A DNA stretch of 61,366 nt from Actinomycetota bacterium (GTDB lineage: Bacteria; Actinomycetota; Acidimicrobiia; Acidimicrobiales; UBA8592): NCBI GenBank assembly GCA_902565595.1, contig CACFFD010000003.1, positions 1-61,366 on the forward strand, read 5' to 3'. The translations under genes and the position numbers were made by a program. Each line of letters starts with the position of its first letter. Position 1 is the first letter of the stretch. The notes below the pieces were generated by a model. It saw nothing but the letters and a program-made list of their open reading frames with translations, was not told the origin of the DNA and did not search any database. This document shows, piece after piece, positions 1 through 61,366 of the stretch.

Positions 1-1161
1 CTCGCACTACCACAAGGACTTGCATATGCGGAATTGGCAGGTCTACCTGCTCAATATGGGTTGTATGCTGCTGCATTACCTTGTCTTCTAGCTGCACTCT
101 TTGCTTCTTCCCCCTATCTACAAACAGGGCCAGTTGCAATTACCGCTCTTCTAACTTTTGGTGCTTTACAGGGAATAGCTGAGCCTCAAACTTCAGAATA
201 TATCGAACTTGCCGCCCTTCTAGCTCTTTATGTGGGACTCATTAGATTAGGGTTTGGCTCTTTACGACTTGGGAGAATAGCGAACCTACTGACTGATCCC
301 CTTATTTTGGGCTTTACTACTGCCGCCGCCATTCTTATTGTCCTTTCACAACTTCCTAAAGCTCTTGGGGTCGAAACTACAAGCGGAGGTGTCATTCGGA
401 GTGGTTTTGATGCACTGATTCATCCAACGCAATGGCATGGTATAGCAATCCTCTTTTCTGTAGGAACTGTTCTCCTCATGTTTGGAGGACGAAGATTGCA
501 CCGACTCTTCCCAGGAGTCCTCCTTTCAGTAGTAGTAGGTATTCTCATTAGTTGGACTTCAAATTACTCCGGATCTGTAGTAGGAGAACTTGATGGAGGG
601 TTCATATCCTTCGATTTTGATTTTGCATGGGAATCAACTGTGGACCTTATATTCCCAGCTTTCGTGATAGCTATAGTGGGTTTTGCTGAACCTGCAGCAA
701 TAGCTCGGACCTTCGCAACTGAGACAAAAACTAGCTGGGACCCTAACAAGGAAATGATAAGTCAAGGCTTCGCAAATCTTGCTTCCGCTATTTCACAGGC
801 ATTTCCGGTCGGCGGTTCATTTGGCCGTAGTGCATTAAATCGCTTCGCAGGAGCGACTTCCACATGGGCAGGAGCAATAACTGGTGCATTTGTCCTTTTG
901 GCTCTTCCATTTACATTCCTATTAGAACATCTCCCTAGTTCAATTCTCGGGGCAACCGTCATTGGGGCGGTAATCCGGCTAATTAAGCCCAAAGACTTGT
1001 TTAAATTAATTCGAAGCAATTTTGGAGATGCAGTTGTTGGGGTAGGAACCCTAGTAGCAACACTTGCAACTTCACCAAGAATCGAAAGAGGAATTCTAAT
1101 CGGTTTGGTTTTCAGCCTTATAAATTATCTTGTTAAGAAAAGAGAGAACAGGAATAGTTAA
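1..1161 (+). CDS. SulP family anion transporter, 5'-truncated by window edge, no STAS domain
   Basis: The reading frame is already open at base 1 and reads LALPQGLAYAELAGLPAQYG, the conserved SulP signature near the first membrane helices, so the true start lies left of the window; a TTG at 34 is internal. About ten hydrophobic segments follow, as expected for a SulP sulfate/bicarbonate-type anion permease of the inner membrane. The protein stops right after the last membrane segment (ending KKRENRNS), so the cytoplasmic C-terminal STAS domain found in most SulP proteins is absent. The substrate cannot be told from sequence. A strong inverted repeat follows the stop. Confidence 0.88.
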   Translation, partial: LALPQGLAYAELAGLPAQYGLYAAALPCLLAALFASSPYLQTGPVAITALLTFGALQGIAEPQTSEYIELAALLALYVGLIRLGFGSLRLGRIANLLTDPLILGFTTAAAILIVLSQLPKALGVETTSGGVIRSGFDALIHPTQWHGIAILFSVGTVLLMFGGRRLHRLFPGVLLSVVVGILISWTSNYSGSVVGELDGGFISFDFDFAWESTVDLIFPAFVIAIVGFAEPAAIARTFATETKTSWDPNKEMISQGFANLASAISQAFPVGGSFGRSALNRFAGATSTWAGAITGAFVLLALPFTFLLEHLPSSILGATVIGAVIRLIKPKDLFKLIRSNFGDAVVGVGTLVATLATSPRIERGILIGLVFSLINYLVKKRENRNS

Positions 1162-1166
1162 GCCAA

Positions 1167-1208
1167 AAAATTGTTGGGCCAGTAGTTTCCCACTAGCCCA
1201 ACAATTTT
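1167..1208. terminator. Bidirectional terminator between the SulP gene and the tRNA cluster
   Basis: A perfect 13-base inverted repeat (aaaattgttgggc at 1167-1179 and gcccaacaatttt at 1196-1208) encloses a 16-base loop. The arms end in A/T runs on both sides, so it can act as an intrinsic terminator for the SulP gene on the plus strand and for tRNA-Phe on the minus strand. Confidence 0.85.
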
Positions 1209-1209
1209 G

Positions 1210-1282
1210 TGGTCGGGACCGGCGTCGATCCGGTGACCTACCGCTTTTCAGGCGGCCGCTCTGCCAACTGAGCTACCCGACC
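1210..1282 (-). tRNA. tRNA-Phe (GAA)
   Basis: The reverse complement folds as a full cloverleaf: acceptor GGTCGGG/CCCGACC, D arm GCTC/GAGC, anticodon arm GCCGC-CTGAAAA-GCGGT with anticodon GAA, and T arm ACCGG-ATCGACG-CCGGT. CCA is not encoded. Position 54 of the T loop is A instead of the near-universal T, which is unusual. It is the last gene of a Glu-Asp-Phe cluster. Confidence 0.93.
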
Positions 1283-1283
1283 C

Positions 1284-1320
1284 CACACAAACTTCCTTCT
1301 CGGTTGAGAAGGAAAGTGTG
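1284..1320. other. Hairpin between tRNA-Asp and tRNA-Phe
   Basis: The spacer between the two tRNAs contains cttccttctc (1291-1300) facing gagaaggaaag (1305-1315), flanked by cacac/gtgtg arms. It forms a long stem with a short loop and has no T run on the minus strand. A processing structure or weak attenuator in the tRNA transcript is possible; this is inference from the repeat alone. Confidence 0.5.
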
Positions 1321-1396
1321 GCGGTCCCGACGGGATTTGAACCCGCGACCTCCGCCTTGACAGGGCGGCGTGCACTCCAAACTGCACCACGGGACC
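1319..1396 (-). tRNA. tRNA-Asp (GTC)
   Basis: The reverse complement begins GGTCCCGTGGTGCAG and has anticodon arm CCGCC-CTGTCAA-GGCGG (anticodon GTC) and T arm GCGGG-TTCAAAT-CCCGT. The acceptor closes as GGTCCCG/CGGGACC with discriminator G, and CCA is encoded at 1319-1321. It is the middle gene of the cluster. Confidence 0.95.
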
Positions 1397-1525
1397 TGAT
1401 TCACAGCATCTAGGATACTGTTCGCTCCATTTAAGTCACGATATTGGTTCATAGGAACCAAGAGGTCACTCTACGCTATTGTGCGGCATTCACCAATCAG
1501 TGTTGGCATTTACCGTATTTTTTTG

Positions 1526-1598
1526 TACCCCGTACGGGATTTGAACCCGTGTTACCGGCGTGAAAGGCCGGCGTCCTAGGCCGCTGGACGAACGGGGC
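1526..1598 (-). tRNA. tRNA-Glu (TTC)
   Basis: The reverse complement begins GCCCCGTTCGTCCAGCGGCC, with anticodon arm CCGGC-CTTTCAC-GCCGG (anticodon TTC) and T arm ACGGG-TTCAAAT-CCCGT. The acceptor closes with a terminal G-U pair and CCA is not encoded. It is the first gene of the Glu-Asp-Phe cluster, a common actinobacterial arrangement. The 127-base spacer to tRNA-Asp holds no further tRNA. Confidence 0.94.
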
Positions 1599-1685
1599 AG
1601 GGTTACCCACAAGGGGGTTCCGTCACGATAGCAAATTGTGGGTCAGATCGCATAAATAATATAGAAGATTATGAAATAGAGAGAC

Positions 1686-2147
1686 CTAAGGGTTAATTGA
1701 GTCGATGATGTTGGAAAGGATCTCTCCTAATAGGTGGAAAAGTAGCCATAGGTTGTAGTCATCTTCATCTTCTCTGAATTCTGTTGGTTCTTCATTATTC
1801 TCGTCGTTTATTTCTAGCCGTTCCCCTAAAACCAATCTAAGAATATTGATTCCTTGCATGATCTCGATCAGCGTCGACTCAGAAACTTCGCTATAGGTAG
1901 AAATTTCTGCGAGTAATTTTATGGAAGATAAGTGGGACTGCCGAAGATCTTCATGTGTTAATAATTCATACTCAGTGTTCGCTTTACTATCACTTTGATA
2001 TGCAGCTGGGAATAGTCGGGTAGTCAAATGGCTGTTTCCATCTGAGAGAATAGCCTTTAATTCCTTACCTAATTTATGGAAAATCTGAATTTGCCAATCT
2101 GGAATCTCAACTTTGAACAATCCGCTATCTATTTGAGTAATTAACAT
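1686..2147 (-). CDS. DUF2017 family protein (ClpS partner gene)
   Basis: The product is a 153-residue acidic, mostly helical protein with no membrane segment. It lies directly downstream of clpS, the conserved actinobacterial clpS-DUF2017 order also seen in Mycobacterium. I chose the ATG at 2147 because AGGA sits 9 bases upstream and it begins just after the clpS stop; a GTG at 2177 would give 163 residues but overlap clpS by 25 bases. The function of DUF2017 is not established; a link to Clp-dependent proteolysis is inferred from the neighbour only. Confidence 0.75.
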   Translation of the reverse strand: MLITQIDSGLFKVEIPDWQIQIFHKLGKELKAILSDGNSHLTTRLFPAAYQSDSKANTEYELLTHEDLRQSHLSSIKLLAEISTYSEVSESTLIEIMQGINILRLVLGERLEINDENNEEPTEFREDEDDYNLWLLFHLLGEILSNIIDSINP

Positions 2148-2152
2148 CAGTT

Positions 2153-2473
2153 TCAGTCCTGTTGAAGTGTTGCCCACAAGCCATGCTTATGCAGTAAATG
2201 AACATCAAATTCTGCTTTTTCGCGTGAACCTTGAGATACGACAGCGCGACCGTTGTTATGCACTTCAAGCATTAACTTGTTTGCTTTTTCTTTTGAGTAA
2301 CCGAATAGCTTTTGAAAAACGAAAGAAACATAACTCATTAGGTTTATCGGGTCATTCCATACGATCACAATCCATGGTTTTTGTATGTCGGTAGATTCAG
2401 TCGTTTCTAGGTCAGGTGAAATAGTTGAAGCGATGAGAAAAGTTTCTAATATTTCTGTTTCTCCTTTCATCAC
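2153..2473 (-). CDS. clpS: ATP-dependent Clp protease adaptor ClpS
   Basis: The 106-residue protein carries the ClpS core from residue 33 on: [20 protein letters not shown], then [14 protein letters not shown] and a C-terminal [18 protein letters not shown]. The D and N of the VWNDPIN stretch line the pocket that binds N-degron residues in known ClpS proteins, which hand such substrates to ClpA/ClpC-ClpP. The start is GTG 2473 or the adjoining ATG 2470, both preceded by AGAGGT. It is followed by the DUF2017 gene in an apparent two-gene unit. Confidence 0.93.
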
Positions 2474-2582
2474 TTACCTCTACTTTTCTTTTGTGACAAC
2501 ATAGGAATAAGAATAACGGATCTAGATTAGAACTTAATCCTAAGTTGCTTGAGGTCAGGGGGATAATAGGTATGGAAGCGTC

Positions 2583-4082
2583 ATGGGAAATACTGGACTT
2601 CTGATTATCCTTATTCTGGCAGGGTTCTTATTACTTGTTGGAATGTATGACCTGTTTCAAGTTAGGCATGCGATATTAAGGAATTTCCCGATAATTGGCC
2701 ATTTGCGGTATTTACTAGAAAAGATTGGCCCCGAGCTTCGACAGTATATTGTTGCTGATAATGACGAAGAGCGTCCGTTTAATAGAGACCAGAGAAGATG
2801 GGTTTATGCGACTGCGAAAAAAGAGAATCCGTACTTTGGTTTTGGAACAGATAATGATGTTGATCTTCCTGGAAGCATCATCATCAAACACTCCACCTTT
2901 CCCGCAGAGTCCCGACTCGCTGAGGATATTCTTCCTTCGCCAAAGATATTAGGATCTTGGGGGAATCGTCCTAAGGCCTTTCGCCCTAATTCACTTGTCA
3001 ACATTGCTGGAATGAGCTTTGGCTCTCTTTCAGGGCCAGCTATCAAGGCATTGAATAAAGGTTCTCTTCTAGCGGGATGCCTTCATAACACTGGTGAAGG
3101 AGGAATCTCTACGTATCACCGAAATGGTGGTGATTTGGTCTACCAAATTGGAACTGGGTTGTTCGGTAGTCGAGACTCCGAAGGGAATTTTTCCATGGAT
3201 GCTTTGCTTGAAACTATCTCTAATACACCAGTGAAAGCTATAGAAGTCAAGTTAAGTCAAGGGGCTAAACCTGGTATTGGGGGAGTTCTCCCAGCAAAGA
3301 AAGTAACTAGTGAAATCGCTGCAACTCGAGGAATCCCTAAAGGAGTAATGGTACAGAGTCCTTCAAAACACACCAGTTTCGATAACGTCAATGGCCTCAT
3401 AGAGTTTGTTGAGTTGATTGCATGTGAGACAGGGCTTCCAGTGGGCATTAAAGCTGCTGTTGGTCAGATTAATTTTTGGGTTGACCTCGCTGATCAAATG
3501 CAAGCAACTCGGAAAGGGCCTGATTTTATTGCTATCGATGGAGGAGAAGGGGGAACTGGTGCGGCTCCTTTAGTATTTTCCGATAGTGTTGCCTACCCAT
3601 TCCGGATTGGATTCGCGAAGGTTTTTGATATTTTCTACACACGCGGGCTTCATACCGAGATTACTTTTGTTGGGTCTGGAAAGCTTGGTTATCCAGATAC
3701 TGCGCTGGCGGCATTCGCTCTCGGTTGTGACATGGTTAATGTAGGTCGGGAGGCCATGATGGCTATTGGATGTATCCAAGCTCAACGTTGCCATACAGGT
3801 CATTGTCCCACTGGAGTCGCTACACAATCTTCGTGGCTTTCAAGAGGATTAGACCCAACTGATAAAAGTGTTCGAGTTATGAATTACGTTCACGCGTTAC
3901 AAAGCGAAATTCTTCGTCTCTGTCATTCTATTGGTGTCACGCATCCGGCCCTAATTCCTGAATCAGTCGTGGAAATTGTCAATCAGGAGGGTTCAGCTGT
4001 TTCACTGTTAAATTACTACGGCCTTTCATCAATTGATCAGAGACTTCGAGAGTCTGATTTAGAGTATCTTCACACTATTTAG
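2583..4082 (+). CDS. FMN-binding glutamate synthase-like protein, membrane anchored
   Basis: The 499-residue protein has one N-terminal membrane helix (residues 5-25) followed by a glutamate synthase central/FMN domain. Visible landmarks are IDGGEGGTGAAPLVFSD (FMN phosphate site), VGSGKLG, and CIQAQRCHTGHCPTGVATQ, whose three cysteines match the 3Fe-4S ligands of GltB. It lacks the glutaminase domain and FAD subunit of classical GltBD, so a stand-alone oxidoreductase is likely; substrate and electron donor are unknown. It converges with ctaA and the two stop codons interleave (4079-4082). Confidence 0.86.
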   Translation: MGNTGLLIILILAGFLLLVGMYDLFQVRHAILRNFPIIGHLRYLLEKIGPELRQYIVADNDEERPFNRDQRRWVYATAKKENPYFGFGTDNDVDLPGSIIIKHSTFPAESRLAEDILPSPKILGSWGNRPKAFRPNSLVNIAGMSFGSLSGPAIKALNKGSLLAGCLHNTGEGGISTYHRNGGDLVYQIGTGLFGSRDSEGNFSMDALLETISNTPVKAIEVKLSQGAKPGIGGVLPAKKVTSEIAATRGIPKGVMVQSPSKHTSFDNVNGLIEFVELIACETGLPVGIKAAVGQINFWVDLADQMQATRKGPDFIAIDGGEGGTGAAPLVFSDSVAYPFRIGFAKVFDIFYTRGLHTEITFVGSGKLGYPDTALAAFALGCDMVNVGREAMMAIGCIQAQRCHTGHCPTGVATQSSWLSRGLDPTDKSVRVMNYVHALQSEILRLCHSIGVTHPALIPESVVEIVNQEGSAVSLLNYYGLSSIDQRLRESDLEYLHTI

Positions 4083-5062
4083 GTCGTTAATTGCTTTATA
4101 TCTGGTTCTATGGGAAGTCGAAAGGCCAGGTATAGCCTCAGGGTCATAATCCATACGGCCACCGCACCGGCAATATGGAAACCTACAAGGAGTGCTGGTA
4201 CGTCTGTGAAGTACTGTGTATAGCCTATTGCTCCCTGAAGGACTGTAACTGTTAGTAAATTCTGAGCTTGAGAAAATACGTATTTGGTTTTTGCTGATTG
4301 GCTAATTCGAAAAACCACATATGTCATTACTATAAGAAATACGATCATTGTGATGGCATGAATTCTCGCTACGTCTGGGACCTCAAACGGAAGCCGCTTA
4401 ACTTCAAAACTTTCTGAATCTAAACGGAGTGTACCTTCTTGCAAATTTTCAAGAGCTTCTTTCGTTTGTGTCGTTTCTGCCCCACTGTGTGGTCCACTTC
4501 CAGTCACTAATGTTCCAGTAACTAAGACGCCTGATGCAAGCAGAACAAGTAATGAAGATAGAGAACGCAGAGGCGTCCGTATGGGTTGAGGGGGGGGACT
4601 GACAGAGAATTTCGCTCGATGATGTAATTCAACAGCATTCCAAACAAGGACCATGGAAATAAGAAAATGAGTGATAACAAGACTAGGTGGAAGGTGCTCT
4701 CGAACAACTAACGCTCCTACAAGTATTTGGATAATCACCCCGGCAACTAAGCCCAGAGACCACCACGTCAGGTCTTTGCGTCGGGGCTCTCTAAATATAG
4801 AACCCAGAACAGCGAGTATTACCGCTAAAGAGACGATTCCCGTGATCACCCGATTTACGAATTCAACCATTGCATGCAGATCACCTATTTCTGCTACAAG
4901 CTGGTCATCTTCGCATGTAGGCCAGTCGGAACAACCTAGGCCGGACCCGGTAAGTCGAACTGCTGCTCCAGTAACGATAATTAAAGATAGAAGTAGTACT
5001 GAGAGGTAGGTTATTTGCTGGTATTTCGTAGGCGTTAAACGAAATTTATGGAACATATGCAT
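4079..5062 (-). CDS. ctaA: Heme A synthase (COX15/CtaA)
   Basis: The 327-residue polytopic membrane protein has about eight helices. The first loop carries SGLGCSDWPTC with Cys44 and Cys50, the paired cysteines of CtaA, followed by the conserved E/H region around His63 (DLHAMVEFVNR). Other candidate heme ligands sit in REHLPPSLVITHF, in RIHAITM and in GFHIAGAVAVW. It converts heme O to heme A for the aa3-type oxidase encoded downstream. ctaB is divergent (139-base gap), so the two probably share a promoter region. An eight-G run at 4590-4597 falls inside the gene, but the frame is intact. Confidence 0.93.
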   Translation of the reverse strand: MHMFHKFRLTPTKYQQITYLSVLLLSLIIVTGAAVRLTGSGLGCSDWPTCEDDQLVAEIGDLHAMVEFVNRVITGIVSLAVILAVLGSIFREPRRKDLTWWSLGLVAGVIIQILVGALVVREHLPPSLVITHFLISMVLVWNAVELHHRAKFSVSPPPQPIRTPLRSLSSLLVLLASGVLVTGTLVTGSGPHSGAETTQTKEALENLQEGTLRLDSESFEVKRLPFEVPDVARIHAITMIVFLIVMTYVVFRISQSAKTKYVFSQAQNLLTVTVLQGAIGYTQYFTDVPALLVGFHIAGAVAVWIMTLRLYLAFRLPIEPDIKQLTT

Positions 5063-5201
5063 AGTCCACCACAGAGTTTCCGCTTCGACACTTCAACAGC
5101 CGATTATTTTCCTACGTTTTTAGTTCGGTAAGTTCTGCTTTGTTCATGAGAAACTATTTGAAGTTTGGTGCTATCCCTACTTACGCTCTAGCCTCACACT
5201 T

Positions 5202-6104
5202 GTGGGTGTAACTTCTCTGCGGAAAGCTTCAATTGGGGAAAAAGTCAAGGGCTTTATTACTCTTATGAAACTTCGCGTTGTCGAGTTACTTCTCGTGACA
5301 ACCGTCCCAACGATGATCGTTGCCGAAGAGGGTTTACCTTCGATACTTCTTATTTTAGCTACCTTGCTTGGAGGGACGCTTTCTGCGGGTGGTGCTAACG
5401 CGATCAATATGTACATTGATCGCGATATTGATCCTCTAATGGAAAGAACAAAGAACAGGCCACTTGTTACCGGAGTTCTAAGTCCAAGTGAAGCGCTAAC
5501 CTTTGCTATTTCGATTGAAGCTCTCGCATTTCTCTGGTTGTGGCTCACTGTGAATCTTCTGAGTGCCTTTTTAGCTGTCGGCGCCTGCCTCTTCTATGTG
5601 TTCATTTATAGTTTGTGGCTTAAGAGAACCTCGACCAGTAACATCGTTATTGGCGGGGCGGCTGGAGCTGCTCCAGTTTTGATTGGCTGGACTGCAGTTG
5701 AGAATTCTTTAGATTGGCCTCCATTTATCCTTTTCGCCCTTATTTTTCTATGGACCCCTCCTCATTTCTGGGCTCTTGCGATCCGCTACAGGAAAGACTA
5801 CCACTCTGCAAAAATTCCTATGCTTCCTGTGATAGCAGGACCAGAATTTACTGGCACCAAAATGGTTCTATATTCCCTTGAAGTATGGGCCACTTCCATC
5901 ATCTTCGCTCCGGTAGCAGGAATGGGCGCTATATATCTCTGTGGTGCGCTAATACTGGGAGCCGCATTTGTCTATCTTTCTTTACAAGTTCGTCGGTATC
6001 AAACTGAACAATCAGCAATGCGGCTTTTTGGTTTTTCTATCACATATTTGACGCTTCTTTTCTTGATCATTGCTGTTGATGAATTAGTCCGAAGTGGTTT
6101 CTGA
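5202..6104 (+). CDS. ctaB: Protoheme IX farnesyltransferase (heme O synthase)
   Basis: The 300-residue UbiA-family membrane protein shows both Asp-rich prenyltransferase motifs: NAINMYIDRDIDPLMERTKN near residue 67 and KDYHSAKIPMLPV near residue 197. It attaches farnesyl to protoheme to give heme O, the substrate of CtaA. The start is GTG 5202 without a clear ribosome site, so a start a few codons away is possible. It lies upstream of the oxidase locus on the same strand. Confidence 0.93.
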   Translation: MGVTSLRKASIGEKVKGFITLMKLRVVELLLVTTVPTMIVAEEGLPSILLILATLLGGTLSAGGANAINMYIDRDIDPLMERTKNRPLVTGVLSPSEALTFAISIEALAFLWLWLTVNLLSAFLAVGACLFYVFIYSLWLKRTSTSNIVIGGAAGAAPVLIGWTAVENSLDWPPFILFALIFLWTPPHFWALAIRYRKDYHSAKIPMLPVIAGPEFTGTKMVLYSLEVWATSIIFAPVAGMGAIYLCGALILGAAFVYLSLQVRRYQTEQSAMRLFGFSITYLTLLFLIIAVDELVRSGF

Positions 6105-6292
6105 CCGAATAAGGTAAAAACTAACAAAAAATTGATTATCTGAATGTCTCCGTAGAGTTCGGCTAGTGTGCGCTCTGACGGCTACGATCATTACAGAATC
6201 CATTCCTTTTTGGACAGGATTGTCTAGCATGTTATTTGCTGACTTTTGGAGTTTCTCCTTGTCAGTATTAACAATGAAAAAAAAGAAAAATT

Positions 6293-8011
6293 GTGACGGA
6301 AAATCAAACGGAAACTGGCTCAAACGCAGCTGAATCAGCGTCTGGCTCGCTAGATATTGGTGGGCTTGCGGGAGTATTTGGAACAAGCGACCATAAAAAT
6401 ATAGGCCGTTTGTATATCTTTTTTGGTTTATCAGGAGGGTTGCTGGCTCTTATTCTAAATATCTTTGTGAGGTTTGAGCGGATCAATATCGGGTCTGTGG
6501 GTATTTTAGATTTTGGATCATCAAATCAATTCTTCCAAACATGGAGCTTGTCCCGAACTACTTTGTTGTTTTTTTGTGTGTTGCCGCTCCTGATAGGTTT
6601 GGCTAGTTATATAGTTCCTCTTCAGGTTGGAGCGCCTTCTCTTTCTTTTCCTCGCGCCGCCGCATTAGCTTTTTGGGCATGGGCCATTGGAATTATGATT
6701 CATGTCGTTACTGTGTTTACTGATGGAGGTTTAGGAGAACCAGATCCAATATCGCAGTTTGCTCAAGGAATGGATCCAGATGCCACAGAGCTCTCCATGC
6801 TTTCGATAGCTATGGTTGTTTTTGCTTTGCTACTTGGAACCGTTTGTGTGCTAGCAACAATCATTTCTCAACGACCTCAAGGAATGACATTATTTGAACT
6901 TCCATTGTTCAGCTGGTCGATGCTTATCGCTGGGGGTATCTGGGTTCTGGCGTTACCTGTGTGGCTATCAAATCTCGCTGTTTCTTGGGTTGATTTCCAG
7001 GGAGCAGATGCTCTCCGGTACGGAGCCGTCGAGAACATATGGGACCAGCTTTCCTGGCTATGGTCCCAACCCATGATTTTCGCCTTTGCAATTCCTGTGC
7101 TCGGAATAGCTGGAGATGTTCTCCCTGTTTCTTTAGAAGTTCCCCAACGTAAATATAAGGTTCAACAGATTGCTATAGGGGCTATGGGTGCATTGTCGTT
7201 TGGAGCTTTTGCCCAGCCATTCTTCAATCCTGATGTAGCCAACCAGGCAGTATTTGTTGTAATGGGGATACTTATTGTTCTACCTATTTTGGTATTTCTC
7301 GGTGGACTAGTAGATACAGCATTTAGAGGTAACCTCTCGCTATCTGCTCATCTGATTCTTTCAGTAGTTGGAGTCCTCGCCCTACTGGTGGCTGCTGTAG
7401 TTTCTGCGTTCCATGTTTCTGGACCAGCGGTAGGCGCTGTTCAAGAGCTTAATGATAGTTGGTTAGACGGTTTAATCTCGTGGCTGCGAGATGTACAAGG
7501 AACTGTATTGGCAACAGCGGTGATGGAACACGCCCTCATAGCTTCCGTCATTGGTATTATTGCTGGGCTTTATTTCTGGGCCCCCAAAATATTTGGATAT
7601 CAGTTGAATCGTAATGTCGGAATTCTTTCCGCCTTGACGCTCCTAGGGGGTCTTGCACTATCTGGAGGGAGCAACATCATAAATGGTATTCTTGACGAAG
7701 GCGACGAGGTGTACCATTCATCAGCATATGAAGGGGTTTGGGATACTAATGCAGTTGAATTCTTCAATATTGTTGGTGCGATAGGAAGTCTTCTTCTCCT
7801 AGCGGGTGTAGGGCTAGTCATACTTGACTTAACAATTTCTGTCATCCTAAGAAAGGGCAATGAGGAGAATGCGAAAGACCCATGGGGTGGCCATACCTTG
7901 GAATGGGCAACAGATTCTCCTCCTCCAACAGGAAACTTCACTGATGCCCCTGTAGTTGACAATGAACGACCTCTATTATTTCCTGCCGTAACTGGAGGAG
8001 ATAAACAATGA
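6293..8011 (+). CDS. Ligand-less cytochrome oxidase subunit I paralogue
   Basis: The 572-residue, 12-helix-like membrane protein aligns with the CoxA encoded at 10902 over its whole length: SDHKNIGRLY, SYIVPLQVGAPSLSFPR, the FELPLFSW stretch, YFWAPKIFGY and a C-terminal DPWGGHTLEW. Every metal ligand is replaced. The low-spin heme His95 of CoxA aligns with Ser87, the CuB/Tyr motif HPEVY is QPMIF (259-263), the CuB HH pair is Gln308-Pro309, and the AHFH histidines align with Ala409 and Met411. It cannot bind hemes a/a3 or CuB in the usual way, so a structural or regulatory role is inferred. The GTG start at 6293 has a weak ribosome site. It is the first gene of the oxidase locus and overlaps the next by 4 bases. 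Confidence 0.85.
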   Translation: MTENQTETGSNAAESASGSLDIGGLAGVFGTSDHKNIGRLYIFFGLSGGLLALILNIFVRFERINIGSVGILDFGSSNQFFQTWSLSRTTLLFFCVLPLLIGLASYIVPLQVGAPSLSFPRAAALAFWAWAIGIMIHVVTVFTDGGLGEPDPISQFAQGMDPDATELSMLSIAMVVFALLLGTVCVLATIISQRPQGMTLFELPLFSWSMLIAGGIWVLALPVWLSNLAVSWVDFQGADALRYGAVENIWDQLSWLWSQPMIFAFAIPVLGIAGDVLPVSLEVPQRKYKVQQIAIGAMGALSFGAFAQPFFNPDVANQAVFVVMGILIVLPILVFLGGLVDTAFRGNLSLSAHLILSVVGVLALLVAAVVSAFHVSGPAVGAVQELNDSWLDGLISWLRDVQGTVLATAVMEHALIASVIGIIAGLYFWAPKIFGYQLNRNVGILSALTLLGGLALSGGSNIINGILDEGDEVYHSSAYEGVWDTNAVEFFNIVGAIGSLLLLAGVGLVILDLTISVILRKGNEENAKDPWGGHTLEWATDSPPPTGNFTDAPVVDNERPLLFPAVTGGDKQ

Positions 8012-8607
8012 ATATGGCTACAACTAACCTCCCAGCTGCTCCACCAGTAAGATCCAGAAATATTCTTGTCTCAGTAGGATTTGGTATAGCAGCAGTTTTG
8101 ATGTACTTCGGAGGACTTTTTGGTGTCTACTTACGTGAACGATCACAAGTCCGGTCTGTTGGCGGATCATGGATACCCGATAAGGCACGCATCGAATTAA
8201 CTCCTCCGGGAATGATCATTTGGACATTATTAATCTCTGTTGCCGTTATGCAGTGGGCAGTTTACTCAATCAAACGTGACGATCGCCAGCATGCCCTTTT
8301 GGCTGTAGGTACTACGCTTGCGATGGGAGCAATGGTACTAGTCCAACATGGTTGGCAGTTGTCACAAATGAACTTAGTAGCTGACGAAGGGCCTACTACT
8401 GCAGCGACATTGATTTACACCATAGTTGGAAGCTATATGGTTGCATTTGTAATCGGAATGATTTTCGTAGCCCTTATGGGATTCCGAGCCCTCGCCGGAC
8501 AATATAGTAGCCGCCAGACAGACGGCATCGTCGCTGCTTCTTTATATTGGTATTGTTTAGTGTTCATATATTTCATTATTTGGATAGCCGTCTTTATAGC
8601 GAAATGA
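8008..8607 (+). CDS. Degenerate cytochrome oxidase subunit III-like protein
   Basis: The 199-residue protein with about five membrane helices resembles COX3: FGGLFGVYLRERS in helix one, a TPPGMIIWTLLISVAVMQWA segment, and a last helix LYWYCLVFIYFIIW at the place where the normal CoxC here has YWHFVDVVWI. The conserved GFHGVHV and YWHFVD histidines are missing. It starts inside the end of the ligand-less COX1 gene, which suggests coupled translation and a shared complex. No catalytic role is expected. Confidence 0.7.
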   Translation: MNMATTNLPAAPPVRSRNILVSVGFGIAAVLMYFGGLFGVYLRERSQVRSVGGSWIPDKARIELTPPGMIIWTLLISVAVMQWAVYSIKRDDRQHALLAVGTTLAMGAMVLVQHGWQLSQMNLVADEGPTTAATLIYTIVGSYMVAFVIGMIFVALMGFRALAGQYSSRQTDGIVAASLYWYCLVFIYFIIWIAVFIAK

Positions 8608-8634
8608 GCGTCACGTGATAGTAGGTACTTTCTA

Positions 8635-9513
8635 ATGTTTTCTCCAGGATTCCGAATCTTTATGGGATTTGCTGGTTTCGGCCTTGTCGCTGCTTTCTTT
8701 TACGGCGTAGTTAGCGGTGATGGTGGAGGAGCAGACTATCTAGGATTTCTTGATGCTGAAAGCTGGACAGGAGCAGTAAGCCTCGGATGGAAAGGCGGTA
8801 TAGGTGACCATGTTGGATACATCATCCTAGTGATGCTGTTTATTTGTTCGGCTTGGCTGGCTATTATGCTTACAGCTTTCCGTGATGCTGACCCTGAAGC
8901 TGTAGCAGAACTTAATGGAGGTGAACTCCCGCCCGCTCAAGGACCAGTCAGTTATAACTTCTGGCCTGTGATCGGAGCATTCGGATTTGGTACTTTACTC
9001 ATAGGGCTTGTTACCCATACAGCTATATTCGTCGTAGGGCTATTGATCATTATTGCAACAACTTTCGAGCTCATGATGAGTGCATGGGCAGATAGGGCAA
9101 CAAGTGACCCAGTAGCAAATGCTGAGCTTCGAAACCAAATTATGAAACCGATAGAGGTTCCAGTGCTAGGAACTATAGGAATAGCTGTTGCAGTTCTTTG
9201 CTTTTCCAGAATTTTCTTAACTGTCTCAAAGTCATGGGCGATTTGGATAGCTGTTATTCTTTCCGCAGTTGTTTTTCTCGGTGCCTTAGCTTTTGCCTTA
9301 GCTGAAAAAGTAAATCGAAATCTTGTAGCGACTGTCTTAGCTTTTGGGGCAATCGCATTGCTTACGACCGGTATAGTTTCAGCAACTGTAGGTGAGCGCG
9401 AAATTTCTCACCATCATGTTGGAGAGCACAGTGGGGATCATGGTGGAGAACACAGTGACGATCATGGTGGAGAACACAGTGACGATCATGGTGGAGAAGG
9501 ACACGACAAATGA
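8635..9513 (+). CDS. CtaF-like membrane protein with His-rich tandem-repeat tail
   Basis: The 292-residue protein has about seven hydrophobic segments. Its first 150 residues resemble the actinobacterial oxidase subunit CtaF (Cyt_c_ox_IV): a helix pair followed by PVSYNFWPVIGAFGFGTLLI and a further pair. Extra helices follow, then a soluble tail (about residues 258-292) rich in His, Asp, Glu and Gly built of 8-residue repeats of the type GEHSDDHG. The tail could bind copper or other metal ions; this is inference. It ends overlapping the coxB start by 4 bases. The similarity to CtaF is by eye and moderate. Confidence 0.6.
   Translation: MFSPGFRIFMGFAGFGLVAAFFYGVVSGDGGGADYLGFLDAESWTGAVSLGWKGGIGDHVGYIILVMLFICSAWLAIMLTAFRDADPEAVAELNGGELPPAQGPVSYNFWPVIGAFGFGTLLIGLVTHTAIFVVGLLIIIATTFELMMSAWADRATSDPVANAELRNQIMKPIEVPVLGTIGIAVAVLCFSRIFLTVSKSWAIWIAVILSAVVFLGALAFALAEKVNRNLVATVLAFGAIALLTTGIVSATVGEREISHHHVGEHSGDHGGEHSDDHGGEHSDDHGGEGHDK
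9421..9492 (+). repeat. Three 24-bp tandem repeats encoding a His/Asp-rich tail
   Basis: Three consecutive 24-base units (9421-9444, 9445-9468, 9469-9492) are nearly identical; the second and third are exact copies and the first differs at three bases. Each encodes G-E-H-S-(G/D)-D-H-G. A degenerate fourth partial unit ends the gene. Confidence 0.9.
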
Positions 9514-10865
9514 TGAAGACTAGAGATAATTTCAGGCTCGCAGGCCTTAAAGGACCTGATGATCATGAAGTGGGTCTAAAACGGAATCGCCGCTGGGTTG
9601 TCATACTTCTTACTGTCATTGCTGTTTTGTTCATAACTGGATGTGCGAGCAATGCTCCACTGGACACCCTTGACCCTGCAGGGCGGAAATCAAACGACAT
9701 CAATAATCTAATTAATCCGATCTTCGTTATTGCGGGAATTGTCTTTGTCATTATTCAGGGAGCCGTTCTCTATCTGGGGTGGAAATTCAAAGTACGTGAA
9801 CCCAAAGACGGTGAAGAGTCTTTTGATGGTGGGTATCCAGATGAAGAATTCCCAGAACAAGTTCACGGTCACTTCGCAGCTGAAATTGGCTGGACGATTG
9901 GGCCAACGATCCTTATGGCAGCAATAGCAATATTCAGTGTAGGAGCTTTACTTAACCTTGACGACGTTGACGCCGCCCCTGACGAAGCTGTATATCCAGA
10001 AATGGAAGTGCTTGTTGTCGGACAACAGTGGTGGTGGGAATTCCAGTACTACCTTGATGGCATTGATGGGGCAGAACAACCAGATTTTGTTACTGCAAAT
10101 GAAATTGTTATCCCCGTTGGGCAAGATATAAGGATTCATACAACTTCCCGAGACGTTCTCCACAGTTTTTGGATTCCACGCCTTAACGGAAAGAAAGACT
10201 CTGTTCCAGGAAGAACATCTCCATGGGTACTTCAATCAAATGAAATCGGCAGATTTGCAGGTCAATGCACTGAGTTTTGTGGTTTAAGCCATGCGTACAT
10301 GCGCATGTACGCAGTTTCACTTTCGCAAGAGGATTTTCAAATATGGGTTAATAACCAAGTCACAATTCGTCAGCCCCTTCAAGAGGGAGATGAGAATTAT
10401 GAAGGGGAGCAAGTATTCCTTCTGAATTGTGCAAGATGCCATGTCATTAATGGAGTTACCTCGCGGGAAGTTTCTGGGAGTATTCAATTAGACTCCATGG
10501 CTTTATACGGAAACATAGAAGAATACAGGAACCATTCTGATGGAACGCTTTCACAAGGGAAATACACAGGGTCAGAAAATCTGACGGCAGGAGCAGCCCC
10601 AAATCTTACCCATTTCGCTTCAAGAAGTAGCTACGCGGGTTCATTCTTCGAGTTGTATCCTGATGCACAAGAGATGGCTGATGCTGGAAACTACCTTGAT
10701 CTTGCTGGCAGTAACTACAGTAGGGCAACTCTTGAAGCATGGCTTCGGAACTCACCTAAAGCAAAACCCAACGCACAGCCTGAGCAGGCTAGGGGTATGC
10801 CTAACTTGAATTTGAGTGAGGCAGATATTGATTTACTCGTCGACTATCTAATTTCACTGGATTAA
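9510..10865 (+). CDS. coxB: Cytochrome c oxidase subunit II fused to cytochrome c (caa3 type)
   Basis: The 451-residue protein begins with a lipoprotein-like signal ending LFITGC (Cys45), then two membrane helices. The CuA domain carries QQWWWEFQYY, HSFWIPRLNGKKD and GQCTEFCGLSHAYM, so all CuA ligands (His, two Cys, His, Met) are present. A C-terminal cytochrome c domain has CARCH near residue 310 and a likely Met ligand in GMPNLNLS. It takes electrons from cytochrome c or directly from the bc complex and passes them to CoxA. It sits between the CtaF-like gene (4-base overlap) and coxA. Confidence 0.96.
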   Translation: MMKTRDNFRLAGLKGPDDHEVGLKRNRRWVVILLTVIAVLFITGCASNAPLDTLDPAGRKSNDINNLINPIFVIAGIVFVIIQGAVLYLGWKFKVREPKDGEESFDGGYPDEEFPEQVHGHFAAEIGWTIGPTILMAAIAIFSVGALLNLDDVDAAPDEAVYPEMEVLVVGQQWWWEFQYYLDGIDGAEQPDFVTANEIVIPVGQDIRIHTTSRDVLHSFWIPRLNGKKDSVPGRTSPWVLQSNEIGRFAGQCTEFCGLSHAYMRMYAVSLSQEDFQIWVNNQVTIRQPLQEGDENYEGEQVFLLNCARCHVINGVTSREVSGSIQLDSMALYGNIEEYRNHSDGTLSQGKYTGSENLTAGAAPNLTHFASRSSYAGSFFELYPDAQEMADAGNYLDLAGSNYSRATLEAWLRNSPKAKPNAQPEQARGMPNLNLSEADIDLLVDYLISLD

Positions 10866-10901
10866 CTATGGAAAATTTTTGGAAGAAAAAAGGGATTTCT
10901 T

Positions 10902-12932
10902 ATGGCAGTTGTTGAACAAGAAGAAGCTCCACTCGAACTAGAATCAGGCGAAGATCAGGTTACCGAACGTCCCCTCGGTGCTTTCACAAGGCCCGGCGGC
11001 GGAGGTGGCTGGCGAAGCTGGCTGTTTACCGTTGATCATAAGAAAATCGGGATTATGTATGGAGCGGCTGGCCTGCTTTTCTTCATCATTGGTGGTATTT
11101 ACGCACTGTTCATGAGGTTACAGCTTGCTCGTCCCAATAATTCTATTCTTTCAGCGGAAACATACAATCAAGTTTTCACGATGCATGGAGTAGTGATGAT
11201 CTTCCTAGCTGCAATTCCTCTAGGTGCAGCATTTTCTAATTATCTTATTCCTCTCCAAATAGGGGCTCGAGATGTTGCTTTCCCAAGATTGAATGCTTTT
11301 AGTTTCTGGGTTTTCCTAGGTGGAGGACTTTTCCTTCTAACATCCATGTTCATTGGAGGCTGGTGGGAGAACGCACCGGATGGTGGATGGTTCGCTTACT
11401 CCCCAAACACGGGAGTCCTCTTTTCCCCAAGTAAAGGTATAGATTTTTTCGCAATTGGACTTCAAATCACAGGTATAGCTTCCCTCGTTGGTGCTATTAA
11501 CCTAATCGTGACTGTGCTCAACATGCGTTCGCCTGGGATGACATTAATGAAGATGCCAGTGCTTACTTGGATGCTATTCATTGTTCAGCTACTTCTTCTA
11601 TTCGCAATGCCTGTTATTTCTGTGGCGCTATTTCTTCTTACATTTGATCGGCTGTTCGATGCAAACTTCTTCAATGTGGCACAAGGCGCTGACCCATTAC
11701 TCTGGCAGCACCTGTTCTGGATTTTCGGCCACCCAGAGGTTTATATTCTTATTCTTCCAAGCTTCGGTGTTATTTCAGAGATCATTCCAACATTCAGTAG
11801 GAAACCAATATTTGGATACCCGTTTATGATCTTCTCAGGAATCGCTATTGGATTTATGGGTTGGGGAGTATGGGCACACCATATGTTTGCTTCAGGAATC
11901 GGACCTGTTGCTGTAGCAGCGTTCTCAGTTTCAACAATGTTTATCGCCGTCCCGACTGGTGTAAAGATATTAAATTGGCTTGCAACTATGTGGGGTGGAC
12001 GAATACGTTTTACAACCCCAATGCTGTATGCGACATCAGTCGTGGCTATGTTCACCATCGGTGGTCTTTCGGGGGTCACTCACTCTCTAGCTGCTGCTGA
12101 TACGCAACAGACCGACACCTACTACATCGTGGCGCATTTTCACTATGTTATTTTCGGCGGGATTATTCTTGGATTCTTTGGCGGATTTTATTTCTGGTGG
12201 CCAAAAATGTTCGGATATTTCTTATCGGAAAAGATAGGGAAATCGAGCTTTTGGGTTATGGTCATCGGTTTTAACCTGACCTTCGGGCCTATGCATATTC
12301 TTGGGTTGCAGGGAATGAGCCGTCGAATTCAAACCTACTCAGAAGGTCAGGGCTTTGATTTGTGGAATCTTGTAGCAACAATTGGTGCTTTCTTGATTGC
12401 AGTCGCGACCGCTATGTTCATTGCGAATGTCTTTATAAGCTGGCGCGCTCACCGAGCAGGAAAGACCCCTGCACCGGGACCCGATCCATGGGACGCACGA
12501 TCCCTTGAATGGATGACTGCTTCGCCAGTACCAGAGCACAACTTTGATGAAACAATTGAAGTTGAACGTCAAGATGAGTTCTGGCATAGAAAGTGGGGTA
12601 AAGACGAAACGGGTCGTGTAGTTAGAAGAGCAACAGCAGAAGAGGTTGCCCATGACGGAAGTAACACGAACGTACACCTCCCCTCGCCATCTTATTGGCC
12701 TATCGTCGCAGCTCTAGGACTACCGATTATTGGTTATGGACTTATCTACAATTTATGGCTATGTGTAGTTGGAGGCCTATTTGTTCTCGGCGGGTTATAT
12801 GGCTGGGTCTTTGAACCCGTCGATGATCCAAATGATGATGGGCATCATGACCATGAAGCTCATGGAACTTCGGAAGAAACACGAGCTGAAGAAGTAGATG
12901 AAAATAGTTCTGAGGAGGTTTCCGTTGACTGA
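10902..12932 (+). CDS. coxA: Cytochrome c oxidase subunit I (aa3-type, A1 class)
   Basis: The 676-residue protein has 12 core helices plus C-terminal extra segments. All ligands are visible: His95 in FTMHGVVM and His414 for heme a, His277/His326/His327 for CuB, His412 for heme a3, and the cross-link Tyr281 in HPEVY. Glu279 marks the A1-type D channel and Lys355 (PTGVK) the K channel. The C-terminus adds about 100 residues with two more hydrophobic segments and a His/Asp/Glu-rich tail. It is the catalytic proton-pumping subunit. coxC begins inside its 3' end. Confidence 0.97.
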   Translation: MAVVEQEEAPLELESGEDQVTERPLGAFTRPGGGGGWRSWLFTVDHKKIGIMYGAAGLLFFIIGGIYALFMRLQLARPNNSILSAETYNQVFTMHGVVMIFLAAIPLGAAFSNYLIPLQIGARDVAFPRLNAFSFWVFLGGGLFLLTSMFIGGWWENAPDGGWFAYSPNTGVLFSPSKGIDFFAIGLQITGIASLVGAINLIVTVLNMRSPGMTLMKMPVLTWMLFIVQLLLLFAMPVISVALFLLTFDRLFDANFFNVAQGADPLLWQHLFWIFGHPEVYILILPSFGVISEIIPTFSRKPIFGYPFMIFSGIAIGFMGWGVWAHHMFASGIGPVAVAAFSVSTMFIAVPTGVKILNWLATMWGGRIRFTTPMLYATSVVAMFTIGGLSGVTHSLAAADTQQTDTYYIVAHFHYVIFGGIILGFFGGFYFWWPKMFGYFLSEKIGKSSFWVMVIGFNLTFGPMHILGLQGMSRRIQTYSEGQGFDLWNLVATIGAFLIAVATAMFIANVFISWRAHRAGKTPAPGPDPWDARSLEWMTASPVPEHNFDETIEVERQDEFWHRKWGKDETGRVVRRATAEEVAHDGSNTNVHLPSPSYWPIVAALGLPIIGYGLIYNLWLCVVGGLFVLGGLYGWVFEPVDDPNDDGHHDHEAHGTSEETRAEEVDENSSEEVSVD

Positions 12933-13542
12933 AACAGCAACTACCGAAACATCTAACGATCACAGTGAAGATCACGTATCCACGCTTGGGGTATCAAATG
13001 ACAAATTAGGGATGTGGGTCTTCCTAGGTTCCGATTGCTTGCTCTTTGGCGGGCTTATTTCCACCTACATGCTGTACAAGGACCGAATAGGCCCTGATGA
13101 CCTAGGTCCCGAGGAGATGTTTGATATTCCCTTCACCTCTGTAAGCTCATTTGTCCTACTGATGAGCTCTCTTACAGTTGTTCTAGCGATTACAGCGCTT
13201 CGGAGAAATGACATCCGCCGTTGTAGGATATGGTTACTTTCAACCGCTATTCTCGGAGCGATTTTTGTCGGTGGTCAAGTTTATGAATTCACTGTTTTCT
13301 ATCGTGAGGGACTCGGTTATACCACCAATCTGTTTGGTACATCATTCTTTACCCTTACCGGTTTCCATGGAGTGCACGTTTCAGTAGGAATCATTATGCT
13401 CATGTCCATGTACATACAGTCGATGCGAGGAAAGTTGACTTCGGCAAACGAGGAAAAACTTGAGATCATAGGCCTCTATTGGCACTTCGTGGACGTTGTA
13501 TGGATTGTTATATTTACTATCGTCTACCTTTTCCCACAATAG
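12898..13542 (+). CDS. coxC: Cytochrome c oxidase subunit III
   Basis: The 214-residue protein has about five helices with KLGMWVFLGSDCLLFGGL at the start, GFHGVHVSVG in the middle and LYWHFVDVVWIVIFTIVYLF at the end, all hallmarks of COX3. It overlaps coxA by 35 bases if the ATG at 12898 is used; the TTG at 12928, preceded by GAGGAGG, would give a shorter protein starting MTETATTET and is a good alternative. It stabilises the proton-pumping core. Confidence 0.94.
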   Translation: MKIVLRRFPLTETATTETSNDHSEDHVSTLGVSNDKLGMWVFLGSDCLLFGGLISTYMLYKDRIGPDDLGPEEMFDIPFTSVSSFVLLMSSLTVVLAITALRRNDIRRCRIWLLSTAILGAIFVGGQVYEFTVFYREGLGYTTNLFGTSFFTLTGFHGVHVSVGIIMLMSMYIQSMRGKLTSANEEKLEIIGLYWHFVDVVWIVIFTIVYLFPQ

Positions 13543-13552
13543 GAGAAACCAG

Positions 13553-13984
13553 ATGGCAACAACTGACCAATTAACCGAAAGCGCCGAAGAAAATGTTTCT
13601 TGGGTTCAAGAAGACTGGATCTACATTAAGACTGCTATTGTGCTCGCTGTCTTTACAGCGATTGAGGTCTTCACCTATTTTGAATCAGTTCATCAAGCTC
13701 CGGAGTGGCTTCTAGTTCTCACTCTGTCATTTCTTATGGTTATAAAGTTCTTCCTTGTCGCCGCAATCTTTATGCATCTGCGCGATGACAATGCGATCTT
13801 CACCAAAATGATGGTCCTGGGCTTGTGTATCGCATGGCCTGTCTACTTTGTGATGGCGTTTGCATTCGGTTTTCTACCTGATTGGAATCCCATTCTTAAA
13901 GTAATGTTCCTTCTTGTCCCACCAGCGATAACCGGATTTTGGTTGGGGTATTCATTCAAAGGTGGAACCGGCGGGCACCATTAA
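13553..13984 (+). CDS. coxD: Cytochrome c oxidase subunit IV family protein
   Basis: The short protein has three membrane helices; the central KFFLVAAIFMHLRDDN stretch is typical of the CyoD/CtaF-type bacterial subunit IV (COX4_pro). I place the start at ATG 13553 (MATTDQLTESAEE), which has AGGAG just upstream and avoids a long overlap with coxC; a frame extension to 13496 exists. It is the last structural subunit of the oxidase. The locus also has a second, CtaF-like candidate at 8635. Confidence 0.86.
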   Translation: MATTDQLTESAEENVSWVQEDWIYIKTAIVLAVFTAIEVFTYFESVHQAPEWLLVLTLSFLMVIKFFLVAAIFMHLRDDNAIFTKMMVLGLCIAWPVYFVMAFAFGFLPDWNPILKVMFLLVPPAITGFWLGYSFKGGTGGHH

Positions 13985-14069
13985 AATCTTGCAAAGATAC
14001 AAAGCCAAACCCCAAATAAGTTAACCAAAAACTTGCTATTTTGTGTGAGAAACATGGCAGGCTGAAGTA

Positions 14070-14924
14070 GTGGTACTTGCAGCCGACCCCCAAATATGGA
14101 GATTCCAGTTTCACCCTGAGGTGTGGATTCTCATAGCAGGTATTCTTCTTTTAGCCCGTTACTCCGTTAAGGTGGTGGCACCAAATTTGGTTCCGCCAAA
14201 TGAAGAAATCTACACACGCAAGAATTTCTATGCATTTTGGCTGGCGCTCTTTGCCCTCTGGTTTGCTTCTGACTGGCCTATGCACGATATTTCAGAAGAA
14301 TACCTGTATTCGGTTCATATGGTTCAACATATGATCATTTCACTCATTGTCCCACCCCTATTTCTTTCTGCACTTCCTGTATGGCTAACAAAGGCAATAT
14401 TTAGTACTTTCGGTGGTGATAGAACCTTTACAAAGCGAATCTCAAATCCGATCGCAGCGGGTATTTGCTACAACTTGGTCGTGATTGTTACCCATTTGCC
14501 ATTTGCAGTTAATTACTCGATTGAGAGTGGCTCATTTCACTACTTTCTGCATCTCGCTGTCTTTATATCTTCCCTCTGGATGTGGCTTCCAATTATCAAC
14601 CCAATGAAAGAATTTCGGATTAGCCTCCCTACCCAAATGGTGTACCTCTTCTTGATGTCCGTCGTACCTACAGTTCCAGCAGGTTTTTTAACGTTCGCTG
14701 GAGGCGCTCTCTATGATGCGTATGACCACCAAGTCAGGCTTTGGGGGATAGATATCACTACAGATCAGCAACTCGCAGGGTTAGTCATGAAACTTGTAGG
14801 AAGCATATATCTATGGGTATGGATAGCAGCACGGTTCTTTCAATGGAGCAGAAGAAATCAGCCAGAGATGGTCCTAGTTGAACCAAAAGTTGAAGACTCT
14901 AAAGTTCCAACAAATCTTGACTAA
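14070..14924 (+). CDS. ctaG: Cytochrome c oxidase assembly factor CtaG (caa3_CtaG)
   Basis: The 284-residue protein has about seven membrane helices. It carries the family's histidine-bearing stretches: DWPMHDISEEYLYSVHMVQH near residues 72-91, THLPFAVNY, HYFLHLAVF, and a C-terminal DQQLAGLVMKLVGSIYLW. CtaG proteins of this kind are needed for copper insertion or assembly of caa3 oxidase in Bacillus. It closes the oxidase locus and converges with serS, whose stop lies 2 bases away. The start is GTG 14070. Confidence 0.9.
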   Translation: MVLAADPQIWRFQFHPEVWILIAGILLLARYSVKVVAPNLVPPNEEIYTRKNFYAFWLALFALWFASDWPMHDISEEYLYSVHMVQHMIISLIVPPLFLSALPVWLTKAIFSTFGGDRTFTKRISNPIAAGICYNLVVIVTHLPFAVNYSIESGSFHYFLHLAVFISSLWMWLPIINPMKEFRISLPTQMVYLFLMSVVPTVPAGFLTFAGGALYDAYDHQVRLWGIDITTDQQLAGLVMKLVGSIYLWVWIAARFFQWSRRNQPEMVLVEPKVEDSKVPTNLD

Positions 14925-14925
14925 T

Positions 14926-16182
14926 TCAGGTAGTCGGGGGTGGAATTACATCAAGCCCGCAGAAGGGTTGAAGTACTTTGGGAACTTTGAAACTTCCATC
15001 GTGCTGCTGGCAATGTTCCATAAGAAAAACAAGTGTTCTTCCAATAGCGCAAGCTGTTCCATTCAAGGTATGGATGAGCGGGTTACCATCGTCACCCCGA
15101 ACTCGTGTCATCATCCGCCGAGCACTGTAATCGAGGTAATTGGAACAGCTTGTAAGTTCTCTGTATCTCCCCTCTGAAGGTAACCACACTTCACAGTCAT
15201 ACTTCAAAGCTGCAGGAGCACCGAGGTCCCCTGCGGCTACTAGAATAACTCTGTACGGCAGTTCGAGTTCATTTAGGATCTCTTGCTCTAAATTGCGAAG
15301 ATTCTCCAGTTCATCCCAACTATTGAGGGGGTCGCAGAAGGAGAACATTTCCACTTTATCGAATTGATGGACTCGGAAAATTCCACTTGTATCTTTTCCG
15401 TAAGTACCGGCCTCTCTTCGGAAACATGAGGAGAAGCCACCGAATCTAATAGGTAAATCTTCGGCATCAAGGAGATCCCCCCGGTGAAGGCCGGCGAGAG
15501 CTACTTCGCTAGTACCAGTAAGAAACAGATCATCTTCTGCCAGTTCATAGACCTGCTGTCTATCTGTAGGGAAAAAACCAGCATCCAACATCATCTGTTC
15601 TCGGACGAGGACAGGTGGAACGACTGGTGTAAAGCCATGACTTACTAACTTTGAGAGGGTGAACTGAACAAGGGCAAATTCGATAAGGACTGCTTCACCC
15701 ATTAAATAGGCGAACCGGCTACCCATGTTTTCAGCCGCTTTTTCGATTTCTATCCACCCCATGTACTCTCCATATTCGGCATGGTCCATAGGAGGGGGTT
15801 CAGTTTTCTCCCCGACAATCTCGATAACCTCATAGTCGTCTTCTCCACCAGTTGGGCATCGAGGATCAGCTGGATTTGGAATTGTTATTGCAATTTCACT
15901 TAGGGATTCAGAAGCTCGCCCATATTCTGCTTCGACTTCTTGAAGTTTACTTTTGATAGTGGCAGCGATGTTTATTTTCCCTTCGCGTTCTTCGGGGGAT
16001 GCTCTGCCAATGTCTTTCGAAGCACGGTTTTGCTCTGAACGCAATTGCTCTACTTCACCTTGCAAAGCTCGACAGGCCGCATCTAATTCAAGAAGCTCAT
16101 CCAATATTTCTGGATCAACACCTTTATGGGTTATTCCAGTTCGGTAATTTTCATCTTCGCGAAGTTTTCGTAAATCAATCAC
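14926..16182 (-). CDS. serS: Seryl-tRNA synthetase
   Basis: The 418-residue protein has the N-terminal coiled-coil arm (residues about 25-105, starting MIDLRKLREDENYR) and a class II core. Motif 2 lies around FGGFSSCFRREAGTYGKDTSG and motif 3 around TLNGTACAIGRTLVFLMEH. The length fits the bacterial family. It charges tRNA-Ser with serine. The gene is divergent from the acyl-CoA synthetase. No T-box leader is visible in the short upstream region. Confidence 0.96.
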   Translation of the reverse strand: MIDLRKLREDENYRTGITHKGVDPEILDELLELDAACRALQGEVEQLRSEQNRASKDIGRASPEEREGKINIAATIKSKLQEVEAEYGRASESLSEIAITIPNPADPRCPTGGEDDYEVIEIVGEKTEPPPMDHAEYGEYMGWIEIEKAAENMGSRFAYLMGEAVLIEFALVQFTLSKLVSHGFTPVVPPVLVREQMMLDAGFFPTDRQQVYELAEDDLFLTGTSEVALAGLHRGDLLDAEDLPIRFGGFSSCFRREAGTYGKDTSGIFRVHQFDKVEMFSFCDPLNSWDELENLRNLEQEILNELELPYRVILVAAGDLGAPAALKYDCEVWLPSEGRYRELTSCSNYLDYSARRMMTRVRGDDGNPLIHTLNGTACAIGRTLVFLMEHCQQHDGSFKVPKVLQPFCGLDVIPPPTT

Positions 16183-16305
16183 TCCATTGAGACTATCCGC
16201 AGAGGAACCCCATCATATGGAATTAACCCTAAGCATTTAATCTTCGCATGCGGTAAATACCGACTTAGGGGTGAAACTCAGGAAAACTCATGTAAAACTT
16301 TAGCT

Positions 16306-17796
16306 ATGCTTCCTGAGGCCATACGTCAAACCGGAAAAAAATTTAGTGAAACAGTGGCGTATGTATCCCATGAAGGTAAGACAATCACTTACAGAGAACT
16401 AGATCTGTTATCTGACGAAGTAGCAGCATGGATGCGAACGAAAGGATTAAGCGAAGGGTCAGTAGTCGCCTTATGCCTTCCCAGCGGAATCGAATATATT
16501 CTTAGTTACCTAGCTGCTGCAAAGTTGGGTGCTGTTACAGCAGGAATCAATCCAAGGTTTACCGAATCCGAACAGCTAGAAGTTTTAAAGACTCTTGAAC
16601 CCGACTTGGTCCTAACATCCCAAAGTATTGATGCTCCAGAATTAAGGGATGCTCAAGTCGAGCTGGTTGAGACCTCTTCAGATTCGGGTTTCTTCATGAG
16701 AAGTAACAGAGTACAGAGTGACGAACTTAGTATTCTTCCGTTCAATATTGATAGAGCTGTTTGTATTTGCTTCACCTCTGGAAGTACCGGAATTCCCAAA
16801 GGTGCTTTATTTACAAATCGTCAACTTCAAGCGATAAGCACTATCGACACTGGAGGTGCTTGGGGCGGTGCTGGCCACCGCTATGCAAGCACAGAATTCG
16901 CACACGTTGGCGTTATGACCAAGTTGCCATGGTTGCTGGCAAGTGGGGGAACCACCCACCTAATAGAGAAGTGGAAGGCTGAACCTGTTTTACAATTGAT
17001 ACATGACCACCGTATTTCTGCAGTTAGTGCAATAGCTCCTCAAATTGCTTTGATGCTTCAGGTAAATGAACTAGATAGATTTAATTTTGATTGTGTGAAA
17101 GCGATTGTCACTGGCGGAGCTCTGGCCTCTCCTGAACTAGTGAAAGCAGGTCGAGAGTTCTTTGGCGCTCCTTGGTCAATCCGTTATAGCTCTACAGAAT
17201 CCGGAGGAGTGGGGTTAGGAACGTCACTAGATGCTGATGATGAGGAAGCCCTATATACGGTTGGACGACCTCGACCAGGAATTGAGGCAACTATCAGGGA
17301 TGAAGAAGGGAGACCAGTCACCGCCGGTGATATTGGCGAGATATGGATACGTTCTAATGCTGTGATGAGTTGCTACTGGAATGACCCTTCATCAACAGAG
17401 GAAACCATTGTCGAAGGATGGCTTAGAACTGGCGATTTAGCGTTTCAAGACACCAGAGGTTGTTTTCATTTAGCTGGAAGAACTAGTGAAATGTTTATCC
17501 GAGGCGGATATAACATTTTTCCACTAGAAATTGAACGGGTCATATCGACGCATAGCAACGTCTCTGAGGTTGCTGTCATACCAAGGAAAGATGAAATCAT
17601 GGGAGAAATAGGTGTCGCAGTTATCGTACCTAAAGACATGAATGACCCGCCGACGATTGAGGATATTAGAGAACATTCTCAGAAGCTATTAGCTTCCTAC
17701 AAATTGCCCGAAGCAATCCGGATTACGGACAGATTGCCTAGAAATGCATCTGACAAGATTGACCGTCTAAAACTCCGGACACACGAAGATAGGTAG
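16306..17796 (+). CDS. Acyl-CoA synthetase / AMP-dependent ligase
   Basis: The 496-residue class I adenylate-forming enzyme shows the P-loop-like A3 motif FTSGSTGIPKGA near residue 157, the A5-like YSSTESGG near residue 297, the A7 motif GWLRTGD near 367, and A8/A10 motifs GRTSEMFIRGGYNIFPLEIE and NASDKIDR. It most likely activates a carboxylic acid as an AMP ester and transfers it to CoA; a fatty or aromatic substrate cannot be told apart by eye. It stands alone, convergent with the DsbA-family gene. Confidence 0.9.
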   Translation: MLPEAIRQTGKKFSETVAYVSHEGKTITYRELDLLSDEVAAWMRTKGLSEGSVVALCLPSGIEYILSYLAAAKLGAVTAGINPRFTESEQLEVLKTLEPDLVLTSQSIDAPELRDAQVELVETSSDSGFFMRSNRVQSDELSILPFNIDRAVCICFTSGSTGIPKGALFTNRQLQAISTIDTGGAWGGAGHRYASTEFAHVGVMTKLPWLLASGGTTHLIEKWKAEPVLQLIHDHRISAVSAIAPQIALMLQVNELDRFNFDCVKAIVTGGALASPELVKAGREFFGAPWSIRYSSTESGGVGLGTSLDADDEEALYTVGRPRPGIEATIRDEEGRPVTAGDIGEIWIRSNAVMSCYWNDPSSTEETIVEGWLRTGDLAFQDTRGCFHLAGRTSEMFIRGGYNIFPLEIERVISTHSNVSEVAVIPRKDEIMGEIGVAVIVPKDMNDPPTIEDIREHSQKLLASYKLPEAIRITDRLPRNASDKIDRLKLRTHEDR

Positions 17797-17806
17797 CATC
17801 TCCTTA

Positions 17807-18436
17807 CTAGGAAGATTCAGAGCGCTCAATGATACGCTCAATCCAGTTAATGTATGTCTCGCTTTCCTGCGCCCCAGGAACTGGAAGAACATGATTGATT
17901 AGAGTAGTAGGTACCGCTGTGATCCCCTGACCTACTGCTTCGTTGTGGTCGGCTATCACCCGATCAGCTAGGTCGCTCTTCTGCTCTTCAAGTTTCTGAA
18001 GAAAGAGAGAAGAATCCTCACCTATTTCAGACACTAAATCAGCAAGTACTGTCCAGTCAGATATTGTTCTATTCTCTGAAAAATAAGCTTCAAGTAGACG
18101 GTGATGCATAGGCATAGCCATCTGAGGCCAAAGATCCGACACCAGCTTGTGCGCTATTTGTGCTGGAAGGCTTCCAGTAGGAGGGGTAGAATTACCTTCC
18201 CAAGGTCGAAATTTTACCCTAGGTTCCTGATTCTGAATCATTTTCCAGCCTTGGGAATAGTTCTCAAACTTCTCACGGTTTGGGGTCTTTATTTCAGGCT
18301 TTAAGAGAAAACTCTTCCAGGTTATTTGGATCTGATTGCCGAAGTGCTGCTCTACATCTTCAAGACGAACTGTCCCAACGTAACACCATGGTCATAAGAA
18401 ATCTGACCAGACAACTAGCGAAATAGGATCATGCAT
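17807..18436 (-). CDS. DsbA/FrnE-family thioredoxin-fold protein with in-frame TGA (candidate selenoprotein)
   Basis: Reading from ATG 18436, the frame gives M-H-D-P-I-S-L-V-V-W-S-D-F-L, then TGA at codon 15 (18392-18394), then P-W-C-Y-V-G and an uninterrupted DsbA-family protein to 17807 (209 codons plus stop). FrnE-type DsbA proteins have CPWCY(I/V)G at exactly this site, so the TGA replaces the first active-site Cys; a Sec (U-P-W-C) is the natural reading. The C-terminal half has the cis-Pro motif AVPTTL and ends VPGAQESETYINWIERII, as in FrnE. A standard gene caller would report only the 144-residue fragment from 18241. Alternatives are a nonsense mutation or sequencing error, but no other stop or frameshift is present. 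Confidence 0.78.
18360..18378 (-). promoter_or_regulatory. Candidate bacterial SECIS hairpin after the in-frame TGA
   Basis: On the minus strand TTGGGAC (18378-18372) and GTCTTGA (18366-18360) form a 7-pair stem (three pairs are G-U) around the loop AGTTC. The loop starts 21 bases after the TGA and has G at its second position, which fits the loose bacterial SECIS rules. The stem is weak, so this supports rather than proves Sec insertion. Confidence 0.4.
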
Positions 18437-18454
18437 ACCCTTAATGCTAATAGA

Positions 18455-18853
18455 TCATCTCCCTCCGACCTCTAATCCTAGAAAAGCAGCTGCCACGCCG
18501 GTAATAATCGATGCAGCAAGGTACGTGCTTGCTAAATTCCTTTTTCCCTTTTCTAGTTCATCGCTTACTTCCATCATCACAGTTGAGAATGTAGAAAAAG
18601 AACCCAAAAACCCTGACCCTATGATTGTTACTTCTTCACCTGAAGGGGATCCTCCTAGGAGAACTCCCAAGAGAAATGAAGCAATGATATTAGCGATAAA
18701 AGTTCCTGATGGTTTGCCCCACTTACGGGAATTTTGCAAGGTCCAACGTAGTACCGAGCCAATAGCAGCAAGAAGAATAAATAGAACAAAAGTTAAAATC
18801 TTGTTTTGTAAAAATGCGACAATAGTCAAGTTGGAATTCATGGCGTAACTCAT
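18455..18853 (-). CDS. crcB: Fluoride channel CrcB/Fluc, second subunit
   Basis: The 132-residue protein has four membrane helices and the Fluc signature GSGFLGSFSTFST near residue 77, with AAIGSVLRW in helix one. Fluc channels export fluoride as dual-topology or hetero dimers. Its start overlaps the stop of the upstream crcB by 4 bases (ATGA), so the pair is likely co-translated and forms a heterodimer. Confidence 0.9.
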   Translation of the reverse strand: MSYAMNSNLTIVAFLQNKILTFVLFILLAAIGSVLRWTLQNSRKWGKPSGTFIANIIASFLLGVLLGGSPSGEEVTIIGSGFLGSFSTFSTVMMEVSDELEKGKRNLASTYLAASIITGVAAAFLGLEVGGR

Positions 18854-19230
18854 AAGGCAGCTTTATTTGGATTACCTACGTGCTTACCCATTTGATATGC
18901 AGCGAATCCTCCAACGATTGATGCAGTGAGAAAACTCACCGCGTCAAAATACTCTTGTGTCTTTATAGTTGATGCAATTTCAACAGTAAACGACGAGAAG
19001 GTTGTAAATGCAGCGCAGAAGCCACCTCCCACTGCTAAGAAGAGAAGACTGTCTCGGGATCTGGTGAAGAGCCCAACCATTACTCCCAATGCGGCTGATC
19101 CGGAAATATTGATCAGAACAATCTGCCAAGGCCAATGGGTGATTGTTGGTAGAAGTTCTAGAATCCCCCATCTAGATAATGCTCCGATAGCTCCGCCGAA
19201 AAAAACTGCGAAGAATTGCCTACTACTCAC
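18850..19230 (-). CDS. crcB: Fluoride channel CrcB/Fluc, first subunit
   Basis: The 126-residue protein has four helices, GGAIGALSRW in helix one and GGGFCAAFTTFSSF near residue 68, the phenylalanine/threonine stretch that lines the Fluc fluoride path. The start is GTG 19230. The short region upstream (19231-19325, shared with the divergent pdxH) shows no crcB-type fluoride riboswitch that I can recognise. Two adjacent crcB genes are common in Gram-positive bacteria. Confidence 0.92.
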   Translation of the reverse strand: MSSRQFFAVFFGGAIGALSRWGILELLPTITHWPWQIVLINISGSAALGVMVGLFTRSRDSLLFLAVGGGFCAAFTTFSSFTVEIASTIKTQEYFDAVSFLTASIVGGFAAYQMGKHVGNPNKAAL

Positions 19231-19325
19231 ATCTCATGACGGTAGCGCAGAAAGTCGGAAATACTATGTTCATTATGTTGATGGAAGAAATGCCACTACC
19301 GCCACATACATGGGACAATAAGTAG

Positions 19326-19961
19326 GTGGACTTATCTGAACTGCGAAAAGAGTATGAAGAAGAGGGAATCGATACTGCGAATGCCTTAGACGACCCTATA
19401 AAACAGTTTCAGACTTGGTACGACCAGGCTAAAGAAGCACAAATTCCTGAACCAGATGCGGCAGTGATAGCTAGTGTAAATGAGGAAGAATATCCTTCAT
19501 CTAGGTTTGTTTTGGTTCGGAAAGTTGATGAAAATGGGTTCGTTTTCTATACGAATTATCGGAGTGATAAAGCGACGTCTTTTTCGCTTTCGCCTAAGGT
19601 CTCTTTAACATTCGGCTGGCTACCCTTACATCGACAGGTAAGAGTTCACGGACTAGTTGAGGTAGCCTCAGAGAAGGAATCTGATGATTACTTTTCACAG
19701 CGGCCAAGGGGGCATCAAATCGGGGCATGGGCATCCCCTCAAGGTCAAGCTATTCCTGATCGCGAAACCTTGATAAGTCGTTATAAGGAGATTGCAGAAA
19801 AGTTTGGTGAAGAGCGTATTCCAAGACCCGAACATTGGGGCGGGTATCGGATCCGACCAACAATGATTGAATTTTGGCAAGGAAGACCTGACCGCCTCCA
19901 TGACCGTCTTAGGTATACCCGCGAGAGTGATAGCTGGTTGATTGAACGCCTTGCCCCCTAG
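19326..19961 (+). CDS. pdxH: Pyridoxamine 5'-phosphate oxidase
   Basis: The 211-residue flavoprotein shows the PNPOx core: SSRFVLVRKVDENGFVFYTNYRSDKA, the QVRVHGLVE strand, SQRPRGHQIGAWASPQ and the C-terminal domain ending RLHDRLRY followed by WLIERLAP. It oxidises pyridoxamine/pyridoxine phosphate to pyridoxal phosphate with FMN, which supplies the cofactor of HemL encoded later. The start is GTG 19326; no strong ribosome site is visible. Confidence 0.95.
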   Translation: MDLSELRKEYEEEGIDTANALDDPIKQFQTWYDQAKEAQIPEPDAAVIASVNEEEYPSSRFVLVRKVDENGFVFYTNYRSDKATSFSLSPKVSLTFGWLPLHRQVRVHGLVEVASEKESDDYFSQRPRGHQIGAWASPQGQAIPDRETLISRYKEIAEKFGEERIPRPEHWGGYRIRPTMIEFWQGRPDRLHDRLRYTRESDSWLIERLAP

Positions 19962-20126
19962 GGTCCTTACTTTCTTTTAGATGCTGGTAATGCCATTGAT
20001 ATGAAACCCATACTTCAATTTCATAATTCCTAATTAGTTTGTTAGTGTAGCCTAACAATTTATTAGAGGTCACTGTGGGCTTTCTCATCTCGAGGAAGAT
20101 TTTCACATTACTCGGAGGAGAATATT

Positions 20127-20738
20127 ATGTATGTCACTTCTAGAGAGATAGTTCCTTTACCTGGACGTCTTCAGGAGACTATTGCTGTCGGAGCTCAGAT
20201 GATTGGAGTAATGAACCAGAAATATGGTTCAGCTATGGCTACTTCAACAGAACTTGGTGGCAATCCAAACAAGCTTTGGATAACAGGTTTCTGGTCCTCA
20301 TTGTCCGACTATCAGTCCTTTGTCGAAAGCTACATGTCCGATCAAGAATTGACTGGAACATTTAATATGTTCGCATCATTTGTAGGTGAAGTGCAGGATC
20401 AAATAGGTCAGGTAATCCGACAACCAGGTGAAAGAAAAGCTTTTGCGCAAATGCACAAAGGACGCATAAGGCACACGCATTTCCAAGACGGGTTAGAACT
20501 CATTATGAAGGTAGCAGACCATGTTTCTGAAATTTCAGGAACTGAAGCCGGCCTTATTGCCCCAGTTACAGGAGATCAATATGAGATCATCTTTGTCAAC
20601 TACGCAGATTCTCTTCAAGAACTTAGAACAATGGTAGAGACCTGGAGTACTGACGAAACGTATCAGGATATGTTTGCTCAGGGATCAGAGTACTTTGAGA
20701 ACTCATTTGATGTGACATACGCCCGATTCGTAAGTTAA
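20127..20738 (+). CDS. Unknown protein with two tandem ABM/NIPSNAP-like half domains
   Basis: The 203-residue soluble protein follows a strong ribosome site (GGAGGAG). I do not recognise the family, but the sequence looks like an internal duplication. Residues 1-78 (MYVTSREIV, then helix, then NKLWITGFWSSLSDYQSFVE) parallel residues 109-190 (KGRIRHTHF, then helix, then YEIIFVNYADSLQELRTMVE). That beta-alpha-beta pattern fits a dimeric alpha-beta-barrel protein fused to itself. Function is unknown. It has its own terminator, so it is probably monocistronic. Confidence 0.7.
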   Translation: MYVTSREIVPLPGRLQETIAVGAQMIGVMNQKYGSAMATSTELGGNPNKLWITGFWSSLSDYQSFVESYMSDQELTGTFNMFASFVGEVQDQIGQVIRQPGERKAFAQMHKGRIRHTHFQDGLELIMKVADHVSEISGTEAGLIAPVTGDQYEIIFVNYADSLQELRTMVETWSTDETYQDMFAQGSEYFENSFDVTYARFVS

Positions 20739-20763
20739 GTCGAATTTAATATTGACGGTTACT

Positions 20764-20791
20764 GCTTCGAGGGCCTTAAGGCCCTCGAAGC
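20764..20791 (+). terminator. Palindromic terminator-like hairpin after the ABM-like gene
   Basis: A 28-base palindrome made of gcttcgagggcc and its exact complement around a ttaa centre lies 25 bases after the stop. It has no downstream T run, so it is either an intrinsic terminator of the weak type or an mRNA 3'-end stabiliser. The following stretch up to 20969 shows no gene. Confidence 0.6.
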
Positions 20792-20969
20792 TGCCATTAC
20801 AAGAGTGTTACGTTCAGGTTAATAAGCGCGGAGTGATTAGTAATTCCAAGTGGAATCGGATTGAATAGTTAATGAAGCTCCAATCGGTGCGGAACCCTCA
20901 CAAAGATCGTTGAAAGCTCCTTGTGGTCAGACTACTGATGAAACAGGTACCGCTACGGTGGAGCTTCAC

Positions 20970-21591
20970 TTATGTAGTTAGGTCAACTTTTCGTTCCCAT
21001 TTTTTAACTCCCAGCACTAAGGCGTCGATCAATTGATCAACATGTTTAGCTCGGCCTATGCCACCTCTATCTGACCACCCCCACTCATCACGGTTCCAGC
21101 GAAGAGTGGGGGGGGAGTTCCAACTGGATGCCCTTGAGAGGTGGATAATTAACCGGATTTCTATGGTGCTGTCCACGAAGTTCTTTCGGTATATTTTCAA
21201 GGACAGTTTCAAATTCATAATCTGGGAGTGCTTCCTGAAGAATTGGGGCAAAGTGATCAGCTAATTGTCGATTTCTTCCCCCCAATAGGACCGAATAAAA
21301 CAGATGTTCCCTTCCGTACCCATGAATGGTTATAACAATTTTGACGTGATCAAGGAAACGTTGAAGTAAATGACTTTTCTCCTCAAGTAACTGTGTAGAT
21401 GCAAAATGTACCGGATCCTCATCGCTTTGAATAAGGCCATAGTAGGAAGAATTCGAACGTTCTGCAGCCTCGCGAGCTATGACATCCGTTGCTTTCTCCA
21501 AAGAACCGCCATGGTAGGCCATAAAGCCAAAAGATGACCGAAGTTCAAGCTCTTCATTCACATCTTCACGTTCCAGCAACTTCGTAATCAT
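20970..21591 (-). CDS. Poly-gamma-glutamate hydrolase-like protein, frameshifted in a poly-C/G tract
   Basis: The upstream frame (21591 down to 21088) encodes FMAYHGGSLEKATD, a HFASTQL motif and VITIHGYGR, as in the PF05908 zinc hydrolase family, and reaches GIQLELPP before a premature stop. Shifting by one base within an eight-base C run (8 Gs at 21108-21115 on the plus strand) restores GIQLELPPTLRW and continues in frame to 20970 with 45 more residues. GIQLEL followed by a basic residue is the family's closing motif, so the two frames are one gene. A sequencing or assembly indel, a real mutation or phase variation are all possible. Function as a peptidase on polyglutamate is by family only. 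Confidence 0.72.
21108..21115. repeat. Eight-G homopolymer at the frameshift site
   Basis: Eight consecutive G on the plus strand (C on the coding strand) coincide with the switch between the two frames of the hydrolase-like gene. Seven instead of eight bases would restore the full protein. Confidence 0.85.
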
Positions 21592-21594
21592 AAG

Positions 21595-22743
21595 CTAGGA
21601 GGCGCTTTCTTCTTTAGAGGGCTCTTGTGATGGGAATAATTGAGATTTGGGCAAAGAATGAAGGCTTGAGCGAACACCTACCCATATAAGAGTAATAAGG
21701 AAGAGAAATGTAAATAGCTCCCAGAGTGTTGACCATCGAAGTGGATTTGAGAACCAATTCGAAATACGTTCAGGGAAATCCCCTATCGTACGAATAGCTG
21801 GTACAAGAAGAAGGTCAAAATCGTATGCAAATAGATCTAGAGCTAATACGAACAGTAAGGAAAAACTCCGAATTAGGTAACGCTTAAAACTCGCTTCTAA
21901 CTGGGAAGTTAAAATCCAAACGAAAGAAAGCATAACAAGCATTAAACACGCCATAGCAAAGCGTCCGCTTCCAACGTTGTCGACCCAGGTACTTAATCGA
22001 CCGGAACCCCTCAGTGAAAGGTCGACAAAGGTATTAGATGCGTAGTTTCCTTTCGATACTTGGATTTCCCACCAGCCGTATGATGTAAGGAAAAGTCCCG
22101 CTCCTGTAAGTAGTAGCCCTGAAAGAGGGTTTAAGTATGGCAGGACGCGTTTCATATTTTTTGCAATCATGGTTCGTGTCATCGCCAGACTGATTGTTAG
22201 AAAAGTTACTACGATGCTCATTCCGAGAGCGTAGGTAATGAACACTGCTGTTCCATTTGTAAACCCATCACGGCTGAAGGCACTTCCTACTGTTATGAAA
22301 AAAATGGGTGCTGAACAGCCTATAGAGACAATCGCATATGAGACGCCGAACAGAAATATCGATGGTAATTGCCTATTTAAGTTTGTTATACGGAGTCCTG
22401 GAATCTTCAAATTTGGGTGGTAACCGCGGATCATTGCTAAGCCCAAAAGAATTAAAACTATCCCAATGGGGAATGTTATATACCCTGCTCTTTCTTCAAT
22501 GGAATTTTCAGAAATTACAGTATTTGTGAGTATGCCAACTAATGCAAAGACGAAAACAAATCCAGCAGAGAGCGTTAAAGAAACCTTTACGCCGTTTAGA
22601 AAGCCCTGATATCCGTCAGGGGGATTCTTCAGTTCATTACCTAAAAAAAACGCAAGATAGGCAGGAAGCATAGCGAACCCACAGGGATTAAAAGCTGCTA
22701 TTAAACCCGCTGCAAGCGGGAAAGCCAAATCTACATCAACCAT
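21595..22743 (-). CDS. ccdA: CcdA/DsbD-family membrane thiol-disulfide transporter
   Basis: The 382-residue membrane protein carries the CcdA signature FNPCGFAMLPAYLAFFLG near residue 19 and a second cysteine in SIGCSAPIF near residue 141, the pair that carries electrons across the membrane. Six core helices are followed by about 130 extra residues with two to three more helices, longer than a minimal CcdA. It overlaps the upstream tlpA-like gene by one base. It probably supplies reducing power to that thioredoxin-like protein for cytochrome c maturation or disulfide exchange. Confidence 0.88.
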   Translation of the reverse strand: MVDVDLAFPLAAGLIAAFNPCGFAMLPAYLAFFLGNELKNPPDGYQGFLNGVKVSLTLSAGFVFVFALVGILTNTVISENSIEERAGYITFPIGIVLILLGLAMIRGYHPNLKIPGLRITNLNRQLPSIFLFGVSYAIVSIGCSAPIFFITVGSAFSRDGFTNGTAVFITYALGMSIVVTFLTISLAMTRTMIAKNMKRVLPYLNPLSGLLLTGAGLFLTSYGWWEIQVSKGNYASNTFVDLSLRGSGRLSTWVDNVGSGRFAMACLMLVMLSFVWILTSQLEASFKRYLIRSFSLLFVLALDLFAYDFDLLLVPAIRTIGDFPERISNWFSNPLRWSTLWELFTFLFLITLIWVGVRSSLHSLPKSQLFPSQEPSKEESAS

Positions 22744-23333
22744 CAGCCGAAGTACTTTTCAAGGTATTGGTTTAATTCGTTACGGTTCAAGGCGGTCAAG
22801 TACCTTCCAGCAATAGAGGCATCTGGATTAATAAAGAGTGTGAAAGGCATTCCGATGGCACCTACTTCCTCTAAAAGTTTTCCATCACCACCATATAAAA
22901 TTGTGTAGGTTACTCCGGTTTCATCTACAAGTTTTTTTGCTTCATCTATATTTGTCTCCTGGCTGTTAATACCTATGAAAACTACGCGATCCCCCCATGT
23001 TTTGGAGATCTCTTCAATTTCACTCATCTCCTTTCTGCATGGAGTACACCATGATGCAAAGAAATTGATGACAGCCGGAGTTCCTTGAAGTAGGTCAAAA
23101 TCGTATGCTATTCCCTCACCGTCTGCGAGTTCCACCGATGGAGAGAATATTTTTGACTTCCCTCCTGAGGAGTCCACGGCCCATTCTGTAATGACTAAAA
23201 CTAAAAGAACAAAAATGAACAGTCCCACGGCTATGGGAATAACACGGCTTTTCTTTCGCGGTTCTAAATCATTCTGTTCAACTGGAAAATCAATAGTCAT
23301 ATCTTCCATGAAACCTACCGTAGAAAAAGGCAC
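22743..23333 (-). CDS. TlpA/ResA-family thiol-disulfide oxidoreductase, membrane anchored
   Basis: The 196-residue protein has a membrane anchor (about residues 29-50) and an exported thioredoxin-like domain with NFFASWCTPCRKEM (CTPC active site), then VVFIGINSQE and the cis-Pro segment IGMPFTLFINPD. It most likely reduces apocytochrome c or other extracytoplasmic disulfides with electrons from the adjacent CcdA. The codon for Met at 23307 (MEDMTID) may be the true start. Confidence 0.9.
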   Translation of the reverse strand: MPFSTVGFMEDMTIDFPVEQNDLEPRKKSRVIPIAVGLFIFVLLVLVITEWAVDSSGGKSKIFSPSVELADGEGIAYDFDLLQGTPAVINFFASWCTPCRKEMSEIEEISKTWGDRVVFIGINSQETNIDEAKKLVDETGVTYTILYGGDGKLLEEVGAIGMPFTLFINPDASIAGRYLTALNRNELNQYLEKYFG

Positions 23334-23392
23334 ACCGGACAGCTAACTCGGCAAAGAGAAACGCCTAGCTCATGTGGGTTTCCAAAACCCCA

Positions 23393-23423
23393 CTCCTCGA
23401 GCACCGTAAAGGTGCCCGAGGAG
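23393..23423 (-). terminator. Intrinsic terminator of the whiB-like gene
   Basis: ctcctcgagcacc and ggtgcccgaggag form a 12-13 pair stem with one mismatch around a gtaaa loop. On the minus strand the stem is followed by TGGGGTTTTGG, so it ends transcription from the WhiB-family gene before the tlpA-like gene. Confidence 0.75.
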
Positions 23424-23492
23424 GCTTTGTCCGTTAGAGCTCGCTTTGTCCGTTGCTCTATATTTCTTTATGGGGTTGTCCTTTGCGACGGC

Positions 23493-23837
23493 CTACGCTG
23501 TCTTGAGGAGATCTTGTAGATCTTCCGGAACAGGGATTTGCGGCATTTGTTCTTCTGGACGGGGAATCTTTGAGGGTCTACCTCGTCTTCGTTTAATCAT
23601 TAAAACCTTTCCGTTCATGAACAATTGCCCACCCCATACTCCGCACGGCTCTTCTCTTTCGATGGCGCCTTTTAAGCATGGGGAGATCACTGGACACGAT
23701 GCGCAGACTGATTTCGCTTGACTGATTTCATGGATCTCCTCAGAGAAGAACATGTTCTTTACAGTTCCTGGAATCCCAGAACAACTTGCTAAGGCCTGCC
23801 ATTCTTCGAGGGGATATTCAAAAGTTGTCAATGTCAT
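23493..23837 (-). CDS. WhiB-family iron-sulfur transcriptional regulator
   Basis: The 114-residue protein has the four WhiB cysteines (Cys19, then SVCASC and SPCL), the turn motif GVWGG, and a basic C-terminus KRRRGRPSK that resembles an AT-hook. WhiB-like proteins bind a 4Fe-4S cluster and act with the primary sigma factor; they are confined to Actinomycetota and their phages. The C-terminal AT-hook resembles that of WhiB7-type proteins, but class cannot be assigned safely. A terminator follows and a TTGACA promoter-like site precedes it. Confidence 0.94.
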   Translation of the reverse strand: MTLTTFEYPLEEWQALASCSGIPGTVKNMFFSEEIHEISQAKSVCASCPVISPCLKGAIEREEPCGVWGGQLFMNGKVLMIKRRRGRPSKIPRPEEQMPQIPVPEDLQDLLKTA

Positions 23838-23878
23838 TGTTGTTTCCTTTCATTGGTTTATGGGAGAAAAAGAAGAAA

Positions 23879-23929
23879 GCCACCGGATCTATCCGACGGC
23901 CTCGTAAGTCTTTTATCTAAATATGTCAA
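23879..23929 (-). promoter_or_regulatory. Promoter-like site and inverted repeat upstream of the whiB-like gene
   Basis: On the minus strand TTGACA (23929-23924) lies 17 bases before TACGAG (23906-23901). It is followed at once by an inverted repeat (GCCGTCGGAT / ATCCGGTGGC, 23900-23879) that would fall at the start of the mRNA. The repeat could be an operator or a leader hairpin. Confidence 0.4.
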
Positions 23930-24303
23930 TTTATTTAGAAATGAAACTCCTTCGGCCGACCGGCATAAGGCTTATAGGTCGTAGACCAAAAATGACCTGT
24001 ATGTGTAAAGCCATTAGTGGTACAAGAAAAGTCAGCGAATTTCTCTGATGTGATCATCAAAGAATCAGGGCGCGCAGAATCAACCCGAGCCAAATTTCTA
24101 GAAGTGCGTTGAAGTAACACCATGCTGATTTCTTTCCTTGTAGAAGGTATCTCTAGGAGTACCAATCATATTGTAAGGCTTGAGCTCCTCCACCCAAGAT
24201 CCATTAGAAAAAGGGATTTACAGCCAAATTTATGCCTGTATCTAGGGGAGCAGCTCTATGTCTCTTTGTCAAATGAATTAATTTCATCCCTGATTAGAGG
24301 ACT
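23930..24303. other. Intergenic stretch without a convincing gene
   Basis: The whole gap between the WhiB-family gene and the MBL-fold gene is 466 bases (23838-24303). Beyond the whiB promoter region it holds only short overlapping open frames on both strands (for example 76 codons at 23935-24165 minus) with no family signature and no clear ribosome site. I see no RNA gene or repeat here. Confidence 0.5.
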
Positions 24304-25380
24304 TTACGGGCGCGTTTCTTTCGAATAGCGGGAAATACCCTCATCTTCAGTTTTGTGTAATTCGCCTAATTCTCGAAGATGTTCTAGGTGGGCATATGTT
24401 TCGCTTTCAGCCATATCTCCCCATGCCCTTTCACTGAACAACACTTTCATAAATTCAGTAACAGACCCATCAGGAAGACTAAGGGCAGTTTTTCGTATGG
24501 TTTCGAGCCGCTCCTCGTGATGTTCAATAATCTCTATAGCTCGACCTCCAAGATCTACAAATGGGTGACCATGTGCTGGTAAAGCTATAGATACTCCTTC
24601 GAACGTCGTCATTTTTTTTAAGGATTCAAAGAATTTCGCTAGGGGATCTTTTTCGGGAGAAATACCACCTATATGCGGTGTGATGGTCGGGAGTACATGA
24701 TCCCCAGAAAACATGATGCCATTAACAGGGTCCCATAGGCACAAATGGTCATTGGTGTGTCCAGGGGTATGTACGGCAATCCACTCGCGGCGAGCAAGAG
24801 ATATCGTGTCGAGGTCGCGAACTTCAACAGTAGGAGTTGGGGTTTTGAACCAAGATGAGTTGAATCTACCCATTTGCTTAAAACGCTCTATTTCTTCTCT
24901 AGGTGGCATTTTTCTTTTCGATCCCCATGGAAGCCTTTCAGAAAAGATTCGCTCAATTACTTTTTCTTGAGCCTCTTCAGAGTTTGGGTCGAGGTCATCC
25001 GAGTCTTCACTTTCCAAGAGCTCCCTGCTGCTAAATGCATTTCTGAAATGCTCGTGAGTCAGAATATCTGCGTGGGAGACTTCTCTGATTCTTTCAGCTC
25101 CTCCAAAATGGTCAAAATGGGAGTGAGTCACAATGACAGTATGAATATTCTCAGGCTTGTATCCGGCGATCTGAAGTCTCGCTGTTAATGCTTTCCATGA
25201 GTCGTCACCCGGAAGTCCAGGGTCGATAACAGCGATTCCACGCTCATCTTCTAAGACGTAGCAGTTTACATGCCCGAGTCCTGGCAAGTTGACAGGAAGC
25301 TGTGCCCTAAGCACTCCCGATGCGACCTCAGAGATTTCTTCCGAAGCAGTCTCCTGCTCTTGCTTTATTGGGCGGGTCAA
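24304..25380 (-). CDS. MBL-fold metallo-hydrolase
   Basis: The 358-residue protein shows the metallo-beta-lactamase fold motifs: THSHFDHFGG near residue 85 (two-metal site), HTPGHTNDHLCLWD near 205, FSGDHVLP near 225 and PAHGHPF near 268. A helical C-terminal domain of about 80 residues follows, as in the hydrolase group that includes LACTB2-like and glyoxalase II-like enzymes. The natural substrate is unknown. It lies downstream of orn on the same strand (24-base gap) and may be cotranscribed. Confidence 0.88.
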   Translation of the reverse strand: MTRPIKQEQETASEEISEVASGVLRAQLPVNLPGLGHVNCYVLEDERGIAVIDPGLPGDDSWKALTARLQIAGYKPENIHTVIVTHSHFDHFGGAERIREVSHADILTHEHFRNAFSSRELLESEDSDDLDPNSEEAQEKVIERIFSERLPWGSKRKMPPREEIERFKQMGRFNSSWFKTPTPTVEVRDLDTISLARREWIAVHTPGHTNDHLCLWDPVNGIMFSGDHVLPTITPHIGGISPEKDPLAKFFESLKKMTTFEGVSIALPAHGHPFVDLGGRAIEIIEHHEERLETIRKTALSLPDGSVTEFMKVLFSERAWGDMAESETYAHLEHLRELGELHKTEDEGISRYSKETRP

Positions 25381-25404
25381 ATCTTAGATCTTTCTCAGTT
25401 CTAT

Positions 25405-25962
25405 TTAAGGAACCTGATTGTCCTTGTTTGGAGTGATGAAAAGGGTATCTCTGTAATACTGAAGTTCAAATAAGCTAGCTTTAATGTCATCCATTGCTCT
25501 ATGTCCGCCGTTTTTCTCTGGGGCGGCTTCAGTAATTTCAGGAAACCATCGCTTACCTAATTCCTTTATGCTGGTGACATCGACAGAACGATAATGAAGA
25601 AAATTTTCAATGTCAGGAAGCCACTTAGCTAAAAACCTTCGATCTGTCCCTATCGAATTTCCGCATAGGGGGACAGTGCCTTTTTTGGGAATGTGTTCCA
25701 TTAAGAAGGACAAGGTCTGTTTCCCCGCTTCATCGAGCGAAATTTCTGATGCTTTGATTTCATTAAGTAAGCCGCTTTTGGTATGCATTTCAACAACAAC
25801 TGGATCCATTTTTCCTAGTTCCTCTTTAGTTGCAGATATAACAAGATCGGGCCCTTCAGCAACTAAATTCAACTGATCGTCAGTTATAAGTGTTGCGATT
25901 TCTACAATTACGTGTAGTTCCGGGTCTAGGCCGGTCATCTCAAGATCAATCCAAGCAAGCAT
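25405..25962 (-). CDS. orn: Oligoribonuclease
   Basis: From ATG 25962 the protein begins MLAWIDLEMTGLDPELH, the DEDDh exonuclease ExoI motif (Asp, Glu) found at the N-terminus of Orn. It also has GNSIGTDRRFLAKWLP and the ExoIII part HRAMDDIKASLFEL. It degrades 2-5 nucleotide RNAs and pGpG-type dinucleotides. The open frame extends to 26073, but those extra 37 codons would overlap the divergent dut start and are not part of the family. Confidence 0.94.
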   Translation of the reverse strand: MLAWIDLEMTGLDPELHVIVEIATLITDDQLNLVAEGPDLVISATKEELGKMDPVVVEMHTKSGLLNEIKASEISLDEAGKQTLSFLMEHIPKKGTVPLCGNSIGTDRRFLAKWLPDIENFLHYRSVDVTSIKELGKRWFPEITEAAPEKNGGHRAMDDIKASLFELQYYRDTLFITPNKDNQVP

Positions 25963-26060
25963 GTTCGCTGATTCTAAAACATTCTCAGTCACTTCATGCG
26001 CATAGAAGAATCTTGTTCTATTAAGCAGAAAGTTCTTAAGGGGTGTATCCTTCGCCAGTG

Positions 26061-26498
26061 ATGAAACTTCCAATAAAACGTTTGGACCCCGATCTTCCCT
26101 TGCCTAAATATGCGAAAGCGGGAGATGCTGGTTGTGACTTGTTGGCAGCTGAAGACATGACCATCCAGCCTGGTGGAGGTAGAGCTTTGGTGCCCACAGG
26201 ACTATCTTTAGCTATTCCTGAAGGATATGCCGGCTTTGTTCAGCCACGAAGTGGGTTAGCAGTAAAGAACGGCATTACGGTGCTTAACAGCCCGGGACTT
26301 ATAGATAGCGGCTACAGGGGAGAACTGAAAGTTCTACTTATCAATACGGATCCGAATACACCATTCGAGATTGTCCGAGGTGAACGGATAGCCCAACTAG
26401 TCATCCAGAAAGTTGAACAAGTTGAGTTTGATGAAATGGATTCTCTTCCTTCAAGCGAACGAGGAGAAGGAGGATTTGGCTCGACAGGCTTAAATTAG
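26061..26498 (+). CDS. dut: Deoxyuridine 5'-triphosphate nucleotidohydrolase (dUTPase)
   Basis: The protein carries the five trimeric dUTPase motifs: AGDAGCDLLA, PRSGLAVK, the beta-hairpin GLIDSGYRGELKVLL, ERIAQLVI and the Gly-rich C-terminal GEGGFGSTG. It removes dUTP and supplies dUMP for dTMP synthesis. The start at ATG 26061 (MKLPIKRLDPD) matches family length; GTG 26043 would add six residues. It converges with the following gene, and their stop codons overlap by 4 bases. Confidence 0.95.
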   Translation: MKLPIKRLDPDLPLPKYAKAGDAGCDLLAAEDMTIQPGGGRALVPTGLSLAIPEGYAGFVQPRSGLAVKNGITVLNSPGLIDSGYRGELKVLLINTDPNTPFEIVRGERIAQLVIQKVEQVEFDEMDSLPSSERGEGGFGSTGLN

Positions 26499-26875
26499 CT
26501 TCCTGAGGTCAAACGGTGCTTTGTCAGGATGACGCAGTTTTTCTCATTGTCGATACGGAAATGGTCAAGGAGTTCACTTACTGTTTCAGTAAATCTATTG
26601 ATGCTTTCCTGAGGTAAGGGGTCAGCCACTGATTCATCCAGATGTGCTTCCATTTTTAAATGCTCTTTAGTAACTTCGTAGCTTAAGTGGATGCTTTCAG
26701 TCTTATTCTTAGATTCCAAGAGTAGCCTCGTTGTTTCACTCATGATTAAGCGTAAGTCTTCGACTTCATGAAGAGTGAATCCTCGTCGGATTGCTAAATG
26801 AGCAATTGCAGTTTGGGCTATCTCTTCATATTCTTCCGAAGCAGGGAGGGTAAGTTGAATATTTTCGGTTTGCAT
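26495..26875 (-). CDS. RsbW-like anti-sigma/ATP-binding domain protein
   Basis: The roughly 126-residue soluble protein has the N-terminal layout of HATPase_c_2/RsbW-type proteins: LTLPASEEYEEIAQTAI, then a helix HEVEDLRLIMSETTRLLL that corresponds to the N-box helix. The usual asparagine of the N box is replaced by Ser/Glu-type residues and the G boxes are not evident, so ATP binding is doubtful. Such proteins in Actinobacteria act in partner-switching control of sigma factors; this role is inferred. Confidence 0.62.
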   Translation of the reverse strand: MQTENIQLTLPASEEYEEIAQTAIAHLAIRRGFTLHEVEDLRLIMSETTRLLLESKNKTESIHLSYEVTKEHLKMEAHLDESVADPLPQESINRFTETVSELLDHFRIDNEKNCVILTKHRLTSGS

Positions 26876-26980
26876 CAATAAGGTTTCTCTAGCTTTCTAG
26901 ACCAAATCCAGTTTAGTATCGTCCATTCTTCCAGATCTTTGTGGCTGAATCTTAACTCGGGTTAAATTTTTGAGGTTTCC

Positions 26981-27241
26981 TTATTTAGCTTTTCGCTTTC
27001 GTAATCCGGCTTCTCTTAACCTTCTGACTAGTTCACGGGGTTCGGTATGTATCGCTCCAGCATCTATAGCAGTTTGCCATAGACGTTTTGGAATGTCGTA
27101 ATGATCGTCTTGAAAGGTATGTTTAGGTATGCCGATGCTTGCAGCGAATTGGTGGAGCTCTTCATAGCTCTCATCACTTATAAGGTGGGCCCAGCGCTCT
27201 CCACGAAAAGGCCAAATGGGATTATCTATTAGTATCGCCAT
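26981..27241 (-). CDS. DUF4031 family protein
   Basis: The 86-residue protein matches the small DUF4031 family: MAILIDNPIWPFRGERWAHL, then SDESYEELHQFAA, DDHYDIPKRLW, and a basic C-terminus ELVRRLREAGLRKRKAK. The invariant His and Asp residues (WAHL, HQFAA, DDHYD) suggest a metal site, but no function is established. It is common in Actinobacteria. It is divergent from the GH3 lipoprotein gene. Confidence 0.82.
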   Translation of the reverse strand: MAILIDNPIWPFRGERWAHLISDESYEELHQFAASIGIPKHTFQDDHYDIPKRLWQTAIDAGAIHTEPRELVRRLREAGLRKRKAK

Positions 27242-27295
27242 ATACCAATCCCTTTCTCTGGTGTGAAAATCCCTTTAATCACATAACCTATCGCT

Positions 27296-28504
27296 GTGAG
27301 CCTTCGTTTCTTCCCACTGATAGTTTTCTTAGGATTTGTCCTGTCGTGTTCCACCACCATCGAACCTGAAGTATCACTATTTGAAAGCCCACAGTCGACT
27401 CCTACGCCTGAGCCGACTTCTACGCCTGAGCCGACTGCTACGCCTGAGCCGACTGCTACACCTGAGCCGACTGCTACACCTGAGCCGACTGCTACACCTA
27501 AAGAAGAGTGTCTTTCTAGAATTCCAATCCGTTCCTTGTTGGGGCAACTTATTATGACGCTTGCTTACCCTACTGATTTCTTTACAGTGGCTCAGTTATC
27601 AGAAAATCATGAAATAGGATTTGTGGGGATTTTGGGATCACCAAATAGAGAAGAACTCCATGAACTTGTAGAAAGCGTATCCACTGACCTTTTTCCATTG
27701 ATCATCGCATCTGACGAAGAGGGAGGACGAGTCCAAAGACTCCAAGCTGAACTTGGAAGATTGCCTTCAGCAGCAGAATTGTCATCGATGCCACTAGAAG
27801 ACATTGAACAGATGTTCATTGAATATGGGAAAGGCTTGTTGAATTTGGGTATAGGCATTGTTCTAGCCCCTGTAGTGGATATAGGGCAAGGGCCTGGTAT
27901 AGGTGACAGATCATTTTCAGATAACCCACAGTCAGTGATTCGTAACGCTGGAGCTGTCATTGCAGGGTTTGAACAAGCAGGTATCGTGCCAGTCCTCAAA
28001 CACTTCCCCGGTCATGGGAGTGCTTCTCAAGACAGTCATCTGGGTTTAGCCACAACACCAAGCATCGAAGTTCTTCGTGACGCAGACATACTTCCATATC
28101 AGGCGTTGTTGAATGATAGTCGCGCCGTAATGATAGGCCACCTAGTAGTCCCTGGTTTAACTGGTGGCCTTCCGGCTTCACTGTCTAGTGAAGCTGTTGA
28201 AGGTATCTTACGCCAGGAACTGGGTTTTGACGGTTTAGTTTTCACTGACTCACTAGGGATGGGTGCTATTTCAGCGAGATGGACAGTACAAGAAGCAGCT
28301 GTCATGGCGCTGAGTGCTGGTGTTGACATTGTTATGATTGCAGACCCACAGCAAGCTTCCCACCTGTTAGATCGGATAGAGGAAAGCATTGAATCTGGCG
28401 AACTCAATATAGAGACAGTCTATAGAAGCGTTGAAAGAGTATTTACACTCAAGAATGTCGACCCTTGCAAAGTACTTGAGACTATAGAAACTGAAACTAA
28501 TTAG
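27296..28504 (+). CDS. Glycoside hydrolase family 3 lipoprotein (beta-N-acetylhexosaminidase-like)
   Basis: The 402-residue protein starts with a signal peptide and lipobox (FVLSC, Cys18). A Thr/Pro/Glu repeat linker of about 36 residues follows, then a GH3 catalytic domain. The domain shows SDEEGGRVQRL, the NagZ-type signature KHFPGHGSASQDSHLGL, and the nucleophile Asp in VFTDSLGMGAI. It is probably anchored to the outer face of the membrane and cleaves N-acetylglucosamine from cell-wall fragments. The GTG start at 27296 lacks a clear ribosome site. Confidence 0.9.
   Translation: MSLRFFPLIVFLGFVLSCSTTIEPEVSLFESPQSTPTPEPTSTPEPTATPEPTATPEPTATPEPTATPKEECLSRIPIRSLLGQLIMTLAYPTDFFTVAQLSENHEIGFVGILGSPNREELHELVESVSTDLFPLIIASDEEGGRVQRLQAELGRLPSAAELSSMPLEDIEQMFIEYGKGLLNLGIGIVLAPVVDIGQGPGIGDRSFSDNPQSVIRNAGAVIAGFEQAGIVPVLKHFPGHGSASQDSHLGLATTPSIEVLRDADILPYQALLNDSRAVMIGHLVVPGLTGGLPASLSSEAVEGILRQELGFDGLVFTDSLGMGAISARWTVQEAAVMALSAGVDIVMIADPQQASHLLDRIEESIESGELNIETVYRSVERVFTLKNVDPCKVLETIETETN
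27397..27498 (+). repeat. 18-bp tandem repeat encoding the PTATPE linker
   Basis: Five full and one partial 18-base units (consensus gactgctacgcctgagcc) run in frame through the lipoprotein gene and encode P-T-(A/S)-T-P-E. The units differ only at two or three bases, so copy number could vary between strains. Confidence 0.9.
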
Positions 28505-28586
28505 AAAGTTTCAAACTCAATTCGTATCATATAGAGGGGAGACTAATAGAATCGTTAGACTGTTCAATTCGATGAGTTAAAAATAT

Positions 28587-28660
28587 GCCTCCGTAGCCAA
28601 GCCTGGTAAGGCAGCGGACTTTTAATCCGAAGATCGTGGGTTCGAATCCCACCGGAGGTA
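28587..28660 (+). tRNA. tRNA-Lys (TTT)
   Basis: The sequence folds as a cloverleaf: acceptor GCCTCCG/CGGAGGT, D arm GCC/GGC, anticodon arm GCGGA-CTTTTAA-TCCGA with anticodon TTT, and T arm GTGGG-TTCGAAT-CCCAC. CCA is not encoded. It lies alone between the GH3 lipoprotein gene and the minus-strand phosphatase gene. Confidence 0.95.
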
Positions 28661-28669
28661 CTAGATAAC

Positions 28670-29290
28670 CTAGATCACAAGATGGTCAGCGAGTGTTTCC
28701 TCTTCTGGAGGGAGTAGATGCATTCGCTCACCAAGAGTTATTTGACCTCCAGATATTTCAAACCATCTTCCTGCAAGGTTAGGTATACGCTCGTATTTCT
28801 CTCCACAGAGATTTTCTAGTGCATAGATGCAACCACCATGAGAAACAGCTACAACGTTCTTACATTCAGCATTCGAAGACTCATCTAAAAAAGATATAAC
28901 TCTCTCTAATCCAGTTAGAAGACGATCGACTAAATCACTATCTGATTCCCAGTCATCTGGCCAAATATCATTTCCCAGATAGCCAGGAAATCGTTCGTCA
29001 ATTTCCGTTCTTGTAAGGCCGCTAAATGCCCCAGCGTCCCTTTCCTTAATCCGGTCTTCGATAACGATCTCATTAGGATTCCATGACATCGCATCAGCAA
29101 AAATGTTTGCTGTTTGGACAGCTCTTCGCAAACTTGAAGCAGCTAAAAGACCAAATGGAGGAAGTCGAGACGCAGCTCGGAAAGCCTGTTCTGTTCCGAG
29201 TTCGCTCAGAGGAGGATCTGCTTGCCCCTGCCATTTTCCAAGTGCGTTCCATTCTGATTGGCCATGTCGGACCAGAAACAATCGGGTCAT
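28670..29290 (-). CDS. Histidine phosphatase family protein (phosphoglycerate mutase-like)
   Basis: The roughly 206-residue protein starts TRLFLVRHGQSEWN, the RHG active-site motif of the histidine phosphatase superfamily. It also has LAASSLRRAVQTANI and a second catalytic His in VVAVSHGGCIYAL. The insert length fits a broad-specificity phosphatase or a mycothiol-region Gpm-like enzyme rather than a true glycolytic mutase. ATG 29290 is preceded by GGAG; GTG 29299 is an alternative. In mycobacteria a related gene lies close to mshA, as here. Confidence 0.88.
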   Translation of the reverse strand: MTRLFLVRHGQSEWNALGKWQGQADPPLSELGTEQAFRAASRLPPFGLLAASSLRRAVQTANIFADAMSWNPNEIVIEDRIKERDAGAFSGLTRTEIDERFPGYLGNDIWPDDWESDSDLVDRLLTGLERVISFLDESSNAECKNVVAVSHGGCIYALENLCGEKYERIPNLAGRWFEISGGQITLGERMHLLPPEEETLADHLVI

Positions 29291-29315
29291 AATCTCCACA
29301 CGCTAGTCTTTACTT

Positions 29316-29561
29316 GTGGTTACTTTACGTTTGTTTGCGTCTGTCCGAGAAATTGCTGGACAAAATCAAATAGATTTTCATGCACAAACTGTTGGCGAAG
29401 TTATACAACTAGCAGTTGAAAAATTCGGTTCAGACTTTGCGTCTATTCTGCCCGTATGTCAGATCTGGGTTAATGGAAACCCAGCCCATGAGGATGATGA
29501 AGTGTTTGATGGAGATGAAGTCGCAATACTTCCTCCCGTTTCAGGAGGAGCATATGAGTAG
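29316..29561 (+). CDS. MoaD/ThiS-family sulfur-carrier-like protein
   Basis: The 81-residue ubiquitin-fold protein starts VTLRLFASVREIAGQNQIDF and ends DGDEVAILPPVSGGAYE, the MoaD pattern of molybdopterin synthase small subunits. In active MoaD the Gly-Gly pair is the very C-terminus; here three residues (AYE) follow, so processing would be needed, as for some actinobacterial CysO-like carriers. Its last codons overlap the mshA start. The partner sulfurtransferase is not in the window, so molybdopterin or sulfur-carrier roles remain open. Confidence 0.82.
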   Translation: MVTLRLFASVREIAGQNQIDFHAQTVGEVIQLAVEKFGSDFASILPVCQIWVNGNPAHEDDEVFDGDEVAILPPVSGGAYE

Positions 29562-30822
29562 TAGTCTGAATCCAGTGGATAGTAACGATACTTCTGAGAG
29601 CAGATACGTGAATGAGCATGTAGCAGTCTTGTCACTACACACATCCCCATTTGTCCAGCCAGGACATGGTGACTCCGGTGGGATGAATGTGTATATCAGG
29701 GAGCTTGTCAGTTCCTTAGCTCATAGCGGAGCGACGTGTTCAGTTTATGTCCGCCGCTGGAGAAAAGATCTACCGGATAAAGTCATGATTGAGCCTGGAG
29801 TGCAACTAGTCCATATTGATGCAGGTGACCCAGAATTAGAAAAGGAAGAACTACCCGATGTAGTTGATGATTTCTCAGAAGGCGTGGAAAGAGATTTACT
29901 ATTTGGCCCTAAAGCTGATGTCCTCCACGCAAATTACTGGCTTTCTGGAGTTTCAGGACATGGTCTCAAGCATCGGCTCGGTCTCCCTCTTGTTACGACT
30001 TTCCATACCCTAGGGAAATCTAAGATTTCCTCCGGAGAGTTTGAAACAAGCGACCGTGTAAAGAAAGAACAGGAGATTATTGATTGTTCTGACATTATTG
30101 TGGCGAATAGTACTGCTGAAGCTAATCAACTGGAGGAATTCTATGGGGCTCCTCAAGAAAGAATTGCTGTAGTCCCTCTCGGCGTAGAACATGCTCTCTT
30201 TGCTCCCGGCAACCAAGACGCCGCTCGATCTGCAATCGGTATTAGCAGCGGCCCTATTGTGATGTACGTAGGACGCTTACAGCCGCTAAAAGGGGCTGGC
30301 TTGGCTCTGGAAACGTTCTCAGAATTGCAAACAGAAACTGGAGTTCTTTTGATAATTGGTGGAGCAAGCGGCGTGCACGGGGATAAAGAAGTAAGAGAAC
30401 TCAAACAACGAGCTAAGGAATTAGGTATTGAAAAACAAGTCCGCTTTATACCTCCCCAACCTCATCACATTTTAAGCACCTACTATCGAGCTTCAGATCT
30501 GGTGATTGTTCCTAGTAAATCTGAATCCTTCGGACTAGTAGCACTTGAAGCGGCCGCATGTGGAACTCCGGTTATAGCGGCATCAGTTGGGGGTCTCAAA
30601 GATCTTGTAATACACGGCATAACGGGATATCTCCTAGATGAACGAGATCCGAAACTATATGCCCATTGCGCCCGTCAAATTCTTGAGAGTCCTCTACACG
30701 GAGCAGAAATGGCTATGAGCGCTGCTGAGAAAGCAAAACAGTACTCATGGGCAAAGACCTCTGAACAAATGCTCAACCTTTACTCTTCTGTAACTTCTAG
30801 AGCACTAGTTGATTGCCAATAA
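29554..30822 (+). CDS. mshA: MshA-like GT4 glycosyltransferase (mycothiol synthesis)
   Basis: From ATG 29554, with a strong AGGAGGAG site, the 422-residue protein begins VAVLSLHTSPFVQPGHGDSG and continues GGMNVYIRELV, the MshA-type N-terminus. It has a second Rossmann domain with YVGRLQPLKG, and the nucleotide-sugar site SKSESFGLVALEAAACGTPV. MshA joins N-acetylglucosamine to inositol phosphate, the first step to mycothiol. The following YbjN-type gene and nearby histidine phosphatase and proC mirror the mycobacterial mshA region. A sucrose-phosphate-synthase-like relative is the main alternative. Confidence 0.82.
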   Translation: MSSSLNPVDSNDTSESRYVNEHVAVLSLHTSPFVQPGHGDSGGMNVYIRELVSSLAHSGATCSVYVRRWRKDLPDKVMIEPGVQLVHIDAGDPELEKEELPDVVDDFSEGVERDLLFGPKADVLHANYWLSGVSGHGLKHRLGLPLVTTFHTLGKSKISSGEFETSDRVKKEQEIIDCSDIIVANSTAEANQLEEFYGAPQERIAVVPLGVEHALFAPGNQDAARSAIGISSGPIVMYVGRLQPLKGAGLALETFSELQTETGVLLIIGGASGVHGDKEVRELKQRAKELGIEKQVRFIPPQPHHILSTYYRASDLVIVPSKSESFGLVALEAAACGTPVIAASVGGLKDLVIHGITGYLLDERDPKLYAHCARQILESPLHGAEMAMSAAEKAKQYSWAKTSEQMLNLYSSVTSRALVDCQ

Positions 30823-30826
30823 ATAC

Positions 30827-31300
30827 ATGCCTGACTTACCCATTTCTGCAGAGAGACTTTCCAAACTCACTGAAATTATTGCGGGGTGGCTTGCTAACCA
30901 ATTGAGTAGCAAAACCCTTGTTCAATCGGTTGAACACAATGAAGAAGAGCGACGATGGTTTGTTCGCATTGCTGGCGAAGAGAAAGACAACTCCATGGTT
31001 CTTCTCACGCTTGGCCAGCGTACCCTTCATTTCGAAACGTATTTTATGCCTTCGCCTGAAGAAAATATACAGGAGGTTTTCCATTACCTCCTTCGGAAAA
31101 ATGCAAAACTGTATGGGATTTCTTTTGGTATCGGTAGCGAAGACGCAGTTTACCTTTCAGGTCAAATAAGTAGTGAAGCCATAAATGATGACACTCTTGA
31201 TTGGGTTATTGGCACTATCTACTCAACGGTAGAAGAATGTTTTAAACCTTCACTTCAACTGGGCTTTGCAAGCCGTTTCAAAAGCAGAGCTTCTAATTAA
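30827..31300 (+). CDS. YbjN-domain (type III secretion chaperone-like) protein
   Basis: The 157-residue soluble protein has the alternating strand-helix pattern of the YbjN fold: EERRWFVRIAGEEKDNSMVLLTLGQRTLHFETYFM, then a helix-rich part and LYGISFGIGSEDAVYLSGQI. Its function is unknown in Actinobacteria, where it follows mshA as here. The start ATG 30827 lies 4 bases after the mshA stop. A role in mycothiol metabolism is inferred only from position. Confidence 0.76.
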   Translation: MPDLPISAERLSKLTEIIAGWLANQLSSKTLVQSVEHNEEERRWFVRIAGEEKDNSMVLLTLGQRTLHFETYFMPSPEENIQEVFHYLLRKNAKLYGISFGIGSEDAVYLSGQISSEAINDDTLDWVIGTIYSTVEECFKPSLQLGFASRFKSRASN

Positions 31301-31359
31301 GGTCACAAGAGTTTTCGAGATTTAACCCTTTCGAGTCACTGACCTACTAGTTTTCATAT

Positions 31360-32151
31360 ATGGCATCAGAACTAATGATCGTAGGTGGTGGAAAGATGGG
31401 GGAAGCCTTAGCCGCTGGCTTAATCGGTTCTGGTTGGGCCGAATCGGATGCCATTACAGTTGTAGAACCTTTGGAGGAGAGAAGAGTTCAGTTGCAAGAG
31501 ATCTACCCTGATCTCAGAGTCATTGAAAATCCAGAGAAAATTAGCGATGTTCTGCTTTCAGTGAAACCAGACCAAGTACAAAGGGTTTGTGAACAGCTAT
31601 CCTCAATTTTTCCGGTTCGCCTTATTTCCATTGCGGCAGGAGTAACGATCTCAGCACTGGAGAGTTACCTTCCTTCAGAGACACGCGTGATCCGTGTCAT
31701 GCCGAACACTCCTGCAATGATCAATGAAGGGATGTCAGTACTATCACCGGGAAGTTGTGCTTCTTCGACTGATGTTGAATGGGCTGCATCTATCTTTACA
31801 GCTGTAGGTAAAACAATCGTTATGGATGAAAAACTGATCAATGCTGTCACAGGTGTTAGTGGATCTGGCCCCGCATATGTTTTCGCCCTAGCCGAGGCCA
31901 TGACAAAGGCTGGTATCAATGAAGGACTAGATCATGAAAGCGCGGACCTTCTTGTCCGACAAACACTTCTTGGGGCTGCGACTCTTCTAACGAGCTCTCA
32001 AGAAAGCCCTGAAGAACTCCGTAATGCAGTCACATCTCCAAATGGAACCACCGCAGCCGCAATATCTGTTTTTAAGGATCGCGGATTCCAAGAAATACTC
32101 ATTGACGCTGTATCAGCTGCAACTCAAAGAGCGGATGAGCTCGGATCTTAG
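31360..32151 (+). CDS. proC: Pyrroline-5-carboxylate reductase
   Basis: The 263-residue protein has an N-terminal NAD(P) Rossmann motif LMIVGGGKMGEALAAGLI and the ProC signatures VIRVMPNTPAMINEGM, TGVSGSGPAYVFALAEAM and NAVTSPNGTTAAAI. It reduces pyrroline-5-carboxylate to proline. It is followed by a small HTH gene, an order shared with mycobacteria. Confidence 0.95.
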   Translation: MASELMIVGGGKMGEALAAGLIGSGWAESDAITVVEPLEERRVQLQEIYPDLRVIENPEKISDVLLSVKPDQVQRVCEQLSSIFPVRLISIAAGVTISALESYLPSETRVIRVMPNTPAMINEGMSVLSPGSCASSTDVEWAASIFTAVGKTIVMDEKLINAVTGVSGSGPAYVFALAEAMTKAGINEGLDHESADLLVRQTLLGAATLLTSSQESPEELRNAVTSPNGTTAAAISVFKDRGFQEILIDAVSAATQRADELGS

Positions 32152-32235
32152 ATATATTTTCCTTGAATGTGTTGTTGGATTTGCACTTTTCTCTCAGTGC
32201 CCTAAGGTGACGCCGAACAGCCTTTAAGGAAGAAG

Positions 32236-32433
32236 ATGTCGAACGTCTCGAAGAACTCATCAGAATTTATGACAGTAGGTGAAGTAGCAGATCTCATGCG
32301 AGTGTCATCGATGACAGTTTATAGATTGATTAAAGCTGGCGAGATTCGTGCCGCTCGAGTAGGTAAGTCCTACCGCATTCGTGAAGACGATGTAGATCAG
32401 TATTTGGCAGAACGATACAACCAGACCGGTTGA
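32236..32433 (+). CDS. Small excisionase/BldC-like helix-turn-helix DNA-binding protein
   Basis: The 65-residue protein has a MerR-like winged helix-turn-helix: FMTVGEVADLMRVSSMTVYR, then LIKAGEIRAARVGKSYRI and a final helix REDDVDQYLAERY. Proteins of this size after proC are common in Actinobacteria (BldC type) and act as developmental or general regulators. The target genes are unknown. AAGGAAGAAG precedes the ATG. Confidence 0.88.
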   Translation: MSNVSKNSSEFMTVGEVADLMRVSSMTVYRLIKAGEIRAARVGKSYRIREDDVDQYLAERYNQTG

Positions 32434-32486
32434 CTTATTCTCAAAAAAATCTGTATAGAATTCCCTCCTCCAAATAAGATTGAATC

Positions 32487-33344
32487 ATGGTAAGTAGACG
32501 GAACCCTACAATAAGTTTCCTAAGTGATTATGGAACCAAGGATGAATTTGTAGGTGTTGTAAAATCGGTGATTCATTCGCTGGCTCCTGATTCAAAGGTT
32601 ATTGATATCAGCCATAATGTTAAAGCTCATGACATTCGAGCAGGGGGACTGACGCTTGCCCGCTCTGCTCAATACCTAGACAAAGGTATAGTTCTCGCTG
32701 TTGTTGACCCTGGTGTAGGAGGCTCACGTAAGGGAGTAGCGGTCGAAGTAAATGGAGGTGACTATGTGTTTGTCGGCCCTGACAATGGGTTACTACCTCC
32801 AGGAATAGCAATGTTGGGAGAGTCAACTCGAGCAGTGGAGCTTAATAATCCCAGTTTTCACTTACCGGCTCTTTCCTCCACGTTCGCCGGCAGAGACATC
32901 TTTGCGCCAGTAGCTGCTCATTTAACATTAGGTGTTCCTCTCGACGAATTAGGAAGCCCAGTCCCTGTCTACTCGCTTCGGCCTGGCATACTTCCAGTAG
33001 GGGGAGTAAATGGAGAGGTAGCTTCAGGAGAAGTTCTTTGGCAAGACCGTTTCGGCAATCTCCAGCTCAACCTTTCCCCAGAAGATATCCAAGACCTTGG
33101 AGAGACTTTCATGCTTCGATCCGGAGAAACATCGAGACGGGTAGTCAAAGTTGAAACATTTGAAGCTATCCCTAGTTCTGAAATTGGTCTTATTACTGAT
33201 TCCTCTGGCCTTATTAGTATCGCAATGTTCGGACGCTCCGCAGCGGAGGAGCTGAGTCTTTTTGAAGGCCAGCAGATCGAGCTCACTCCTGTGGATGATG
33301 AACGCAGAAATGCAATCCCAGTTACGTTGAGAAAGGAACGATGA
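32487..33344 (+). CDS. SAM hydroxide adenosyltransferase (DUF62 family)
   Basis: The 285-residue protein carries ISFLSDYGTKDEFVGVVK at the N-terminus, DISHNVKAHDIRAGG, VVDPGVGG and FVGPDNGLL, the conserved SAM-binding and catalytic regions of the DUF62/SAM_adeno_trans family. Such enzymes use a water-derived hydroxide to split SAM into adenosine and methionine. The small gene that follows overlaps its stop codon (ATGA). Confidence 0.9.
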   Translation: MVSRRNPTISFLSDYGTKDEFVGVVKSVIHSLAPDSKVIDISHNVKAHDIRAGGLTLARSAQYLDKGIVLAVVDPGVGGSRKGVAVEVNGGDYVFVGPDNGLLPPGIAMLGESTRAVELNNPSFHLPALSSTFAGRDIFAPVAAHLTLGVPLDELGSPVPVYSLRPGILPVGGVNGEVASGEVLWQDRFGNLQLNLSPEDIQDLGETFMLRSGETSRRVVKVETFEAIPSSEIGLITDSSGLISIAMFGRSAAEELSLFEGQQIELTPVDDERRNAIPVTLRKER

Positions 33345-33430
33345 GGAACGCTACAACAATTGTGGTCTTTGTGTTAATAGCAGCGATTCTTGTTGCTTCA
33401 GTTACACAGTTATTTTTTTTAGCGCGATAG
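33341..33430 (+). CDS. 29-residue single-span membrane microprotein
   Basis: ATG 33341 overlaps the stop of the SAM enzyme gene by 4 bases (ATGA) and opens a 29-codon frame, MRNATTIVVFVLIAAILVAS followed by VTQLFFLAR. It is a basic N-terminus, one clear membrane helix and a basic end. The overlapping start and GAAAGGA site argue for translation. No known family is recognised. It is too short for normal ORF cut-offs. Confidence 0.55.
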   Translation: MRNATTIVVFVLIAAILVASVTQLFFLAR

Positions 33431-33572
33431 AACAATAGGTCGGATTCTTAACCTTCGGGCTCCTATCCCCATGAAAAACAGGGTATGTTAGAGATGAGAT
33501 GTTAAGGATTTAAGGCATTTCTGTAATCAAAATTGATTTCAGTTTGGCAGATTTCTTCAGTCTCGGCGAAGC

Positions 33573-33579
33573 TATAAAT
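33573..33579 (+). promoter_or_regulatory. Possible -10 element of the hem operon
   Basis: TATAAAT at 33573-33579 lies about 40 bases before the favoured hemA start (33619). A -35 match at the usual spacing is weak. The site supports the short hemA start, because the longer frame would place the start codon upstream of the promoter. Confidence 0.3.
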
Positions 33580-33618
33580 AGCCCACATCGGGCAGAAACC
33601 AGTCAAGGATCTCACAGC

Positions 33619-34881
33619 GTGTCTCTTGTAGTAATCGGAGTAAATAATAGGACAATGCCGCTCGATCTTTTCGAGCAATTTGCTATTGGCGAAGAAGCGT
33701 TGTCAAAAGCTCTCGCAGGAGTCCACGGATGTCGAAATATTAGTGAAGCTCTTGTACTATCAACATGTAACAGGACCGAAGTTTATGTTTATGCAGAGAA
33801 GTTTCACGGCGCCTATCAGGATGTCCGTGACTTTCTTGCTGATACCGCCAAAATAGCTCCAGAAGATTTTAATGATTATCTCTATGCCCATTATGATAAC
33901 GAAGCTGTCCAGCACCTTTTTTCTGTTACATGCGGACTTGACTCAGCAGTAGTTGGCGAAAATGAAGTTCAGCATCAGGTAAAGGTTGCTTGGGAACGCG
34001 CCCGAGAAGAAGGCACTTGTGCGACAGTAATCAATGAGGTATTTCGGCGTGCCCTAGAAGTCGGTAAACGAGTCCGAACACAAACCGATTTGTCTAGGAA
34101 CCGTTCTTCCGTTGCACAAGCATGCGTTGAAATGGCCCTTGATCACCTTGGGGACTTATCAGATAAAGAGATTCTTGTTCTTGGCGCTGGCGAGGTCGGG
34201 CAAGGTGTGGCAACCTCCCTAGCGAAATTAGAAACCGGTCAGATTTCCTTTGTCAATAGGAACTTTGATCGAGCAAATGATCTAGCAAATCACGTTGGCG
34301 CAGATGCTGTTCCGTACCAGCAGCTCACCGAACAACTAGTCACCTGTGACGTTCTTTTAACTTCAACTGCTTCAGATTCTTACTTACTTGATCATGCACT
34401 TTTCGAACAAATAATGGAGAACCGAGCAGAAAACGAGCTTCTAATTGTCGATATTGCTGTTCCCCGTGACGTGGACCCTGCTGTTGCTTCCATTGATGGC
34501 ATAACTCTTCTCGATATAGATGCCCTTTGGTCACTACGTGCTCAGAACCCTCTGATTGGAATTCAAGATGCGAACGTGTCAGCAAACGAAATTATTTCTG
34601 AAGAGGTAATCCGATTCCTTGAACAGCAGTCCGCCCGCCAGGTTGCTCCGTTAATAGCAGGGTTTCGAAATGGCGCTGAAGAAATTAGGCAAGCAGAGCT
34701 TAAACGGTTCGAAAGTCGGCTTGCCGGATTGTCTGACGAGCAGCGTGACACTGTTGAATCCCTCACACAAGGAATATTGGGAAAGATTCTTCACGAACCT
34801 ACTGTCGCGATGAACGAGGCCGCAGGAACGCCTCGCGGGGATCGACTTGCAGAAGCTCTACGTGAATTGTTTAACATCTAG
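33619..34881 (+). CDS. hemA: Glutamyl-tRNA reductase
   Basis: From GTG 33619 (AAGGA 9 bases upstream) the 420-residue protein begins SLVVIGVNNRTMPLDLFEQF. It has the catalytic Cys in LSTCNRTEVYVY, the substrate loop VVGENEVQHQVK, the NADPH site VLGAGEVGQGVATSL and a C-terminal dimerisation helix. It reduces Glu-tRNA to glutamate-1-semialdehyde, the first step of C5 heme synthesis. The open frame runs up to 33544, but those 25 residues are not family-like. First gene of hemA-C-D-B-L. Confidence 0.95.
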   Translation: MSLVVIGVNNRTMPLDLFEQFAIGEEALSKALAGVHGCRNISEALVLSTCNRTEVYVYAEKFHGAYQDVRDFLADTAKIAPEDFNDYLYAHYDNEAVQHLFSVTCGLDSAVVGENEVQHQVKVAWERAREEGTCATVINEVFRRALEVGKRVRTQTDLSRNRSSVAQACVEMALDHLGDLSDKEILVLGAGEVGQGVATSLAKLETGQISFVNRNFDRANDLANHVGADAVPYQQLTEQLVTCDVLLTSTASDSYLLDHALFEQIMENRAENELLIVDIAVPRDVDPAVASIDGITLLDIDALWSLRAQNPLIGIQDANVSANEIISEEVIRFLEQQSARQVAPLIAGFRNGAEEIRQAELKRFESRLAGLSDEQRDTVESLTQGILGKILHEPTVAMNEAAGTPRGDRLAEALRELFNI

Positions 34882-34905
34882 CTTTCCATCACGTAGATTA
34901 GAAAA

Positions 34906-35787
34906 ATGAAACTTGTCGCTGCTACACGTGGCAGTCCTTTAGCTCTATGGCAGACAAAACATATTGCTTCGCTCCTAGAGCCTTTCGGAGTCGATGTTGA
35001 GCCTCTTATTGTCGTTACTTCAGGAGATAAGGATCAATCATCTCCCATACATCAGATTGGAGGGAAGGGCGTTTTTGCGAAAGAAGTTCAAAGTGCTGTT
35101 CTAGAAAACCGAGCGGACTTTGCAGTACATTCACTTAAGGACCTTCCATCCCTAACACCTGAAGGGCTAGAACTAATCGCAGTTCCTAATCGAGGAGACC
35201 CAAGAGATGCACTGGTGGGCTCTTCGCTTAAAGAGTTACCGGTCGATGGCAATGTAGCAACAGGTTCCGTCAGAAGAAAAGCCCAATTAGCCGCTGTTCG
35301 ACCGGATCTCAATTTCCACGAGTTGCGAGGAAATATAGAAACACGAATAGCTAAAGCAAAAAACTTTGACGCTATTATAATCTCCGCAGTGGCTCTGGCA
35401 CGGCTAGAAATTACACCCGACGCTATGGAGATTCTTGAGCCTGAGATCATGCTCCCTCAAGTTGGACAGGGGGCTTTAGGAATAGAAACACGAAAAGGCG
35501 ACCATAAGACAAATGAACTGTTATCGCATATACAGGATTCTATTACTCGAGCAGAAATTAATGCAGAAAGGTCTTTTCTCGCACAAATAGGAGCTGATTG
35601 TAGAAGCCCGATTGCATCTTATGCAGTTCATCAAGGCAATCAGATACGTCTTAGATCCCTAGCAGCTAATGAAGACGGCGAAATAATTTTAGCTGATGAC
35701 CGAAGCGGTCATGACGGAGTAGAGCTTGGAAAAATTGCTGCTAATACCTTAATTGCTCGCGGAGCGAAGGATTTATTTCAATCCTAA
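34906..35787 (+). CDS. hemC: Porphobilinogen deaminase (hydroxymethylbilane synthase)
   Basis: The 293-residue protein shows ATRGSPLALWQTKHI at the N-terminus, the KGVFAKEVQSAVLENRADFAVHSLKDLP region with the active-site lysine and Arg residues, and the cofactor Cys in ADCRSPIASYA. It links four porphobilinogens into hydroxymethylbilane. It follows hemA by 24 bases. Confidence 0.96.
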   Translation: MKLVAATRGSPLALWQTKHIASLLEPFGVDVEPLIVVTSGDKDQSSPIHQIGGKGVFAKEVQSAVLENRADFAVHSLKDLPSLTPEGLELIAVPNRGDPRDALVGSSLKELPVDGNVATGSVRRKAQLAAVRPDLNFHELRGNIETRIAKAKNFDAIIISAVALARLEITPDAMEILEPEIMLPQVGQGALGIETRKGDHKTNELLSHIQDSITRAEINAERSFLAQIGADCRSPIASYAVHQGNQIRLRSLAANEDGEIILADDRSGHDGVELGKIAANTLIARGAKDLFQS

Positions 35788-35829
35788 AGAATGCCGACAC
35801 CGATCAGTTTCAGAAGGGGCTAAGAAGAT

Positions 35830-36699
35830 ATGGAAGCCAGAGAACATAATCCCTTAACAGGGAAAAGAATCGTTCTTACAAGAGCAAGACATCAGATAAA
35901 CCAGTCATCAGACCAGTTGCGACTCTATGGGGCAATTCCCATTGCAATCCCAACAATCGAAATATCAGACCCTCCGGACTCTCGCATTATCGAAAAAATC
36001 TTTGCTGAGAAAATGGTAACAGCTGGAACTGGCGAACCTATCGAGTCAACCCACTTTCAATATGAATGGGTAATCTTTACATCTGCCAATGGTGTTAGCA
36101 GTCTTATGAGATATGTAGCAGATTGGATACGAAACAGTAATCTTGAGAGTCTCGAGATAGAAAAGGCTCAAAAGCTCTTATTCGCTAATGTGAAATTCGC
36201 CTCCATAGGTTCGGCGACGGCACTTGCAATGACCGAATACGGCCTTCACTCTCAGGTTTCTGCAACAGATTTCGTTTCCGAAGGCTTGCTAGAGAAATTT
36301 CAGGTTATAAAGCCCGACTCATCACATGAATTCAAAGGTCGCATTTTATTACCGAGAGCCTCCAAAGCTCGAAACATCCTTCCAGATACTCTTCGAAAAA
36401 TGGGATGGGTTGTTGATGACGTTCCGGTCTATCAGACAACAATGCCAAAGGTTGAACATGGGTCTCGAGATTTACTTTCAACAGCTGATGCAATTGTGTT
36501 TACTTCTTCATCAACAGTAAAGAATTTTTTCCAAATGTTCGGGAAAGAACATCTACCTGAAGTCGTTGTTTCAATTGGTCCAATAACAACTCAAACAATT
36601 CTTGAAAACGGACTTGCTCCAAGTATTGAAGCTTCTCCCAGTTCAGTTAAGGGAATTATTTCAGGACTTCTGGACTATTACTCGCTTAATTCGCTCTGA
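35830..36699 (+). CDS. hemD: Uroporphyrinogen-III synthase
   Basis: The 289-residue two-domain protein has low sequence conservation, as is usual for HemD, but shows GKRIVLTRARHQ at the start, WVIFTSANGVSSLM, FASIGSATALAMTEYG, YQTTMP, and the typical FTSSSTVKNF and VVSIGPITTQTILENG motifs. It cyclises hydroxymethylbilane with ring inversion. Its place between hemC and hemB supports the call. Confidence 0.9.
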   Translation: MEAREHNPLTGKRIVLTRARHQINQSSDQLRLYGAIPIAIPTIEISDPPDSRIIEKIFAEKMVTAGTGEPIESTHFQYEWVIFTSANGVSSLMRYVADWIRNSNLESLEIEKAQKLLFANVKFASIGSATALAMTEYGLHSQVSATDFVSEGLLEKFQVIKPDSSHEFKGRILLPRASKARNILPDTLRKMGWVVDDVPVYQTTMPKVEHGSRDLLSTADAIVFTSSSTVKNFFQMFGKEHLPEVVVSIGPITTQTILENGLAPSIEASPSSVKGIISGLLDYYSLNSL

Positions 36700-36780
36700 A
36701 AGCCCATATTCATTCAATTTCCGAATAGTTCGGCAAGATCACCCTTCCGAATGGGCCTCTCAGACTTATAGACTGTACCT

Positions 36781-37758
36781 GTGTCTTTTCCAAATAGAAG
36801 ATTACGACGGTTGCGTAAATCACAGGCTCTACGACGTCTCGTTGCTGAAACCAGACTAAGCGTTGATGACCTTGTCGCGCCCCTCTTCGTCCGTGAGGGA
36901 ATAGACAGTCCTATTCCTATTCCTTCACTTAGTGGGGTACAACAACACACTCGCCAATCATTAGTTGAGGAGGTAAAGCATTTGCACTCTCTAGGTGTTC
37001 CCGGAGTTATCCTTTTTGGTATTCCCGAGCAGAAAGACCCTCAAGGCTCAGAAGCCTGGAACCCAGAGGGTATTGTGCAGCTTGCGCTCCAGGATTGTCG
37101 TGACGCAATCGGTCAAGACATGGTTCTTATCGCCGACCTTTGCATTGACGAGTACACCGACCATGGCCACTGTGGAGTAGTTGGTGAAGATGGATCTGTT
37201 GACAATGATCAGACGATTACTATTTACGGACAAATCTCACAAGCGCAAGCCCGAGCAGGAGCTGACATCGTAGCCCCAAGCGGCATGATGGATGGGCAGG
37301 TTCGGGCTATCAGAGATGCTCTTGATGCAGACAACTATCAAGAGGTAGCGATTCTGGCGTATTCGGCTAAATACGCCTCAGGACTTTATGGCCCTTTCCG
37401 AGATGCGGTTGATGTCACAATCGCCGACGGCGGGGATCGAAAAACTTATCAGCAGGACTGGAGAAACGGGCGCGAAGCGCTTGCTGAAATAAGAGCCGAC
37501 GAAGAAGAGGGGGCGGACATGATTATGGTCAAACCCGCAACCCCTTATCTCGATATCATTACCGAAGCTAGAAAAATAACGGACCTACCTATCGCTGCCT
37601 ACCACGTCTCAGGCGAATACGCCATGATCAAAGCTGCTGCTAGTCAAAACCTCATAGATGGCGACACTGTCGCATTGGAACAACTGACAGCGATTAAACG
37701 AGCTGGGGCAGACTTTATTCTTACCTACCTCACTAAAGAAATTGCAGAATCACTGTGA
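36781..37758 (+). CDS. hemB: Delta-aminolevulinic acid dehydratase (porphobilinogen synthase)
   Basis: The 325-residue protein shows the N-terminal RLRRLRKSQALRRLVAETRL, both active-site lysines (YSAKYASGLYGPFRDAV and MVKPATPYLDI) and a metal site DLCIDEYTDHGHCG. In that site acidic residues replace most Zn cysteines of the human enzyme, as in many bacterial Mg-dependent forms. It condenses two aminolevulinate molecules. GTG 36781 is the start; its stop overlaps the hemL start. Confidence 0.95.
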   Translation: MSFPNRRLRRLRKSQALRRLVAETRLSVDDLVAPLFVREGIDSPIPIPSLSGVQQHTRQSLVEEVKHLHSLGVPGVILFGIPEQKDPQGSEAWNPEGIVQLALQDCRDAIGQDMVLIADLCIDEYTDHGHCGVVGEDGSVDNDQTITIYGQISQAQARAGADIVAPSGMMDGQVRAIRDALDADNYQEVAILAYSAKYASGLYGPFRDAVDVTIADGGDRKTYQQDWRNGREALAEIRADEEEGADMIMVKPATPYLDIITEARKITDLPIAAYHVSGEYAMIKAAASQNLIDGDTVALEQLTAIKRAGADFILTYLTKEIAESL

Positions 37759-39011
37759 GCGAGAAACTATTTTCTCGAGCAAAACAGGTGATACCTGGCG
37801 GAGTAAATTCCCCAGTGAGGTCATTTCGTTCAGTTGGCGGCACTCCTTATTTCGTAACTCGTGCTGAAGGACCATATATCTGGGATAGTGAAGGAAACCG
37901 CTACATCGACTACGTTATGAGCTACGGCCCTGCTATTGCCGGCCATTGCCCTCCACAAATTATCGATGCAATCCAACAAGCATCAGGTAATGGAACTTCA
38001 TATGGTGCACCTACTCTGTCAGAGATTGAGATAGCAGAGGAGATCACGAACCGCGTCCATGGGGTAGATACGGTTCGCCTTGTGTCTAGCGGCACGGAAG
38101 CCACAATGACAGCTATCAGACTCGCACGAGGAGCCACAGGACGAGACAAGATTGTAAAATTTTCCGGACACTATCACGGTCACGCAGACAGTCTCCTTGC
38201 AGCAGGAGGTAGCGGAGTAGCTAATCAGGGTATCTCTGGTTCGTCGGGTGTTCCAGCAAGTGCAGTCGCAGATACGATCGTTACGCCCTGGAATACAATT
38301 CCTGAGCTGGACTCATCGATAGCTGCGCTCATACTTGAGCCACTACCAGCAAATATGGGAGTAGTTCCCCCAAAAGAAGACTTTCTAGCCGAATTGCGAA
38401 AGCTATGTGATAACCATGGAGTTCTCCTAGTATTCGACGAAGTCATTACCGGATTTCGACTTGCCGAAGGAGGGGCCTCTCAATGGTATGGGGTGACACC
38501 TGACCTTTGGTGTTTCGGTAAAGTAATTGGCGGCGGGCTTCCGATGGGCGCATACGGTGGTTCATCTGATGTTATGAGTAATGTAGCTCCACTTGGCGAT
38601 GTTTATCAGGCAGGTACCCTATCAGGTAACCCAATAGCTACAGCCGCTGGACTTACCCAACTCCGCCTCCTTGACGCTAGAGCATATGAACGTTTGGAAA
38701 TAGGTGCAAAGAGTCTCGCAAAGGGATTATGCGCAGCTTTTAAAAGCGCCGGTATCGATGCCGTTGTACCGCAGGTAGGTCCTATTCTGAGTATTTTTTT
38801 CACTTCACAAATACCAACAAATTTTGATGAAGCCCAAGAGGCTGCAGAAAATGGAAAATACGCGGAGTTCTTCCATGCCATGTTGTCACGCGGAGTTGCA
38901 TTAGCGCCGGGTCCCTATGAGGCATTATTCCCAAGTCTTGCCCACACAGAAGAAATCATTAGCAAGACTATTGAGATAGCTCACGAGGCAGCTCTAGAAA
39001 TTACACAATGA
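37755..39011 (+). CDS. hemL: Glutamate-1-semialdehyde 2,1-aminomutase
   Basis: The 418-residue PLP enzyme begins SEKLFSRAKQVIPGGVNSPV and shows SSGTEATMTAIRLARG, the family's HYHGHADSLL and the lysine region WCFGKVIGGGLPMGAYGG, where Lys binds PLP. It makes aminolevulinate from the HemA product. The start GTG overlaps the hemB stop, so the two are translationally coupled. It is the last hem gene of this operon; hemE and later genes are not in the window. Confidence 0.96.
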   Translation: MSEKLFSRAKQVIPGGVNSPVRSFRSVGGTPYFVTRAEGPYIWDSEGNRYIDYVMSYGPAIAGHCPPQIIDAIQQASGNGTSYGAPTLSEIEIAEEITNRVHGVDTVRLVSSGTEATMTAIRLARGATGRDKIVKFSGHYHGHADSLLAAGGSGVANQGISGSSGVPASAVADTIVTPWNTIPELDSSIAALILEPLPANMGVVPPKEDFLAELRKLCDNHGVLLVFDEVITGFRLAEGGASQWYGVTPDLWCFGKVIGGGLPMGAYGGSSDVMSNVAPLGDVYQAGTLSGNPIATAAGLTQLRLLDARAYERLEIGAKSLAKGLCAAFKSAGIDAVVPQVGPILSIFFTSQIPTNFDEAQEAAENGKYAEFFHAMLSRGVALAPGPYEALFPSLAHTEEIISKTIEIAHEAALEITQ

Positions 39012-39029
39012 GAAGCCTGATCGATTGAT

Positions 39030-40646
39030 TCAAATCTTATCTTTTCTCTGATGGAACTGATCTATCAGAGAGCGAGTTGAGGAATCATGGCCTGTACTAG
39101 TAGATATTCCTGCTAGGTCATTTGATACGTTACTGACCAATGATTTTCCAAGCTCAACTCCCCACTGGTCAAAGCTATTGATCTGCCAAAGAGCACCCAT
39201 GGTAAAAACCTTATGCTCATATAAGGCAATGAGTTGCCCGAGAGTAAATGGGTCTAATCGACTAGCCAGAATCGTTGAACTAGGTCGATTCCCATCCGAA
39301 GACAATGAGCGACCTCCTTCGGTATCGCCTATAGCAAGTCCCTGACTTTGAGCAAAGCAATTCGCAATTAGAGCTTCATGTTGTCGCATAACAACATCTT
39401 TTCCAATCGTTCCTTTGGATGGGGAAGGATTAACAAACGCGATGAAATCCACAGGGATAATTGTGGTTCCTTGATGAAGATACTGAAATATTGCGTGTTG
39501 GGCATTAGTTCCTACACCACCGAGAATTGATGGCCCAGTTTCATACATAACTAAGTTTCCTTCGTTATCAATATTTTTTCCATTACTTTCCATCTCGAGC
39601 TGTTCAAGATACGCAGGGAAAGCTGCAAGGTCATATGCATAAGGGATCACAGCATGACTGGAGTATCCAAGAAAATTTCTATTCCAAATACCGATTAGGC
39701 CCATCAAGGCCGGAATATTTTCATTCAAGTCTGACGATTGAAAATGTTGGTCCATCTGCTGGCACCCTTCATTCATTGTTTTGAAATACTCGGGTCCCAC
39801 AGCTACCATCAACGCAAGACTCGTTGCCGAAGAGATCGAGAATCTTCCTCCAACCCATTCCCAGATTGGATAAATATTGTCAGGGGTAAAACCGTAGCGC
39901 TCTGCTTTCTCTTTATTTGCAGTTACAGCAACAAAATGTTTCTGGAGTATCTCCGGATTTTCACCAAGATTCTTCTCGACCCATTCCATAGCTGACTCGG
40001 CATTTGTAAGTGTTTCTGAAGTCGTAAATGATTTCGAATTGACAATAAACAGGGTCGTTTCGGGGTCCAGTGAAGAAAGGTTCGTATTGAGGTCACGTGG
40101 GTCAACATTTGAAATGAATCGGCAATCGATACTGTTGTCAGAGTATGAGCGCAATGCTTTATAAGCCATATATGGCCCAAGATGAGATCCACCAATACCT
40201 ATGTTCACCACGGAGGATATTGGTTGTCCGGTTGCTCCCAACCATTGTTTCGCCCGGATACGGTCAGCAAAGTCAAAAGCCCTTTCATGGGAAGCCTGAA
40301 TAATCGGGATCACGTCTTGGCCTTCTACTTCGACTCGTGAATTAGTCGGCATTCGAAGAGCAGTATGAAGCGCTGGGCGATTTTCAGATCGATTGATGAA
40401 TTTGCCCTCAAACAATTGAGCTATCTGTGAAGTGAGGCCAGCTCGTTCAGCTAGGTCAGTTAGCAATCCGATTGTTTCACTCGAAACCAACTGTTTTGAA
40501 AAATCAAAAAAGAGATTTCCTTCATCAAATGAAAGCATCTCTATACGGTTTTGATCACTAATTAGGTCTCGAAGGTGGCAGGAACGCATGGAAGAGCTGT
40601 GCTCTACCAGTTCTTTCCATTGCGACGATTCGGTTAAATCAACCAC
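39030..40646 (-). CDS. pgi: Glucose-6-phosphate isomerase
   Basis: The 538-residue protein shows NIGIGGSHLGPYMAYKAL, VNSKSFTTSETLTNAESAM, WEWVGGRFSISSATSLALM (sugar-phosphate and catalytic loops), GGVGTNAQHAIFQYLHQGT with the catalytic His, and a C-terminal lysine region INSFDQWGVELGKSL. It interconverts glucose-6- and fructose-6-phosphate. It converges on hemL with an 18-base gap. Confidence 0.97.
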   Translation of the reverse strand: MVDLTESSQWKELVEHSSSMRSCHLRDLISDQNRIEMLSFDEGNLFFDFSKQLVSSETIGLLTDLAERAGLTSQIAQLFEGKFINRSENRPALHTALRMPTNSRVEVEGQDVIPIIQASHERAFDFADRIRAKQWLGATGQPISSVVNIGIGGSHLGPYMAYKALRSYSDNSIDCRFISNVDPRDLNTNLSSLDPETTLFIVNSKSFTTSETLTNAESAMEWVEKNLGENPEILQKHFVAVTANKEKAERYGFTPDNIYPIWEWVGGRFSISSATSLALMVAVGPEYFKTMNEGCQQMDQHFQSSDLNENIPALMGLIGIWNRNFLGYSSHAVIPYAYDLAAFPAYLEQLEMESNGKNIDNEGNLVMYETGPSILGGVGTNAQHAIFQYLHQGTTIIPVDFIAFVNPSPSKGTIGKDVVMRQHEALIANCFAQSQGLAIGDTEGGRSLSSDGNRPSSTILASRLDPFTLGQLIALYEHKVFTMGALWQINSFDQWGVELGKSLVSNVSNDLAGISTSTGHDSSTRSLIDQFHQRKDKI

Positions 40647-40668
40647 ACTTACATGATCGCACGAAAAT

Positions 40669-41484
40669 TCAGCCAGCGGCTTGTTCTATCGTTTCTTCGT
40701 AAGCTTCTTGCGCTTCAGCGTTTGTTTCTAGAAACTCCGCAAAGCTGCCGGCGATCATCTGTGGTGAGATACCTGACTCCCATATAGGAAGCTCTCCTGA
40801 TTCTGCCCAGATCACGTAGGCCTCAAGGCTCTCCGGGGATTGAAGTCCATGTGTAACTCTTTCGTATAGGACAACCTCTAGAATTTGCAAAGATCCTAAT
40901 GCTGAAAACCCAGGCATAACACCTTGTTCCTGGGAGATGCGCTGTCCACCTTCACGGTCTGGATCTCCATAAGGAGTTCCAGCTACAGAGGAACCATTTA
41001 CGACCCAAGCTATATGGCTTTCAACGTCTGGAAAGGTTTTAAGGACTTCACCTTCATTTAGTTGGTAGCCCACTCCACCTCCACCTCCGGCGCCATGGCA
41101 GGAGGAGCATTGGTTATAGACCTCACCTCCTGCAGCAATAACTCCTTCTTCATTCGATGAAGGTTCTTCCAGTGTTCCCCAGATCATAAATGCCCAGATA
41201 GGAAGGAAAAGAGCAACTGGGGCCATCCAAACAGGAATCTTCTTTCGTCTCTTGGCTGCTATGACCCAAGGAGCTACAGGCTTTGGAGGCTCAACCTTCT
41301 CGATTTCAGCTTCTGGTGCTTGCGCTATAGCTGGAGCAGTTTCTTCATTAGTTGCAGTTGATTCGACAATAGCTGAAGACGCTTCCGCAGATCCGCCATC
41401 ACCACCTTGGAAACGAGCGCGAGCTTCTCGGGACCGTTCGAGGAGATAGTCAGGTATTTCAACCACATCTACCTCGATACCCAA
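40669..41484 (-). CDS. Membrane-anchored c-type cytochrome with N-terminal IPDYLLERS motif
   Basis: The 271-residue protein opens with EIPDYLLERSREARARFQGG, followed by an Ala/Glu/Pro-rich linker and one membrane helix near residues 85-105. A cytochrome c domain with CSSCH near residue 126 (YNQCSSCHGAGGGGGVGYQL) and a likely Met ligand in QGVMPGFSAL follows. The N-terminal segment recurs in the cytochrome b subunit-IV-type protein encoded at 43803. It is divergent from the bc operon (474-base gap), so a role as electron carrier between the bc complex and the oxidase is plausible but unproven. Confidence 0.82.
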   Translation of the reverse strand: MGIEVDVVEIPDYLLERSREARARFQGGDGGSAEASSAIVESTATNEETAPAIAQAPEAEIEKVEPPKPVAPWVIAAKRRKKIPVWMAPVALFLPIWAFMIWGTLEEPSSNEEGVIAAGGEVYNQCSSCHGAGGGGGVGYQLNEGEVLKTFPDVESHIAWVVNGSSVAGTPYGDPDREGGQRISQEQGVMPGFSALGSLQILEVVLYERVTHGLQSPESLEAYVIWAESGELPIWESGISPQMIAGSFAEFLETNAEAQEAYEETIEQAAG

Positions 41485-41958
41485 TGCAGGAAATCTTATT
41501 TAATTCAAATGGTGATGACTTAACTTTCACGGGAAAACCTGGACGCGAACGGCGATAAACCTTTCAATGATCTGATTATTTTCAACAGAGAATCTAACCT
41601 TTTCAAATTGCTGTGTTGAATAGTTTTAGAATAGTCCCTAAAACTAGCAGTTCGCCTAGTCAAGGTTGTGCCTTTTCATCCGATCTTTTGCGGATGAAAA
41701 TTAACTAAAACCTATCTTGTTATCAATAATTTTGATTTTCTTGGTTGAAATGTAGCTGAAAATTCAAGGCCCAGGTAGAAATTGCCCATGCGAATAATTG
41801 TTACATTTCTTAACTTAAATTGGGTGATTCACCCTTTTGGTCTTTAAGGGTGCGACGATGTGTAGACAGCCGATTTCACGTGGTAAAAATAAGGATAAGA
41901 TTCAATGCTTGAAGGAGCAAAGATTCGCTTGTGTATTACTCACGAGGGGAAGTAAAAA
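41485..41958. promoter_or_regulatory. Divergent regulatory region with two inverted repeats
   Basis: This 474-base A/T-rich region between the cytochrome c gene (minus) and the bc operon (plus) must hold both promoters. It contains a perfect 10-base inverted repeat (ttttcatccg / cggatgaaaa, 41673-41700, 8-base loop) and a 7-base one (caccctt / aagggtg, 41830-41852). The first is not next to any gene end, so an operator or attenuator fits better than a terminator. No gene of size is seen. Confidence 0.5.
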
Positions 41959-42555
41959 GTGGCTCAACGAAGGCCAATTGATGTAGCAGTAACAAAATTT
42001 TACGGAGCGATGATTGTCTCTACCGTAGGCACATTTGCCATTGTTGCAGTTTGGGTTGGATTAACTCGAAGTGCCAACGGCAGACAGTTCCCTTATCTCA
42101 ACACAGCATTTGTTTTGAGTTGGATTATTTCTGTGTTGCTCATTGCTGGAATTCTTGAATATGCCCGGCGACGCCCTATAGATGCGAAATTAAGTTGGGG
42201 TGAAGCCAATGTATGGGCCTTTTATGTTTTCCTGCTTCTCTTTTGGATCTATGGAGTAGTGCCTCATCAATGGCTAACATTCGCAAGTAATGACTTGTCT
42301 TGGAGAGCTGATAAGGAGCTTATAGGGCCAACAGGTTTGGGTTTCACAAATGGTGAAGGAATTCTACAGTGGGCGCTGCCCTTTAAATTAAACTACTTGG
42401 TTGTCGGGGACTTGATTGTTGTTGTTATGTATGGGATGGCGTTAGTTGCAAATGTTGCTCTTTGGTCTATTTGGCAGAATCGCGGAAAGGAAGCCCCGCC
42501 AGAAATTGAAACCTCTACATACGGCAGGCCCATCCTAAGAGAAGGGTCATCGTAA
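41959..42555 (+). CDS. Unknown four-helix membrane protein of the bc operon
   Basis: The 198-residue protein has about four membrane helices (around residues 15-35, 48-65, 84-104 and 145-166) and a conserved-looking His/Trp loop VVPHQWLTFASNDLSWRAD. I do not recognise a family. It is the first gene of the operon, begins at GTG after GAGGGG, and its stop overlaps the ferredoxin start region. A lineage-specific subunit of the quinol-cytochrome c reductase is a reasonable inference. Confidence 0.75.
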   Translation: MAQRRPIDVAVTKFYGAMIVSTVGTFAIVAVWVGLTRSANGRQFPYLNTAFVLSWIISVLLIAGILEYARRRPIDAKLSWGEANVWAFYVFLLLFWIYGVVPHQWLTFASNDLSWRADKELIGPTGLGFTNGEGILQWALPFKLNYLVVGDLIVVVMYGMALVANVALWSIWQNRGKEAPPEIETSTYGRPILREGSS

Positions 42556-42971
42556 TGGGAGTAACTGACGCTAATCCTCCACTTCCAGAATTTCGGGATG
42601 ACTATGTGCTTCAAGAAGTAGATGCCGAATGGCTCTCAAAGGCAGTCAAGCCAAAGCAGTTCATTCACATCGATCAATCTGAATGTATTATGTGTGAAGG
42701 CTGCGTAGACATCTGCCCTTGGAAATGTATTCACATGGTAAGGCCAGAGGCGATTTCTGAAGCTGTAGGAACTGAACTTCCGGGCTCCGACCCATCTGAT
42801 CATGTAATTTTCACTATTGACGATGATGTGTGCACCCGATGTGCGCTATGTGTTGATAGATGCCCAACCGGAGTCATTATTCTTGGTAAATTAGATGATC
42901 CTCCAGCTGGCGGTGACGCTCACCAAAGAATGCCTTCCCACGGTTATGGCTATGGGATGCGATTGGGGTAG
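42555..42971 (+). CDS. Dicluster 4Fe-4S ferredoxin-like protein
   Basis: The 138-residue protein has two complete C-x2-C-x2-C-x3-C motifs: CIMCEGCVDICPW near residue 45 and CTRCALCVDRCPTGV near residue 94, separated by about 35 residues. No membrane helix or export signal is seen, so it should sit on the cytoplasmic side. Its place inside a cytochrome bc operon is unusual and suggests it links a cytoplasmic donor to the complex; this is inference. Confidence 0.9.
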   Translation: MGVTDANPPLPEFRDDYVLQEVDAEWLSKAVKPKQFIHIDQSECIMCEGCVDICPWKCIHMVRPEAISEAVGTELPGSDPSDHVIFTIDDDVCTRCALCVDRCPTGVIILGKLDDPPAGGDAHQRMPSHGYGYGMRLG

Positions 42972-43019
42972 TTATGTTAAAAGGTTCGATTTTTCAATTA
43001 GATGAGATAAGGAATTAAA

Positions 43020-43784
43020 GTGCCAAAGCAGTCAGTAGGTGAAAAACTTAACGACATCTCGGAACAGATGAAGTCCTCGCAGGCGTGGAATTCTATCTTC
43101 CGCCCCGGTTCGATTTTTCGAAAAGGATATTCAGACAGTCCAAGAAACCGGTCGTATGTTGTGATGAACAGTCTTATCTATCACTTGCACCCAGTGAAGG
43201 TAAAGCGACATGCCGTCAAGGTAAGTTATACCCTTTGTTTGGGCGGGTTGAGCTTCTTCTTATTTATCCTTCTTACGGTTACAGGAATCTTCTTAATGTT
43301 TTTCTACAGACCCACCGCAGCACAAGCTTGGGATGATATTTATACACTCCAAACATCAGTCACTTTTGGGCTCTTGGTTCGAAACATGCATCGGTGGGCA
43401 GCCCACTTGATGGTGCTGACAGTGTTTTTGCATATGGCACGCGTTTTCTATCACGGCGCTTACAAAGCTCCGCGCGAGTTTAACTGGGTCATTGGTGTCA
43501 TTCTCTTGACCCTTACCCTTCTGTTATCATTTACTGGATATTTACTACCCTGGGATCAGCTAGCACTGTGGGCAGTAACCGTTGGAACTAACATGATGGG
43601 GTACACCCCTGTCTTTGGTGATCAAGTACGTTTTGTTTTGCTTGGAGGAGTAGAAATAGGAACCGACACTCTCCTCAGATGGTACGTTCTCCATGTCTTG
43701 ATGCTGCCATTTGTTGCAGTTATCTTCATGGCTATCCATTTTTGGCGAGTACGTAAGGATGGAGGTATTTCTGGCCCCCTATAG
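43020..43784 (+). CDS. Cytochrome b6-type N-terminal cytochrome b of a quinol-cytochrome c reductase
   Basis: The 254-residue, four-helix protein has the heme ligands of helix B spaced H-x13-H (MHRWAAH to FLHMARVF) and of helix D spaced H-x14-H (VLHVLML to AIHFW), the latter as in cytochrome b6 rather than mitochondrial cytochrome b. A cysteine in YTLCLGGLSF matches the Cys that binds heme ci covalently in b6f and Bacillus bc complexes. The C-terminal half of the b subunit is a separate gene next downstream. Confidence 0.93.
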   Translation: MPKQSVGEKLNDISEQMKSSQAWNSIFRPGSIFRKGYSDSPRNRSYVVMNSLIYHLHPVKVKRHAVKVSYTLCLGGLSFFLFILLTVTGIFLMFFYRPTAAQAWDDIYTLQTSVTFGLLVRNMHRWAAHLMVLTVFLHMARVFYHGAYKAPREFNWVIGVILLTLTLLLSFTGYLLPWDQLALWAVTVGTNMMGYTPVFGDQVRFVLLGGVEIGTDTLLRWYVLHVLMLPFVAVIFMAIHFWRVRKDGGISGPL

Positions 43785-43802
43785 GCCGGAAGAACAAGCA
43801 TT

Positions 43803-44531
43803 ATGGCTGAAATTCCCGAACATCTATTGAAAAGAGCCCAAGAAGCTCGAGACCGCCTCCAAGGGAGTGACGAGGGGGCTGCTACAGCAACAGAAGACAA
43901 ATCCGAAGCCAAGATCCCCGAACACTTACTCGAGCGAACCGTTGCAGCTAAAGATCGAGAACCTGTGGCAGCTGCTGCTGCAGCTGCACCCATTTCAGGT
44001 TCGGCTCCGCTTCCGCCAGCTGGTAGTGGACCGGGAGGGAATACCCAGAGGCTACTCACTGTCGTAAAGTCGGGGTCAATTCAGGATGTGAAGCTTAAAC
44101 CTGTCGATAAAGTTCATGTCTGGCCTCATCTACTAATTGTTGAATTCGTAGCGGCTCTGTCAATAACGGCCTTCACAGTTATCTTCTCTATCTTTGTCAA
44201 TGCTCCATTGTTAGAACTGGCGAACTTTAATCAAACCCCCAACCCATCAAAAGCGCCTTGGTACTTCCTGGGGCTGCAAGAACTCCTAACATTGTTCCAC
44301 CCAATGGTCGCCGGAGTAACAATACCTGGGCTAGCGCTTTTCCTCTTAATCTTGGCCCCGTACATTGACAAAAATCCATCAAATAAGCCTGAAGATAGAA
44401 AATTCGCCATCTCGCTTATGACAATTCACCTCATGTTCTGGGGCGTATTAGTGATGATCGGATCTTTCTTCAGGGGACCTGGATTCAACTTTATATTCCC
44501 ATGGGCAGACGGATTGTTCTTCGAGCTATGA
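43803..44531 (+). CDS. Cytochrome b C-terminal (subunit IV-like) with N-terminal IPEHLLER motifs
   Basis: The 242-residue protein has about 85 N-terminal residues of low complexity with two copies of the short motif IPEHLL(K/E)R followed by alanines and prolines. Three membrane helices of the cytochrome b/b6 C-terminal domain follow. The Qo-site loop reads NPSKAPWYFLGLQELL, with APWY in place of PEWY, as in some menaquinol reductases. It pairs with the b6-type protein just upstream. Confidence 0.9.
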   Translation: MAEIPEHLLKRAQEARDRLQGSDEGAATATEDKSEAKIPEHLLERTVAAKDREPVAAAAAAAPISGSAPLPPAGSGPGGNTQRLLTVVKSGSIQDVKLKPVDKVHVWPHLLIVEFVAALSITAFTVIFSIFVNAPLLELANFNQTPNPSKAPWYFLGLQELLTLFHPMVAGVTIPGLALFLLILAPYIDKNPSNKPEDRKFAISLMTIHLMFWGVLVMIGSFFRGPGFNFIFPWADGLFFEL

Positions 44532-44595
44532 GTAAAAACGTTTCCTTCCTTGCGGCGATAGCCACCTATAATCTCACCTGTAAAGGGAGGCTTCG

Positions 44596-45462
44596 GTGGT
44601 AGTTCTTTCTATTGCTATCCCAGCGGTCGTTTTTCTAGCCCTCTTGCTAGTATTTGCCGCATCACGGCGAAACGAAACGGTAAGAGCTGAAGGTTACCTA
44701 AGTAAGGAAACACTTCAGCGAGATGTTAGTAGCGAGACATCTGAAACTACTGAATCCGAAATATCTCAAATTTCCGGAAAAGAAATTGAACGAGCAGCAG
44801 TTTTAGAACGTCAGGGCGGTAAGGAAATTGTCCTTCAAGAACAATCCAGCCCAGTTCCATGGGTGGCTCCCGATGAAGAAACAGTTGGTATTGCCCGAAG
44901 GCAATTTCTCAACAGGAGCATCATAGGGCTCATGGGAATCTCTCTTAGTAGCTTTGGTGCAGCCTGTATCGCATTTCTTTATGGTGGCGGCGGCGGTGGT
45001 GGTTTTGGATCTAAAATCACTGTTGGGAACGTTACCGATATCCAAGCTCGCATCGATGCAGCAAACGGTTTTCTTTACGTCCCTGAAGGACGCATGTGGG
45101 TGACAAAGTATCCTGCCGGATCCGTAAAAAAAGCTGAAACAGCATACTCAGCACCAGAACTTGCAGGAATGCGAGCTGGGTTAGTGGCCTTATATCAAAA
45201 ATGCCCACATTTGGGATGTCGAGTTCCAGAGTGCCAAACTTCCCAATGGTTTGAATGCCCGTGTCATGGTTCGCAATATAACCGAGTCGGAGAAAAACGT
45301 GGTGGCCCAGCCCCCAGAGGTATGGATCGTTTCGCTATGGAAGTGAAAGACGGCGTGTTTATTGTGGATACAGGAACGATTATTCAAGGGCCTCCAATCG
45401 GTGTAAATACCACCGGACAAGAAGCTGAAGGACCTAACTGTATAAGTGAGTCCTCACACTAA
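44596..45462 (+). CDS. Rieske iron-sulfur protein of the bc complex
   Basis: The 288-residue protein has an N-terminal membrane helix, a linker, a twin-arginine-like segment RRQFLNRSIIGLMGIS leading into a second helix, a glycine-rich hinge, and a C-terminal Rieske domain. The cluster ligands are in CPHLGC and CPCHGSQY, and an insertion PECQTSQWFE between them carries an extra Cys. It moves electrons from quinol at the Qo site to cytochrome c. GTG start with AGGGAGG. Confidence 0.94.
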   Translation: MVVLSIAIPAVVFLALLLVFAASRRNETVRAEGYLSKETLQRDVSSETSETTESEISQISGKEIERAAVLERQGGKEIVLQEQSSPVPWVAPDEETVGIARRQFLNRSIIGLMGISLSSFGAACIAFLYGGGGGGGFGSKITVGNVTDIQARIDAANGFLYVPEGRMWVTKYPAGSVKKAETAYSAPELAGMRAGLVALYQKCPHLGCRVPECQTSQWFECPCHGSQYNRVGEKRGGPAPRGMDRFAMEVKDGVFIVDTGTIIQGPPIGVNTTGQEAEGPNCISESSH

Positions 45463-45497
45463 TGAGCACAGATAAGAGATAAGAAGAAACCCAGCAA

Positions 45498-46760
45498 ATG
45501 ATAATTTTCGCCGCATCAACACAACGAACTATAGGGCTTGTAATTGCTGTAGTTGTCGCGGCTGGTTTTGCCATTTATGTTCTTTTTAACCTTAGACAAG
45601 GCCGCAAGGAAATCGGTGCTGAAATTGAACTCGCGCCAAATAGAAAACCCTATTACGATGACGACATCCTCGAGACAAAGCGTTTAGATATTGCTCTTGC
45701 GGGTGGAGTAGCGACACTAATCATCATAGCTTTAGCCCTTCCGTTGTATTGGTTAGGGGAACCTGGCCGGCAAAAAGGATATGATGAGTTTACAGAAACA
45801 GTGTTTGCGAGCCGCGGTGGTGAAGCCTATGAAGAATTGTGTGCTCAATGTCATGGTGCTGGAGGCGTTGGAGGGCAAGCAGCATACACAGTACTTGACG
45901 ATGATGGCCGTTACATAGCAAGCGTTAATTGGACGGCGCCAGCTCTTAATAACATCCTTTACCGATTTAGCATCGAAGAAGTTACTCACATCTTAAATTA
46001 CGGAAGGCCGCAATCTCCTATGCCGGCTTGGGGAGCTCCGGGAGGTGGCCCCCTGACGTCCCAGCAACTTGAGACCATTGTTGAATACTTAAGCGTGATT
46101 CAACTTACTCCAGAACAGATGGAAGAAGAGGTTCAGGCTGGACTTCGTGAGAGTGTTCTAAAGGAAGTAAGAGACCAAAATCCTGAAGCGACTGAATCAG
46201 AACTTCAAGAAGCCTACAACGTCCTTTTCCCAGGTCTAGGTGATGCCCTTGCAGAACAAACAGCTATACAACAGGATTCAGAAGCTGCAGTAGAAGACAT
46301 TGATGCAGCAAAAACAACTGTGGAAGGACTCCTAGATGATTATCTAGTCGTACTTGCTACCTCAAATGCAGAAAAATATGGTGAGTATTTATTTAATAAC
46401 CCTGCTGGTGCAGGATCGTATGCGTGTGCTCGCTGTCATACAGCTGGGTCCTCATGGAATGCAAATGAGGTGCTACAGGAAAATCCTTCACTAGAAGGAC
46501 TTATTGACCCTGAGGTACCTGGAAGTGGTGGCTTTGGCCCCTCACTCATTGGAGTGGCATCTCAGTTCACCTCTCCATTTTCTCAATCTCAATTTATCTC
46601 GGTTGGTTGCGAAGCGAACCTTCAATATGGGATGAATGGGGTTTGTGAGCCTTCGGGCCAGATGCCTGGTTTCGGCTATAACGCAACTGATCTTGAAGGA
46701 TCGATGCTTTCTCCAGAACAAATTGATGCGATTGTTGAATACGAAAGGGCTATGCGATGA
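45498..46760 (+). CDS. Membrane-bound diheme c-type cytochrome of the bc operon
   Basis: The 420-residue protein has two N-terminal membrane helices (near 10-30 and 68-88) and two CxxCH sites: CAQCHGAGG near residue 115 and CARCHTAGS near residue 312. Met ligands may be in SPMPAWGAP and QMPGFGYN. The long acidic, helical segment between the two heme domains is unusual. It is likely the cytochrome c subunit that takes electrons from the Rieske protein, as QcrC does in actinobacterial supercomplexes. Its stop overlaps the next gene. Confidence 0.92.
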   Translation: MIIFAASTQRTIGLVIAVVVAAGFAIYVLFNLRQGRKEIGAEIELAPNRKPYYDDDILETKRLDIALAGGVATLIIIALALPLYWLGEPGRQKGYDEFTETVFASRGGEAYEELCAQCHGAGGVGGQAAYTVLDDDGRYIASVNWTAPALNNILYRFSIEEVTHILNYGRPQSPMPAWGAPGGGPLTSQQLETIVEYLSVIQLTPEQMEEEVQAGLRESVLKEVRDQNPEATESELQEAYNVLFPGLGDALAEQTAIQQDSEAAVEDIDAAKTTVEGLLDDYLVVLATSNAEKYGEYLFNNPAGAGSYACARCHTAGSSWNANEVLQENPSLEGLIDPEVPGSGGFGPSLIGVASQFTSPFSQSQFISVGCEANLQYGMNGVCEPSGQMPGFGYNATDLEGSMLSPEQIDAIVEYERAMR

Positions 46761-47968
46761 TTATGAACTTTGCCCTTTCCCCTGTGATAGCAGGAATTAG
46801 TTGGGATCCAGAAATCCGAGGTGCCTTAACGGTCCTTGTCGGTTCTCTGGTTCTATTCGGATCCGTATGGCTCATACTGAATACGAATCTCGGTAATCGT
46901 GTCGGGACTCTTGTTTCACTTGCTGGGTTCTTTGGCTGGATGTTTATTATGGGAATTGTTTGGTGGATCTACGGGATCGGCCTGCAAGGAGATAGACCAA
47001 CATGGGAACCAAGAGAAATTGTATTCGGTGACCCAAGCGAGTCAGAGAGTCATGTTGCTCAGCTCGGGGCGGATAATATAACCACTATAAGTGCCAGCGA
47101 ATTAGTAGATCTATATTGTCCTGGGCTTGTTGATGCAACTGTTGCCGTTCAACGTCAACGTTATGTAGAACAGAATCCTGATATTGCAATACAGTATGAC
47201 GCCCCAAAGCCGTACTGCACAGAATCAGTAGCTGAAAAACTTGCTGTAGATGAAGAAACAATCGCTGATGATATACGCGCTGATAATTTACAATTAGCTG
47301 AAGATGCAAAAGAGCGGGGAATATCTGATTCTAGAATTCTCTCTGATTCTGAACTGGAGGAAAGAATTGTTCAAAAGGTAGATGACCAAAAACGTAAACT
47401 TGGTCAACTTACCTTAAGTGATCTTGCCGCCATAAGTGGAGACATTATTGAAGAGGCTAAAGCCGATGGAATTCTTGACTTTAATGGTTGGAATTTGCTT
47501 TCAAGTAGCGCCGCTGGTGAAGCGATTGCAACTGCAGATGCTTTTCTTGTTTCAGATGCTGCGACTCCCTTCTATGGTGGCTCTAGTGATGATTTCTTCG
47601 TCTTAGATACCTTCCAAAAAGGTGGTAAGCCAAAACGTGGAAGTGACGGCATAGGAGATCGAGTTTGGAATGAAATTCGAAATACGGTCGTCTTCTGGCA
47701 CCCAACTAATACAGTTGTTGTTACCGTTGCACCGACACTTGACAAAGAGCCAGTCGCAGGTGAAGCACCTCCATTTTCGGAAATTGATTCAGAAGGACAA
47801 TTAGTTCATGTTGTCATGGTTCGGAACCTTGGAAATTTACGTCTCCCTGCGGCATTGACAACGATTGGCTCAGCGCTAGCCTTCATCGGTTTGTGCTACA
47901 TGCTTCACCAGAGAGATAAGGAATTACTCCGCCGGACAGAAGAATGGGATGAATCACCGGCCACTTAG
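46757..47968 (+). CDS. Unknown membrane protein closing the bc operon
   Basis: The 403-residue protein has two N-terminal helices (about 18-40 and 50-72), a roughly 270-residue acidic soluble domain and one C-terminal helix (about 366-385). No cofactor motif or known family is recognised. The soluble part has paired cysteines (residues 116 and 148) that could form a disulfide on the outer side. It starts by overlapping the cytochrome gene stop (ATGA), which argues for a subunit of the same complex. Confidence 0.75.
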   Translation: MIMNFALSPVIAGISWDPEIRGALTVLVGSLVLFGSVWLILNTNLGNRVGTLVSLAGFFGWMFIMGIVWWIYGIGLQGDRPTWEPREIVFGDPSESESHVAQLGADNITTISASELVDLYCPGLVDATVAVQRQRYVEQNPDIAIQYDAPKPYCTESVAEKLAVDEETIADDIRADNLQLAEDAKERGISDSRILSDSELEERIVQKVDDQKRKLGQLTLSDLAAISGDIIEEAKADGILDFNGWNLLSSSAAGEAIATADAFLVSDAATPFYGGSSDDFFVLDTFQKGGKPKRGSDGIGDRVWNEIRNTVVFWHPTNTVVVTVAPTLDKEPVAGEAPPFSEIDSEGQLVHVVMVRNLGNLRLPAALTTIGSALAFIGLCYMLHQRDKELLRRTEEWDESPAT

Positions 47969-47988
47969 GTCGCGCATAGGAGGGGACA

Positions 47989-48456
47989 TTGTTAGCCCAG
48001 TATTTACCAATTCTCGCAATGTTCATTCTTGCAGTCCTCTTTGCTGGAGTAAGCCTTATTGCTTCGAAACTTTTAGCTCCTCGACGACCTACAGCGTCTA
48101 AAGAAGAACCATATGAGTGTGGAATCGCTTCTACACAAGACCCTCCCGAACGATTTCCGGTCCGATTTTTCCTTGTCGGAATGATTTTTATTGTGTTTGA
48201 TGTAGAAATAATCTTTATGTATCCATGGGCGACAGTATTTCGTGAGATTGGGCTTTTTGGCTTTGTAGCGATACTTATTTTCTCGTTTGCTGTATTTGAG
48301 TCGTTTCTCTATGTCATTGGTAATGGTGCGCTTGAGTGGGGCCCACGCAAAAAAATTGAAAGACAAGATATTGTGAGCCCTTCTAGAACGATTCACTCAA
48401 CAATTCGACGGGTAGGACTTGAAGGAAGAGTCACACCGGAAGGTGAGGCAGCCTGA
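47989..48456 (+). CDS. nuoA: NADH-quinone oxidoreductase subunit A
   Basis: The 155-residue protein has three membrane helices with the conserved loop [22 protein letters not shown] and [12 protein letters not shown]. The start is TTG 47989, with a strong AGGAGGGG just upstream. It is the first gene of the nuo operon and follows the bc operon by 20 bases, so the two may be one transcript. Confidence 0.95.
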
Positions 48457-49061
48457 TGCCAAACCTTCCACTTTTAGGAGATACAAGCCGAGTAGCTGAC
48501 GAAGGTCTTGAAGGCTTAGATCATAATTTCCTTACTGGAAAAATAGAAGATCTTGTCAAATGGTCGCGTACACGCAGTATGTGGCCTGCAACATTTGGCT
48601 TAGCTTGTTGTGCGTTGGAAATGATGGCGACAGGAGCTGCACACTATGACCTAGCTAGATGGGGAATGGAAGTTTTTCGAGCTTCACCCCGCCAAGCTGA
48701 CCTGATGATAGTAGCTGGAAGGGTCTCTCAGAAAATGGCGCCTATCTTGCGCCAGGTATATGACCAAATGATGGAACCCAAATGGGTTATTTCTATGGGA
48801 GTTTGTGCTAGTTCAGGAGGAATGTTCAACAACTATGCGCTGGTACAAGGTGTTGATCAAATAGTTCCAGTAGATGTCTATGCTCCTGGTTGTCCTCCTG
48901 GCCCAGAAACTTTAATGCATGCGATACTCCAACTGCATGAAAAAATCGAATCTGGAGAGATCACTAGCCGTCGAGATCAACGAGATGGGGGAGCCGGAAT
49001 AATCGTTGAGCAGAGAGATGGTCAAACCGCAACCCAAATGATCCTTAGTCAGCGGAAGTAG
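48456..49061 (+). CDS. nuoB: NADH-quinone oxidoreductase subunit B
   Basis: The 201-residue protein carries the N2 cluster ligands: the CC pair in [12 protein letters not shown], Cys in [10 protein letters not shown] and Cys in [12 protein letters not shown]. Two helices flank the site where quinone binds. It overlaps the nuoA stop by one base. Confidence 0.97.
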
Positions 49062-49066
49062 GGCCA

Positions 49067-49609
49067 GTGACAGAGGAAGATCATCAAGACAGTCTAAGCA
49101 CAGAAACAGAAACAAGTTCAGCGGTCCCAGATGGTGAAATTATGTACGAGGTACCCGTTTCACGATCTAGAGGACAAACGGTTCTCCACCCAAACAGAGA
49201 TCAATACGTAGAGACGATCGAAAAACTTTCTCAAGATGGGTTCAAAGTATGTATTGATGTTACCGCTGTTGATTATCTTGAGAATCCTGAACGTGATATT
49301 CCATGTTCTATTTCTCCTGAGCGGTTCGAAGTTGTGATTAATTTGTTATCCCATTCGAAAAAAGAGCGATTAAGGCTTAGGATTCAAGTTCCAGAAAGCG
49401 ACCCCGTAATTGATAGTATTTTTGATTACTATCCGGGATCCGAAGCTCTCGAACGAGAGGTATATGACCTCTTCGGAATCAAATTTGAAGGCCATCCCGA
49501 CCTAACTAGGATTCTCTTGCCGGAAAACTGGCACGGTCACCCTCTTCGGAAAGATTATGATGTCGGAAGTATTCCGGTCCAGTTTAAAGAAGCCCCAGGA
49601 GCTGGGTGA
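49067..49609 (+). CDS. nuoC: NADH-quinone oxidoreductase subunit C
   Basis: The 180-residue protein has the 30-kDa subunit motif YPGSEALEREVYDLFGIKFEG and ends with RILLPENWHGHPLRKDYD. The N-terminal 40 residues are acidic and poorly conserved. GTG start 49067 lies 5 bases after nuoB. It joins NuoD to the peripheral arm. Confidence 0.95.
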   Translation: MTEEDHQDSLSTETETSSAVPDGEIMYEVPVSRSRGQTVLHPNRDQYVETIEKLSQDGFKVCIDVTAVDYLENPERDIPCSISPERFEVVINLLSHSKKERLRLRIQVPESDPVIDSIFDYYPGSEALEREVYDLFGIKFEGHPDLTRILLPENWHGHPLRKDYDVGSIPVQFKEAPGAG

Positions 49610-49619
49610 GGTAACTTCA

Positions 49620-50903
49620 ATGACCCAGAATGAGGCGATACTTGAGAATGGAGCGGCAGAGAGAGTTTTCCGTCGAGGAGATGATTCAGCGATTTTGAGA
49701 ATGTCCGAATCTGAGATTCATGCTTATAAGCCCCTCGATGACAGAAGAATGGTGGTCAACATGGGTCCACAGCATCCATCGACCCATGGGGTACTTAGGC
49801 TTTCACTTGAAATGGAAGGTGAAACCGTCATCCGAAGTAAACCTATAATTGGGTATCTCCATACTGGGATGGAGAAAACAGGCGAGCAATTAAGCTATCT
49901 CCAAGGTGCCACAAATGTCACTCGAATGGACTACTCATCGCCCTTATTTAGTGAGTTAGCATTCTCACTCGCAACTGAGGAGCTTCTTGAAATTGAGGTG
50001 CCGGAACGGGCAAAGTGGATTCGCATGCTGATGTGTGAACTAAATCGTATGAGTTCACATTTGCTTTTTCAAGCGACCAACGGAATGGATATAGGTGCCG
50101 TAGGAGCGATGATTTATGGATGGCGAGAACGTGAAGAAGTTCTTAGACTCCTTGAGAAGATCACCGGATTACGAATGAATCATAACTACATTCGACCCGG
50201 AGGTGTTGCTGCTGACCTTCCAGATGGTTGGCGAGACGATACGTTACGGATTTTATCTAACCTCCCTGAGAGGCTAGATGATTTCGATGGACTTTTTACT
50301 GGGCAACCTATCTGGCACGAACGACTTCAAGGAGTAGGAGTAATCAACTCGGAAGAATGTCTTGCCCTAGGAATTACTGGGCCTCTGCTTCGCTCAACTG
50401 GTTACGCTTGGGACTTAAGAAAAGATATTCCATACCTCCATTATGATCAGGTGGAGTTTGATGTACTCGTAGGAACATATGGTGATTGTTTCGATCGTTT
50501 TGCGATTCGGCTTAATGAAATAAGAGAATCAATACGAATCGTTTATCAAATTCTTGAAAAAATGCCAGATGGCGATTACAGAATTCAAGATAAAAAAGTC
50601 ACTCCACCCCCACGCACTCGAATAGATGAGTCTATGGAGGCACTTATCCATCATTTCAAAATATTCACAGAGGGCTTCAAAGTACCTGCGGGTGAAGTTT
50701 ATGTTGCCGTTGAATCTCCTCGTGGTGAACTTGGCTGCTACATCGTGTCTGATGGTGGACCCAAACCATACAGGATGCACATTCGGGGCCCATCATTTAC
50801 TAATCTTCAAGTGCTTCCGCATATGCTGCAAAATGCATTAGTCGCTGATGCTGTAGCGGTCATCTCTACTGTTGATCCGATCATGGGAGAGGTTGACCGA
50901 TGA
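49620..50903 (+). CDS. nuoD: NADH-quinone oxidoreductase subunit D
   Basis: The 427-residue protein has the 49-kDa subunit landmarks NMGPQHPSTHGVLRLSL, PIIGYLHTGMEKTGE, RPGGVAADLP and the C-terminal GPSFTNLQVLPHML. ATG 49620 is preceded by GAGGT at a good spacing and lies just past the nuoC stop; the open frame extends to 49557 but would overlap nuoC. It forms the quinone cavity with NuoB. Confidence 0.96.
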   Translation: MTQNEAILENGAAERVFRRGDDSAILRMSESEIHAYKPLDDRRMVVNMGPQHPSTHGVLRLSLEMEGETVIRSKPIIGYLHTGMEKTGEQLSYLQGATNVTRMDYSSPLFSELAFSLATEELLEIEVPERAKWIRMLMCELNRMSSHLLFQATNGMDIGAVGAMIYGWREREEVLRLLEKITGLRMNHNYIRPGGVAADLPDGWRDDTLRILSNLPERLDDFDGLFTGQPIWHERLQGVGVINSEECLALGITGPLLRSTGYAWDLRKDIPYLHYDQVEFDVLVGTYGDCFDRFAIRLNEIRESIRIVYQILEKMPDGDYRIQDKKVTPPPRTRIDESMEALIHHFKIFTEGFKVPAGEVYVAVESPRGELGCYIVSDGGPKPYRMHIRGPSFTNLQVLPHMLQNALVADAVAVISTVDPIMGEVDR

Positions 50904-51511
50904 GCCGACTCAACGAAGAGAACTTGAGGATCGCCCGCCAGATTCTCTCCCGATACCCAAAGAAAAAATCTGCCTTGATTCCCTTGCTGCATCTATCACA
51001 AGAGCAAAATGGGATGGTAACCAACGAAGCTATGGAACACATAGCCGAACTTGTTGAAGTGACTCCGGCAGAAGTTCTAGGAACTTGCAGTTTCTATGAG
51101 ATGTTTAAACGGCACCCTGTTGGCGAATACCAGATAAATATTTGTCACGGAATTTCATGCCACCTCCTTGGTGCCGAGGATGTCTTAGAGCATGCAGAAA
51201 AATCACTAGGTGTCAAAGAAGGCGAAATCACCCAAGATGGAAAATTTAGCTTTGAAGGAGTCGAATGCATTGCTGCATGTACAGAAGCTCCTTGTTTGCA
51301 AGTTAACTACCGGTATGTGAACAGGGTTAGCTCTGATGAATTTGACCAACTCGTAACCGATCTTAAAAACGGTCAGAATACACAGATTCCTAAGCATGGA
51401 ACTCTCGCAAAAACCCGTCAAAATATTCAATCAGAGAAACTAGCAGGCCCCGCAGAAGTTGAAAGCGCTTCGCCACCAGTCTGGCTTCAGCGAAATAAGG
51501 AAGACCAATGA
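50900..51511 (+). CDS. nuoE: NADH-quinone oxidoreductase subunit E
   Basis: The 203-residue thioredoxin-like 2Fe-2S protein has its ligands in CHGISC and in ECIAACTEAPC, matching the N1a cluster pattern C-x4-C and C-x3-C. The C-terminal 50 residues form a flexible tail. It overlaps nuoD and nuoF by 4 bases each, so translation is coupled. Confidence 0.95.
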   Translation: MSRLNEENLRIARQILSRYPKKKSALIPLLHLSQEQNGMVTNEAMEHIAELVEVTPAEVLGTCSFYEMFKRHPVGEYQINICHGISCHLLGAEDVLEHAEKSLGVKEGEITQDGKFSFEGVECIAACTEAPCLQVNYRYVNRVSSDEFDQLVTDLKNGQNTQIPKHGTLAKTRQNIQSEKLAGPAEVESASPPVWLQRNKEDQ

Positions 51512-52827
51512 GTATTCCACTAATCACTACCAGCCGCTGGAATATTGAAGATGGACATACCCTTGAGGGCTATTTAAGAACGGGGGGGTATCAAGGCCTA
51601 CGTCGAGCTCTTGAAATGACACCTGCTCAAGTTCATGAAGAGGTAAAAAAAGCATCGCTCCTTGGACGTGGAGGTGCCGGTTTTCCAGCTGGAATAAAGT
51701 GGGGCTTTCTCCCTCCAGACGTCTGGCCCCGCTATCTAGTGGTCAATGGCGATGAATCAGAACCAGGGACATACAAGGACAGGCTCCTCATCGAACGTGA
51801 CCCTCACCAATTAATAGAAGGTTGCGTAATAACCTGTTTCGCTTTGGGTCTATCACAGTGCTTCCTCTATGTCAGAGGCGAAATGGCACATGGACAGGAA
51901 CGAATCGCTTCTGCACTAAACGAAGCGTATGAACATGGATATGTTGGTAGAAATATTCTCGGTACAGAGTTATCAGTAGATGTCGTTCTGCACTGGGGCG
52001 CAGGCGCATACATCGTTGGAGAAGAAACAGCTCTAATTGAAAGCCTTGAAGGTAATCGAGGCATGCCTCGATTAAAACCTCCGTATTTCCCTGCTTCCAT
52101 TGGACTCTACGGTAAGCCGACAATTGTGAATAACGTTGAAACGCTTTCAAACATCCCATGGATTGTCGAACATGGAGGAGATGCTTTCGCAAAAATAGGA
52201 GCCGAGCAATCTACAGGGACAAGAATCTTTGCAGTCTCAGGTCACGTTCGAAACCCTGGAGTATTTGAAGTCGAATTTGGAACAACGACTTTCCGGGATC
52301 TCATTATGGGAGACCAATATGCTGGCGGCATTCGAGATGGCAATACAATAAAGGCATTTATCCCAGGAGGAGCTTCAGCTCCTTGGTTCTTCGAAGAACA
52401 CTTAGATACACCATTAGAAAAAACAACAGTCGACAATGAAGGATCCATGCTTGGCTCTGGAGCAGTCGTAGTCATGGACGAAACAACCGACATCGTCAAA
52501 GCATGTCACAATGTAGTTCGGTTCTTCTCTCGAGAGTCGTGCGGAAAATGCACACCCTGCAGGGAAGGAACTAACTGGCTAGAAAAAATACTAGATCGAA
52601 TTCTCAACGGATACGGCCGCCCTGAGGACATAGATCTACTTCTCGACGTGTGTGACAATATAAGCCCAGGCATCTCATGGCCCCCTAAACAGACAACGAT
52701 ATGCCCGCTAGGGCCATCAGCAGTATCCCCAATCGCCTCTGCCCTCAAACGCTACAGGTCAGAGTTCGATGCCTATATTACATCAAATACAGACACCCCA
52801 GTCACAGTTAACGGGGGACCGGCATGA
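51508..52827 (+). CDS. nuoF: NADH-quinone oxidoreductase subunit F
   Basis: The 439-residue NADH/FMN subunit shows GRGGAGFPAGIKWGF (NADH site), VNGDESEPGTYKDR (FMN), GAGAYIVGEETALI and ESCGKCTPCREG plus a later Cys in TICPLG for the N3 4Fe-4S cluster. It is where NADH delivers its electrons. It overlaps nuoG by 4 bases. Confidence 0.97.
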   Translation: MSIPLITTSRWNIEDGHTLEGYLRTGGYQGLRRALEMTPAQVHEEVKKASLLGRGGAGFPAGIKWGFLPPDVWPRYLVVNGDESEPGTYKDRLLIERDPHQLIEGCVITCFALGLSQCFLYVRGEMAHGQERIASALNEAYEHGYVGRNILGTELSVDVVLHWGAGAYIVGEETALIESLEGNRGMPRLKPPYFPASIGLYGKPTIVNNVETLSNIPWIVEHGGDAFAKIGAEQSTGTRIFAVSGHVRNPGVFEVEFGTTTFRDLIMGDQYAGGIRDGNTIKAFIPGGASAPWFFEEHLDTPLEKTTVDNEGSMLGSGAVVVMDETTDIVKACHNVVRFFSRESCGKCTPCREGTNWLEKILDRILNGYGRPEDIDLLLDVCDNISPGISWPPKQTTICPLGPSAVSPIASALKRYRSEFDAYITSNTDTPVTVNGGPA

Positions 52828-55334
52828 CAGAGATTCAACAAGACTCGGACCTTATTTCCGTAACCATTGACGGACAAGAGGTAAAAGTAAAATCAGGAGA
52901 AGTACTTATCGATGCTTGTGAGGAAGCTGGAGTTGATATTCCAAGATTTTGCTACCACAAACGTATGAGCCAAGTCGGTATGTGCCGAATGTGTATCGTG
53001 GAAGTCGATACCGGACGTGGCCCTTCACTACAACCAAGCTGCATGATGGATGTTAGCGAAGGCATGGTAATTGACACCCAATCTGAAGAAATCAAAAAGA
53101 TTCAAGATGGAGTGCTCGAGTTCCTTCTAATAAATCACCCACTGGACTGCCCAGTATGTGACAAAGGAGGAGAATGCCCTCTACAAGATCAAACTATGGC
53201 GTATGGGCCTGGCGAAACCCGTTTCGTGGAAGAAAAAAGACACTTTGAGAAACCCATACCCATTAATGACAATGTCTATCTTGACCGTGAACGATGCATT
53301 CTTTGCGACCGCTGTACACGCTTCGCAGACGAAGTTGTGGGTGACCCCTTAATCCAATTTATTGATCGCGGAAACTCCACACAAGTTAATACTTTTCCCG
53401 AAGACCCATTTGCTTCTTACTTCAGCGGAAATATTGTTCAGCTCTGTCCTGTAGGAGCCTTAACGGCAAAACCATACCGCTTTAAAGCCCGCCCATGGGA
53501 CTTAGAAGAAATTGAATCAACCTACCCTAACCCGCTAGGGGACCGTATAGTAGTTCAATCCTCACGCGATCAAGTATTGCGCCTTCAAGGACTCGATAGT
53601 GAAGCCGTCAATTGGGGCTGGCTAAGTGACAAAGACCGTTTTTCATTTGAAGCATTCCAAAGCGAATACAGATTAGACAATCCACTTGTTCGAGGCGGTG
53701 GACTCAACAAAGCTGACAAATCCGGAACTGGCCTAGTTGCCTCATCATGGGCTGGAGCGATGAGCATAATCACCGAGTCGTTAAACGGGGCTGACCCTGA
53801 TCGTGTTGCTGTAATAGGAGGCGCTAGATTAACGAACGAATCCCAATACGCATGGGCCAAACTGGCAAAAGGAATTATAGGAACAGACCATGTCAGCGCT
53901 GACCTAGGGGATGATTTACAGCCCCATGTTCTCCTCGGATTGCCCAGAGCAACTATCTCAGAAGCATGCCAGCCTAACAATACAATCGTTCTTCTTACGC
54001 CTGACCTTAAAGAAGAGTATGGGACACTGTTCATACGTCTCAGGGATGCGGCCAAAAATCTAGGTGTCAAAATTATTGAACTTTCCCCCATGAGAACGGC
54101 ACTGTCAGCCGATGCAGCGGTTTCATTACACCCTCTACCTGGAGAAATTGGAAACGTCGTGCAAGCTATCACTACTGGCGATATTCCTCGAGAAATCGGA
54201 GGAATATCGGGGGAAGATCTTTCTTTAGCCCATTCCCACCTCAAAGACACGAATGTCTTCGTCATTGTGAGCCGCTCCTCCATGGGGCAGTCTGAAGAGC
54301 CAATTATCGAAGCACTCACGTCTCTTCAAGAAGTTGATAACTGTCGGTTCCTCCCTCTTGTACGTCGAGCGAACACCATGGGTGCTCTTGACATGGGGAT
54401 GGCACCAGGACTCCTCCCAGGGAGGAACACTCTAAGTTCCGGATCTTCAGTATTTTCTGACATTTGGCCAAATCTGCCCACAGAATCGGGTGCCAACACA
54501 AAACAAATACTCCAAAAAGCAGCGGATGGAGACATCGATACTCTTTTCCTTCTAGGAGCAGACCCATTAACAGATTTTCCAGATAAAGCACTAGCAAAAG
54601 CTGCCTTAGAAAGAACTAACACCATCATTTCGGTAGATCTATTTGTTACACCATCAGTTTATGAATCTGATGTTGTCCTACCTGCAGCCTCCTTTCTTGA
54701 AGCTGATGGGTCACATACAAATGTAGAAGGCCGCATAACCCCTATCCGCCAGAAAATTACTCCTCCGGGAACGGCAAGGCCAGATTGGATGATAGCTGCT
54801 GAAATATCTCACCGATTAGGACATGATCTAGGAGTTGACACTCCAGAAGACATCTGGGAAGAGCTCGGTTCGCGTTCTGCCGTTCATGGAGATCTTGATT
54901 ACAGAAAGTTGGATCATCTACCCGACGGCCATCTCATAACAGCAACAGGGCGCATTCCATTCATTCCAGCAGAGGAAAGGATAGAAACAAGGCCTGTTGA
55001 TTCCTACGCTATGAGGCTAATCCTAGGAAGAAGAATGTTTGACCAAGGAACAGTTACGCAAATGTCACCATCATTGACCCAATTAGCAGAAAAATCTGAA
55101 CTCAGAATCAATCAATATGATTTCGAACGATTAGGAATCATAGAAGGGGCACAGGTCGAAGTAAGTTCCGGAGGAGCAAGCATCTCCATCAGCGTGAAGG
55201 TGGACAATAGGGTACGGAGATCCTCAGCCTTGATTTATTCCAACCTAGAAGGCGCTGACCCACGCGAATTACTCATCGAAGGGGCTCACAGCATAGATAT
55301 ACGAATAGACCCCACGGTTAAGGAAAGCGCATGA
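52824..55334 (+). CDS. nuoG: NADH-quinone oxidoreductase subunit G
   Basis: The 836-residue protein has an N-terminal 2Fe-2S ferredoxin domain (PRFCYHKRMSQVGMCRMC), a His-Cys 4Fe-4S segment HPLDCPVCDKGGECPLQD, a 4Fe-4S segment RCILCDRCTRF with LCPVGAL, and a molybdopterin-oxidoreductase-like C-terminal domain without the cofactor. It carries electrons from NuoF towards NuoI. It is followed by nuoH with a 4-base overlap. Confidence 0.95.
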   Translation: MTEIQQDSDLISVTIDGQEVKVKSGEVLIDACEEAGVDIPRFCYHKRMSQVGMCRMCIVEVDTGRGPSLQPSCMMDVSEGMVIDTQSEEIKKIQDGVLEFLLINHPLDCPVCDKGGECPLQDQTMAYGPGETRFVEEKRHFEKPIPINDNVYLDRERCILCDRCTRFADEVVGDPLIQFIDRGNSTQVNTFPEDPFASYFSGNIVQLCPVGALTAKPYRFKARPWDLEEIESTYPNPLGDRIVVQSSRDQVLRLQGLDSEAVNWGWLSDKDRFSFEAFQSEYRLDNPLVRGGGLNKADKSGTGLVASSWAGAMSIITESLNGADPDRVAVIGGARLTNESQYAWAKLAKGIIGTDHVSADLGDDLQPHVLLGLPRATISEACQPNNTIVLLTPDLKEEYGTLFIRLRDAAKNLGVKIIELSPMRTALSADAAVSLHPLPGEIGNVVQAITTGDIPREIGGISGEDLSLAHSHLKDTNVFVIVSRSSMGQSEEPIIEALTSLQEVDNCRFLPLVRRANTMGALDMGMAPGLLPGRNTLSSGSSVFSDIWPNLPTESGANTKQILQKAADGDIDTLFLLGADPLTDFPDKALAKAALERTNTIISVDLFVTPSVYESDVVLPAASFLEADGSHTNVEGRITPIRQKITPPGTARPDWMIAAEISHRLGHDLGVDTPEDIWEELGSRSAVHGDLDYRKLDHLPDGHLITATGRIPFIPAEERIETRPVDSYAMRLILGRRMFDQGTVTQMSPSLTQLAEKSELRINQYDFERLGIIEGAQVEVSSGGASISISVKVDNRVRRSSALIYSNLEGADPRELLIEGAHSIDIRIDPTVKESA

Positions 55335-56557
55335 TCTTCAGTGGATTAGACCCTCTCTTCTTGGGCGATGCTGGGACATTTGAAATGCTCCTTATTGTTC
55401 TGCTCAAGGTACTTGTCGCATTCGCACTGCTTCTAGTATCCGTGATGCTTTATATCTGGTGGATGAGAAAATTTATAAGCGCTATGCAAAACAGAATCGG
55501 TCCAAGCAGAGCCGGTCCATTTGGTATTTTGCAAACACTCGCAGATGGCATCAAACTTTTCTTCAAAGAAGACCTGATTCCTAGTAAATCCGACAAATTT
55601 GTATTTAAACTCGCCCCATTCTTTTCACTAGTTCCCGCCCTGCTGGTGTTCTGTGTAGTTCCTGTCGCAGGGGACTTCAGTAGCGGTGGCGATGGAACAG
55701 TTACTTGGTTTGGGAACGAGACATTTGTTCAAGTTGCTGACCCCCACGTGGGCATCCTCTTTGTTTTAGCAATGTCCTCCATAGCGGTCTACGGGATAAT
55801 GCTTGCCGGATGGTCATCTGGGTCAAAATACCCTCTTCTCGGTTCAGTCCGAGCATCGGCACAAATGGTAAGTTACGAAGCTGCACTCGGGTTGGCCTTA
55901 ATCGCTGTTTTACTTAAGAGTGGGACGCTATCAACTCACGATATAGCTCTCCAGCAAAACGGAGGAATCACAGATTGGGGCCTCGTAGTTACAGGATTCG
56001 TTCCATTTATTATTTTCTTTATCGCAACTACTGCCGAATTAAATTCACCTCCATTTGACCTAGTAGAGGCCGAGCAAGAATTAGTCGGTGGTTTCCACAC
56101 TGAATACAGCTCGATAAGATTCGCTCTTTTCTTCATGGCAGAATTCATGAATGTAATCACTATGTCCGCTGTTATGGTGACTCTCTTTTTCGGAGGTCCA
56201 AGCGGATACTATCCGAGCTTTGGCCCTGCTTGGCTTTGGGGTCTTTTATGGTTTGTTGGCAAAGTATTCATATTTGTGTCTGTCTTTGTCTGGATGAGAG
56301 GAACCCTCCCTCGACCACGTTACGACCAACTAATGGACCTAGGTTGGAAGCTACTGATACCACTAGCTCTAGGTTGGGTACTGCTTATAGCAGCTCTTGA
56401 TATTTTCGATGACAGGGGATTCGGTAGCGGACCAGCCCAAATACTCATTGCAGCGATCTGTGTAGTCGCCATATTGGCCTTTGGCGCCTTGCTCATGATC
56501 GCCATTCTCAAAGGACAAAAGAAAAGAGAGCAAGAAGGTGAAGAGGTCTTCGGATGA
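55331..56557 (+). CDS. nuoH: NADH-quinone oxidoreductase subunit H
   Basis: The 408-residue membrane protein has the subunit 1 signatures MQNRIGPSRAGPFGILQTLADGIKLFFKED and TTAELNSPPFDLVEAEQELVGGFHTEYS, both in the quinone-channel loops. It has about eight helices. It links the quinone site to the antiporter-like subunits. Confidence 0.97.
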   Translation: MIFSGLDPLFLGDAGTFEMLLIVLLKVLVAFALLLVSVMLYIWWMRKFISAMQNRIGPSRAGPFGILQTLADGIKLFFKEDLIPSKSDKFVFKLAPFFSLVPALLVFCVVPVAGDFSSGGDGTVTWFGNETFVQVADPHVGILFVLAMSSIAVYGIMLAGWSSGSKYPLLGSVRASAQMVSYEAALGLALIAVLLKSGTLSTHDIALQQNGGITDWGLVVTGFVPFIIFFIATTAELNSPPFDLVEAEQELVGGFHTEYSSIRFALFFMAEFMNVITMSAVMVTLFFGGPSGYYPSFGPAWLWGLLWFVGKVFIFVSVFVWMRGTLPRPRYDQLMDLGWKLLIPLALGWVLLIAALDIFDDRGFGSGPAQILIAAICVVAILAFGALLMIAILKGQKKREQEGEEVFG

Positions 56558-56609
56558 AACATCTAATGAACGAATTGCCTATAACAAGACTAGGAAAAGG
56601 TTTTAACCT

Positions 56610-57272
56610 ATGAGCATTCTTAATTTCTTTAAAGGCTTTGCCGTTACCTTTGGCAAACTTAACCATGCATCAAAATCAGGGAAAGTCGTCACAACAGAAT
56701 ACCCAGAAGAGAAACGCTCAAAACCAGCCCGCCTCCACGGACGCCATGTGCTCAACAAATATGAAGACGGAATGGAGAAATGCATAGGGTGTGAATTATG
56801 CGCTAGCGTCTGCCCAGCCAACTGCATATACGTCAGAGGGGCAGACAATGATCTAGAAAACCCCACCTCGCCAGGTGAGCGCTTTGGTTTCATATACGAA
56901 ATCAATTATTTGAGGTGCATCCATTGTGACCTTTGCGTCGAAGCCTGTCCGACACAGGCCATAACAGAAACCAAATTGTTCGAATTCTCATTTATGGACA
57001 GAGAACAAGCCATCTATACCAAAGATGAGCTTGTAGTCGCAGATGACGGAAAGCCACAAAATCTACCTTGGGAAGATTGGCGACAAGGAGAGGATGAACA
57101 TACATCGGAATGGATGAGAGCAACATCCCCATCCGGTTCAGCTGATTTCGTAGGTTTAGTCCAGTGGGCCGGAGAATTAGGTTACGGTACCCGGAAACCA
57201 GAAAGCAGCCAGGGGCCAAACAACAGCAGCGAAACAGCGCCCGAACTCTCACCAGAAGAAGAGGTTCACTAA
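56610..57272 (+). CDS. nuoI: NADH-quinone oxidoreductase subunit I
   Basis: The 220-residue peripheral protein carries two 4Fe-4S motifs, CIGCELCASVCPANC near residue 54 and CIHCDLCVEACPTQA near residue 104 (N6a and N6b). The acidic C-terminal tail is longer than in E. coli NuoI. A 52-base gap separates it from nuoH and its stop overlaps the nuoJ start. Confidence 0.95.
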   Translation: MSILNFFKGFAVTFGKLNHASKSGKVVTTEYPEEKRSKPARLHGRHVLNKYEDGMEKCIGCELCASVCPANCIYVRGADNDLENPTSPGERFGFIYEINYLRCIHCDLCVEACPTQAITETKLFEFSFMDREQAIYTKDELVVADDGKPQNLPWEDWRQGEDEHTSEWMRATSPSGSADFVGLVQWAGELGYGTRKPESSQGPNNSSETAPELSPEEEVH

Positions 57273-58018
57273 TGGAAGCTGTGACTTTCTTTATAGCTGC
57301 CGGAGTAGCTCTAGCCGGAGCTTGTGGTGTAGTTCTATTTAAAAACCCTGTGCACGCAGCGTTGTCGCTTGTAGGAACACTCTTCGGGGTAGCTATTCAC
57401 TTTATTAATCTCGAAGCTTATTTTTTAGCAGCAGTACAAGTAATCGTCTATGCAGGGGCAATAGTTATCTTGTTCCTATTCGTAATCATGCTTCTCGGAG
57501 TTGACCGAGCTGAGAGCATACGAACGGAACCCATTATCGGACAACGTCACCTCGCGCTTCTAGCACTCGTAGCCCTCCTGACTTTTGGAGTGCTTATAGG
57601 GGTAGCTTCAAATGGAGAAGTTACTGGAGTGCCTCCTCAAGAAGCCACCTATTCGCCGTTAGAAGGGGGACTGTCAATAGACGAAGCGATAAAGGACAGT
57701 ACTGGAAAGACAATTGCCCCGAAAGAAAATATTCGTGAAGTTGGAAGATCACTGTTTTCAACAAGGTATGTTTTCGCACTTGAAATAACTGCTCTGCTTT
57801 TAACTATTGCTGTGATAGGAGCTGTTGTCTTGACAAGAAGACCTAAAGGAGAACCAGAACCTCTTCCAGAAGATGACCCACCTTCAATTATTCGAAGTGC
57901 AGACAATGAGACCGACCTCCACTCAGCAACTAATGAGGATAATGGTTCGGTAGTTGATATGGAAGCGAACGAATCTGGAAAGAACTCTTCAGAAGAATTA
58001 GGAGTGTCCAGCGAATGA
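57272..58018 (+). CDS. nuoJ: NADH-quinone oxidoreductase subunit J
   Basis: From ATG 57272 (GAGG upstream, one-base overlap with nuoI) the 248-residue protein begins [20 protein letters not shown] and has five helices. The conserved third helix is [20 protein letters not shown]-terminal acidic tail of about 60 residues is not part of the usual family. The open frame to 57164 would overlap nuoI and is not preferred. Confidence 0.93.
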
Positions 58019-58332
58019 TTTTAGGACTTTCAATTGGGCCAGAATACTACCTTGCTCTTTCAGCGCTTCTCTTCACAATCGGTGCTGGCGGCCTTCTAAT
58101 ACGCCGTAACCCGTTGGTCATGTTCATGTGCATTGAATTAATGCTAAATGCGGCAAACCTTGCTTTTATTAGCTTCGGTAAAGAAATGGGTGACCTTGGC
58201 GGACAGCTATCTGTACTTTTCGTCCTCGTTGTTGCAGCAGCTGAGGTGGTAATAGGTTTAGCTATAGTCGTCGCAGTGATGCGAAGAAGGCCGAAAGCTT
58301 CAGTGGATGAAGTTTCGGTATTGAGGGGATAG
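58015..58332 (+). CDS. nuoK: NADH-quinone oxidoreductase subunit K
   Basis: The 105-residue, three-helix protein has the conserved glutamates in [14 protein letters not shown] and [15 protein letters not shown], which take part in proton transfer. It overlaps nuoJ by 4 bases and is 2 bases before nuoL. Confidence 0.96.
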
Positions 58333-58334
58333 TT

Positions 58335-60260
58335 ATGACCAGTCTTGTATGGCTCATTCCCGGACTCCCACTAATTGGGTTCACGTTTCTTTTGCTATTT
58401 GGAAGACGCCTTGGCGAACCTCAGGCAGGATGGCTAGCTACGGCAGCTGTCTCTGGATCCTTCCTTTCAGCAGTAGTAGTTTTCTTCGGGCTAGCAACAA
58501 AACCGCCCGAAGAAAGAGTCTATGAAATAACTCTTTTTGAATGGATTCCATCAGGAGAACTGTCCGTCGGACTCGGTTTTCTCGCTGACCCCTTATCAAT
58601 TGCTATGGCCCTATTTGTAACCGGAGTAGGAGCGCTTATACATATGTATGCAATCGGTTACATGCATGGAGACCCAAAATTTTCAAAGTTTTTCCTCTAC
58701 CTCAACCTATTCGTCTTCGCAATGCTCATGCTTGTGCTTGGAGATAACCTTCTTATCACTTTCCTAGGCTGGGAAGGTGTTGGTGCTTGCTCGTATTTCC
58801 TCATTTCCTTCTGGCACGAAGAGCCTGCCAATGCAACTGCAGGTAAAAAAGCATTCGTAACAAATCGAGTTGGCGATTGGGGTTTCATGATCGCAATGTT
58901 CCTTCTTTTCTTCAATATCGGATCATTGAAATACAGTGATATTTTCTCCTCGGTCATTCAAGCTGATGCACTAACCCAAACCACAGCTACGGCAATAGTA
59001 GCGATGCTTTTCATAGGAGCTGCAGGAAAATCAGCCCAATTTCCTTTATACCTATGGCTTCCCGATGCTATGGCAGGACCAACACCAGTTTCGGCTCTCA
59101 TTCACGCGGCAACGATGGTTACATCAGGTGTGTACCTCCTAACACGAATGAATCCAGTACTAGCGGAAGCTGCAGGATGGTCCACTGATCTAATTTGGAT
59201 AGTAGGACTCTTCACTGCACTATTTGCCGCCACCGCCGCAGTAGCACAAAACGATATTAAAAAGGTCCTTGCCTACTCAACAGTTAGTCAACTTGGATTC
59301 ATGTTCGTAGCAGTCGGATCCGGCCTATATGTCGCTGCTATTTTTCATATGATCACCCATGCTTTCTTCAAGGCGCTTTTATTCCTTGGAGCCGGATCTG
59401 TCATACATGGAATGCACCATGAACAAGATATGCGAAAGTATGGGGGACTCAAAAAAGCGATGCCCATCACCGCATTCACTTTTATCATTGGCTGGTTAGC
59501 TATAGCAGGAATACCACCCTTCTCTGGCTTCTGGTCAAAAGATGAGGTCCTTTTGGCAGCATGGAACGAAAATAAAGTCGCATGGGTAATGCTTCTCATA
59601 GCAGCTGTAATGACTGCTTTCTACATGAGCAGATTAGTGTTCATGACGTTCTTAGGAGAAAAGAGGTGGGCCGCTACAGAAGAAGAAACTGATGGCGAAG
59701 AAACGGAGAAACATGAAATCACACCTCATGAGTCACCAGTAGTTATGTGGCTACCTCTCGTTTTGCTCTCAGGCCTCGCGGCAATTGCAGGACTTCTGAA
59801 TTTACCCTTCAGCCACGATACAAAGCACCTTGAAAAATGGCTTGAGCCTATCCTTTTCGGTAACGAGGTGCATGTTACAGCTTCCGGACAGACCAAATGG
59901 ATCCTTGCAATACTTGCAATACTCGGCGCCAGCATAGGTGTGATCGCTGCCGTATTTGTATATCTAAAGAAACGCATCGCCACAAACAAAATTGAACACC
60001 CAATTCTCGAAGAGGCATGGAAATTTGATTCGATGGTAAGCCAATTTATGGGCAGGTCAGGAAGAAAAAGTTTTGAAGCAACCACATGGTTTGACCAAAA
60101 CATCATTGATGGCGCAGTAAATGGCGTAGGGAAAATAACACAAAGAGTTAGCACTCGATTAAGAAGTGCTCAAACAGGCCTCATAAGAAGTTATGCACTG
60201 GGCATGGTGATCGGGGCTGTCGCAATCATTGCATACTTCGTTTCCAGGATGGGGTTCTGA
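58335..60260 (+). CDS. nuoL: NADH-quinone oxidoreductase subunit L
   Basis: The 641-residue antiporter-like subunit has about 15 helices with the proton-channel stretches LGWEGVGACSYFLISFW, GAAGKSAQFPLYLWLPDAMAGPTPVSALIHAATMV and KKVLAYSTVSQLGFMFVAVG. The C-terminal region with the lateral helix is present. The stop overlaps the nuoM start (TGATG). Confidence 0.96.
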   Translation: MTSLVWLIPGLPLIGFTFLLLFGRRLGEPQAGWLATAAVSGSFLSAVVVFFGLATKPPEERVYEITLFEWIPSGELSVGLGFLADPLSIAMALFVTGVGALIHMYAIGYMHGDPKFSKFFLYLNLFVFAMLMLVLGDNLLITFLGWEGVGACSYFLISFWHEEPANATAGKKAFVTNRVGDWGFMIAMFLLFFNIGSLKYSDIFSSVIQADALTQTTATAIVAMLFIGAAGKSAQFPLYLWLPDAMAGPTPVSALIHAATMVTSGVYLLTRMNPVLAEAAGWSTDLIWIVGLFTALFAATAAVAQNDIKKVLAYSTVSQLGFMFVAVGSGLYVAAIFHMITHAFFKALLFLGAGSVIHGMHHEQDMRKYGGLKKAMPITAFTFIIGWLAIAGIPPFSGFWSKDEVLLAAWNENKVAWVMLLIAAVMTAFYMSRLVFMTFLGEKRWAATEEETDGEETEKHEITPHESPVVMWLPLVLLSGLAAIAGLLNLPFSHDTKHLEKWLEPILFGNEVHVTASGQTKWILAILAILGASIGVIAAVFVYLKKRIATNKIEHPILEEAWKFDSMVSQFMGRSGRKSFEATTWFDQNIIDGAVNGVGKITQRVSTRLRSAQTGLIRSYALGMVIGAVAIIAYFVSRMGF

Positions 60261-61366
60261 TGGCTCCCCTAAACTTCCTCGCAGCAGTGTCATCCCAACC
60301 GACATTTCCAGTGATACCCGCGCTCGTACTCCTACCAGTTTTTGGAGCAATTGCTGTAGCCCTTACACCAAATGCCCGTGTCGGCCTGCACAAAATGTTA
60401 GCCACTATCTTTACCGGCGTTACAGGAGCGATCTCGGTTTGGTTGCTAACCGATTTTGAAACGAACAGCGAGTTCCAATTTCTTTCCCAACAGTCATGGA
60501 TCAAGAGTCTCGGTATTGAATGGTTCGCCGGAATCGATGGAATCTCGCTCTTCTTAGTAGTCCTAACCGGACTACTATTTCCATTCGTTATCGTTGCGAT
60601 AAATCCCAGTCATGACCACAAGGCCTACTACATCTGGATTCAACTGCTCCAGACAGGATGCATGGGCGTCTTCGTATCTTTAGACCTCTTCATGTTCTTT
60701 GTTTTCTTCGAAATTGTTTTAATACCCATGTACTTCCTAATCGGGAAATGGGGCCATGCCAATGCTAAATATGCAGCAACAAAGTTCTTTCTTTACACAA
60801 TGTTCGGATCTGCCCTCATGCTCGTCAGTATCGTTTCCCTAGCTGTCCTACATTCACAGAATGCTGACTCCGACCTCACATTTAACTTATTAGAGATAGC
60901 AACAAACCCCGCTATCTCAACCAATACAGCAAGAATTCTTTTCCTTGGCTTCGTTATCGCTTTTGCTGTAAAGGTTCCCTTGTTCCCAGTGCACACATGG
61001 CTACCGGATGCGCATACTGAAGCACCAACCGCAGGTTCGGTCATTCTTGCAGGAGTTATGTTGAAACTCGGGACCTATGGCTTTATACGATTCGGCCTCT
61101 TTCTCTTCCCAGAGGCTTCCCACTTCTTCGCACCTCTCTTCCTAACGCTTGGAGTTATCGGAATCGTTTACGGCGCCATTGTGGCAACTATGCAAAAAGA
61201 CCTGAAACGATTAGTCGCTTACTCATCAATTGCGCACTTAGGATTCATCATCCTCGGTACGTTTGCGCTCAACACACAAGGCATACAAGGCGCCACCGTA
61301 CAAATGATCAATCACGGACTTTCAACTGGCGCTCTGTTCATGCTCGTTGGAATAATTTACGAACGA
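60260..61366 (+). CDS. nuoM: NADH-quinone oxidoreductase subunit M, cut by the window's right edge
   Basis: ATG 60260 overlaps the nuoL stop by one base. The frame then stays open for 369 codons to the end of the window. It begins MAPLNFLAAVSSQPTFPVIP and contains the antiporter motifs FVFFEIVLIPMYFLIGKWG, VKVPLFPVHTWLPDAHTEAP and DLKRLVAYSSIAHLGFIILG. The family is about 480-500 residues long, so roughly 120 residues are missing on the right, where nuoN would be expected next. Confidence 0.96.
   Translation, partial: MAPLNFLAAVSSQPTFPVIPALVLLPVFGAIAVALTPNARVGLHKMLATIFTGVTGAISVWLLTDFETNSEFQFLSQQSWIKSLGIEWFAGIDGISLFLVVLTGLLFPFVIVAINPSHDHKAYYIWIQLLQTGCMGVFVSLDLFMFFVFFEIVLIPMYFLIGKWGHANAKYAATKFFLYTMFGSALMLVSIVSLAVLHSQNADSDLTFNLLEIATNPAISTNTARILFLGFVIAFAVKVPLFPVHTWLPDAHTEAPTAGSVILAGVMLKLGTYGFIRFGLFLFPEASHFFAPLFLTLGVIGIVYGAIVATMQKDLKRLVAYSSIAHLGFIILGTFALNTQGIQGATVQMINHGLSTGALFMLVGIIYER

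Follow-up and report, generated by a model that had tools for sequence, protein, structure and literature searches.

A second copy of cytochrome oxidase subunit I that lacks every heme and CuB ligand is encoded next to a working oxidase in the stretch of DNA analysed here (61,366 nt from an Actinomycetota bacterium; in the following, the window). Next to this protein, called I', the cluster encodes a degenerate subunit III (III') and a protein with a subunit IV-like domain (X). Based on computed homology, ligand loss, selection, single origin, gene linkage and the make-up of X, we favour the explanation that I', III' and X probably form a catalytically dead pseudo-oxidase half which assembles with the active caa3 oxidase (CoxB-CoxA-CoxC-Cox4). 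The metal site of heme-copper oxidases is a textbook invariant of the superfamily. Much of the order Acidimicrobiales keeps, beside its working oxidase, a second oxidase core in which this site was apparently lost stepwise and whose scaffold is under selection.

The oxidase genes of the window form one cluster on the plus strand, with ctaA alone being divergent. The genes for heme A synthase (ctaA, 4079-5062, minus strand) and heme O synthase (ctaB, 5202-6104, the conserved upstream neighbour of I') were assigned from product sequence, neighbourhood and conserved order. The open reading frame of I' (6293-8011, 572 aa) begins with a GTG whose position is conserved in relatives. Its stop codon is overlapped by the ATG of III' (8008-8607, 199 aa; ATGA), and the stop codon of X (8635-9513) overlaps the start of coxB. 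The active side comprises coxB (9510-10865) for subunit II, with a CuA domain and a fused cytochrome c of the caa3 type (PF00116, PF00034, and TIGR02866 over its cut-off), coxA (10902-12932; TIGR02891 over its cut-off) for a subunit I with every ligand present, coxC (12898-13542; PF00510, 75.8 bits) for subunit III, and cox4 (13553-13984; PF03626) for the prokaryotic subunit IV (COX4_pro). The C-terminus of CoxA carries a fused CtaF-like stretch, which is matched by PF12270 at residues 591-638 and also by a CtaF profile. The cluster continues with the oxidase assembly factor gene ctaG (14070-14924; PF09678). A scan for promoters and terminators gave signals at chance level only.

The subunit-I paralogue and its ligand columns

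I' is recognised as a subunit-I homologue by the COX1 model PF00115 with 134 bits (cut-off 34.8; E 7e-39) and aligns end to end with the CoxA of the same locus (25% identity, E 2e-41). The original prediction had described I' as such a paralogue with preserved structural motifs and is borne out on both counts, as DHKxIG, PLQxGA..FPR and YFWxPKxFG are all present. An AF2 model built with 46 family sequences (pLDDT 83, pTM 0.89) predicts that the subunit-I fold is retained. In Foldseek, this model is nearest to mycobacterial and corynebacterial CtaD (TM 0.79), and a sequence search of PDB chains agrees with this placement.

All six heme and CuB histidines and the cross-link tyrosine had been reported as changed, which was confirmed at the seven columns. 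From CoxA to I', His95 is replaced by Ser87, His277 by Gln259, His326 by Gln308, His327 by Pro309, His412 by Val410 and His414 by Glu412, while Tyr281 corresponds to Phe263. Only the last pair has to be corrected: it had been read as A and M with one His displaced by two residues, and in the family alignment the pair is V and E, with His413 following in the next column. The I' of the window therefore holds none of the six His ligands of a functional subunit I, and the residues that characterise a functional oxidase of the A family (cross-link Tyr, D91/E242 and K319 in bovine numbering) are all replaced. The D-channel Asp124 and the Glu at the end of this channel (HPEVY) are gone, as are the K-channel Lys355 and the Arg-Arg pair, losses which the original prediction had not mentioned. 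I' also stays below the CtaD/CoxA equivalog cut-offs, with 207.8 versus 670.75 bits for TIGR02891 and 202.4 versus 880 for NF050116.

His413 was found in the window's genus only (6/46 rows of alignment A2) and is therefore no relocated ligand of the whole family. The family alignment contains no replacement His or Cys column conserved across the I' proteins; its conserved columns of this type are Cys185 and two histidines, His34 and His534, that are part of conserved motifs with no role as ligands. The possibility that the ligands are simply shifted in the alignment was rejected because of this lack of a conserved substitute column.

The fate of the ligands was surveyed in 75 non-redundant I' paralogues versus their canonical CoxA partners. 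All six ligand histidines are lost in 48 of the 75, and the maximum number kept is three, in five paralogues. No CuB histidine is left in 64 paralogues, one is left in 11, and two are never found. The equivalents of D91 and K319 are missing throughout (75/75), and the C-terminal Leu-Glu-Trp (LEW) motif is retained in 74/74. Chance is no explanation for this pattern, since the canonical partners, apart from unread letters, are invariant at the seven columns and the paralogues keep at most one CuB histidine.

In a basal clade (L057, L058, L062 and L063, with the motif HRxAGHH or HRFLPHH) the heme a pair and the heme a3 histidine are kept and the CuB histidines are not, and the same holds for L055. 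As some early branches thus retain heme a/a3 histidines, the ligands appear to have been lost stepwise, and the most parsimonious order would be CuB first and the hemes later, followed by drift of the site. The substitutions proposed for orthologues beside coxB/coxA recur within genus and family only, and the genus of the window has them fixed (S, Q, F, Q, P, V, E); elsewhere, the residues vary widely between families and some heme histidines persist. This diversity across the order, together with the heme histidines of some early branches, indicates a site that was freed from selection and not rebuilt. Judged from sequence, the ligand site represents a lost constraint inside a constrained scaffold.

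Partner genes, distribution and descent

The unit extends beyond the paralogue singled out by the original prediction. III' belongs to the COX3 family according to PF00510 (28.2 bits, cut-off 23.8). Its nearest curated model is the actinobacterial CtaE, and it scores far under the subfamily cut-offs of CtaE/CoxC. The N-terminal part of X (8635-9090) is a CtaF-like (subunit IV) domain of four TM segments with an inserted segment. PF12270 gives 10.8 bits for this half, under the Pfam cut-off of 26.9; the profile-profile comparison with CtaF by hhalign yields 96.6% (E 5e-10, 113 columns) and places it as a remote homologue, with six other operon families reaching at most 19% as a control. In module loci, a CtaF HMM built without X sequences picks up ten X proteins as well as the C-terminal end of CoxA. 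The AF2 model of the whole of X is poor (pTM 0.55) and gave little information in Foldseek, where the top PDB match is CtaF of C. glutamicum with an E of about 1.

The C-terminal part of X (9091-9513) consists of a 3-TM domain and a His/Asp-rich tail. The 3-TM domain has its match in the membrane portion of a cupredoxin protein which is encoded right after ctaG in the caa3 operons of sister orders. X is thus a fusion of a CtaF-like domain of the pseudo-side with a 3-TM domain of the caa3 side, and this fusion is the strongest sequence hint that the two halves are physically linked. The tail (window positions 9391-9510) is a His/Asp-rich repeat (GEHSDDHGGEHSDDHGGEGHDK), with a shorter His-rich end in relatives, and possibly binds metal. 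The 3-TM protein of the sister orders (L184-L191, L193, L195, L196, L198), located directly 3' of ctaG, has a plastocyanin-like C-terminal domain and is possibly an oxidase-bound copper electron carrier.

By a search of 40 relatives, longer flanking stretches and a scan of genome contigs, about 90 loci with an I' homologue were collected. The order ctaB-I'-III'-X-coxB-coxA-coxC-cox4-ctaG is nearly invariant among them. In 69 of 78 loci, the stop codon of I' overlaps with or directly adjoins a start codon (III'), and in 52 of 72 loci that of X does so with the start of coxB. With X as marker gene for the I'-III'-X module, the module is present in 131/198 genomes and 82/133 genera of Acidimicrobiales, and no full-length X was found outside this order in the class sample or in the phylum sample. 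In those genomes of the order with full-length X that were examined, I' lies immediately upstream; the genomes without X have canonical CoxA only, where checked. The module was found in independent assemblies, including single-contig genomes. Two genomes each carry one stop codon inside X (G023:C1:14186-14950 and G156:C84:16846-17352), which reflects either decay at these sites or errors of assembly. The full module is also present on a contig assigned to Terriglobia (Acidobacteriota; L100, JAKUNG010000025.1); the CoxA encoded there clusters within Acidimicrobiales, so that mis-binning or transfer is likely.

Purifying selection, for which a check had been suggested, is evident from the median dN/dS within the genus (Nei-Gojobori, pairs with dS 0.1-1.5), with I' at 0.056, III' at 0.021, X at 0.039 and CoxA at 0.014. 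In trees calculated after removal of the ligand columns, I' forms one clan (64/64 paralogues, support 1.0; 72/72 in another tree). III' is likewise one clan (55/55, support 0.998). The view of I' as a conserved inactive subunit instead of a decayed gene thus holds, given the same operon position order-wide, the low dN/dS, the single clan and the absence of stops from the sampled paralogues. A recent duplication of the adjacent coxA was rejected, since I' forms a separate old clan. Distances of I' and CoxA are correlated (r = 0.83), and the rate of I' is 3.75 times higher, as expected for a subunit under looser constraints. A tree rooted on a distant protein from another order (L192, see below) splits the paralogue set, which we attribute to long-branch attraction; without this protein, a single clan is obtained.

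For I' and most III' proteins, NF050116 and NF050119, which model actinobacterial aa3 oxidases, give higher scores than the QoxB/C and CyoB/C models. The active CoxC scores in reverse, and CoxA ranks QoxB over the actinobacterial model. This better fit to aa3 models makes a source in a CtaD/E/F oxidase likely, and the I' module would descend from a once complete actinobacterial aa3 oxidase of this type. As the attachment of the I' clan among canonical CoxA proteins is weak (support 0.46-0.51), this descent is called likely rather than shown.

In another order of the class, a 715-aa protein is encoded immediately 5' of coxB (L192:7093-9237, minus strand, genome G051). It resembles subunit I of cbb3 oxidases (CcoN), has other residues in place of the six ligand histidines, is fused to a 3-TM domain of the X type and a cupredoxin, and looks like an independent dead subunit I adjoining a caa3 operon. 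Relatives of this CcoN-like protein (L231-L237, L238-L251) occur in sister orders, in 20/198 genomes of the class including G051, and the ligand histidines are absent from all seven that were aligned. No cox genes adjoin these relatives in the 14 stretches examined, and several of the loci have a second frame of 280-460 aa alongside, with a weak match. The L192-type proteins would constitute a second family of ligand-less heme-copper oxidase homologues.

Possible role of the module

The recognition of III' and X as further subunit paralogues makes a pseudo-dimer the leading explanation. Among the roles that the original prediction had considered, the second half of a pseudo-dimeric oxidase is therefore the one that stands, with the complex itself being what we infer, and the quinone- or lipid-binding role found no specific support. 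In such an arrangement, I' would retain the 12-helix scaffold of subunit I and presumably the surfaces for III' and the CtaF-like X. In the lineage of the window it would bind neither heme nor copper and would not pump protons. It may rather act as a structural or interface subunit, that is, as a pseudo-symmetric partner which stabilises or shields the active half or provides it with a surface for docking, for instance to the bc complex. By analogy, I'-III'-X would pair with the active half as CydB pairs with CydA in cytochrome bd. The ancestor was most likely an aa3 oxidase that dropped its CuA subunit and lost first the CuB site and next the heme ligands. Of this picture, the association, the symmetry, the role and the exact ancestor are inferred from the computed results. 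The chances appear evenly balanced for the more far-reaching version, a "twin" oxidase in which the dead aa3 core (I', III' and IV', without CuA) is the obligate pseudo-symmetric partner of the active caa3 oxidase in much of the order and the living lineages represent consecutive steps in the loss of cofactors, beginning with CuB and proceeding to the heme ligands.

The operon and overlap data would also fit a co-expressed separate complex or an assembly factor. The module is flanked by ctaB and coxB in a cluster bounded by ctaA and ctaG, and its own III' and IV'-like partners would be sufficient for a self-contained complex. That I'-III'-X is a separate membrane complex, or a dedicated assembly or chaperone module for caa3 that serves as a template or holding site while heme A and copper are inserted, and does not stay in the finished enzyme as a stable subunit, nevertheless seems unlikely to us, since the assembly factors of the oxidase family (CtaG, Surf1, Cox11 and Sco) are not known to be copies of subunit I, the C-terminal half of X occurs in sister orders as a domain encoded within the caa3 operon, and these orders have the same type of operon without the module. 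In a special case of the favoured assembly, the main role of the module would be that of an obligate linker of a III-IV supercomplex, which attaches the oxidase to the bc complex. Supercomplexes of the III2-IV2 type are formed by actinobacterial aa3 oxidases, as seen in the PDB entries matched by Foldseek, and the window itself encodes a bc-type complex (41959-46760) that comprises a Rieske protein, a two-cytochrome-c protein and a cytochrome b that is split. This linker role is distinctly unlikely, however, as nothing sequence-specific ties I' to bc and coxB already has its own cytochrome c. It is a conjecture that this bc complex is a further partner. Directly 5' of its cytochrome b gene lies that of a small protein bearing two Cys motifs of the 4Fe-4S type.

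A novel mode of binding a redox cofactor or ligand (heme elsewhere, quinone, O2 or NO), with I' as sensor or electron relay, draws on the basal members, whose three histidines (heme a pair and heme a3, no CuB) imply that some lineages may still bind heme. We consider this reading quite improbable, because in the window lineage all six histidines are gone, no His or Cys conserved across the family replaces them and His413 is confined to the genus. A pseudogene or MAG artefact heading for loss is hardly conceivable and is already contradicted: the accelerated evolution of I' and the interrupted X in 2/131 genomes could be read in this direction, but a dN/dS of about 0.06, intact frames order-wide, the conserved order and overlaps, and the independent assemblies speak against it.

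Comparison with known oxidases

No earlier description of a dead oxidase half was found in the literature searched, most of which lies outside subscription journals. The Sulfolobales FoxA system, which has two subunit-I genes, was not used as a parallel, the FoxA literature examined reporting no ligand loss. As the I' genes match models named "cytochrome c oxidase subunit I", they would cause the number of terminal oxidases in a genome to be overestimated.

Compared with CtaD of M. smegmatis (7rh6/6adq) and C. glutamicum (7q21), I' has the same fold, length and a C-terminal DPWxGxTLEW..PPP..NF tail at about 25% identity, but lacks the ligands for heme a, heme a3 and CuB, the cross-link Tyr, both the D and the K channel and a CuA subunit of its own. 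The N-terminal half of X aligns over the length of CtaF, to which X adds the 3-TM extension and the His-rich tail. The caa3 operon of the sister orders (coxBACD-ctaG) shares the active genes and their arrangement and encodes a relative of the 3-TM domain in the C-terminal half of X; it lacks I' and III', however, and its 3-TM domain bears a cupredoxin and is not fused to a CtaF-like part.

The living lineages would serve as natural intermediates in which to ask what an oxidase scaffold does without its cofactors. A parallel is found in CydB, a heme-free partner which forms a pseudo-symmetric heterodimer with the catalytic CydA (PMC8413341). This parallel is one of analogy between unrelated families, and here a whole set (I', III' and the IV'-like domain) accompanies a heme-copper oxidase in a putative dimer. 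If the two halves do assemble, they would represent a CydA/CydB-like pseudo-dimer in an unrelated oxidase family.
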